Shown: positions 1-35,533 of the stretch, piece by piece
Position numbering within the stretch: the first letter of the stretch is position 1
Layout: each line of letters starts with the position of its first letter
Origin: Singulisphaera sp.
GTDB lineage: Bacteria; Planctomycetota; Planctomycetia; Isosphaerales; Isosphaeraceae
Length of the DNA stretch: 35,533 bases
Direction: 5' to 3'
NCBI GenBank assembly: GCA_027451445.1
Contig: DAIDJG010000289.1
Location: 1 to 35,533, forward strand
Notes under the pieces: generated by a model
The model's database searches: none
What the model was told of the DNA's origin: nothing
What the model saw: the letters and a program-made list of their open reading frames with translations, nothing else
Made by a program: the position numbers and the translations under genes

Positions 1-82
1 GGCTCGATCAACGCGTCAAAGCGAACATCTCTAGCCCGTCTCGTGTCCACTCCTGAACTCCTTTCCCGAGAGGACCCGTGTC

Positions 83-283
83 ATGGAACCCACCAAACGC
101 GAGCTCCGCGAGGTCAAGCGGATCATCAAACGCAAGGGCAATCAGCGCCTTCGGCGGCAGCTCAAGCAGACCTTGGCGGAGCATCCCGAGGACGCCAACG
201 ACGGTGAGTTCAACTACGGGCGCTACCAATCCTCGCTCTTCAACGGCATGGATCACGACGCCACTCGCCGCCGCGCTCGGTGA
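83..283 (+). CDS. Small basic conserved-type protein (66 aa)
   Basis: A 66-residue, very basic protein. The N-terminal half is rich in Lys/Arg and probably helical (about residues 1-34); the C-terminal half holds a short aromatic stretch (FNYGRYQSSLFNGMDHD). GAGAGGA at 68-74 lies 8 nt before the ATG, a good ribosome-binding site, which supports the start. No signal peptide, membrane segment or known domain is visible. Its composition suggests a nucleic-acid or ribosome contact, but that is inference only. It stands alone, followed by a palindromic repeat. I believe similar small proteins occur in planctomycetes but cannot name a family. Confidence 0.6.
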   Translation: MEPTKRELREVKRIIKRKGNQRLRRQLKQTLAEHPEDANDGEFNYGRYQSSLFNGMDHDATRRRAR

Positions 284-354
284 AGTCGACACTCCTCCCT
301 TCGGAAGCACTTGTGTCTATACAGTGGTTGTTACCACCAATTGAAGCGAATCTC

Positions 355-475
355 CCTCGTTCCCACGCTCCTGCGTGGGAATGCAGTCTTCGACGCTCTG
401 CGTCTCTTCACGCCGGGGAAATGCGGCCGCAGAGCGGCCAAGACGGCATTCCCACGCGGGAGCGTGGGAACGAGG
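355..475. repeat. Palindromic REP-like element with 30-bp arms
   Basis: Two 30-bp arms, 355-384 and 446-475, are inverted copies with one mismatch (29/30). Inside them GCTCTGCG and CGCAGAGC can also pair, so the whole 121 bp could fold into one long hairpin. Each arm contains its own small palindrome around TCCCACGC/GCGTGGGA. It lies between 83-283 and the convergent minus-strand gene that ends at 604. It resembles dispersed REP-type repeats of planctomycete spacers and may also terminate transcription from both sides, though there is no clear T-tract. Confidence 0.8.
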
Positions 476-603
476 AATTCTCTCTTGTCTCGCCTAAAGA
501 GAAACTGTGCAAATACTAACGCTTGTGAAGAATCAAAATCTGAATGTGGCTTCGTTGGGAAAGCGTATACACTATCCAGTCAATGCGCCAGGGGCGTCGC
601 GCC

Positions 604-2082
604 CTATTTCTCGCCGCTGTCTTTCTTCTCGCCGGCCGGCGCGAGCTCAGTCTTCTTGGCTTTGACCGCCGCGTCCAGAAGCGTTTCCGTGAGCTCGGCA
701 CCAAACCCTTCCACGACGACGACATCCTTCCCCCTGCGCTCGATGGCAAGCACCGTTTCCTCGCGAGGGCGGCGCAAACGGTCGGGGATGGTATCGGGAG
801 GTTCGATGTCGGCCGCTAGCTTGGTGGTCTGAAGTTTCCCGTAGCCCGCCAGGAATTCCTTCGCGTCGTCTTCGGTGTCCCAGGTTGTGAACCAGACGAG
901 TCCGACGGCGCCCTTCGCATCTTCAAAGACCGCGTAGTGGTCTCCGTCCCAACCCGTAGCCGCGTTCCGACCGCCGTAGCGCTTGAGCAACACGTTCAGT
1001 TGCATCTCGCCCACGACGTTGCGGCCGAGTTCCTTCCACGTCCCGCCAGCCTTCAATTCACCGAGGTCGACGATGGTCGGAGGATCGGGTTTCGCCTTGT
1101 ACTTTTCGGGGTGGAGAATCTGCTCGGTCGACTGCGGCGGCTCGCGATACGCGGCGTCGAGCGCATCCCAACCGCCGTCGTTAGTCAAGCGAGCGCAGAA
1201 GACCATGCCGCGCATGTAGGGGAAGATCATCGTTTCCGAGAGAATCGGCGGCGCCTCGCGCAACGCCTGGCTCCCGCCCATCGGCAAAAACGGCGTGAGG
1301 AAGCCGAAGAGCTTGCTGAGGTAGTCGGAGGGGACTGTTCGGATCTGGTTACCCGTCCAGTCCTCCATCTGGGCGCCGATCATTGTCAGGGTGGCCTCCC
1401 CTTCAATCAGCGCAGACACAGCCATCTCGCGGTCGTCGTTGTGCTTGACGCGTTTCTGCATCGCCTCGATATCGTAGTTCTGGTCGGCCAGGGCGTGCGT
1501 CAATTCGTGCGCGATGACGGTCTTGTTCTCGTCCTTGTCGAACCCCGTTTTCTTCCCGAGCAGCTTCTCCAGAAAACTCGGCTCCTTCTTCGCTTTTTCC
1601 TCGGTCTCCTTGATCAAATGCATCGTCTTGGTCTTGGGATCGTAGAATGCGGCGATTTCCTCCGCATAAACCTTGACCATGATTTCCTTCAAGTTGATGT
1701 CATGAGGAAGCAGGCCGATCGCCTTCATGCCCAGTTCATTGGCGCGGAACTCACCCGGTGTCATCTCCTCGTCGATTTCCTTGACGAGGAGCGCCTTCAA
1801 GTCCTCCCGCGCGGTCACGTCTCGCTTGACCTCGTGCTGAAAGCGGAGGTGTCGCATACCAGGCAGGAGTTGTTCGAACGCGCCCTTGTATTTAATCACG
1901 GCGTCGTTGGGCTTTCCCTTGTCGGCAAGGTCGTCTCCTTCGTTGAGCAGCTTCTTCCCGTCAGAGACGCTGGCCGGCAAGTCCGCCCCCAGGCCCGCGC
2001 GCGGAAACGATAGGTCGCAGCCCAGCGCGAAGGCGAGAAGCAGCAAACCGCGGCCGATGATGTTTCGAGCGAAGACAGACAT
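604..2082 (-). CDS. Secreted HExxH zinc metallopeptidase-like protein
   Basis: A 492-residue protein starting at the ATG at 2082. An upstream extension is open but would overlap the preceding gene and lacks a signal peptide, whereas this start gives a clear one (hydrophobic core about residues 10-22, Ala-rich cleavage region near 30-33). A tetratricopeptide-like stretch follows (residues about 40-70). At about 192-196 lies HELTHALADQ, the HExxH zinc signature, and about 35 residues later ALIEGEAT offers a third glutamate ligand as in gluzincins. The C-terminal part (about 350-440) has YGG and WDGDHYAVFE motifs without a family name I can give. It ends about 13 bp downstream of the proline-rich gene on the same strand, so the two probably form an operon. 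The metallopeptidase call rests on the motif; the substrate is unknown. Confidence 0.72.
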   Translation of the reverse strand: MSVFARNIIGRGLLLLAFALGCDLSFPRAGLGADLPASVSDGKKLLNEGDDLADKGKPNDAVIKYKGAFEQLLPGMRHLRFQHEVKRDVTAREDLKALLVKEIDEEMTPGEFRANELGMKAIGLLPHDINLKEIMVKVYAEEIAAFYDPKTKTMHLIKETEEKAKKEPSFLEKLLGKKTGFDKDENKTVIAHELTHALADQNYDIEAMQKRVKHNDDREMAVSALIEGEATLTMIGAQMEDWTGNQIRTVPSDYLSKLFGFLTPFLPMGGSQALREAPPILSETMIFPYMRGMVFCARLTNDGGWDALDAAYREPPQSTEQILHPEKYKAKPDPPTIVDLGELKAGGTWKELGRNVVGEMQLNVLLKRYGGRNAATGWDGDHYAVFEDAKGAVGLVWFTTWDTEDDAKEFLAGYGKLQTTKLAADIEPPDTIPDRLRRPREETVLAIERRGKDVVVVEGFGAELTETLLDAAVKAKKTELAPAGEKKDSGEK

Positions 2083-2095
2083 GGGGCGGAATCTC

Positions 2096-3460
2096 TCAAG
2101 GTTGAACTGGGGATCGAACCGCCGGCGTACCGGCGGCGGACCGTACGACCTTTGGCGTTGCCGCCTTGGCAGGCTTTTTCTCGCGGACCGACGGGAACGG
2201 ATACGACAAAAGCTCCTTGGCCGCACTGACGCGGATCTCGTCCGGATCGCGAGCGCCCGCCCGCGCGTTGTAGAGGCGATTGTGCGCTTGCTTCTGAAGG
2301 TAGTTGAGAATCGCGGCCTCGGGGATGCCGTGCGCCCGAAACATTTCGACCTCGTCTTTTCGACTCATCCGTTCCGTGGAGAGTCGGAGCCGCGTCGCAA
2401 CCCGTTCGCGCACCTCGGGTGCAACCTCGTACCCGTACTGCTGACAGAGCGTCTCGATCTGTCGGCCAGCGTCTCGACCACCGGCCTGGACGATCTGCCT
2501 GAGATCCCTGCGGAAGGATATCCGATCGTCGAAGGCTCGACGCCTCGCCTCGGCCTTCTCGATCTCAAGGGCCTGCGGCTTCAACCGTGCGAGCTCCTCG
2601 CGTTCGGCCTCGCGCGCCTCGGCCTCTCGGCGGATGTCGCGCTCGGTGTCCTCGACTGTGGGATTGGAGGACACCGTCGCGGCTCCCGAAATCAGCGTGG
2701 CGTCCTCGGCCGGCACACTGAATCCAATCCCCGTTCGTGCTGCGTCGGGCTCGCTCTCCGGTTCTGCGTCGGCCTTCGGTTCCGCGGCCCCTGTCGACGG
2801 TGGATCGACCAGAATCTCGCGAGGTGATGACGGCGCGGGAGCTACGGACGTGTTCGACGGTTCCGCACCGTCCGAAACGGGCTTCAATCCTGCCGCCGAC
2901 GTGAGATCGAACAGGTCGCGTGGAATGGTGATCGGCCCGCGAGCGACGACCTCGTCCGGAGGATTCGCGGGTTTCGGCGGCGCGGTCTCGACGACGGTGA
3001 GAGGCTTTGCCGGAGGCTCCGCGACGGGAACGGCGGGCGGCTCGGGCCGGGGAACGGGCCGCTCCGCAACGGGCTCGGCCGGCTTGGGCGCTTCGCTCTT
3101 TACGACAATCGGCTCCGAGTCTGCCGACCGATCTGCGGACTCGACCTCGATCGTTCGTCCCTTGCCGCCGGCGGATGCCGGCATGGGCGGCCGTGCCACG
3201 CGGTGCGACTCGACCTGAGCCGCGATGGGCCCCGGAGGCGTCAGGTGCTGATACGACATGATCCCGAGCGCTGCGAGGATGATCAGCAGCGGTGGGATCA
3301 GATAGGTCGGAATGCCCCGGTTGCGGTACTCGATCACGACCATCGGTTGCGCGGAATCGGGTCCGATGGCGTCATCCGGTTCCGGGGCGGCCTCGTCAGG
3401 TTGTTGGGACGATCCGACCGGCTTCGCGGCGCCGAGCTGAAAGTCGCGTGGGTCGCTCAT
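2096..3460 (-). CDS. Proline-rich single-pass membrane protein, unknown function
   Basis: A 454-residue protein with a short acidic cytoplasmic N-terminus, one membrane segment at about residues 50-68 (YLIPPLLIILAALGIMSY), a long Pro/Ala/Glu-rich low-complexity stretch (about 75-270), and a charged, probably coiled-coil C-terminal region (about 270-330, repeated Arg/Glu), followed by a small folded-looking region with EMFRAHGIPEAAILNYLQKQ. GGAGAGGAGACG directly precedes the ATG, so the start is well supported. The overall shape resembles TonB-like or periplasm-spanning linker proteins, but no TonB C-terminal motif is seen. It lies immediately upstream of the metallopeptidase-like gene and is likely co-transcribed with it. 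I do not recognise the family. Confidence 0.7.
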   Translation of the reverse strand: MSDPRDFQLGAAKPVGSSQQPDEAAPEPDDAIGPDSAQPMVVIEYRNRGIPTYLIPPLLIILAALGIMSYQHLTPPGPIAAQVESHRVARPPMPASAGGKGRTIEVESADRSADSEPIVVKSEAPKPAEPVAERPVPRPEPPAVPVAEPPAKPLTVVETAPPKPANPPDEVVARGPITIPRDLFDLTSAAGLKPVSDGAEPSNTSVAPAPSSPREILVDPPSTGAAEPKADAEPESEPDAARTGIGFSVPAEDATLISGAATVSSNPTVEDTERDIRREAEAREAEREELARLKPQALEIEKAEARRRAFDDRISFRRDLRQIVQAGGRDAGRQIETLCQQYGYEVAPEVRERVATRLRLSTERMSRKDEVEMFRAHGIPEAAILNYLQKQAHNRLYNARAGARDPDEIRVSAAKELLSYPFPSVREKKPAKAATPKVVRSAAGTPAVRSPVQP

Positions 3461-3507
3461 CGTCGTCTCCTCTCCCGTCGCCGCTCTCGCGATCGCGTTT
3501 TCGAACC

Positions 3508-5049
3508 TCAGCCCCCGCCCGCCCCGCCGACGCCCGTCCCTCGCACCGTCTGGCCGAGAGGCTCGAGCACGCGCTCGATCTCCTCAGCAGTCGGATAGCC
3601 CCCCTTGGCCTCAATATCTTTCGCCGACGCCGGATTGCCCAGCCTCGTCTCAACCTCTTCGAGCGGCTTCCCCACCAGGCTCAGCGCGATTTCCCGTACG
3701 TTGGCACCTTCATGATAGGCCGTCTTGGCGATCGCCGCAGCGCTATCATAACCAACGCGAGGCGCCAGCGCCGTGCACATCGCGAGGCTCCCCTCAATCA
3801 ACTGCCGGCAACGCGCCTCGTCTGCCTGAATCTCCGACACCCCGTCGATCTTCTTGCCGGCCAGATGCCGCGTGGCATCGACACACTTGTCCGCCAGGTG
3901 CTGCGCCGAGTGTGCGAGCAAGCTGATCGACTGGAGCAGATTATACGCGATCACCGGCATCATCACATTCAGCTCAAAGTTCGAGCCGAGTGCGTTCGCC
4001 CAGGAAATGGTCGCGTCGTTCCCGACCACTTGGGCCGCCGCCATGAGCACCGACTCCGGAATCACCGGATTCACCTTGCCCGGCATGATGGAACTGCCGG
4101 GCTGAAGCTCAGGGATCTTGATTTCGCCGACCCCGCAGCGCGGGCCGGACGCGAGCCACCGGATATTGTTCGCGATGTTCGACAGGCTGATCGCCACCGT
4201 CTTGAGCGCCCCGGACGCTTCGACGGCCGCGTCTCGGTTCGCCATGGCCTCAAAACAGTTCGCCGCCGGCCGAAACGGCAGGCCAGTGTCCTGGCTCAGG
4301 AGTGCCGTCATGCGCTGGGGGAACTCGGCGTGCGTGTTGATGCCGGTGCCAACCGCCGTGCCGCCGATCGGCAGCTCCGCCAGTGACTCCGAGCAAAGCT
4401 GGAGCCGGCGGATCCCATGCTCAACCTGCGACGCGTACCCCGAAAACTCCTGGCCCAGCCGGATGGGGACCGCGTCCTGCAAGTGCGTCCGCCCGATTTT
4501 CACGATCGCGTCGAAGGCCTTCGCTTTCTGGTCGAGTGCACGCTGAAGCTCTTGTAGCGAAGGGATCAGCCGTTTCTGGATCTGCTCCAGCGCCGCGACG
4601 TGGATCGCCGTGGGAATCACATCGTTCGACGACTGGCCCATATTGACCGCGTCGTTGGGGTGGACCGGCGATTTCCCCCCGCGCACCCCATTATTGAATC
4701 GCTCGTTGGCGATCCCCGCGATCACCTCATTCGTGTTCATGTTCGTCGACGTACCGCTTCCAGTCTGGAAGACGTCGAGCACGAACTGGTCGTCATGATT
4801 GCCGTCGGCCACCGCACGAGCCGCCTCGAGCACCGCCGCGCCGATTTCGGGCGGGAGCAGGTTCAGGTCCATGTTGACCTGGGCCGCGGCCTTCTTGATC
4901 AGGCCCATAGCGCGCAAGAACGAGCGCGGGAAACGCAGGGAGCTGATCTTGAAATTCTCGAAAGCGCGTTGCGTCTGGGCTCCGTAATACGCATCGATGG
5001 GGACTTCCATCTCTCCCATCGAATCCTTCTCAGTACGCGTCTTGGCCAA
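3508..5049 (-). CDS. fumC: Class II fumarate hydratase (fumarase C)
   Basis: It catalyses reversible hydration of fumarate to malate in the TCA cycle, in the cytoplasm as a homotetramer. The 513-residue protein shows the superfamily signatures in order: GSGTSTNMN (about 97-105), the GRTHLQDAVP segment with the general-acid-region histidine (about His189), and the SS-loop GSSIMPGKVNP (about 318-328). The start is TTG at 5049, preceded by GGAGA at 6 nt. The N-terminus MAKTRTEKDSMGEMEVP then aligns with the usual fumarase start (EKDSMG), which argues against the internal ATG at codon 11. It is about 45 residues longer than typical FumC, through a C-terminal tail ending in a Gly-rich stretch (GTGVGGAGGG). 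It lies 47 bp upstream of the next minus-strand gene and may be co-transcribed with it. Confidence 0.95.
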   Translation of the reverse strand: MAKTRTEKDSMGEMEVPIDAYYGAQTQRAFENFKISSLRFPRSFLRAMGLIKKAAAQVNMDLNLLPPEIGAAVLEAARAVADGNHDDQFVLDVFQTGSGTSTNMNTNEVIAGIANERFNNGVRGGKSPVHPNDAVNMGQSSNDVIPTAIHVAALEQIQKRLIPSLQELQRALDQKAKAFDAIVKIGRTHLQDAVPIRLGQEFSGYASQVEHGIRRLQLCSESLAELPIGGTAVGTGINTHAEFPQRMTALLSQDTGLPFRPAANCFEAMANRDAAVEASGALKTVAISLSNIANNIRWLASGPRCGVGEIKIPELQPGSSIMPGKVNPVIPESVLMAAAQVVGNDATISWANALGSNFELNVMMPVIAYNLLQSISLLAHSAQHLADKCVDATRHLAGKKIDGVSEIQADEARCRQLIEGSLAMCTALAPRVGYDSAAAIAKTAYHEGANVREIALSLVGKPLEEVETRLGNPASAKDIEAKGGYPTAEEIERVLEPLGQTVRGTGVGGAGGG

Positions 5050-5230
5050 GGCAAGTCTCCCCGTTTCACGATTCCTTGTGAGTCATTCCAGCACCTGAAG
5101 TTCCATGTGCGTGGGGGCGCTCACACGGAAAGATCGGGCCATCATAGCAGATCAGAGCGTCCGCCGACCATGCGGCCGGCGTTCGCGCGAGGGGCGGTTT
5201 CACTCTCGTACCCCAAGGCCCTTGTTCGCA

Positions 5231-5275
5231 GGAGTCCGAAGGCTGCGGAGGGCGTGGAGCTTGCTCCCGCTTTCG
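5231..5275 (+). repeat. Dispersed 45-bp repeat, copy 1
   Basis: This 45-bp stretch matches the reverse complement of 23762-23806 at 40 of 45 positions. Its core TGGAGCTTGCTCCCGC contains the small palindrome GGAGCTTGCTCC. Both copies lie in spacers. Confidence 0.7.
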
Positions 5276-5700
5276 CAGCAGACTTCCACTCCTACAAGGA
5301 CCCTTCCGGTTTCGATCGGCTTGCCCGCGAGTTTGCGCTCTCCCCTGCCGGTGGCCGCGCCGCGACCATCCAACGGAGTGTCGGCGCTTGGTCCGTTGTC
5401 GAGCCACTTCACCGAAGACGTTTCGCAAGTCATCACGCCGGCAGCTTCCCACCTCGAGCCTCGCTCGACGTGCCTCATCTGGGAGCACACGCCTCCGGCG
5501 TCGCGATGCTAAATCTGTCGTCGAAAAACACGAAAAACAGCTCCGATATTTACGATAAATACGATAAATGCCCCAGCAACACGTCGCCGGAACGCCGTTT
5601 CCGCCTTTTCGGACCACTTTCGAGTATGCTTTATAATATGCAATATGGGGGCAGAGAGTTGATATTTGGAGATGCCGTTTGCCTCTGCGTTCGACCGTTA

Positions 5701-5756
5701 TTCGGAAATTCGGAAACGAAGACCCCTTATTTTCCAAGGGGTTCCGAATTTCCGAA
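5701..5756. repeat. Long nested hairpin
   Basis: Perfect 15-bp inverted arms (5701-5715 and 5742-5756, TTCGGAAATTCGGAA and its complement) enclose a second perfect 6-bp stem (CCCCTT 5723-5728, AAGGGG 5736-5741). Each outer arm is itself a near-tandem of TTCGGAA(A), and the right side continues the period (TTTCC). It could act as a terminator, an RNA structure, or be a small palindromic mobile repeat. Confidence 0.8.
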
Positions 5757-6088
5757 TTTCCGATCAGCGATGTCGATGGCCGTGAAGACTTCGTGAAGCC
5801 TGGGCGCCGCCCCCTCGTCCGGGCGGCGATCCTCGGCGTGTCACGGTTCATAGGGCGATGTGCTGTCGGCAGCCCGCGACCCGTCGTTTCCCCACCGTCG
5901 CCAGACCAATACGCCGTGCGGCGGGCGCAAGCCGATGAACGGGTGGTGATGAGACTTGCAGGCGACATGATGCCCCGAGCCTTCCCCACGTTTTTCCCAC
6001 CGAACGTTGGGCGCGCTAGCGGAGGGAGAGAGAATGCCTGAACCTCCGTTACTTAGTATACGTGCGCCAGGATAAAATATTCGAAAGA

Positions 6089-6112
6089 AAAATCCGCGGA
6101 CCCACGGATTTT
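6089..6112. terminator. Stem-loop AAAATCCG...CGGATTTT
   Basis: A perfect 8-bp stem with an 8-nt loop and A/T-rich flanks on both sides, so it could act as an intrinsic terminator in either direction. No gene ends close by, so the role is uncertain. Confidence 0.4.
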
Positions 6113-6183
6113 CGCCGACTCGGCGGGAGAGGGAACAGCGACGAACGAAGACGCGAAGAACCATCATGCGGCAATGGTTCGCC

Positions 6184-6307
6184 GACCCCAGCCGCCTTGC
6201 GCGGCTGGTGAAGGAGGTCTGTGGCTAGACACGACGCATCACGCGCTGCGTCTTTTCCCCGACCCCAGCCGCCTTGTGCGGTTGGTGAAGGAGGTCTGGA
6301 GCTAGAC
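6184..6307 (+). repeat. Two 47-bp direct repeats, 77-bp period
   Basis: Positions 6184-6230 and 6261-6307 match at 43 of 47 positions. Each has a small internal palindrome (AGCCGCCTTGCGCGGCT in the first; weakened by two changes in the second), then GGTGAAGGAGGTCTG and CTAGAC. Only two units are present and the 30-bp spacer is GC-rich, so this is not a CRISPR array. The second unit reaches the decayed membrane-protein fragment. Confidence 0.75.
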
Positions 6308-6389
6308 CGCGGCTCGATGGCGGACGATCGTCCAGGCCGGCAACGCGACCCAGATCGCCGCGAACAACGGGGTAACCACGAACGCCGAC
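6302..6389 (-). pseudogene. Decayed 3' end of a small membrane-protein gene
   Basis: On the minus strand this reads AFVVTPLFAAIWVAL then PAWTIVRHRA before a stop at 6302-6304. It matches the last 25 residues of the intact membrane protein encoded at 7522-7968 (AFVVPLLFAAIWVAL, LAWMIIRHRA) at about 20 of 25 positions, and DNA similarity is just as evident. No upstream part of the gene can be recognised, so it is a truncated duplicate. It lies about 265 bp upstream of the HNH gene pair. Confidence 0.7.
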
Positions 6390-6653
6390 AAGGAGACCCT
6401 GGGGCATGCACTTCGTCGGCCTCACGGCGCGATTTCAGGGAAACTTCTCACTCGTTAAAATGCAGGTCTTCGCCGCCCGGTCGAATTGGATATGTCGACG
6501 CAGCCGAGCCTCCTCAACCTTTGGAACGATGGGACACCAGGAGCTGGCCGCAAACGGCCCCCCGATAAAAGCAACCCCTTGCTTTCCGTTTCGTGCCGCC
6601 GCCAAACCGTGCTATACTTGTTCCTGCACAGAATCGAGGCAAAGGCAAACCTC

Positions 6654-6950
6654 ATGAGCAGCGCAACAGGTACGGGCGACAATGAAGTAACCATCCTGGC
6701 TCGCGTCTTCGACGATGAGCGGGGCCTTCTGCGGCCAGCGCTGGCGCGGTCCATCGTCGATGTGGAATTCAGCGCGCGGGACAAGGCTCGGATGCACGAC
6801 TTGGCGGTCCGTAACCAGGCGGATACCCTCACGCCAGCCGAGAAGGAAGAATTGCACGCGTTCGCCAAGGCGGGAACGCTGTTGGGCATCCTCAAATCAA
6901 AGGCCCGGCGAACGCTGAACATCACACCAGAACGGCACACGAACTCCTGA
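6654..6950 (+). CDS. 98-aa partner protein of the HNH endonuclease
   Basis: A 98-residue soluble protein: N-terminal TILARVF, a central helical region FSARDKARMHDLAVRNQ (about 43-59), then LTPAEKEELHAFAKAGTLLG and KSKARRTLNI. The start at 6654 fits the conserved-looking N-terminus; the longer open frame upstream is unconvincing. The stop is only 7 bp before the HNH gene, so the two are translated as a unit. I recall this pairing (short helical protein plus a roughly 130-aa HNH protein) as recurrent in planctomycetes and cyanobacteria, without an established function. The partner could be a regulator, DNA-binding subunit or antitoxin-like inhibitor; that is inference. Confidence 0.8.
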   Translation: MSSATGTGDNEVTILARVFDDERGLLRPALARSIVDVEFSARDKARMHDLAVRNQADTLTPAEKEELHAFAKAGTLLGILKSKARRTLNITPERHTNS

Positions 6951-6957
6951 ACCGCCA

Positions 6958-7362
6958 ATGAACGCGGCGTTGACCCCGCTGGTCTGGCAACGGGCGGAAG
7001 GCTGCTGCGAGTATTGTCGGATGCCCCAGGATTTCGACCCCGCTCCGTTCGAGATCGATCACATCATCGCGGACAAGCACAAGGGGCCCACGGTGGCCGG
7101 CAATCTCTGTTTAATCTGCTTATATTGTAATTCATTCAAGGGTTCGGACATTAGCAGCCTGGACGAAGTAACGCACAAGCTCACCCCGTTGTTCAACCCG
7201 CGGCGGCAAAAGTGGTCGCGGCATTTCCGGTGGGAAAGGGCCTACCTCGTTGGCCGCACGGCGATTGGCCGCGTCACTGTTGAACTGCTTAAGATCAACG
7301 ATCCGTTCCGCGTCGAACTGCGTGAGGAGCTGATCGAGGAAGGGCTGTGTCCGCCGGCTTAG
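6958..7362 (+). CDS. HNH endonuclease family protein
   Basis: A 134-residue protein with a complete small HNH fold. CEYC (17-20) and CLYC (54-57) form a zinc knuckle; the catalytic histidine is in EIDHIIA (Asp34-His35); the middle Asn is in AGNL (Asn49); and the third position is CNSFKG (Asn58, the HNN variant). The rest is basic (RRQKWSRHFRWE) and ends in a helix (ELREELIEEGLCP). It probably cleaves or nicks nucleic acid with a divalent metal. It is coupled to the 98-aa gene upstream. The stop overlaps by 4 bp an open frame on the opposite strand. It could be a stand-alone homing or defence nuclease; substrate unknown. Confidence 0.88.
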   Translation: MNAALTPLVWQRAEGCCEYCRMPQDFDPAPFEIDHIIADKHKGPTVAGNLCLICLYCNSFKGSDISSLDEVTHKLTPLFNPRRQKWSRHFRWERAYLVGRTAIGRVTVELLKINDPFRVELREELIEEGLCPPA

Positions 7363-7541
7363 AGCGCCTCGTAGATGCATTGCGCCCAGCCGGGAGGACG
7401 AGGCTCGATCGAAACGGACGCCCAGGCCCGTACCGCTCTGCACTGGTCCTCCTGAGTCAGGATCACTGTTCTGACGGTTCCGTCGTTCGTCACATCGACT
7501 GCGATTCGGAGAATGGTCTCCTCACGCTCGGTGGCGAATGA
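7359..7541 (-). pseudogene. Coding-like frame without a start, shifted +1 to the membrane gene
   Basis: On the minus strand, 60 codons are open from just inside the 3' end of the membrane-protein gene to a TAA at 7359-7361. The translation looks like protein: ETILRIAVDVTNDGTVRTV, then TQEDQCRAVRAWASV, then RPPGWAQCIYEAL. No ATG, GTG or TTG opens it near its beginning; the first GTG is about 15 codons in. The frame is entered from the membrane gene by a +1 shift at its UGA stop. It may be a truncated gene, a frameshifted tail, or a gene with an unusual start. Confidence 0.4.
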
Positions 7542-7968
7542 TCATCCAGGCCAGAAGCGCGACCCAGATCGCCGCGAACAACAGGGGAACCACGAACGCC
7601 AGCGGGCGACCGATCGATAAGCCGTCCGTCCGCCACGGACCGGCGAAGCTGGCGACGGTTCGCCCGTACTCCGGAACGGCACGTCTCACCAGTGCGTGGA
7701 CATGGACGCAGTACCGCCAGTGCCGGACCTGGACCACGAACCAGAGCAGCGTGAACGCCAGGGAGATGGCGATCAGCGGGAGGAAAACTCCGAGGGCCGG
7801 CTCCTTGTTGTAGAGGATCGCGAAGACACCGAGCAACCCGACTTGCATGGCCGAGAAGAAGTTCATGCGGTCGTGGAAAAGCTTCTCCTCGTGCAACGCG
7901 TGCATCCAGAGCCGATTGGCTTCGTCCGGATGCGACTGAGCGTCGGGACTGTTGGGCGGAATTTCCAT
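7522..7968 (-). CDS. Small membrane protein with three hydrophobic segments
   Basis: A 148-residue protein starting at ATG 7968; a longer frame to 8133 has low-quality sequence. A soluble N-terminus with LWMHALHEEKLFHDRMNFFS (about 20-40) leads into hydrophobic segments MQVGLLGVFAILY (about 41-54), LGVFLPLIAISLAFTLLWFV (about 60-80) and PLAFVVPLLFAAIWVALLAW (about 121-142), ending in RHRA. The topology, a short charged helix then membrane hairpins, is similar in outline to small membrane effectors found near defence genes, but I cannot assign a family. A truncated duplicate of its 3' end lies at 6302-6389, so the HNH pair is bracketed by this gene and its remnant. Confidence 0.65.
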   Translation of the reverse strand: MEIPPNSPDAQSHPDEANRLWMHALHEEKLFHDRMNFFSAMQVGLLGVFAILYNKEPALGVFLPLIAISLAFTLLWFVVQVRHWRYCVHVHALVRRAVPEYGRTVASFAGPWRTDGLSIGRPLAFVVPLLFAAIWVALLAWMIIRHRA

Positions 7969-8339
7969 GTCGATCTCAGTGGACTCGGCGCCATTTCCCA
8001 GGGACGGTCTCGCACGACGACGGGTATCATCGTCCACTTGGGGTGCGGGGCATAGGGGAACATCGCTATTGCTTAACGCGGACTTGGTAAGTTGCGGAGA
8101 CCAATCGCGCTGATACACACAGCTTCGTCCCACTGAGGGCGATTACCGTTTTGGTGTACTTAACGAGACCCAGGCGGTGCGCAGCATGGCAGCGTCGCCA
8201 GTGCTCGCCGACGCACTACCCTGACCGCGCAAAACCCATGGAGCAATAGCAACGTCCCCTCTGCCCGACACACGGTATCCTTCACAGAATGCGGAAACCG
8301 ACCGATGAAACCGAGGCCGCTAAGAAGGCGGGAGGAAAC

Positions 8340-8837
8340 ATGATCGATGATGAATTTGAGATTCGCCATGCGCAACGACTTCGGCAAGTCCCCGACGACT
8401 TCCTGTATGCGAAATGCGTAGAAAGAGGTTCGTTCGTGTACGGCACCCTGGATTCAGGGAAGAAGATCGTTACGGATGGCGCGTTGCTCGAGGTGCGAGA
8501 CGAGATCTCGCCGGAACTCTCCGCACTGAAGTCGAAGGTCGAGCGAAGCTGGGAGGTCTCGCATGCGAACGTCATGGGATCCTTGCCTCGCCCTGGCGAG
8601 TATCGGAGGCCCGAGTGCATCATGACCCGAGCCCTCGTCGACGAGGCCAATCCTGACTTGCGTCTCTTAATCGCAGGCCATGATCATACCTGCCTAATAT
8701 CTCAGGATTATTTCGAGTACATTACGGAAAAGTACCCCGAGGCGCAGATCTACGTCTCCGGCCCAAACGACGCGGTGATGGTTGAGGCTGCGGGTGAACT
8801 CGTCGCTGCAGCCATGCCGATTACGAGGGGCGAATGA
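8340..8837 (+). CDS. Unrecognised 165-aa soluble protein
   Basis: Start chosen at ATG 8340, directly after GGGAGGAAAC, instead of the open extension to 8289. The protein is soluble and mixed alpha/beta by appearance: FEIRHAQRLRQVPDDFLYA (about 5-23), a VYGTLDSGKKIVTDGALLEV stretch, then RLLIAGHDHTCLISQDYFEY and YPEAQIYVSGPNDAVMVEAA near the C-terminus. No catalytic motif is clear; GHDH is suggestive of metal binding but isolated. Genes on both sides are accessory-type. I do not recognise the family. Confidence 0.6.
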   Translation: MIDDEFEIRHAQRLRQVPDDFLYAKCVERGSFVYGTLDSGKKIVTDGALLEVRDEISPELSALKSKVERSWEVSHANVMGSLPRPGEYRRPECIMTRALVDEANPDLRLLIAGHDHTCLISQDYFEYITEKYPEAQIYVSGPNDAVMVEAAGELVAAAMPITRGE

Positions 8838-9062
8838 GCTACCCGATCGTCCCGGGGCGACGGTGTCCTGCGCATGCGTCGGTGGACCCGCGTACGCGAA
8901 GGCGTCGGAGAGCGCGAATAGGGCTTCTGACGCGTTTGCTCTGTTTACCCACGTTGACCCCAGGGCCGTGCTCAAACTCGTCGCGCACCCGATCCCGCGG
9001 TGGTAGACTCACCGGGCGTTGGAGCGAATGACAGGCGATGCCGTAAGACGGAGGCTCGCACC

Positions 9063-9902
9063 ATGGACCCGAGATTTCAACCCGCGCAGGCTGCCCTCGC
9101 TGCAGGTGATCTCCAGGCGCTTGAAGCGCTCTTCAGAGCGGACCCGGAACTGGCGACCGCAGTCTCCTCTCAGAGCCATCCGACCCTCCTCCAATGCTTG
9201 GTGCTGACGATGCCGCCGGTCGACAAACTGGAACAACTCGTCGACGTCCTCGTCGATCGTGGTGCCGAAAGGGATAGCCCACTCATCGCGGCTGCGGGCG
9301 TGAATAACGTGCGAGCGATCACGAAGCTGCTGGACCGCGGAGCCCGTATCGAGGGCAACGGTCACTGGTCGCCTCTTGAGGAAGCGCTCTACTTTGGCAG
9401 CGCGGAATCGGTGTCGCTACTTCTGGCGCGAGGAGCGCCTGTGGAAAAGCTCCGGACCGCCGCAGCGCTCGGCGACATGGAGAAAGTCGCGGCATGCTTC
9501 GACGCTTCGGGTGTCTTGATCCGGGCAGGCGAAATCGAATGGCCGTTCCAACAGCACGCAGTTCCGGAGCAACACCGGCGCGATCCTCAACAGATCCTGG
9601 GCAATGCGCTCGTCTACGCCGCCGCCTGGGGGAGGTCGGAAGTCGTCGAATTCTTGCTCGCCCTTGGCGCCGAGGTGAACATGATCCCGGCTGGTTTCGA
9701 CTACTCCGGCACGGCGCTGCATTACGCCGCGTTCGGCGGCCATCGCGCGATGGTCGATCTGCTCCTGCGACATGGTGCCGATGCCGCGATCCGCGACACG
9801 AAAATCAGCGCGTTGCCTGAGGATTGGGCCGCGCACAGCGGATATCACGAGCTCGCGCAATTTCTCCAAGAAGTCCGCGGACAAGGAAGGGTGAGCGGTT
9901 AG
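9063..9902 (+). CDS. Ankyrin-repeat protein
   Basis: A 279-residue protein starting at ATG 9063, preceded by GGAGG at 9050-9054 (8-nt spacing). It is built of about six to seven ankyrin repeats: the clearest are SPLIAAAGVNNVRAITKLLD, WSPLEEALYFGSAESVSLLL, ALVYAAAWGRSEVVEFLLAL and TALHYAAFGGHRAMVDLLLR followed by HGADAAIRD. No signal peptide, membrane segment or catalytic domain. Such proteins act as protein-binding scaffolds or inhibitors. Its 3' end faces the nuclease gene convergently, with 59 bp between the stops. Confidence 0.85.
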   Translation: MDPRFQPAQAALAAGDLQALEALFRADPELATAVSSQSHPTLLQCLVLTMPPVDKLEQLVDVLVDRGAERDSPLIAAAGVNNVRAITKLLDRGARIEGNGHWSPLEEALYFGSAESVSLLLARGAPVEKLRTAAALGDMEKVAACFDASGVLIRAGEIEWPFQQHAVPEQHRRDPQQILGNALVYAAAWGRSEVVEFLLALGAEVNMIPAGFDYSGTALHYAAFGGHRAMVDLLLRHGADAAIRDTKISALPEDWAAHSGYHELAQFLQEVRGQGRVSG

Positions 9903-9961
9903 ACCAAATTCCTCGCTGATCATGACTGCCGCGGCATCGAATATCGAACTCGCTCTCACCG

Positions 9962-10204
9962 TCACGTTTTCCGCCGCGGCTTGCGCGGTGCAGCAGGGCG
10001 CTCAGCGGACAAGCGGTTCAGGTACTCGCGGATCTGCTCTTCGGTCAGACCCGCCAAGCGCTCCTCCGGAGGCAGTGACTTGATCATATCCTCCCGCTCC
10101 TCTTGCGGTAGTGACTTGATCACATCCTTCCGCGCCTCCGGCGTGAGCTTCGGGAAGTGATCCTTGACAAACTGGCGCTGGAATTCCTCCATCGTATACG
10201 GCAT
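9962..10204 (-). CDS. Possible intragenic 80-aa C-terminal product of the Rpn-like gene, copy 1
   Basis: In the reading frame of the nuclease gene, ATG at 10204 (codon 208) is preceded by GGAGGGG (complement of 10211-10217) with 6-nt spacing, a stronger ribosome-binding site than many genes here. It would give an 80-aa protein, MPYTMEEFQRQF..., containing the 12-residue repeats and the RLAGLTEEQ tail but none of the nuclease residues. In E. coli rpn genes a C-terminal product made from an internal start is known to inhibit the full-length nuclease. Whether it is made here is inference; the site could be a coincidence of the Glu-Gly codons. Confidence 0.45.
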   Translation of the reverse strand: MPYTMEEFQRQFVKDHFPKLTPEARKDVIKSLPQEEREDMIKSLPPEERLAGLTEEQIREYLNRLSAERPAAPRKPRRKT

Positions 10205-10825
10205 GGGAAACCCCTCCGCATGAAGCCCTTCGAACAGTTGGATCAGCAGGCCACTCGTGTTCCGGGAGTGCCGCTGGTAGGTGCGGCCGCCAAACCCGAC
10301 AAGCTCCGGCGAGGCGCTGAACAGGTGCAGCGGGGCGTTGTGCGGTTCGCGCGGCAGCTCGCCTGCCACGACCACACGGATCGTATCGGCGCCCCACTGA
10401 CAATCATAGACACCCGCCTGGACCCTCTGCCAGGGCACCTGGGCCGACAGATTTTGCGGGTAGCGGGCGGTCACGGCATAAAGCCGGAATTGGTCCTCGG
10501 CAAGTAGATCCGACGGCGAGCGGCTGACGAGCTTGCGGTAGGCCACGTAATGACCGACCAGCTCTTTCATGGCCCAGGCGTCGAGCGCCTCACGGTGCGA
10601 CTTGAAGGTGAGCAGGTTGTGCGCCAGGAGCCCCTCCAGGCCGTCCGGCAGACGGCCAGAGAATCGCCCACGGCCCCGGCGTACGATCACCACGTCGAGC
10701 AGTTGCTGCTGCACGGACAGGTCCGCTTCGATTTCGACGACGAAGGGCGAACCGCTGAAGAGGTCGGTCAGCAGTAGGCCGAACAAGCGGTGGCAGTCAC
10801 GCAGTGCTTGCCGATTAACGGCCAT
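9962..10825 (-). CDS. Rpn-like putative PD-(D/E)XK nuclease, copy 1
   Basis: A 287-residue protein starting at ATG 10825 after GGAGGG. The N-terminal domain looks like a restriction-endonuclease fold: a conserved Glu in VVEIEADLS (Glu31), Asp in QLLDVVIV (Asp44), and Lys in LLTFKSHREAL (Lys75), fitting an E...D...xxK layout. Then come helical VGHYVAYRKLV and VYDCQWGADTIRVVV segments. Two 12-residue units (DVIKSLPQEER, DMIKSLPPEER; residues 232-255) precede RLAGLTEEQIREYLNRL, a tail type seen in the Rpn/transposase-like nuclease families of cyanobacteria and planctomycetes. About 92% identical over 207 residues to copy 2 at 19623-20558. The nuclease call is by motif and memory of the family; it could be a non-catalytic relative. 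See the internal start at codon 208. Confidence 0.6.
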   Translation of the reverse strand: MAVNRQALRDCHRLFGLLLTDLFSGSPFVVEIEADLSVQQQLLDVVIVRRGRGRFSGRLPDGLEGLLAHNLLTFKSHREALDAWAMKELVGHYVAYRKLVSRSPSDLLAEDQFRLYAVTARYPQNLSAQVPWQRVQAGVYDCQWGADTIRVVVAGELPREPHNAPLHLFSASPELVGFGGRTYQRHSRNTSGLLIQLFEGLHAEGFPMPYTMEEFQRQFVKDHFPKLTPEARKDVIKSLPQEEREDMIKSLPPEERLAGLTEEQIREYLNRLSAERPAAPRKPRRKT

Positions 10826-10859
10826 CGAACAGCCCTCCACCCCTCTGTGTCGAACGCGG

Positions 10860-10865
10860 ATTGTA
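10860..10865 (-). promoter_or_regulatory. Candidate -10 (TACAAT) of Rpn-like copy 1
   Basis: TACAAT on the minus strand ends 34 nt before the ATG. The same hexamer, in the context AAAGGTACAATC, occurs at the identical distance upstream of copy 2 (20593-20598), within about 110 bp of shared upstream sequence. No good -35 is visible. Confidence 0.35.
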
Positions 10866-11193
10866 CCTTTCGGGAAGCCGTCTTGCCGCGCTGAGAAGTC
10901 CCTTCGGTCCGTCTTTCTCGGCGAAGTTCCGCTGTCGCAGGAGACCGGGTCGCCGCCACCGTTGACGAATGGTGTTGAGCGCGAAGAACTGACTCCTTGG
11001 AAGGGAATCTGAGCGCGCAAAAATGACCCCCGGGGCCGCCAACATCAAAGTTACAGTATATGTAAGTATGAATAGAAACGCGGGAACCGCGGGCCATGTA
11101 CTTCGTTGCGTCTCGAGCGCGATTCCATGGGAAACGAATTGCCAGCTACAAAGCGTGTCTTCTGGAATCCTGATCCTTATCCGCGGCCGGTGG
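10866..11193. other. Spacer upstream of Rpn-like copy 1
   Basis: The first ~80 bp (to about 10945) is homologous to the region upstream of copy 2, including CTCGGCGAAGTTCCGC. Beyond that there is an imperfect palindrome, TTACAGTATATGTAA (11051-11065), and nothing I can call a gene up to the minus-strand stop at 11194. Confidence 0.5.
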
Positions 11194-12111
11194 TCATGCG
11201 GGTCGGAAAAACACGATAAACCCCACGACGATCAGCCCAACGTAAACCGCCATGAGGACCAGTACGGCGACCACCAACGCCCCCACGGCCTTGGCGATCG
11301 AGAATCGATGGGCCTCGGCGACGCACGCGACGAGCAGCACGAAACTCCAGACGTACAGGGGAATCGACGCCAGGTCGATGATGAGCCGCAGCGACATGTC
11401 AGCGCCGGGGGGTTCGAGTGCGTCGGTACCCATGACGAGAATCGCCGCACCGCGGAGGACGAGGATCGCCACCATCGGGACCTCGGCCCAGGCGGGCGCC
11501 GCACGCATTTCCTCACTCTCACCGTCGCCGCCGAGCACGTGCCCCGCGAGCCGGAGGATGCCCGCACCCAAGAAATAACTGAGCGCTGTGTAGATCGTGG
11601 CCCCGAGGAGGAGCAACAGGAAGACATGGAAGATCGTTAGGTTGACAGGAAGCCGCTCAAACCAGAAGTTGGACAGCGTTTGATTGACGCCGGCCAGGAA
11701 CAGCAGGAGCATGACCCCTTGTTCGGCGTCCTTTTTGACGATGCGGCGCAGCGTTTTCCGGGGACTGTACCAGATCGTCAACCAGGGATTCCGGAGCGGT
11801 TTCCTGGGCCGATCATTTTCGATTTGGTCGCGACTCAGCCACTCGGGTTCTTCGGCTTCCGGCGCTGGGGAGCGTCGCGGCGGGAGCGGCTGCTCCTCGA
11901 TCCCGAACGGGTCGTCGGGCGCGTCGCGTCTCGCCGCCGACTTGCGCCGAATCGGCGCCTCGGAGCGCCCCTGGATGGTGGCACGCGGCGTCTTTGGGAT
12001 CGGGATCGAGAACAGATGCCCGCATTGCTTGCATCGGCAACGCTTTCCCGCCAGCGCGCCGTCGACATCGAAGCCTTTGCCGCACTGCGGACACGAGAAA
12101 GCGATGGTCAT
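11194..12111 (-). CDS. Zinc-ribbon plus Yip1-like multi-pass membrane protein
   Basis: A 305-residue protein starting at ATG 12111. The N-terminus carries a zinc ribbon, CPQCGKGF (about 7-14) and CRCKQCGHLF (about 26-35), of the MJ0042 type. A charged, disordered linker follows (about 40-110), then NPWLTIWYSPRKTLRRIV, typical of the start of Yip1-domain proteins, and five hydrophobic segments (for example VMLLLFLAGVNQTL, IFHVFLLLLLGATIYTALSY, VPMVAILVLRGAAILVMG, IPLYVWSFVLLVACVAEAHR, VVAVLVLMAVYVGLIVVGFI). AHRFSIAKA before the last segment is also typical of the Yip1 family. Such fusions are frequent in planctomycetes; function unknown, located in the membrane. Confidence 0.78.
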   Translation of the reverse strand: MTIAFSCPQCGKGFDVDGALAGKRCRCKQCGHLFSIPIPKTPRATIQGRSEAPIRRKSAARRDAPDDPFGIEEQPLPPRRSPAPEAEEPEWLSRDQIENDRPRKPLRNPWLTIWYSPRKTLRRIVKKDAEQGVMLLLFLAGVNQTLSNFWFERLPVNLTIFHVFLLLLLGATIYTALSYFLGAGILRLAGHVLGGDGESEEMRAAPAWAEVPMVAILVLRGAAILVMGTDALEPPGADMSLRLIIDLASIPLYVWSFVLLVACVAEAHRFSIAKAVGALVVAVLVLMAVYVGLIVVGFIVFFRPA

Positions 12112-12438
12112 GCCGCTCTCAATGGGGGAAAGGGCCCGAGACTCTCGTGAGCGATAGGTGTAAGCCGCAGGAGAATCTTGTCTTCTCATGATAACCTGAA
12201 ATGCATGGGTTCGCCATAGAAAGTCTTCGAGTGAAACCGATGTGCCGTTCAGGCAATTCCGCGGATTCGAAAGTCAAGTCGCCCACGGAAATCCGATCGT
12301 TTGCGGAAGATGCGTCGCTCGCTGGCCGCAATAACCCACTTGAGTTCGCCCAAGGCGGTTTTCGATTGGATTGCGTGCGGTATCGCATCGCGCTTCTCCT
12401 TCAGCGGAGCCAACCTCATAACTCCCCCCCTTGGGAAG
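12112..12438. other. Spacer, nothing recognised
   Basis: No gene, RNA or clear repeat seen. An open plus-strand frame (12201-12470) has no ribosome-binding site and runs into the MITE-like element. Confidence 0.5.
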
Positions 12439-12723
12439 TTTTGAAGTTGCGCGTTTTAGGTTTGGCGTAGGGGACGGCGCTGGGAGTTCCACCCGCTCTC
12501 GAGCCGCGAAAGGCGTGGTTCGCCAGCGTTCGGACATCGGTTGTGGTCTTTCGCTCCGCGAAAGAACGTGTTTTCGCGGAGCGAAAACCGACTATCGATA
12601 CCCGTATCCTGGCGAGCGTCGCCTTTTCGCAGCTCGAGAGCGAAAAGCGGTTCTCACAAAGCCACTCCCCTGACACACCGAGAGCCGCCGCAGACGCTGA
12701 ACAGAAAAAGCGCAATTTCAAAA
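12439..12723. mobile_element. MITE-like element, copy 1 (285 bp)
   Basis: The ends form terminal inverted repeats: TTTTGAAGTTGCGCGTTTT at the left pairs with AAAAAGCGCAATTTCAAAA at the right at 17 of 19 positions. The interior has no gene. At 12549-12563 and 12572-12586 a perfect 15-bp inverted repeat (TTTCGCTCCGCGAAA / TTTCGCGGAGCGAAA) has arms that are themselves hairpins. A second copy with the same ends and interior lies at 20810-21092. No target-site duplication is clear. It probably depends on a transposase elsewhere. Confidence 0.75.
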
Positions 12724-12863
12724 TCGACGAACCGGGTGGCTTGACCACCAACCCGGCGCACCAACTGGTGACCGCAAAAAGAGTTTTGCCCTACGGTCGC
12801 CGGGGGGGAAATCACGACTACTGGCGGGTTCTCGCATGACAGCGCCGCATGAGAGTGCGCGTT

Positions 12864-12905
12864 CTTGCAGAAGGCAGAGGGCAACGTGTCTGCAAGATAC
12901 TTGCA
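12864..12905. promoter_or_regulatory. TGCAAG/CTTGCA sites upstream of the kinase gene
   Basis: CTTGCAG at 12864-12870 and the perfect palindrome TGCAAG-ATA-CTTGCA at 12891-12905 lie 104-145 bp before the chosen kinase start. The same hexamers recur just downstream of the regulator gene (15822-15899). The spacing from the start suits enhancer-type sites of an NtrC-family regulator, so autoregulation is likely by inference. Confidence 0.55.
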
Positions 12906-13008
12906 TACCAACGGGCGCCGGATAAGCTGGCGAGAGGGTGTCGGCCCCTTCAAAGGCAGCGTCTGCTTGCCGACCGTGACCGACCTGGTCGCGAAGGATC
13001 CAAAGGGC

Positions 13009-14385
13009 ATGTTCACCGTCGGTTCTTCGGATGTCCAGAGGCGTATTCCGATCACATCTGCGCTCGTGCTGACCGCTCTCCTGGCGGCCTACGCGCTCAG
13101 CGTTGCTGCGGTCTATCAGGTTTTTGACGAGTATCGGACATTGGGAGCGTGGCTCGCCGGGCCGGGGCCGGTACCAACCGACGAGATTCGAGCGCTCCGG
13201 CAAGACATTGGGGGCCGGATCATCGCGCGGAGCATCGCGTCCGCGGTGCTCCTGCTCTGCACGCTCTCAACCCTCTGGCTTCAGCAGCGGCAGCTTGCCA
13301 TCCGCCGTGCCCTGGATCACGTGAAGCTGCTCGCCCACAACATCCTGGGAAGCCTGGACGCAGGCGTGATCACCACCAACCAGCAAGGAATCATCACGAG
13401 CATCAACTCCGCAGCGAACGACTTGCTCGGGATCGATTTCGAGTGCGTTGGCCAGCCCATTGCCTGCATCTCGTCGGGTGAAGTGCCTCTCGAAACGATG
13501 AGCGCCTGGGTGACGGCGAAACGAGAAGCCGTGAACGATCGCGAGCTCACCCTTGACCGCTCGGGGCGCGTGCGGCGACTCGTTGCGAGCGCGCTCGAGC
13601 TAAAAGACCGGCAAGGAGACACGCTCGGCTGTGTGATTCACCTGCGCGATGTGACGGAACGCATGCTGATCAAGGAACAGATGTGGCGGATGGAGCAGTT
13701 TGCCAGCCTGAGTACCCTGGCGTCGGGCTTGCACCACGAAATCAAGAACCCGATCGCCGCACTCAGCATCCATGTGCAGTTGCTCGAAGAGCAGCTTTGT
13801 GCCGCCGGGGCGGCCGAATCCGTCGCCGGCGTTATCGGTATTCTGAAGTCCGAAATCCGGCGGCTCAATTCGACGCTCGACAGCTTCCGCAACTTCGCGA
13901 ACCTCCAGCGCCTGAACCTCAAGCCGGTCGACGCCCAGGGAGTGCTCGAAGACCTCGTTCGGCTCATCGACCCTCAGGCCACCCGGCAGGGCGTACGGCT
14001 GGAGCTACTACGACCCGACACGCCGCTGCCACACGTGGTTCTCGACTCGGAGAAGATTCAACAAGCCCTGCTCAACCTGATCTTGAACGCGCTCGAAGCC
14101 ATGCCGAAAGGCGGAGAACTGACGCTGAGCGCCACTGTTGAAAATGAGGCGCTGCATATGGTGGTGCGCGACACCGGCCCGGGGATCCCGCGCGAGATTC
14201 AGGACCACATCTTTCATCCGTATTTCTCAACCAAGGACCATGGAACGGGAATAGGCCTCAGTCTGGCCGAGAAGCTGATCCGTCAGCACCGCGGACACCT
14301 CGACTTCCGCACGGGACCGGGAGGAACGTCGTTTCGGATCACGCTACCACTCAAATCGCCTTTGAGGAGCACCAACGTCTCATGA
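13009..14385 (+). CDS. Membrane-bound PAS histidine kinase (NtrB-like)
   Basis: A 458-residue sensor kinase. Two membrane segments (ITSALVLTALLAAYALSVAAVY, about 15-36, and SIASAVLLLCTLSTLWL, about 75-91) flank a short extracytoplasmic loop of about 38 residues. A PAS domain follows (ILGSLDAGVITTNQQGIITS...; about 112-215), then the H-box with phospho-acceptor His in GLHHEIKNPIAAL (about His243), the N-box LLNLILNALEAMP, G1 DTGPGIP, F-box IFHPYFSTK and G2 GTGIGLSLAEKL. The start at 13009 has GAAGGA upstream and places the TGCAAG sites outside the gene; an open extension to 12865 would put them inside. It overlaps the regulator gene by 4 bp (ATGA). It is expected to phosphorylate that regulator; the signal is unknown. 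Confidence 0.9.
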   Translation: MFTVGSSDVQRRIPITSALVLTALLAAYALSVAAVYQVFDEYRTLGAWLAGPGPVPTDEIRALRQDIGGRIIARSIASAVLLLCTLSTLWLQQRQLAIRRALDHVKLLAHNILGSLDAGVITTNQQGIITSINSAANDLLGIDFECVGQPIACISSGEVPLETMSAWVTAKREAVNDRELTLDRSGRVRRLVASALELKDRQGDTLGCVIHLRDVTERMLIKEQMWRMEQFASLSTLASGLHHEIKNPIAALSIHVQLLEEQLCAAGAAESVAGVIGILKSEIRRLNSTLDSFRNFANLQRLNLKPVDAQGVLEDLVRLIDPQATRQGVRLELLRPDTPLPHVVLDSEKIQQALLNLILNALEAMPKGGELTLSATVENEALHMVVRDTGPGIPREIQDHIFHPYFSTKDHGTGIGLSLAEKLIRQHRGHLDFRTGPGGTSFRITLPLKSPLRSTNVS

Positions 14386-15782
14386 GTAGCGAGGTCTTTC
14401 CGATCCTGATCGTCGATGACGAGCCGAACATCCGTGCTGGCCTGGCGCGGGCGCTGGCGTGCGACAACTATTCCATCGCCACGGCCAAAGACGCCCAGGA
14501 AGCGTGGAACCTGTTCCGAAGCGACCACCACCTGCTGGTCCTCACCGACTTGAAAATGCCCGGTGGCAGTTCGGGCATCGACTTGATCCGGCAGATCAAG
14601 GATGAGCGTCCGGAGACCCTCATCATCGTCATCACGGCGCATGGTACGGTGGAGACGGCCGTCGAGGCCATGCGGTTGGGGGCGCACGATTACCTGGTGA
14701 AGCCGGTCGACCTCGGGACGCTCCGGTTGCAAGTGCGCAACGCGTTCGAACACCACCGGCTTCGCGAAGAGAACCGCCGCCTGCGGGATCGCCTGGCCGT
14801 CGCGGGCGAAATCCCCGAAATGATCGGTCAATCGGCGGCAATTCGCGAGGTGTTCGCCCGGATTCGGCAGGTTGCCGACACGGATGTGACCGTCCTGATC
14901 CAGGGGGAAAGCGGGACCGGCAAGGAACTCGTCGCCCGCGCGATCCACAACCTGAGCCCGCGTCGCGAGGGTCCCTTTGTGGCTGCGAACTTCGGGGCAC
15001 TGCCCGAAGGACTCATCGAAAGCGAGCTCTTCGGTTACGAAAAAGGTGCATTTACTGGAGCCCAGCGTCAGAAGGCCGGCTGGTTCGAGATGGCGCGGGG
15101 AGGCACCCTCCTGCTTGACGAAGTGGGCGAGATGATGTCGAAGACCCAGGTTGACCTCCTGCGCGTCCTGGAGCAGCGCGAGGTGAGGCGACTCGGGGGA
15201 GTGGCCATGATTCCCCTGGATGTCCGCCTGGTCGTCGCGACCCACCAGGATATGGAGGGCCTGGTTGCCAGTGGCAAGATGCGCGAAGATCTGTACTACC
15301 GCCTCAATGTCATCCCGCTCCGCGTCCCTCCTCTTCGCGAACGCATCGACGATATTCCCCTGCTGACACAACACTTCCTCCGCTGGGCCCAGCAGCGACA
15401 CGGACGCACGCCGAAAGAAATCGCCAGCGCCGCGATGCGCGCTCTCTGCGAATATTCCTGGCCCGGAAACGTGCGCCAGTTGAAAAACTGCATGGAGCGC
15501 CTGGTCGTCACCGTCGAGGGGTCGATGATCCACCTCGAAGACCTGCCAACGGAGATGCAAGGGAGGCGGCCTGCTCTGACGGCGAACCCGTGGCCCATTG
15601 ATGTCTCCGAAAAACTCGCCCACGAGGTGCCCACGCTCGAGGCCGCCGTGGCCGAAGCCGAGAAGACCACGATCCTCGCGGCGCTGAAGCGTTGCGAGCA
15701 CCACCGCGAGCGAACCGCTCAACTCCTCGGCGTGAGCGTGCGGACGTTGCACTACAAGATGAACCGGTACAACCTCCAGTAA
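14382..15782 (+). CDS. NtrC-family sigma-54-dependent response regulator
   Basis: A 466-residue regulator with all three NtrC-class domains. The receiver holds ILIVDDEP and the phospho-acceptor Asp in LTDLKMPG (Asp56), with Lys107 in the usual place. The AAA+ domain has Walker A GESGTGKE (175-182), the sigma-54 contact loop GAFTGA (222-227), Walker B LLLDE (243-247) and an arginine-finger region REDLYYRLNV. The C-terminus has a Fis-type helix-turn-helix, ERTAQLLGVSVRTLHYKMNR (about 443-462). It should activate sigma-54 promoters once phosphorylated by the kinase encoded just upstream. Likely DNA sites are the TGCAAG palindromes at 12864-12905 and 15822-15899. Confidence 0.95.
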   Translation: MSSEVFPILIVDDEPNIRAGLARALACDNYSIATAKDAQEAWNLFRSDHHLLVLTDLKMPGGSSGIDLIRQIKDERPETLIIVITAHGTVETAVEAMRLGAHDYLVKPVDLGTLRLQVRNAFEHHRLREENRRLRDRLAVAGEIPEMIGQSAAIREVFARIRQVADTDVTVLIQGESGTGKELVARAIHNLSPRREGPFVAANFGALPEGLIESELFGYEKGAFTGAQRQKAGWFEMARGGTLLLDEVGEMMSKTQVDLLRVLEQREVRRLGGVAMIPLDVRLVVATHQDMEGLVASGKMREDLYYRLNVIPLRVPPLRERIDDIPLLTQHFLRWAQQRHGRTPKEIASAAMRALCEYSWPGNVRQLKNCMERLVVTVEGSMIHLEDLPTEMQGRRPALTANPWPIDVSEKLAHEVPTLEAAVAEAEKTTILAALKRCEHHRERTAQLLGVSVRTLHYKMNRYNLQ

Positions 15783-15788
15783 CCCAAA

Positions 15789-15823
15789 AGGCCGCGCAGA
15801 ATGGGATCCGCATTCTGCGGCCT
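15789..15823 (+). terminator. Hairpin after the two-component operon
   Basis: Seven bases after the stop codon, AGGCCGCGCAGAATG and CATTCTGCGGCCT pair (13 bp with a 2-nt bulge, 7-nt loop). There is no T-run after it, so it may be a weak or factor-assisted terminator. Confidence 0.6.
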
Positions 15824-15899
15824 GCAAGGATTTGCCGGTCTGCAACTTTCTGCAGCTTGCAGTCGGTCGTTCGGGACGGACATCTGCAAGTTGTTGCAG
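15822..15899. promoter_or_regulatory. Array of CTGCAA/TTGCAG half-sites
   Basis: Half-sites lie at 15822-15827, 15840-15845 and 15857-15862, and a perfect 16-bp palindrome CTGCAA-GTTG-TTGCAG spans 15884-15899. A CTGCAG hexamer (15850-15855) sits between. The density in 78 bp is far above the surroundings and matches the sites upstream of the kinase. They are candidate binding sites for the adjacent NtrC-type regulator. Confidence 0.55.
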
Positions 15900-17139
15900 C
15901 CCCACCGGTGAAACGACGTTGAGGCCCTCCAGCGTGATCGCCGCCTGGCGTCTCGATCGCCTTCCAGCAAAGGCTCTGCCGTCTGTTTTGCGATTTCTGG
16001 CAGGCTCCGGCATGGTTCGTGCATAACCGGTTGTTTGGGTCGGTTTCACACCATCATCGAGAAACCGTACGTTGATCGGTCAGGTTCATTCCCGCGGCGG
16101 GAAGGCGATCGTTCCACGTCGTCGGTTGCATAAGCGGGCTCGTCGCTCCCCGAGAACGCGAGGAATCCATGCACGTCTCTCTCACAGTTCCCAATCCGCT
16201 CGCCCGGCTCATGCGCGTCCTGGCGGCTTTTGCGGAAGCGCGAGATGACAGGGCGCGTGCTCCCGTTGCCGGCCGTATCGAGACGTCGGGGGGTGTAAAC
16301 CGTCACGCTCAATGTGATCTGGAGGACTTGAGTCTGAGTCGCTCTGAAGGTTGGCACGGTGACGGCTGGACCGCTCTCGAGTCGTTGGCGATGACCCGCG
16401 AGGCGGAGGTTCACGGCAACGGTCACGACGACTTGAGCGCTGCCAGCCTCACGCGGTCGGAGCCGCGTTGCGCGGGCTCTTGATACCGCAGCACGATCCA
16501 GACACGGCGTTGGCGAACCTTCTGCGAGTCGAGACCGGCACCCATGGCGACGTTGCTACTGGTCTTCCTCACCCTCCACACCGAACCGTACCCGTCCGCA
16601 TCCTGCCCCCCGGCGTTCCAGCAGGACTCGGGAACGCTGATGCCCTTGCCATTCGAACGGTCGGAGCACGTGGGATTCCTACCGGATGACGCCGCGACGG
16701 AGGAGAGCGAGGAAGAGGGGTTCGACGGTGATTTGCCTCGCCTCTGCGTGCTCCTTCCGATCACCGATCAGAAACCGCTTTTGTTTACCTTCGATCCGAG
16801 CCTCTCACCCCACCCGCTTCACTCGCGGGACCGCCGCGGATCGCCGCGCAGTCCTCCCCACCCAAAGGATACTCCCTGACAGCATTGTGATTGACGTTCA
16901 CGGCGCGAGACGGGACATCATCCCCGACGATTGTCTCTCAATGTGTTCGAGCCAGTGCTAGGTTGAGGCCGCGGGTCGCGCGATGAAGCGGCCGCTTGCG
17001 TGGTGCGTTGAGTCCCTCGTGACCTACCGTAAGTCGTTCCCGTTGTACCAGTTCGTCGCCCATGGGCGGGATCCAAGTTCCCTGGCCCTCGCTCGCCCTC
17101 GGTGTTTCTCTCGAAGACAGGTGAGAAGAAGGTGCTTCG
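15900..17139. other. Long spacer between the regulator and the SulP gene
   Basis: Apart from a weak ORF at 16169-16483, no convincing gene is seen. TTGGCACG at 16351 is followed at the right distance (GG, 10 nt, GC) by GGCT, a degenerate sigma-54-like -24/-12 pair. Open frames at 16544-16879 (plus) and 16423-16764 (minus) have no ribosome-binding site and poor composition. Confidence 0.4.
16169..16483 (+). CDS. Possible small protein, weak support
   Basis: A 104-codon frame starting at ATG 16169, with GAGGA 5 nt upstream. The first 30 residues look plausible (SLTVPNPLARLMRVLAAFAE), but the rest is rich in Ser, Arg and His without a recognisable pattern. It lies downstream of the TGCAAG array and would be the first gene under its control if real. 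Most likely either a fast-evolving small protein or noise. Confidence 0.22.
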   Translation: MHVSLTVPNPLARLMRVLAAFAEARDDRARAPVAGRIETSGGVNRHAQCDLEDLSLSRSEGWHGDGWTALESLAMTREAEVHGNGHDDLSAASLTRSEPRCAGS

Positions 17140-18969
17140 ATGAAAGAAGACGCGATCGCGGCGGCGGAGAAGCCGCGCAACGGCCTGGCCGGACTTAAAC
17201 ACTGGCGACACGACATGATCGCCGGTTTGTTGGTTTCGATGATCTCGGTGCCGTTCTCACTGGGCATCGCAGTCGCCTCGGGCGCACCACCCATCTGTGG
17301 CCTGGTTTCGGCGATCATCGCCGGACTGATCCTGCCGTTTATCGGAGGGTCGTACGTCACCATCAGCGGACCGGCCGCCGGCCTGGCGCCGGCGCTGCTG
17401 GCGGCGATGATTGTTCTCGGCAGGGGCGACCTGGCAATCGGCTACCCGTTGCTCCTGGTCGCAATCTGCTTGACCGGAGTCGTCCAGGTTGTGCTCGCGA
17501 AATTCAAGGCGGCTCGGTTCAGTTCGCTGTTCCCTTCCTCGGTCGTCGAGGGCATGCTCGCCTCCATCGGCCTGCTGATCATTGCCAAGGAACTGCCTCT
17601 TCTCGTCGGACGGAAGTTCGCGGCCCACGAGTTCTGGGGGATCCTGGCCGAAGCACCCTCACAGTTCGCGCGGATGGAGCCCAGGGTCTTCCTGCTCGGA
17701 ATCGCCACGCTCGCGCTCATCTTCGCGCTCGCTGCGCTCAAGACGAAATGGCTCAAGGTCGTGCCGCCTCAGGTTATCGCCGCCGTCTTTGGACTGGTCC
17801 TCGCCCGGTTCATGGGCCTGGATTGGCAGTATCTCATTCAGCTTCCCGACAAACCGTTTGAGCATGGGTTTGTCTTTCCGAACTTCCACGGCGTGCTCGC
17901 CGACTCCGCGCTCTGGTGGCCGATCTTCACGACGGTCCTCACGCTGACCCTGATTGATGGGGTCGAGTCGTTGGCCACGATCGCCGCGATCGACAAGATC
18001 GATCCCTTCCGCCGCAAGTCGAACCCCAACCGAACGCTGTTGGCGATGGGAATATCTAACGTGTGCTCGAGCATGGCAGGCGGGCTGACGATCATCCCTG
18101 GCGGGGTCAAGAGCACGGCCTGCATCGTGGGCGGCGGGCGCACCCAGTGGGCCAATTTCTACAATGCCCTGTTCCTGATTTTGTATCTTGCGATCGGCCG
18201 CAATGTCATCAACATGATGCCCCTGAGCGCCCTCGGGGCCATCGTCATCTATACGGGTTATAAACTCTGTGCTCCCAAGGTTTGGCGGCACATCGCACAT
18301 ATTGGGGGTGAGCAACTCTTCGTGTTCACGGTGACCGTCCTGGCCACCGTCACCACCGACCTGCTTTGGGGCATCGCCATCGGAATGCTGGCCAAGCTGG
18401 CACTGGAGGCATGGCTGGCGTCCCGGGTAGAACGGCTGGAGGGGTGCGAACGGCTCGGCGGACGCGTCGCGCGCTGCGTGGCGCGGTCGTGTGAACTCTT
18501 CAGCAACCCCGTTCTCCAGAGCGTGTCGACTCCTGAAGGGCACCATCTGTACTTCGGGCGCCCGCTCGTCTGCTTCAATGCGTTGCATCTGAACCGCGCC
18601 CTCGAGCAGATCCCAGCAAGTGCGTCGGTGGTGTACTTTCATGTCACAGACCTCGTCACGCTGATCGACCACACAACGACGACAACGCTCCTCGAGTTTA
18701 TCGACGACTTCAAGGCCAGTGGTCGAGGCGTCGCGAGGATCGTAGGGCTGGAACGCCTGCGCTCCTGGTCCCACCACCAGCGCTGCTTGCGCACCAGCCC
18801 CCCGATCCTGGCTGAGGATCGGGCGAAAGTGTTCCAGGCCCTCACACACTTGAGTTTGTCGGCTCCGGGGATGAAGTCGAGCGACCTTCTCCGCGAGCTC
18901 GACCATTTCAGCTTGAGCACGCCTATCGCTTCCGAGTCCGTGGAGTCCGCTCAATTGATCACGAAATGA
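17140..18969 (+). CDS. SulP-family anion transporter with C-terminal STAS domain
   Basis: A 609-residue inner-membrane transporter of the SLC26/SulP family, expected to move sulfate, bicarbonate or a related anion. About 10-14 membrane spans fill residues 20-430. Hallmarks are HDMIAGLLVSMISVPFSLGIAVASGAPP-like TM1 residues, the ISGPAAGLAPA motif (about 72-82), and the SMAGGLTIIPGGVKST stretch (about 308-323). A degenerate STAS domain follows (about 470-560) with VVYFHVTDLVTLIDHTTTTT in place of the usual DxSGVxxxD-type loop. GAAGGTG precedes the ATG. The substrate cannot be set from sequence. It lies 1.36 kb downstream of the two-component operon with a spacer between, so regulation by it is only a possibility. 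Confidence 0.9.
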   Translation: MKEDAIAAAEKPRNGLAGLKHWRHDMIAGLLVSMISVPFSLGIAVASGAPPICGLVSAIIAGLILPFIGGSYVTISGPAAGLAPALLAAMIVLGRGDLAIGYPLLLVAICLTGVVQVVLAKFKAARFSSLFPSSVVEGMLASIGLLIIAKELPLLVGRKFAAHEFWGILAEAPSQFARMEPRVFLLGIATLALIFALAALKTKWLKVVPPQVIAAVFGLVLARFMGLDWQYLIQLPDKPFEHGFVFPNFHGVLADSALWWPIFTTVLTLTLIDGVESLATIAAIDKIDPFRRKSNPNRTLLAMGISNVCSSMAGGLTIIPGGVKSTACIVGGGRTQWANFYNALFLILYLAIGRNVINMMPLSALGAIVIYTGYKLCAPKVWRHIAHIGGEQLFVFTVTVLATVTTDLLWGIAIGMLAKLALEAWLASRVERLEGCERLGGRVARCVARSCELFSNPVLQSVSTPEGHHLYFGRPLVCFNALHLNRALEQIPASASVVYFHVTDLVTLIDHTTTTTLLEFIDDFKASGRGVARIVGLERLRSWSHHQRCLRTSPPILAEDRAKVFQALTHLSLSAPGMKSSDLLRELDHFSLSTPIASESVESAQLITK

Positions 18970-19406
18970 ACCGGCAGCACCGGGAGAGTCGTCTGGAGCA
19001 TCGTCGAACGCACCATCGCGTTTGTCGGTGGGGTTTTCAGTCACAGTGCAAGATGCGCCACCGATCGAGATCTTCTCGAGTGGAGTCTCTCGCATTCCGT
19101 GGACTGAGCGCGCCAACCCGAAACGACCCGATCCGCCCTCGGACTGCTCGCATGGGTTGACCCCGCTACCGACGCCGGGGATACCCCAACCGACAGGGGG
19201 GTGGCCGGAGGTGCGTTGATTCAAGTAGCGTAGGTGCGCATCCTGAAGCCAAACGCGCGAAAAACGGGACGCTCAACTTTAGAACCACCAGAGGTCGGAC
19301 CAAGTAAACAGGGATTCTGAAGCAGTTTTCTTGTTTACCTGATCGCCCCGTTGAGATTATTGAACTGCGCGTTGCCTTCAGATGCAGCACGTTGATCGAA
19401 GTGAAC
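18970..19406. other. Spacer, no gene recognised
   Basis: Contains an imperfect inverted repeat GTAAACA / TTGTTTAC around 19306-19338 and several open but unconvincing frames. Nothing else identified. Confidence 0.5.
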
Positions 19407-19622
19407 TCAGAACGGCCACCATCGCCGCTTCTTCGGCTTCGGGTTCTCCGCCTTTTGCCAACGCTCCATCGAGGGATCGATCGCCACGATGTGACCGTCA
19501 CGACCAGACAACAGGTTGTCGATTCGCGCGATGTCCTCCGAATTCAACCCCCCAAGTCCGCGGATGGCCTCACAAGCTCGATAATAAGCAGAACGCGCAC
19601 TTTGCCGACAAATGACCGTTGC
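19407..19622 (-). pseudogene. Start-less coding remnant behind Rpn-like copy 2
   Basis: On the minus strand, directly after and in the same frame as the TAA of copy 2, 71 codons are open to a TGA at 19407-19409. The sequence is protein-like: SAYYRACEAIRGLGGLNSED, ARIDNLLSGRDGHIVAID, then a basic end KPKKRRWWPF. There is no start codon before a mid-ORF Met. Copy 1 ends at the same RRKT-stop and has no such sequence after it, so this is probably the 3' remnant of another gene cut by the insertion or duplication of copy 2. Confidence 0.4.
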
Positions 19623-19937
19623 TTACGTTTTCCGTCGCGACTTGCGCGGTGTAGCGGGGCGCTGGGGTGACAAGCGGTTCAGGTACTCTCGGATCTGGTC
19701 TTCGGTCAGACCCGCCAGACGCTCCTCGGGCGGCCGTGACTTGATCACATCCTCCAACTCCTCCGGCGGCAGCGACTTGATTACGTCCTTCCGCGCCTTC
19801 CGCAGCAGCGACTTGATCACATTTTCCCGCACGTCCGGCGGCAGTGACTTGATCACATCTTCCTGCTCCTCCGGCGTGAGCTCCGAGAAGCGATCCTTGA
19901 AAAACTGGCGGCGGAAATCCTCCATGGTGTACGGCAT
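19623..19937 (-). CDS. Possible intragenic 104-aa C-terminal product of the Rpn-like gene, copy 2
   Basis: ATG at 19937 (codon 208 of copy 2) follows GGAGGGG (complement of 19944-19950) with 6-nt spacing, the same layout as copy 1. It would give a 104-aa protein beginning MPYTMEDFRRQF with all four 12-residue units. The two predicted short products would differ mainly in unit number, which could set partner specificity if they bind the nuclease; inference only. Confidence 0.45.
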   Translation of the reverse strand: MPYTMEDFRRQFFKDRFSELTPEEQEDVIKSLPPDVRENVIKSLLRKARKDVIKSLPPEELEDVIKSRPPEERLAGLTEDQIREYLNRLSPQRPATPRKSRRKT

Positions 19938-20558
19938 CGGAAACCCCTCCGCGTGAAGCCCTTTGAACAGTTGGATCAGCAGGTGACTCGTGTTCGGCGA
20001 GTGCCGCTGGTAGCTGCGGCCGCCGAAGCCGACCAGGTCCGGCGAGGCGCTGAACAGGTGCAGAGGGGCGTTGTGCGGTTCGCGCGACAACTCGCCAGCC
20101 ACAATCACGCGAATCGTATCGGCGCCCCACTGACAATCATAAACACCCTGCTGAACCCTCTGCCAGGGCACCTGGGCCGACAGGTTCTGCGGGTAGCGGG
20201 CCGTCACCGCATAGAGCCGGAACTGGTCCTCGGCGATCAGATCCGACGGTGAGCGGCTGACGAGCTTTCGGTAGGCCACGTAATGGCCGACCAACTCCTT
20301 CATGGCCCAGGTGTCGAGCGCCTCGCGGTGCGACTTGAAGGTAATCAGGTTGTGCGCCAGCAGCCCCTCCAGGCCGTCGGGCAGACGGCCAGAGAATCGC
20401 CCACGGCCCCGGCGTACGATCACCACGTCGAGCAGTTGCTGCTGCACGGACAGGTCCGCTTCAATTTCGACGACGAAGGGCGAACCGTTGAAGAGGTCGG
20501 TCAGCAGTAGGCCGAACAAGCGGTGCCATTCACGGAGTGCTTGCCTTTTGCTGGCCAT
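19623..20558 (-). CDS. Rpn-like putative PD-(D/E)XK nuclease, copy 2
   Basis: A 311-residue paralogue of the protein at 9962-10825; about 16 differences over the first 207 residues, with Glu31, Asp44 and Lys75 all kept. GAGAGGAG precedes the ATG. The extra 24 residues are exactly two more 12-residue units: four units lie at residues 232-279 (EDVIKSLPPDVR, ENVIKSLLRKAR, KDVIKSLPPEEL, EDVIKSRPPEER) before RLAGLTEDQIREYLNRL. The internal ATG at codon 208 with GGAGGGG is preserved. The longer open frame running up to 21026 crosses the MITE-like element and is not real coding. A recent duplication, also including about 110 bp upstream. Confidence 0.6.
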   Translation of the reverse strand: MASKRQALREWHRLFGLLLTDLFNGSPFVVEIEADLSVQQQLLDVVIVRRGRGRFSGRLPDGLEGLLAHNLITFKSHREALDTWAMKELVGHYVAYRKLVSRSPSDLIAEDQFRLYAVTARYPQNLSAQVPWQRVQQGVYDCQWGADTIRVIVAGELSREPHNAPLHLFSASPDLVGFGGRSYQRHSPNTSHLLIQLFKGLHAEGFPMPYTMEDFRRQFFKDRFSELTPEEQEDVIKSLPPDVRENVIKSLLRKARKDVIKSLPPEELEDVIKSRPPEERLAGLTEDQIREYLNRLSPQRPATPRKSRRKT

Positions 20559-20592
20559 CGAACTCCTCTCCGCCGGTTTGTCTCGGGGCTTG

Positions 20593-20598
20593 ATTGTA
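20593..20598 (-). promoter_or_regulatory. Candidate -10 (TACAAT) of Rpn-like copy 2
   Basis: Same hexamer, context and 34-nt distance to the ATG as for copy 1 (10860-10865). The flanks (to about 20680) are homologous to the copy 1 upstream region. Confidence 0.35.
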
Positions 20599-20809
20599 CC
20601 TTTCAGGTAGCCGCCTTGCCGCGCTTGAGAAATCCTTTGAGCCCGTTTTTCTCGGCGAAGTTCCGCAGTCACAGCGTGCCAGAACGCCGCTGATGTGGAT
20701 GAAATCAGGCCTGACTTGGGAGCGTTCCTGCGCGCGTGGACGCGACACCAGGACATCCGCTTCGTGGCTTCCCAGGGCGATTTCACGGGGAGTAGCCACC
20801 TGTTAGAGT

Positions 20810-21092
20810 TTTTGAAGTTGCACGTTTTAGGTTCGGCGTACGCGATGGCGCGGGGCGTTCCACCCCCTCTCGAGCCGCGAAAGGCGTGGTTCGCCAGCGT
20901 TCGGACATCGATCGTCGTCTTTCGCTCCGCGAAAGAACGTGTTTTCGCGGAGTGAAAACCGACTATCGATCCCGTATCCTTGCGAGCGTCGCCTTTCGCG
21001 GCTCGCGGGCGAGAAGCGGCTCGCACGAAGGGACTCCGATGAGACTCCGAGAGCTGTCACACACGCCGAACAGAAAAAGCGCAAATTCAAAA
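20810..21092. mobile_element. MITE-like element, copy 2 (283 bp)
   Basis: Same terminal inverted repeats as copy 1 (TTTTGAAGTTGCACGTTTT against AAAAAGCGCAAATTCAAAA, 16 of 19 pairing) and the same interior, including the TTTCGCTCCGCGAAA inverted repeat at 20920-20934 / 20943-20957 with one substitution in the right arm. Same orientation as copy 1. It lies about 250 bp upstream of Rpn-like copy 2. Confidence 0.75.
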
Positions 21093-21193
21093 GTTAAAAC
21101 GCATGTACTCGGCGTCCGCTGTAGAGCGTGCGCGTTCCTCTGGGCGGCCGAGATCTCTCGGATTCGTTGCTCGGCCTTTTCTCAGTTCGATGC

Positions 21194-22093
21194 TCAGCCA
21201 CCCCGATCACCTGGCGAGAACTTCACATTGCCGGGACTGATGAGTGTCTCGGTTTCCTTGATCAAGGAGGAGATCTTCAGCACGGTCAGGGTGAACTCGG
21301 TGAGTTGGTCGATCCCATCCGGGCAGACCCAGGCGTAACTGTGCCCGCTCTTCCCGACGTAGCAGGCGTCTTTCGGGATGTCATGTTTCGACCCGACGTG
21401 GAACCAACCGGGCTGGATCTCAGCGAGGTCGGCCTGAAGTATCTCGATCTTGCGGCAAACATTGGTCGCCAGCGGGGACCGGTCGACCGATGCGCCAGGA
21501 GATTGGCACACGCCGGTGTCATTAGTTGAGAGCACGTGAGCATCGAGATCGCGGGGATTGTGATAGGTGCGATACTCCGATTCGTAGAACAACTGCGACT
21601 CGTAGCGCAGGTCGTCGTTGGATGCGAATTGGTCCTTCAGCTCGTGGGCCAGCTCGTCGAGGAATCGGGGCGTCGGCATGTCGGGAGCACCGAGGGCGCG
21701 GCGGTACGCGATCCGGAGCAGTCGGAGCTCGGTCGGGTCGACCACCGGCGCCATGCCCCACTGGGCCACCGCGGTCCTCGATCCCAGAAGCTGGGGGAAC
21801 CATGTGACCGGTGGGCCGAGGTCCAGGGCTGCACCCCCTGACAGTGAGTCGGTGAGCTGAGAGGTTCCCTCCTTGAGGTTGACGTGCCAGGGCAGGGAGC
21901 CGGGATGCTCGGCGAACTGGGCGAGGTTGTCCAGCACTTGCTGGTACTGCATTTCCGGGAGCGTGCTCCCTTGATTAACCGTCCTTTGCCGGAGCCGGCC
22001 GGTCGTGCAGCCGACCACGCACGACAAGCCAACGAGAAACGACAGGCGGACAAGCCGCATGACGTCCCGGCGCGTAGCGGTTGGGCGGTTCAT
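21194..22093 (-). CDS. Planctomycete-type lipoprotein of unknown function
   Basis: A 299-residue protein. After a basic N-terminus comes a hydrophobic stretch ending in a lipobox, LSFLVGLSCVVGC, so it is expected to be lipid-anchored. The mature part opens with RTVNQGSTLPEMQYQQVLDN, a pattern I associate with a family repeated in planctomycete genomes, followed by LPWHVNLKEGTSQLTDSLSG. The C-terminal third has several cysteines (for example CYVGKSGHSYAWVCPDG). Two starts are possible, ATG 22093 (used) or ATG 22060, the latter giving a shorter signal peptide; neither has a strong ribosome-binding site. Function unknown. Confidence 0.75.
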   Translation of the reverse strand: MNRPTATRRDVMRLVRLSFLVGLSCVVGCTTGRLRQRTVNQGSTLPEMQYQQVLDNLAQFAEHPGSLPWHVNLKEGTSQLTDSLSGGAALDLGPPVTWFPQLLGSRTAVAQWGMAPVVDPTELRLLRIAYRRALGAPDMPTPRFLDELAHELKDQFASNDDLRYESQLFYESEYRTYHNPRDLDAHVLSTNDTGVCQSPGASVDRSPLATNVCRKIEILQADLAEIQPGWFHVGSKHDIPKDACYVGKSGHSYAWVCPDGIDQLTEFTLTVLKISSLIKETETLISPGNVKFSPGDRGG

Positions 22094-22451
22094 GGGAATT
22101 GTATCGGCGGAATCTGGGCCGGACGTGAGGATTGCGATGATTCTGGCAGCGCGGGGATGAGGTGCCTGCATTCAGGGGGCGAGTCGTGGCGACACCCGAA
22201 ATGGGAGGGGAATGAGGGGGAGCGGCGACGTCTGGCACGGGCGCTTCAAGGCGTTCCCATGCCAGGACGACGACCCCTTGAGAGCCGGCTGGGAACAATC
22301 TCCCGGTTTGCAGATTCCTCAGACGCTACTCGTGTGTGAACACGACCGCAATCGCGGAGTGCGCTTTGACCCGTAGGGATATCGGTAGCGGGACGCGCGA
22401 TCAATCCACTGTCTGGTTTTCCGGAAACCTCGACGCACTTCTCATCGCGAC
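22094..22451. other. Spacer, nothing recognised
   Basis: No gene, repeat or RNA seen between the lipoprotein start and the PEP-CTERM protein stop. Confidence 0.5.
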
Positions 22452-23417
22452 TCAGTCGCGGTGACCCTTACGCTTCCGGGCCGAACGCCACGCGCAAAGG
22501 CTGGCTCCCGTGACGAGCACCGCGAGCGTGCTCGGTTCGGGCACAGACGTGGCGACGCCGGTCGCGCCTTGATTGTCGATGGCGGCCATGACTTGTTGCA
22601 TGGACAATCCATTGACCGGCGCAAGCATCAGCGTGTGCAGCGTCCCGGAAGAGTCGTAACCGAGAGCGGCGATGTCGCCAGCGCTGTCAATGGCCCCGGC
22701 CCGGGTGATGGTCCAGCCGAGCGAGGGGCTTATGAGCTGATTCAGGTCGGCCGCCGGTCCCCCGTTGTCCGAAATGAAGCCGTGCGTTCTCGATCCGGTG
22801 GCGTAGATGCCGACGATCAGGCCCGCATCGTTGATCCCGATCGCCTGACCATTTCCGCCGCCGGGAGTCGCGATGGCCGACATGCCCTGGCTCACCGTGT
22901 ACAAAAAGGGCTGGGCGATCCACTGATTGCCAGGGGTGGAAAAGGACATTCCGACGACCTGGCCGGACTGGTTGACGCCGAACGCCTGGCTGCCCTGTTG
23001 GATTCCCTGAGTGCCGGGTACGACGCCGAGGTTTTCCAGTTGTCCGCCCAGATTCGCGAACGCGAGTTGCGGCGGGATGCCGGGCCCGTTGGCGACGGCG
23101 GACGCCCAACCGACCTGATTGTTGCCGTCCTGACCGCCGAGGATCCCCGTGCCGGCCGTGAAGCCGGCGGGCAGCGGCCCAAAGTAGGGGGACATTCCGC
23201 CGCTCACCGTGACACCGCCCGGTTGCGTGGGATCGAACACCGGCCCGTGAATTAGTACGTTTCCGACCACATTATATTCAAGGCCATTCGGTGCGAGGCT
23301 TTCCCCGACACTCTTCACCGTGAAAATGGCATCGGCGCGGGCCCACGTGGTGGAAAGCGCGACCATTAGGACGGACAGGCCGGCGCGGAGTTCGAGGCGG
23401 GCGAGGAATGAGGACAT
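22452..23417 (-). CDS. PEP-CTERM surface protein with HAF-type repeats
   Basis: A 321-residue exported protein starting at ATG 23417, with AAGGAAGG upstream. A signal peptide (LSVLMVALSTTWARA, about 14-28) is followed by a Gly-rich extracellular domain. Repeats of the HAF kind (GQVVGMSFSTPGNQ, then QPFLY; NDAGLIVGIYATGSRTHGFI; SAGDIAALGYDSSGTLHTLM) fill about residues 140-280. The C-terminus VPEPSTLAVLVTGASLCAW followed by RSARKRK is a PEP-CTERM sorting signal: the exosortase system should cut near the PEP motif and attach the protein outside. Role unknown. Confidence 0.85.
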   Translation of the reverse strand: MSSFLARLELRAGLSVLMVALSTTWARADAIFTVKSVGESLAPNGLEYNVVGNVLIHGPVFDPTQPGGVTVSGGMSPYFGPLPAGFTAGTGILGGQDGNNQVGWASAVANGPGIPPQLAFANLGGQLENLGVVPGTQGIQQGSQAFGVNQSGQVVGMSFSTPGNQWIAQPFLYTVSQGMSAIATPGGGNGQAIGINDAGLIVGIYATGSRTHGFISDNGGPAADLNQLISPSLGWTITRAGAIDSAGDIAALGYDSSGTLHTLMLAPVNGLSMQQVMAAIDNQGATGVATSVPEPSTLAVLVTGASLCAWRSARKRKGHRD

Positions 23418-23879
23418 AGGTGGCGTACCTTCCTTGGAGTGACCGCCGCGCACCGTCGATCCATCTTCGCAACCGAAGCGGTCGTGGCGGCGAACGAGAC
23501 GGAATGATAATAGAACGACATGAGACGTCAAGTCGAAGTAGGCATGGACAAAAGACTCTACCCTAGCGTTAAAACGCTGGTTTGTTATCAAATTTCCCTA
23601 GCGGGACATAGACCGTATATTCAATCCACGCAACATGTGTGATTCCCGGATTCCGCATGCTGTGTGTGGATTGCTTCGCAGGAGCCACGAGCGCCGCAAA
23701 ACGGACGGAACTGGTAAATGCGGCAAGCCCAACATCTGACCGCGCCGGTGGGATGGTGATTCGAAAGCGGGAGCAAGCTCCATGCACTCCAAAGCCTTCG
23801 GACTGCTTGGGACGAGCGGCTTCCGAGGCGAGAACGAAATGGCGCTGGCCTGGGCGTCTTTGGTCAGGCGGAAACGGGC
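23418..23879. other. Spacer with a dispersed repeat
   Basis: No gene is convincing here. It includes a 45-bp repeat at 23762-23806 and the ribosome-binding region of the PEP-CTERM gene near 23430. Confidence 0.5.
23762..23806 (-). repeat. Dispersed 45-bp repeat, copy 2
   Basis: Reverse-complement match (40/45) to 5231-5275. Flanking sequence is not shared between the copies. Confidence 0.7.
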
Positions 23880-25037
23880 TCATAGGACGGATGCGAGGAC
23901 GAAGCGAGCCACGTTCAAGATCCCCGCGCGCTCCGAAGGGGTGAACTCCCCGCGCGCGATGATGGCGTCGAGCGTGCGGATCGCGTTGGTCATGAGCACG
24001 ATCTGCGTACGACCGATTTGCAACTCTTCCCGTCGCTCAAGCAAGCAACTCATCGCGCCTCGCAGAGTAACGGCCTCGGCTAGCGGGTTGTCGGCCGCGG
24101 CAACCCAGCGCGGGGGTTCGGGCGAACGAGCGGCTTCGCGGCAGACGTCAAACACCACGCGGGTGATTGACTCAGCCTTGGGATAGTTGATGGTTTCGGG
24201 CACGTCGCGAGGCGAGTGGTAGCACGGGTTCTCACCGGTCGAGAAGAAAAGGAAGGGGACCTTCCGAGAGCGGAAGGGGCCATAGTCGCTTCGGTCCAGC
24301 AGCAGCAGGTCCGAACCGAGCAAGCCCACCTTCAAGGCCGGGCGCTGAGAGGCCGCTTCCTCGATCCAGGGCCGGACGCTCGGCACATGCTCCGATCCCA
24401 TCACGAACACATACTCCGTGCAGCCCCCACCGAGTGAGCGCCCAATCATATCGGCCGTGACGAAAAGCGCCACGCGGCTGAGCGGAATGGGCGAGTGTTC
24501 GGCGAAGTAGCGGGAGCCGAACAGTCCGATCTCTTCGAGATCGAAGCCAATGAACATGATGCTGCGACGCGGCTTCTCGGCGCCCTGGGTGAAGCAGCGT
24601 GCGATTTCGAGCATCATCGCGACGCCCGAGGCGTTGTCATCCGCACCGGGGTAGAGCACACCGTCACGCACGCCGAGATGGTCGAAGTGGGCGGAGACGA
24701 TGAGCCACTGGGTTCGTAGCTCCGGGTCCGAGCCGCGCAGGATCGCACCCACGTTACGTCCCTGGATCTTCCCTTCCTCACGCGCGGGGATGTTCTGATA
24801 GAAATCACCGTCGAAGAGGGGTTCCAGTCCGAGTGTGCGGAATTGTTCGACGATGTAGGCGGCGGCCTTCTGTCCGCCTTCGCCGCGACGCCCTTCGAAC
24901 TCGGGGTCGGCGAGCTTTGTGATAATCGCCTTCAGACGTGCTTGTTCGGGTTCTGGGGGCTGCGCGAAGACCGTTCGGCCGGGCGCGAGCGTGCCCAAGA
25001 GAAGAAGGGCGTAGGGGAGGAACCTCCGTGTCATCAT
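23880..25037 (-). CDS. Secreted M28-family zinc aminopeptidase
   Basis: A 385-residue protein with a signal peptide (YALLLLGTLAPGRTVFAQ, about 8-26). It carries the M28 metal and catalytic set in order: His/Asp in SAHFDHLG, Asp in GADDNASG, the Glu pair in DLEEIGLFGSRYF, Asp in TADMIGRS, and His in CYHSPRDVPETINY. It should remove N-terminal residues from peptides using two zinc ions outside the cytoplasm. The final ~70 residues are a helical extension after the catalytic domain. A second ATG directly follows the first (25034). It is divergent from the small aromatic secreted protein at 25221. Confidence 0.92.
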   Translation of the reverse strand: MMTRRFLPYALLLLGTLAPGRTVFAQPPEPEQARLKAIITKLADPEFEGRRGEGGQKAAAYIVEQFRTLGLEPLFDGDFYQNIPAREEGKIQGRNVGAILRGSDPELRTQWLIVSAHFDHLGVRDGVLYPGADDNASGVAMMLEIARCFTQGAEKPRRSIMFIGFDLEEIGLFGSRYFAEHSPIPLSRVALFVTADMIGRSLGGGCTEYVFVMGSEHVPSVRPWIEEAASQRPALKVGLLGSDLLLLDRSDYGPFRSRKVPFLFFSTGENPCYHSPRDVPETINYPKAESITRVVFDVCREAARSPEPPRWVAAADNPLAEAVTLRGAMSCLLERREELQIGRTQIVLMTNAIRTLDAIIARGEFTPSERAGILNVARFVLASVL

Positions 25038-25220
25038 CGGTCATTCGGCCCAGAGAGCCGACCTCCTCATTGGAAAAACGGGTGCATGTGTTCGAGTTTG
25101 CCGGAGTGGGAAAACCGTACCGGGGATCGAAAAAAAAATGGGCCTGGTCACGCACGCTCGTTTTTCATGTGTCATGCTACCTCCAGGTCCGGGAATCTGT
25201 TCCCTACACGGAGGTGGATT

Positions 25221-25559
25221 GTGACGCGAGCCTCATGGATTAAGGCGATTGCGGTCGGCGCGGTGCTGTTCGGATTCAGCGGCGCCGGCTCCGCGCAAGC
25301 TCAGGACTGGACGGATTACCTGCACTGGCCCTACGTTCCTCCCCAAGTTCCAGGCAACGGGTTTGAATACCGCTCGCTCTACGACGGTTTCTACGTCTAT
25401 CCTCGCGAAGAGCGGATCGTGCCCCAGATTCAGGGTCCCTACTACCGCAATTATTACGGCGGACGCCGTATTTTCGGGTATCGGCACCCCAACAACTGGC
25501 ACGGCTTGGACAAAATGAAGTACTACCAGGGCTACCACTTCACGCTCGACGTCTTCTAA
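25221..25559 (+). CDS. Small secreted aromatic protein of planctomycete type
   Basis: A 112-residue protein. The GTG start at 25221 follows GGAGG (25210-25214) at 6 nt, much better than any ATG in the longer open frame. A signal peptide (IAVGAVLFGFSGAGSAQA) leads to a mature part very rich in Tyr, Trp and Pro: DWTDYLHWPYVPPQVPGNGF, YDGFYVYPREERIVPQ, YRNYYGGRRIFGYRHPNNWH, ending YHFTLDVF. I recall a planctomycete family with this pattern, sometimes labelled calmodulin-binding without experimental basis. Function unknown; the envelope is the likely location. Confidence 0.8.
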   Translation: MTRASWIKAIAVGAVLFGFSGAGSAQAQDWTDYLHWPYVPPQVPGNGFEYRSLYDGFYVYPREERIVPQIQGPYYRNYYGGRRIFGYRHPNNWHGLDKMKYYQGYHFTLDVF

Positions 25560-25760
25560 CGGCGGTTTGGAGACAGCGGCGGCCGGTGGAATTGTCCCTG
25601 GATTGCAACTTGATCGACTCCTTGTCAATCCGAACGACTTCACCGGTCGCCGCTGCGTTGCTCCGCAATGGTGCTCAGCGTTTGTCCCAGAATTCTGGGG
25701 AACGCACAGGTCCGGAGATCGTCGGACGCTGCTCATTCGCATTTCCACGCCCGCTCCGCC

Positions 25761-25809
25761 AAAAAAGGGGGACAGGCACCTCGAAGACTCGGAGCCAGTC
25801 CCCCTTTTT
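25761..25809. terminator. Long symmetric hairpin between convergent genes
   Basis: AAAAAAGGGGGACAGGCACC at the left pairs with GAGCCAGTCCCCCTTTTT at the right (about 16 of 18 pairs), with A-run and T-run at the ends, so it is a bidirectional intrinsic terminator for the convergent genes ending at 25559 and 25839. GGGGACAGGCACC/GGAGCCAGTCCCC arms also resemble a widespread REP-like repeat. Confidence 0.7.
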
Positions 25810-25838
25810 CGGCTCCGCTCCGCTTCCGGGACAGACTC

Positions 25839-27011
25839 TCAGCCCGCGCGGCTGTCGCCGAGTCCACACGCCATTTCATAGTACGCATCCGCGGCGGCAC
25901 GAACCTGGTCGAGCTCGACCCATTCGTCCTTCGTGTGCGCCTGGGCGATATCTCCAGGCCCGAAGACGAGGCAGGGCAACCCCGTCGCATTGAGCGGGCC
26001 CGCATCGGTTCCATACGGGACGCCGATGACGTTCGGGGTGCGTCCGGTCGCACGCGCGACGGCCTGGCTGATACTTGCCAACCGCTCGCCGCTCGGGGCT
26101 CGCTGCGCCGAGAGGGGCGGGAGGTTGATCCAGGGGTCGCCGAATTCCAACCAGTCGGGCGCACCGATTCCCTTCTCCAGCGCGGCCCAGGCCCGTTGCA
26201 TGGTCTCCTCACCGGATTCGCCCGGCAAAACGCGGCGATCGATCTCGGCCTCGCACCAGTCGGGAACCACGTTCACGCTTTGTCCCCCTTCGATGCGCCC
26301 GACCGAGAGGCTGGGGGGGCCGAGGACGGGGTCCGGGGTCGAGTCGCCCAGCGACTTTGCGTGGGCCGCCAGCACTTCGATGACTTTGGCCATTCGGTAG
26401 ATCGCGTTTGCCCCGAGGTGTGGGGTGGAGCTGTGGCAGGCCACCCCTCGCGTGCGCACTTTCCAACGGATCGCGCCCTTGTGGCAGTTGACGAGATCGA
26501 GCATCGTCGGCTCGGCCACGATGGCGACGTCGGCTCCGTGCCCGTGCGCAGCGAGGCGCGATGAGCCTTTATGCGTGAACTCCTCATCCACCGTGCATGC
26601 CATCAGGACCGAGGCCGAACCTTTGGGACGTTCGCGAACCAGTCGCGCGAAGGCGGTTAACATGGCCGCCATTCCACCCTTGATATCGCAAGAACCGCGC
26701 CCATAAAGCCGACCGTTTTCGACGGTCGGCAAAAAGGGCGGGATCGTCATCCCATCCGTCGGGACGGTGTCCTGGTGGGCATCAAACAGGAGCTTCGTCG
26801 CTGCACCGGGTGCTTCGTAGTAGGCCAGGATGTTGTCGCGGCCCGGCGCGATGGTCTGGCGCTCACAGGCGATTCCCAGTTCGCGAAACCAATCTTCGAG
26901 GTAGTCCGACATCCTCCCCTCGAGAAAGCCAGGCCCGCTCAGCGGTCGCCCCATCGGGTTGACGCTCGGGATCGCGACGAGATCAGACAAGAGGCGGGTC
27001 ACGGCATCCAC
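25839..27011 (-). CDS. M20-family peptidase/deacylase (ArgE/DapE-like)
   Basis: A 390-residue metal-dependent hydrolase of the acetylornithine deacetylase/succinyl-diaminopimelate desuccinylase family. Motifs in order: DAHQDTVPTDG (metal His and Asp), GRGSCDIKGGMAAM (bridging Asp), TVDEEFTHKGS (catalytic and metal Glu), VAEPT, and the C-terminal AHTKDEWVEL with a metal His. The lid domain lies about residues 165-280. A GTG at 27011 with GGAG 9 nt upstream is preferred over the TTG at 27056, which has no ribosome-binding site and adds a poor N-terminus. No signal peptide, so cytoplasmic. No arginine or lysine biosynthesis genes are adjacent, so the true substrate is open. Confidence 0.88.
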   Translation of the reverse strand: MDAVTRLLSDLVAIPSVNPMGRPLSGPGFLEGRMSDYLEDWFRELGIACERQTIAPGRDNILAYYEAPGAATKLLFDAHQDTVPTDGMTIPPFLPTVENGRLYGRGSCDIKGGMAAMLTAFARLVRERPKGSASVLMACTVDEEFTHKGSSRLAAHGHGADVAIVAEPTMLDLVNCHKGAIRWKVRTRGVACHSSTPHLGANAIYRMAKVIEVLAAHAKSLGDSTPDPVLGPPSLSVGRIEGGQSVNVVPDWCEAEIDRRVLPGESGEETMQRAWAALEKGIGAPDWLEFGDPWINLPPLSAQRAPSGERLASISQAVARATGRTPNVIGVPYGTDAGPLNATGLPCLVFGPGDIAQAHTKDEWVELDQVRAAADAYYEMACGLGDSRAG

Positions 27012-27254
27012 GGAATGAGGCTCCGTTGCAAAACTCGAGGTAGCTTGTCGTTCCAACCGTTGGGCTGATCATACACGCACCGAGCCTTCGCGTCACGGGA
27101 GGCGTGCATGTCAGACCGGCGCCCGTCGCTTTCCCGTCCATTGCCGCGGTGGTTTCCGTGCTCATCCCCGCCGCGAGATTGATAAAAAAAACGACATACC
27201 GCACCGTCTCGGTTTTCATTCCCTACCTTAAACCTTAGAGGAGGATTCCGCTTG

Positions 27255-27269
27255 ATGGATTTGGCTTAA
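27255..27269 (+). CDS. Four-codon leader ORF (MDLA) before the thioester-domain gene
   Basis: ATG-GAT-TTG-GCT-TAA is preceded by GAGGAGG, a stronger Shine-Dalgarno than that of the real gene 42 bp further on. Both starts lie within the same 12-bp sequence, GCTTGATGGATT (27250-27261 and 27292-27303), so the leader looks like a duplicated start region. It could reduce, couple or regulate translation of the downstream gene. Confidence 0.4.
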   Translation: MDLA

Positions 27270-27296
27270 CTCTGGCGAATGGGGAGAATCTGCTTG

Positions 27297-28121
27297 ATGG
27301 ATTACCAAGGTCCTTTGAAAACGTCCCGGTCGCGTTTGTTTCCCAAATTGGTCTTGTTTGGCGGATTGGCGGTTTTTCTACAGTCGGGGGTCGGGGTTCG
27401 CGCGTCTTCCATGCTTTCGATGTCAGTGAAAGGGGGCGCGGAGAATCTGCAACGGTTTACGGCGGAGTTTACCGGCCTCGACTCCGCGCCCACGACGTAT
27501 TACGCCGGCACGTTCACCGCCAGCCTGAATGGCGGTCCCAGCTTTGACTCGTACTGCGTCGACCTGTACCACACCGACTTCGTCAGTGGGACGTCCGGTC
27601 CGTCCTACCTGGTCAATCCGGTCCCGATTGCCGATTTGACGTCGGGAAGCGGAGGCAACGGCTCAGGGGTGGGCTACTTGTATGACCAGTTCGCCCCCGT
27701 CGTGGCTGCGATGTCCCCTGGGCAGGCCCAGAACATCGATGGGGCCGCACTTCAAGTGGCGATCTGGAAGGTCGAGTACGACAATGGCGGGCCGCTGACA
27801 ACCGGCAACTTTACAGTCCGGGATTCGAGCAATCCAAGTTCGGTCCAGCACCAGATCTTCCAGGAAGCGACCTACTTCCTGAGTTTCTACAACGGCACAC
27901 AATCCGGCGACGCATTGTGGCTTGCGGCCCTGACCCACCCTTTGAGCAAGAGCGGCGTTCCGATCAACCAGGACTTGATCGGTCCGGTCGATCCAGGATC
28001 CCAAGCGCAGCTTCCGCCGTTAGCGGCGCCTGAACCGGCCACGATCATTTCGGGCGCACTCGGAGCGCTCGGCTTGCTCGCGTACCGCTGGAGAGTACGC
28101 CGACGACGGCCGGAAGCGTAA
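27297..28121 (+). CDS. PEP-CTERM surface protein with thioester-adhesin-like domain
   Basis: A 274-residue exported protein starting at ATG 27297 (GGGGAG 9 nt upstream; ATG 27279 is an alternative). A signal peptide (LVLFGGLAVFLQSGVGVRAS) comes first. The body has the two marks of Cys-Gln thioester (TED/TQXA) domains: FDSYCVDLYH (Cys87) and GAALQVAIWKVEYDNG (Gln153). In that family Cys and Gln side chains form an internal thioester that bonds covalently to host or matrix amines. The C-terminus APEPATIISGALGALGLLAY then RWRVRRRR is a PEP-CTERM sorting signal. The combination suggests a surface adhesin anchored by exosortase. Domain call by motif; moderate confidence. Confidence 0.75.
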   Translation: MDYQGPLKTSRSRLFPKLVLFGGLAVFLQSGVGVRASSMLSMSVKGGAENLQRFTAEFTGLDSAPTTYYAGTFTASLNGGPSFDSYCVDLYHTDFVSGTSGPSYLVNPVPIADLTSGSGGNGSGVGYLYDQFAPVVAAMSPGQAQNIDGAALQVAIWKVEYDNGGPLTTGNFTVRDSSNPSSVQHQIFQEATYFLSFYNGTQSGDALWLAALTHPLSKSGVPINQDLIGPVDPGSQAQLPPLAAPEPATIISGALGALGLLAYRWRVRRRRPEA

Positions 28122-28129
28122 AGATGCAT

Positions 28130-28157
28130 TCGCGGCGGCGTTCGACAGCCGCCGCGA
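28130..28157. terminator. GC-rich hairpin between convergent genes
   Basis: TCGCGGCGGC and GCCGCCGCGA form a perfect 10-bp stem with an 8-nt loop, starting 9 bp after the stop of the thioester-domain gene and facing the EF-P stop at 28187. TTT follows on the plus side. Confidence 0.65.
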
Positions 28158-28186
28158 TTTCGCGTGGGAGCCTGTTGGGCGCGTGC

Positions 28187-28750
28187 TTACTTCACGCGCT
28201 CGATGTACTCGCCGGTCCGGGTGTCGATGCGGATCTTTTCACCCGGGCCAATGAATGGCGGGACCTGAACTTTCAGGCCGGTCTCGAGCACGGCTTCCTT
28301 GTACTGGTTGGTGGCGGTGGCACCCTTGATCGACGGCGGCGTATCCGTGACCACCAGCTCGACCGAGGCCGGCACGTCCACCGACACGGCCTTTCCACCG
28401 ACGTACTGAACGGTCACTTTCGCTTCGGGGAGCAGGTACTGCATGGCCGTCCCGAGGATTTCATCCGGAAAGCTCAACTGGTCGTACGTCTCGGTGTCCA
28501 TGAACACGTGCTCGTCGCCGGCGGAGTACGAGTAGACGTACTCCTTCGTTTCGACGTAGGGCACCTCGATCTGGTCGACCGAGCGGAGGCGCTTGTCGAT
28601 CAAGGAGCCTGAGTTCATGTTGCGCAGCTTCGTCTGAACCATCGCGCGCAGGTTGCCCGGTGTGTGGTGCGCGAAGTCAACGACGACGTAGTTGACTCCG
28701 TCCATCGTGATCACCATACCGCGGCGAATGTCAGTTGCCTTGATCATCAT
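28187..28750 (-). CDS. Elongation factor P family protein (EF-P/YeiP-like)
   Basis: A 187-residue three-domain protein: N-terminal KOW-like domain (MIKATDIRRGMVITMDGVNY), central OB domain (EYVYSYSAGDEHVFMDTETY, about 70-89), and C-terminal OB domain ending GLKVQVPPFIGPGEKIRIDT, the EF-P signature region. EF-P enters stalled ribosomes and helps polyproline synthesis. The loop that normally carries the modified lysine (PGKG in E. coli, Lys34) reads HHTPGNLRA, with Asn33 in its place, as in unmodified or YeiP-like paralogues. ATG 28750 is followed by a second ATG. The weak ribosome-binding region and repeats upstream are listed separately. Either the main EF-P of this lineage or a paralogue. 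Confidence 0.9.
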   Translation of the reverse strand: MMIKATDIRRGMVITMDGVNYVVVDFAHHTPGNLRAMVQTKLRNMNSGSLIDKRLRSVDQIEVPYVETKEYVYSYSAGDEHVFMDTETYDQLSFPDEILGTAMQYLLPEAKVTVQYVGGKAVSVDVPASVELVVTDTPPSIKGATATNQYKEAVLETGLKVQVPPFIGPGEKIRIDTRTGEYIERVK

Positions 28751-28770
28751 GGTGGTACGAGTGACCCCCG

Positions 28771-28859
28771 AACGAACAAACTTGTCTTGTCATCCTGTTC
28801 CCAACGAACAAACGCCGCGGTCGCATGGGCGCGACCCGGCGCTCGATATGAAATCGAGC
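28771..28859. promoter_or_regulatory. Direct repeats and stems upstream of the EF-P gene
   Basis: AACGAACAAAC occurs at 28771-28781 and 28803-28813, 32 bp apart (about three helical turns), 20-65 bp before the EF-P start. Further upstream lie two perfect stems: GGTCGC/GCGACC (about 28819-28836) and GCTCGAT/ATCGAGC (28841-28859). They may form operator sites or structures in the 5' leader of the EF-P transcript. Confidence 0.35.
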
Positions 28860-29018
28860 CTAACGAACGGCACCAATTCTGCCTAGATCATTTACAGGCG
28901 CCCGCAGGGTATCGCACCAGCGGGGGCCCGGCGCGACCAGAAACTCGCGAACGCGAGTGTCGGGCCGATCGTACCATAGAGAATGGAGCAAGATGCGCGA
29001 CATCATGAGGAGGCGAGC

Positions 29019-29594
29019 GTGCGAATCTTACTCCACGCGCACGATGGTGATATTCTCGTTGATTTTCTGGAATCTGACGAGGAGGATCACGAGGAATCAG
29101 GCAAGGCGCACGGGCCGGTTCGCCGGTTTATCGAGCGTAAATTCTTACACCTTAAGGAGAAGTGGAATACTTCGGAGAGCTGGTTCATCCGGAAGTTGCG
29201 CGAGCTGTGGCACTGGCTGCATAGGAACACGTTTCCCGATGAGTCCGCGCTGACGCGCCTGCGGACGACTTCGGGCGTGGAGATCGTCTTTTCCCCGCCG
29301 CTATCCGAGGACGACGCTCAGCGCGTTTGGAGGCAATATTTGGCCGCGCGACAGAAGCGCCATGCGTGGTGGCTGGGGTTCAACGCCGTGATCGCGCCGT
29401 TTACGGTTCTGCTCGGTCCACTTCCGGGTCCGAACCTGATAGGTTACTGGTTCGCGTATCGCACCGTGCTGCATACGATGATTCTGGTAGGGCTCCGGAA
29501 AACGCGACGGGGCAAGGTACCTACCGCGTTCTCACCGTGTGGGACCGCGGTCTGCGGCGACGTAACGCCGCAGGTCAGTGTTGGGGCCCGGTAG
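29019..29594 (+). CDS. Mit_KHE1-like (K+/H+ exchange-related) protein
   Basis: A 191-residue protein. The GTG start at 29019 follows AGGAGG at 5 nt, better than the ATG at 28983. The N-terminal half is charged and helical (VRILLHAHDGDILVDFLESD...). The C-terminal half has a hydrophobic segment and the motif GPLPGPNLIGYWFAYRTVLH (about 138-157), which matches the core of the mitochondrial K+-H+ exchange-related family (Mit_KHE1). Such bacterial relatives are known but uncharacterised. It heads an operon with the phosphatase-like gene (43-bp gap) and two glycosyltransferases. Membrane-associated; the transport role is unproven. Confidence 0.65.
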   Translation: MRILLHAHDGDILVDFLESDEEDHEESGKAHGPVRRFIERKFLHLKEKWNTSESWFIRKLRELWHWLHRNTFPDESALTRLRTTSGVEIVFSPPLSEDDAQRVWRQYLAARQKRHAWWLGFNAVIAPFTVLLGPLPGPNLIGYWFAYRTVLHTMILVGLRKTRRGKVPTAFSPCGTAVCGDVTPQVSVGAR

Positions 29595-29637
29595 AACGCT
29601 GCCCGGACTGTCGATCGTGTACGAGGACCGCGCTTCG

Positions 29638-30381
29638 ATGCGAGTTCTGACCTACAACATTCACAGAGGGATCGGTGGACGCGACCACCGCTATCGGCTC
29701 GATCGGATCATACGCGTCATTGAGGACGCGGCCCCGGACCTCATTTGCCTTCAGGAGGTTGATCGCAAACTCAAACGGTCTGGGTACGACGATCAGCCGA
29801 AAGCGTTGGCAGCCGCGTTTCGCTCGGCCGGCAAGTTGTTTCAACCCAATGTCAAGTTTGGCCAGGGGTGTTATGGAAACCTTCTCCTGTCGCGGTGGCC
29901 GCTGCGAGACTCGCGCAAGGTCTCGCTCAAGCTCAAGTGGCACTGGCCGCGCGGGGCGTCCTTGGCTGTGGTTGAGACGCCCGAAGGTCCACTCCACCTG
30001 GTCAACTGGCACCTCGGCCTGGGCGAGCGCGAGCGGCACCGGCAGGTCCGCCACCTGTTGAACCACAGCCATTTCCAGGAGTGGGTGCATCAATTGCCGA
30101 CGATGATCATTGGCGACTCCAACGACTGGCGGAACACACTGGCCCACGGGCCGTTCGCCCGGCACGGGTTCCACCACGTCACGGCCCCTCGCGAGCATTT
30201 CCGCACGTTCCCTGCGTACTACGCCATGGTGTCACTCGACAAGGCGTTTGCGAGGGGGGCGATCGAGGTGAAGGGTGTCCATGTTGTGCACACCCATCTG
30301 AGCCGCCGGGCATCGGACCATTTGCCGTTGGTGATCGACTTTCATCTTCCTAACGCCTCGGCGCCGACGGGGGCGTCGTGA
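29638..30381 (+). CDS. Endonuclease/exonuclease/phosphatase-family hydrolase
   Basis: A 247-residue member of the EEP fold, starting at ATG 29638. Motifs in order: LTYNIHRGIGG (Asn7), LICLQEVDRK (catalytic Glu40), HLVNWHLGLGERERHRQV, IIGDSNDW (Asp and Asn), and the C-terminal SDHLPLVIDF (Asp-His). It hydrolyses phosphodiester or phosphomonoester bonds with Mg2+; no signal peptide, so cytoplasmic. GAGGA lies 11 nt upstream. Its stop overlaps the next start (TGATG), so it is co-translated with the glycosyltransferase genes; a lipid or sugar phosphate substrate is thus possible, but DNA or RNA cannot be excluded. Confidence 0.88.
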   Translation: MRVLTYNIHRGIGGRDHRYRLDRIIRVIEDAAPDLICLQEVDRKLKRSGYDDQPKALAAAFRSAGKLFQPNVKFGQGCYGNLLLSRWPLRDSRKVSLKLKWHWPRGASLAVVETPEGPLHLVNWHLGLGERERHRQVRHLLNHSHFQEWVHQLPTMIIGDSNDWRNTLAHGPFARHGFHHVTAPREHFRTFPAYYAMVSLDKAFARGAIEVKGVHVVHTHLSRRASDHLPLVIDFHLPNASAPTGAS

Positions 30382-31466
30382 TGGGATCAGCGGCCTCGAA
30401 GGTTTGCGTGGCTCACGTCACTTTTGGGCTCGACGTGGGAGGCTTGGAGAAACTGCTCGTCGAGTTCGCAAGGCACGTGGACCGCGACCGGTTCGCGCTG
30501 GAATTCATTTCGCTCGGCGGCCGAGGACGGCTCGCGGGCGATGTCGAGGCCTGCGGCTGGCCGGTGTCGGCGCTGGAGGAGGCCCAGGGACTTCGCCCCG
30601 GGCTCGTTGTGAAACTCGTCCGCCTTCTCCGCGCGCGCCGATTCGATGTCGTCCACACCCATGATAACCGGCCGCTGGTTTACGGTGGCCTCGCCGCGCG
30701 CGTTGCGGGTGTCCCGCGGCTGATCCACAGCCGGCACGGACGAAGCTTCGGGACCTCAGGTCGAGAGATCGCCCTGGTGGGACTCGTTTCTCGACTCACG
30801 GACCGGATCGTCTGCGTTTCGGAAGACGCCACGCAGCTCAGCGCGCGCCAGGGAATCGCCCCGTCGAAACTGTGCACGATCTGGAATGGCATCGACCTCG
30901 AACGGTTCGCCGCTGGCGAGCCCAATCCCCACGGTCCGGCAGCGATCGTCGCTCGGCTGAGCCCGGAGAAGGACATCGCGACGCTGCTTCGCGCGTGGAG
31001 CCTCGTCGTCCGAGAAATCCCTTCCGCCCGGCTCGTGATTGCGGGAGACGGACCGTGCCGGCACGACCTGGAATCACTCGCGAGAGAGCTCTCTCTCACC
31101 GACCAGGTCGAGTTCAAAGGCGAGGTCCACGATGTCGCCGGTCTGCTCGGTGATGCGCGGTTGTTCGTGCTCTCGTCGATCTCGGAAGGCGTCTCGCTCA
31201 CGTTGCTCGAGGCCATGGCGCGTGGGCTGCCGGTGGTCGCGACTCGCGTGGGCGGGAACACCGAAGTGGTGGTCGACGGTGAGACTGGGGTGCTTGTGCC
31301 TCCCTCGGAGCCGGAATCACTTGCACAGGCGCTGCTCCATCTCTTCGGCGATGCCGACGAAAGCCGTCGCATGGGGCTTGCCGGGCGCCGCCGCGTGGAA
31401 GAGCACTTCGACGTGCGCAAGATGGTTGCAGCTTACGAGCGGCTCTACTGCGAGGACGCGCGATGA
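30381..31466 (+). CDS. GT4-type glycosyltransferase
   Basis: A 361-residue GT-B fold enzyme (start ATG 30381; GTG 30378 is an alternative). N-terminal acceptor domain begins VAHVTFGLDVGGLEKLLVEF, with FDVVHTHDNRPLVYG. C-terminal nucleotide-sugar domain has VARLSPEKDIATLLRAWSLV, LVIAGDGPCRHDLE, and the E-x7-E signature in SSISEGVSLTLLEAMARGLP, followed by VATRVGGNTEVV. It adds a sugar to a surface polysaccharide or lipid; donor and acceptor are unknown. It overlaps the next glycosyltransferase by 4 bp (ATGA). Confidence 0.93.
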   Translation: MGSAASKVCVAHVTFGLDVGGLEKLLVEFARHVDRDRFALEFISLGGRGRLAGDVEACGWPVSALEEAQGLRPGLVVKLVRLLRARRFDVVHTHDNRPLVYGGLAARVAGVPRLIHSRHGRSFGTSGREIALVGLVSRLTDRIVCVSEDATQLSARQGIAPSKLCTIWNGIDLERFAAGEPNPHGPAAIVARLSPEKDIATLLRAWSLVVREIPSARLVIAGDGPCRHDLESLARELSLTDQVEFKGEVHDVAGLLGDARLFVLSSISEGVSLTLLEAMARGLPVVATRVGGNTEVVVDGETGVLVPPSEPESLAQALLHLFGDADESRRMGLAGRRRVEEHFDVRKMVAAYERLYCEDAR

Positions 31467-32581
31467 TCGTGGCTCATCTCACGTCATCCCCGTTCTTCGG
31501 CGGGCCGGAGAAGCAGATGCTCGGGCTGGCCCAGCACCTGCCCGCGCCGTTTGAGACCAAGTTCCTCCTGTTTCGCGAAGGGGGACGCCACAGCGCGTTT
31601 CTCGAACAGATTCGCGCGGCTGGCTTCGAGGGGATCGAGCTGGGGGCCAATACGCCTCACTTTCGAGCGATGGTGTGCGACGTCGCCAGCCAGGTGAAGC
31701 GGCACGCGATCGACGTGCTCTGCTGCGCGGGTTATAAAGCGGATCTCGTCGGCGGGCGTGCTGCGCGGCGAGTCGGGATTCCCGTGGTGTCCGTTTCGCA
31801 CGGCTGGACGGCGGCGACGTGGAAAGTGCGCATCTACGAGACGTTGGACCGGATCGCGCTCCGGCGTATGGACCAGGTGGTCTGTGTCTCCGCTGCCCAG
31901 GCGGACAAGGTCCTCGCGTCGGGTGTATCGTCCTCGAAGGTGTCGGTCATTCGCAACGCGATCCGGCCGGAGCAGTTCGCGGAAGTCGACTCTGCCGCCT
32001 TGACCGAGCTTCAAGGGGGATTCGTCGATCGCCCCGCGAAAATCGTCGGTGCCGCGGGGCGGTTGAGCCCGGAGAAAGGGTTCAACGTTCTGATCGAGGC
32101 AGTCCCCCACGTGCTCAAGAGTCGGCCCGACGTTGGGTTCGCGCTCTTTGGGGACGGACCGGAACGCGCTGCGCTCACAAAGCGGGTGACGGAACTCGGC
32201 CTGGAGCGGCAGGTCGTTTTTTTCGGCTTTCGAACCGACGTTGGCCGCTTTCTGCCCCACTTCGACGTGCTCGCGCTCCCTTCGTTCACGGAGGGTTTAC
32301 CGGTCGTCGCGCTGGAAGCGTGCGTTTCCGCGGTACCCGTTGTCGCGACGGCGGTCGGCGGCACGCCCGAGGTGATCGAGGATCGCGTGACTGGTCTGCT
32401 CGTCCCGCCCGGCGATCCGCCAGCGCTCGCGCGCGGGCTGCTTGAGGCGCTCGACGGCGAGGCCGGACAGATTTTCGCCCAGCGTGCCCGTGAACGCGTC
32501 CTCAACGAGTTTACGTTCTCTCAACAGGCGAGCGCGTACGCCGAGTTGATCGAGCGATTGGTGCACCGGCAAGGGCGTTGA
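31463..32581 (+). CDS. GT4-type glycosyltransferase
   Basis: A 372-residue GT-B enzyme with the same layout as its neighbour: LTSSPFFGGPEKQMLGLAQH at the N-terminus, IPVVSVSHGWTAATWKVRIY in the acceptor domain, AAGRLSPEKGFNVLIEAVPH and FALFGDGPERAALT in the donor domain, and E-x7-E in SFTEGLPVVALEACVSAVPV. Similarity to the upstream enzyme is at family level only, so they probably make different linkages of one glycan. It is the last gene of the operon and ends 16 bp before a convergent gene. Confidence 0.93.
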   Translation: MIVAHLTSSPFFGGPEKQMLGLAQHLPAPFETKFLLFREGGRHSAFLEQIRAAGFEGIELGANTPHFRAMVCDVASQVKRHAIDVLCCAGYKADLVGGRAARRVGIPVVSVSHGWTAATWKVRIYETLDRIALRRMDQVVCVSAAQADKVLASGVSSSKVSVIRNAIRPEQFAEVDSAALTELQGGFVDRPAKIVGAAGRLSPEKGFNVLIEAVPHVLKSRPDVGFALFGDGPERAALTKRVTELGLERQVVFFGFRTDVGRFLPHFDVLALPSFTEGLPVVALEACVSAVPVVATAVGGTPEVIEDRVTGLLVPPGDPPALARGLLEALDGEAGQIFAQRARERVLNEFTFSQQASAYAELIERLVHRQGR

Positions 32582-32605
32582 CGCGGTAACCGGAGCACTA
32601 CCGCG
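32582..32605. terminator. Small stem at the convergent gene ends
   Basis: CGCGGTA and TACCGCG form a perfect 7-bp stem with a 10-nt loop right at the two facing stop codons. No T-run on either side, so support is moderate. Confidence 0.4.
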
Positions 32606-34505
32606 GGGGTGCAGACGAGACCCGTGATGGGTTAGGCCACACACGGCATAAAGCCGGCTCAACCCGTTCGTATCCGGGCTGGAGTTGGGCTGATTCGGTG
32701 GCGTAGAGGGACCGCTTTTGCGCAGGGTTCCGCCATTCGTACAAGGGCTCGGTCGCCGTAGGGGAATCCTTCGCGCCGACCGGTGCCGCATAAAACAGAG
32801 GCTTCCCCGACGGCGTTTCACCCGCCTTGCCTACTCGGAGCCCCCCCTGCCCCGTCGTCTGCGCGTAGATCGGCACGCTGCCTTCAGCGGGCCTCTCCCA
32901 AGCGAAGAAGCCGATCGTCCCAAAGTTGCGTCCTTCATTGCCGACGGCCTCTGTGACAAACCTTGGGTCCGGCTCATTCGTCGCGTAGATCGGAACAGGA
33001 AGGTTTAATCGCCCGTCGTCAAGATTTAACTTGTACATGACCTGATTATACTCGTAGCGTGGAGTCGCATTAGAGTTTCCCGAGAACATTTGTGTGTACG
33101 TTCCCTCGAAGAAGATTGTGCGGCCGCCGTCCTTGTCGAAGTAGGTGTGCTGCTTGGGGTTATAGAAGCTGTATTTGTCATGGGTGGCGATCTTCCGCGC
33201 GTAGACCCACGGACCCAGGGCAGTGGGCGCCTCAGCGAACCACACTTCGCCGAGGACGGAGGAGCTGCCCCCCATCTCGACGGTGATCATGATCCAGCGC
33301 TTCCGATACGCGTTCCAGTAGACCGATCCCGTGTGCGCCTGCACCACCTTTCCCGTTGTCACGTCGCGCAGCGGTAGCAGAACCTCGTCCGGCTTCAGCA
33401 GCCCTCGTTTGACGAGCTTGGCCTGCTCGGCCGGCCCGACCATCGGCGTGTTCCGTTTCCACGCGTAGCGCGGCAATCCGTTGGCATCGCGTTCGACCTT
33501 CGCCTCGTCGAGGCGGCTCCCGTCCGCGAGACACGTGAACGCCTCGTACTGAGAAAGGTCCAGGAGTGCCTGGGCAGTCGCGCGAACTCGCAGCAACGGG
33601 TACGGCAGGCAAAAGTAGACGTACTCCTCACTCCCGTCCCGATGCACGAACGTCTGCCCCCCCGGCCGGATCGGGGCGTCGAGAGGGAACTGGACTCGTT
33701 TCTCGAACCGGTCGTGCGCGTCGTCGTACTCGACCATCCCGTGCTCGTAGACATTCAGAAATCCGCGCACTTTCACGTAATGGGAATACATGTGCTCGTG
33801 GTTATCGCTGTCGCGCAGTACGACCAGGCCGAAGATCCACGTGGGGCCCTCACCCGGCACCGGGGCCATGCCCCGAGCGAATCCCTTGTCGTCCGCGAAA
33901 TACGTCAGGTCGACACCGATGTCGGGATCGAGCCCGCCCTTGCCAGGGAGCTCCGACACGGCGCCGGTGACCTGGAAACTGCCCAGCGGGTAAGCCGGCC
34001 GGTTGGTGTCGCCCCAGAACCAGCGCAGCTTGCCGTGATAAATCGCGTTCACGACGCTGTCCGAACCGAACACCTTCGCGTTCAGCAGCGGGTCGCGGAT
34101 CGGGACTGACTTCCCAGTGAGCACGCTGTCGCGGTACAGCCCCGCGCCGGTGACCCGGTACAGCCGCTCGGCAACGTTCAGACGCTTCACCTTCAACTGC
34201 GCCTGACCCCCTTCCGTGACCTGAAGCGCCTTGCCCGCAAAGCCGAAACCATCCTTGGCGTGTTCGTAGCCGTGGCTCCGAACGGTGAAAAACACCGACT
34301 GTCCCATGAGCCCCGGTTCCTCGAACGCCACCACCCCCTGGCTGTCCGTCACCAGGCGGATGTTGTTGGTCGTCTCGAGCTCGACCAGAGGGACGCCGCG
34401 TCCTGTCTGCTCGTCGACGACGGTGATCGCAAACGGCCGCGCCAGCGCATCAAGGGGAGCACTCGCGCACAGGGCGGCTAGACATAACAGACTACGAGCG
34501 TGCAT
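32598..34505 (-). CDS. Secreted DUF4185-like beta-propeller protein
   Basis: A 635-residue exported protein starting at ATG 34505; the longer open frame (to 34610) hides the signal peptide (SLLCLAALCASAPLDALA). Residues about 20-110 resemble a carboxypeptidase-regulatory-like beta sandwich (FAITVVDEQTGRGVPLVELE). The main part (about 130-570) contains WFWGDTNRPAYPLGSFQVTG, GPTWIFGLVVLRDSDNHEHM, WFAEAPTALGPWVYARKIAT and FEGTYTQMFSGN, which look like blades of a five-bladed propeller as in DUF4185 glycan-binding or glycosidase-related proteins. Catalytic activity is unproven. It faces the glycosyltransferase operon convergently. Confidence 0.75.
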   Translation of the reverse strand: MHARSLLCLAALCASAPLDALARPFAITVVDEQTGRGVPLVELETTNNIRLVTDSQGVVAFEEPGLMGQSVFFTVRSHGYEHAKDGFGFAGKALQVTEGGQAQLKVKRLNVAERLYRVTGAGLYRDSVLTGKSVPIRDPLLNAKVFGSDSVVNAIYHGKLRWFWGDTNRPAYPLGSFQVTGAVSELPGKGGLDPDIGVDLTYFADDKGFARGMAPVPGEGPTWIFGLVVLRDSDNHEHMYSHYVKVRGFLNVYEHGMVEYDDAHDRFEKRVQFPLDAPIRPGGQTFVHRDGSEEYVYFCLPYPLLRVRATAQALLDLSQYEAFTCLADGSRLDEAKVERDANGLPRYAWKRNTPMVGPAEQAKLVKRGLLKPDEVLLPLRDVTTGKVVQAHTGSVYWNAYRKRWIMITVEMGGSSSVLGEVWFAEAPTALGPWVYARKIATHDKYSFYNPKQHTYFDKDGGRTIFFEGTYTQMFSGNSNATPRYEYNQVMYKLNLDDGRLNLPVPIYATNEPDPRFVTEAVGNEGRNFGTIGFFAWERPAEGSVPIYAQTTGQGGLRVGKAGETPSGKPLFYAAPVGAKDSPTATEPLYEWRNPAQKRSLYATESAQLQPGYERVEPALCRVWPNPSRVSSAPPR

Positions 34506-34726
34506 GATGGGTCGATTTCGAAAATGAGACAAAGATCGTGCGGACCGGTACAATAGTTGAGGCACTTCCAGCGAACACGTTGGGGAGAGGTCAACCCGAA
34601 TGGCTTGCACCTCCCGGTCCGACTGAGGTCGAGGCTAAGATAATCGGCAACCTGCGGGCTCGATAGCCCGTGGTCCCCCCTTTTGGGCAAGGACACGCCC
34701 GTTTCAGGATGTCTGGAGACCCGACC
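34506..34726. other. Divergent promoter region
   Basis: Between the divergent genes. It contains a perfect palindrome CGGGCT-CGAT-AGCCCG (34655-34670), about 57 bp before the plus-strand start; possible operator or attenuator stem. No clear -35/-10 pair was found. Confidence 0.35.
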
Positions 34727-35533
34727 ATGAAGCGAACGTGCCCGATGATTCTCACGGTCCTCGTGCTGGGTTGGGCCGTTCCTGGCCTGGCACAATCCCG
34801 AGGATTCGGAGTGCGCGACGAAGCCAAGATGTTCTCGGCCGACGCCGTGCGTAAAGCCGACGATCGGCTCAAGGCCCTCGACCGCGACAGCGGCTGGCAA
34901 GTCCTGATCGAGACGATTGATTCGCTCAACGGCGACGACGTCGACGCGCGCGCCCGAGAGTATGGCAAGTCCATGAACGTTCACGGACTCGTTGTCCTGA
35001 TTTCGAAGCGCGATCACAAACTCGCCGCCGAACCCAGCCACGTCGCCGAGAAGGTGTTCACCAAGGAACGCGTGAAAACCCTCGTCGCCAAGCTGCGGGA
35101 CGATTTCAAGGCGAGTCAGTTCGACAAGGGCTTGCTCGCTACGGTCGCGGCCGTCGAGGACGATGCCCGAATCGTCGGCATCCACGACGAAGCGAAAATG
35201 TTCTCCTCCGATGCCGTCGAGAAAGCCAACGCGACGCTCAAGTCCGTCCGGCAAGCGAGCAAGTGGCAAGTCGTGATCGAGACGGTGAGTTCGCTCGACG
35301 GGCAGACCGCCAAGGAGCGGGCGCTGGCCAATGGGAAGAGCTTGAACGTACATGGTCTATCCATCGTGATCTCGAAGGGCGACCACAAGCTCGACGTCCA
35401 GCCAAGCAACTCAGCGCGGGGGGCGTTCCCGAAGGACAAACTCGACGCGATTGGGCAGGCGTTCGAGAAGGAGTTTCGCGCCAAGGATTTCGATAAAGGT
35501 CTGCTCAGCGCGGTGGCTCTGATCCAGAGCGAC
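34727..35533 (+). CDS. Secreted protein with two tandem TPM-like domains (3' end outside window)
   Basis: ATG 34727 has GGAGA 7 nt upstream. The frame stays open for 269 codons to the window end, so the gene is incomplete. A signal peptide (MILTVLVLGWAVPGLAQS) precedes two homologous units: the first with VRDEAKMFSADAVRKADDRL, WQVLIETIDSLNG and HGLVVLISKRDHKL, the second with IHDEAKMFSSDAVEKANATL, WQVVIETVSSLDG and HGLSIVISKGDHKL. Each resembles a TPM (repeat/phosphatase) domain: D-E-A-x-x-F, a central beta strand, and the NVHGL strand. Each also ends in F(K/R)A-x-(Q/D)FDKGLL. Further units may follow. TPM proteins are often membrane-tethered and linked to envelope or photosystem repair, but the role here is unknown. 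Confidence 0.82.
   Translation, partial: MKRTCPMILTVLVLGWAVPGLAQSRGFGVRDEAKMFSADAVRKADDRLKALDRDSGWQVLIETIDSLNGDDVDARAREYGKSMNVHGLVVLISKRDHKLAAEPSHVAEKVFTKERVKTLVAKLRDDFKASQFDKGLLATVAAVEDDARIVGIHDEAKMFSSDAVEKANATLKSVRQASKWQVVIETVSSLDGQTAKERALANGKSLNVHGLSIVISKGDHKLDVQPSNSARGAFPKDKLDAIGQAFEKEFRAKDFDKGLLSAVALIQSD

Follow-up and report, generated by a model that had tools for sequence, protein, structure and literature searches.

Does a nuclease-like gene of Singulisphaera sp. encode a second, shorter protein in its own reading frame, and could the shorter protein restrain the longer one? The question was raised by a stretch of 35,533 nucleotides (the whole of which is called the window here), in which a 287-aa gene, referred to as copy 1, contains an in-frame ATG at codon 208, position 10204, preceded by GGAGGGG (10217-10211) across the 6-nt spacer TTTCCC. 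From this site, the first-pass annotation had predicted an 80-aa product without the nuclease core, and its description was exact; the product carries none of the residues D44, K75, and E88. The elements of copy 1 that concern the two starts are as follows.

9962-10825, reverse strand: copy 1, the full-length "L" form, an ORF of 287 aa with the Shine-Dalgarno (SD) sequence GGAGGG; a putative PD-(D/E)XK nuclease with a C-terminal repeat domain (C-domain)
9962-10204, reverse strand: intragenic ORF, the "S" form, an 80-aa C-terminal protein that starts at codon 208 of copy 1
10211-10217, reverse strand: internal SD GGAGGGG, separated by 6 nt from the ATG at 10204, read from the sequence and invariant in 11 genome copies
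10833-10838, reverse strand: SD GGAGGG of the main start, an ATG at 10825
10860-10865, reverse strand: TACAAT upstream of the main start, a possible -10 box, a role suggested by an alignment of the upstream regions, where it occurs in most copies

Conservation of the internal start

The predicted anti-SD duplex energy was -10.0 kcal/mol at the internal site and -9.8 at the main start of copy 1, and the same measure recovered the published internal starts of E. coli rpn genes at -7.1 to -10.5 kcal/mol. Taken singly, the internal start of copy 1 would be weak evidence, because about 10% of the internal ATGs elsewhere in the window have such a site: in 22 other large ORFs, GGAG or GAGG lay 4-10 nt before 14 of 135 internal in-frame ATGs, and GGAGG before two of them. 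Its conservation across the genome copies and across the subfamily makes it more than a chance occurrence. The Singulisphaera sp. genome (10.9 Mb in 622 contigs) holds 11 full or near-full copies at 86-91% identity, in addition to fragments, and GGAGGGG and a start codon were retained in all 11 full-length copies (ATG in 10, GTG in one). Synonymous diversity within these 11 copies alone fell to low values just before the internal start, with similar lows elsewhere, and was not decisive.

For the wider comparison, 86 full-length ORFs were extracted, and clusters sharing less than 70% identity were formed from the part of each gene that precedes the internal start. Copy 1 falls in a subfamily, type B, of 61-62 full-length relatives in 29 clusters; 11 of these sequences are the copies of this genome, and the rest are gammaproteobacterial. 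The codon at the homologous place was ATG in 28 clusters and GTG in the remaining one, and an SD-like site lay 4-15 nt upstream of it in 29/29 clusters, compared with 9/87 of the remaining in-frame ATGs in these genes (Fisher p = 9e-20). The two clusters from the Singulisphaera sp. genome probably represent a single lineage, without effect on the result, and an earlier set of 25 clusters led to the same conclusion. The gene-within-gene reading had been staked beforehand on conservation of the internal SD and ATG, which was thus found in both phyla.

Such a site could also arise as a by-product of the conserved protein motif E-G-x-x-M-P-Y-T, with no internal protein being made; the residues of this motif are conserved in most members, and part of the SD therefore follows from the protein sequence. 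However, when amino acids were fixed and codons were resampled from each gene's own usage, synonymous choice favored the SD, with a mean duplex energy at the internal start of -9.2 against an expected -6.2 (z = -7.2), whereas the other ATGs used as a control gave z = -0.2. Relatives also build the SD from differing residues, namely GAG-GGN (E-G), GAG-GAG (E-E), AAG-GGG (K-G), and AAG-GGA-GGT (K-G-G), so that members with K-G, E-E, or K-G-G still form it, and separate genes, described below, begin exactly at the homologous Met. We regard the by-product explanation as highly improbable, and the internal start of the copy 1 family as very probably real on these comparative grounds.

A sister group, type A (L041, L074, L075, L076, L078, and L109-L125), is gammaproteobacterial and has a classical ExK...Q arrangement and a different beginning of the C-domain (M-x-x-x-L/F-T-P-E). 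Its signal was weaker, with an SD at the nearest Met in 8/16 and a synonymous z of -1.6, and it may represent a further gene-within-gene group.

Repeats and free-standing genes of the C-domain

The domain that would be released by the internal start is built in part of short repeats, seen in both copy 1 and a second copy.

10058-10129, reverse strand: two 12-aa repeat units, KDVIKSLPQEER and EDMIKSLPPEER, in the C-domain of copy 1; the unit number varies among copies
19623-20558, reverse strand: copy 2, a full-length ORF of 311 aa
19623-19937, reverse strand: intragenic ORF of copy 2, 104 aa, with an internal start at 19937 and GGAGGGG at 19944-19950
19720-19876, reverse strand: tandem array of copy 2, with a 36-nt period and 4.4 copies, encoding 12-aa repeats

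Variation in repeat number was confined to the C-domain, and the small products predicted for the intact genome copies measure 68, 80, 92, 104, or 116 aa, that is, 68 + 12n. Gammaproteobacterial members have 8-aa units instead (PEERLQGL). In Rpn, the unit is four amino acids long and lies 8-20 residues downstream of the internal Met, and inhibition fails when one partner gains a unit (PMC10327210).

In at least five relatives (L022, L036, L034, L055, and L093), the C-domain also exists as a separate small gene, which follows the full gene at a distance of 20-166 nt, has its own SD, and begins at the homologous Met. L022, L036, and L034 are the only three loci of a Methylococcaceae MAG that have full-length homologs, and each carries a small downstream ORF that starts at the equivalent of codon 208; L055 and L093 represent two additional genomes. 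The small ORFs of two of these relatives were located as follows.

3846-4043 of L022: small ORF of 65 aa, with AAGGAGG before its ATG
2340-2546 of L036: small ORF of 68 aa

At L034, from the Methylococcaceae MAG, the gene upstream of the small ORF is frameshifted; L101 has a similar downstream small ORF, and only remnants of the small gene were seen at L063 and L091. No intact free-standing small gene was found beside the copies in the Singulisphaera sp. genome. The same arrangement of a full gene and a downstream small gene is known from E. coli rpnE/ypaA and rpnC (PMC10327210).

An internal protein may be real and yet act as a positive subunit, a structural partner that completes the complex which is active or binds DNA, in the manner of Cas11d with Cas10d. 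The sequence evidence for the internal start suits such a role equally, and complementary internal products are documented, as far as the citation of Cas11d in PMC10327210 goes. According to that citation, Cas11d is likewise the C-terminal part of a defense gene's product, translated from an internal start, but it is a positive subunit rather than the inhibitor proposed here, and the proteins are unrelated. The free-standing S genes and the variation in repeat number are closer to the inhibitor pattern of Rpn (PMC10327210), and we consider a positive subunit unlikely. An inhibitory action of the small protein on the full-length protein is plausible in view of its repeat-variable C-domain and of the free-standing genes that begin at the same Met.

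The putative active site and its permuted glutamate

The annotation of copy 1 as a PD-(D/E)XK nuclease stood at the level of the motif, with a displaced glutamate, and the fold was not confirmed. AlphaFold2 yielded unusable models both with three input sequences (copy 1, copy 2, and L022; pLDDT 42.7) and for the N-terminal part (pLDDT 45.1). A fold search with the poor model reached a best Z of 3.5, with MgtE and FliG C-ring domains in the top rows, matched through the C-terminal helices only. Pfam matches to MgtE_N were read as a resemblance between helical repeats and rejected as a relationship, and L025 was identified as an MgtE transporter and not a relative. The N-terminal part found no identifying match in Pfam, NCBIfam, PADLOC, or PDB sequences. 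The proposed site was derived by motif comparison.

10562-10696, reverse strand: putative permuted active site, with D44 at 10694-10696, T73-x-K75 at 10601-10609, and E88 at 10562-10564

All 61 type B sequences contain T/S-x-K...E with the Glu at K+13, the first position being T in 55 and S in six. The 24 sister-type sequences carry the classical D...ExK followed by Q (with D in place of E in one), and the position equivalent to this Q is E in 61/61 subfamily members. The two types are homologous (hhalign E = 1e-27). With 24 unpermuted and 61 permuted sequences, this one family is a clear natural example of a glutamate that has migrated within a putative nuclease active site. At the motif level only, then, copy 1 has the PD-(D/E)XK catalytic residues in an accepted permutation. 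A moved carboxylate is known from the working nucleases Cfr10I, NgoMIV, and relatives (PMC551604; PMC6344858); in these permuted restriction enzymes, which also include EcoRII, Ecl18kI, and PspGI, the acid is missing beside the Lys and placed downstream (PD...K...E). In contrast to them, the copy 1 family showed no detected sequence similarity and no methyltransferase partner here, and its permutation is deduced by comparison with unpermuted sister proteins. The putative nucleases of COG4636 (PMC551604) are comparable by description: they too are PD-(D/E)XK-like genes that proliferate and spread horizontally, and their active site is rearranged, but there the Lys has moved and here the Glu.

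The change of ExK to TxK could also mean that nuclease activity was lost, leaving binding proteins without activity or the remains of an element that proliferates. The Glu of the ExK half-motif is missing from every subfamily member, and several copies are broken or altered (L002, L007, L012, and L013). However, an invariant Glu stands at K+13 exactly in the proteins that lack the first one, and enzymes of the Cfr10I/NgoMIV group are active with the same permutation. Mean pairwise dN/dS among the genome copies was about 0.17 (mean dS 0.23), which points to purifying selection between them and likewise argues against loss. We judge a loss of activity to be rather improbable; catalysis would be retained through E88.

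The altered copies differ in what they could still produce. L002 (G000:C220:1636-2496) has a TAG stop at codon 144 and might still yield the short form only, since its internal start is intact. L007 (G000:C292) carries the substitution D44A. L013 (G000:C109:6638-6880) is a C-domain-only remnant in which codon E204 of the internal SD is TAG and upstream of which no N-terminal match was found. A mobile element with defined ends was considered and rejected; the segment that is homologous between copies begins about 10-130 nt upstream and reaches almost to the stop codon, and its ends vary.

Distribution, relation to Rpn, and proposed mechanism

The family of nuclease-like genes to which copy 1 belongs has multiple copies and no name as yet; by sequence comparison, it is shared by Singulisphaera sp. 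and some gammaproteobacteria. Its earlier description as a planctomycete family was mostly wrong: it was absent from the 58 planctomycete relatives searched, one of them of the same genus, and is commonest in one gammaproteobacterial family, where 28/43 genomes had matches, up to 40 per genome. Among 392 genomes of the phylum, the single further match was an MgtE transporter and no relative; one other planctomycetote MAG contains fragments of the family. Across the class Gammaproteobacteria, 4/369 genomes had matches, and the closest full-length relatives found, at 43% identity, are those of the Methylococcaceae MAG. No relatives were found on the viral contigs, plasmids, or phages searched. 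At L092 (G826:C73:7600-17000), a single gammaproteobacterial contig carries several copies of the family, some complete and some broken, an arrangement reminiscent of expansion by tandem duplication.

The label "Rpn-like" holds as a functional analogy and fails as a statement of family membership. Copy 1, copy 2, and the tested relatives had no match to PF04754 or NCBIfam, and the PF04754 profile found nothing in the whole Singulisphaera sp. genome, while the E. coli control was positive. Comparison by hhalign with E. coli RpnA/B/C/E, using shallow profiles, gave probabilities of 0.2% for the full length, 0.9% for the sister type, and 2.3% for the C-domain. Membership in the Rpn family (PF04754 / COG5464) is therefore not supported; because the profiles were shallow, remote homology is conceivable, and the two families could be distant branches of one superfamily. 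The likeness to the E. coli Rpn L/S genes (RpnA-E; PMC10327210) is one of organization: one gene with two in-frame products, the C-terminal one from a conserved internal ATG with an SD; a C-domain whose repeat number varies between close relatives, as in RpnS; a free-standing small gene directly downstream in some members; and a multi-copy, patchy, horizontally spread distribution. The repeats here are longer than the four-residue units of Rpn, the motif is the permuted T/S-x-K...E, and sequence or profile similarity is undetectable. The Rpn paper (PMC10327210) was the only description of such a system that our literature search retrieved, and, as far as the libraries and literature were searched, the family appears to be a previously undescribed variation on the Rpn-type design.

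We propose that each gene would give rise to two proteins in one frame, the full-length protein and the C-domain by itself, translated from the conserved internal ribosome-binding site. The full-length protein would combine an N-terminal PD-(D/E)XK-type nuclease, its glutamate permuted, with a helical repeat C-domain that is probably an oligomerization module. The free C-domain would pair with that of the full-length protein and keep the nuclease switched off; which L and S forms match would depend on the number of 12-aa (Singulisphaera sp.) or 8-aa (gammaproteobacteria) repeats. By analogy, the small C-terminal protein probably restrains the nuclease, and the likely use would be defense against phage or foreign DNA as a toxin/antitoxin pair from one gene, a strategy shown for E. 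coli Rpn (PMC10327210).

This mechanism as a whole, inhibition included, is the best-supported reading, and we consider it reasonably likely. It is favored by the start and SD in 29/29 clusters, the synonymous bias, the free-standing genes, the C-domain repeats, the swap from E-x-K...Q to T/S-x-K...E, and the dN/dS, and it is weakened by the unconfirmed fold, by the lack of profile similarity to Rpn in both nuclease and C-domain, by D44A in L007, and by the stop codon of L002. No recognized defense genes were present among the neighbors scanned in the window, which also counts against it. More tentatively, a second nuclease lineage without sequence relation to Rpn may have arrived independently at a toxin/antitoxin design in which one gene suffices and repeats encode the L/S specificity, and may have permuted its catalytic glutamate in the subfamily with the strict internal start; on this we are almost evenly divided, leaning slightly against. 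If the proposed mechanism holds, intragenic antitoxins would extend beyond the Rpn family into one that has no name as yet and reaches dozens of copies in some genomes. A general question then becomes testable, namely whether repeat number works like a lock private to each pair of full-length and short forms, which would let many paralogues share one cell without cross-inhibition.

The surroundings of copy 1 in the window include an ankyrin-repeat gene converging on it (9000-9902, forward strand). An ORF antisense to that gene (9417-9965, reverse strand) shares four bases with the end of copy 1 and is probably not a genuine gene. A match to PF24838 (8xMP, an octameric membrane protein family) lies at 7522-8133 on the reverse strand, and a PAS histidine kinase and a sigma-54 response regulator with a four-base overlap form a normal two-component operon at 12865-15782 on the forward strand.
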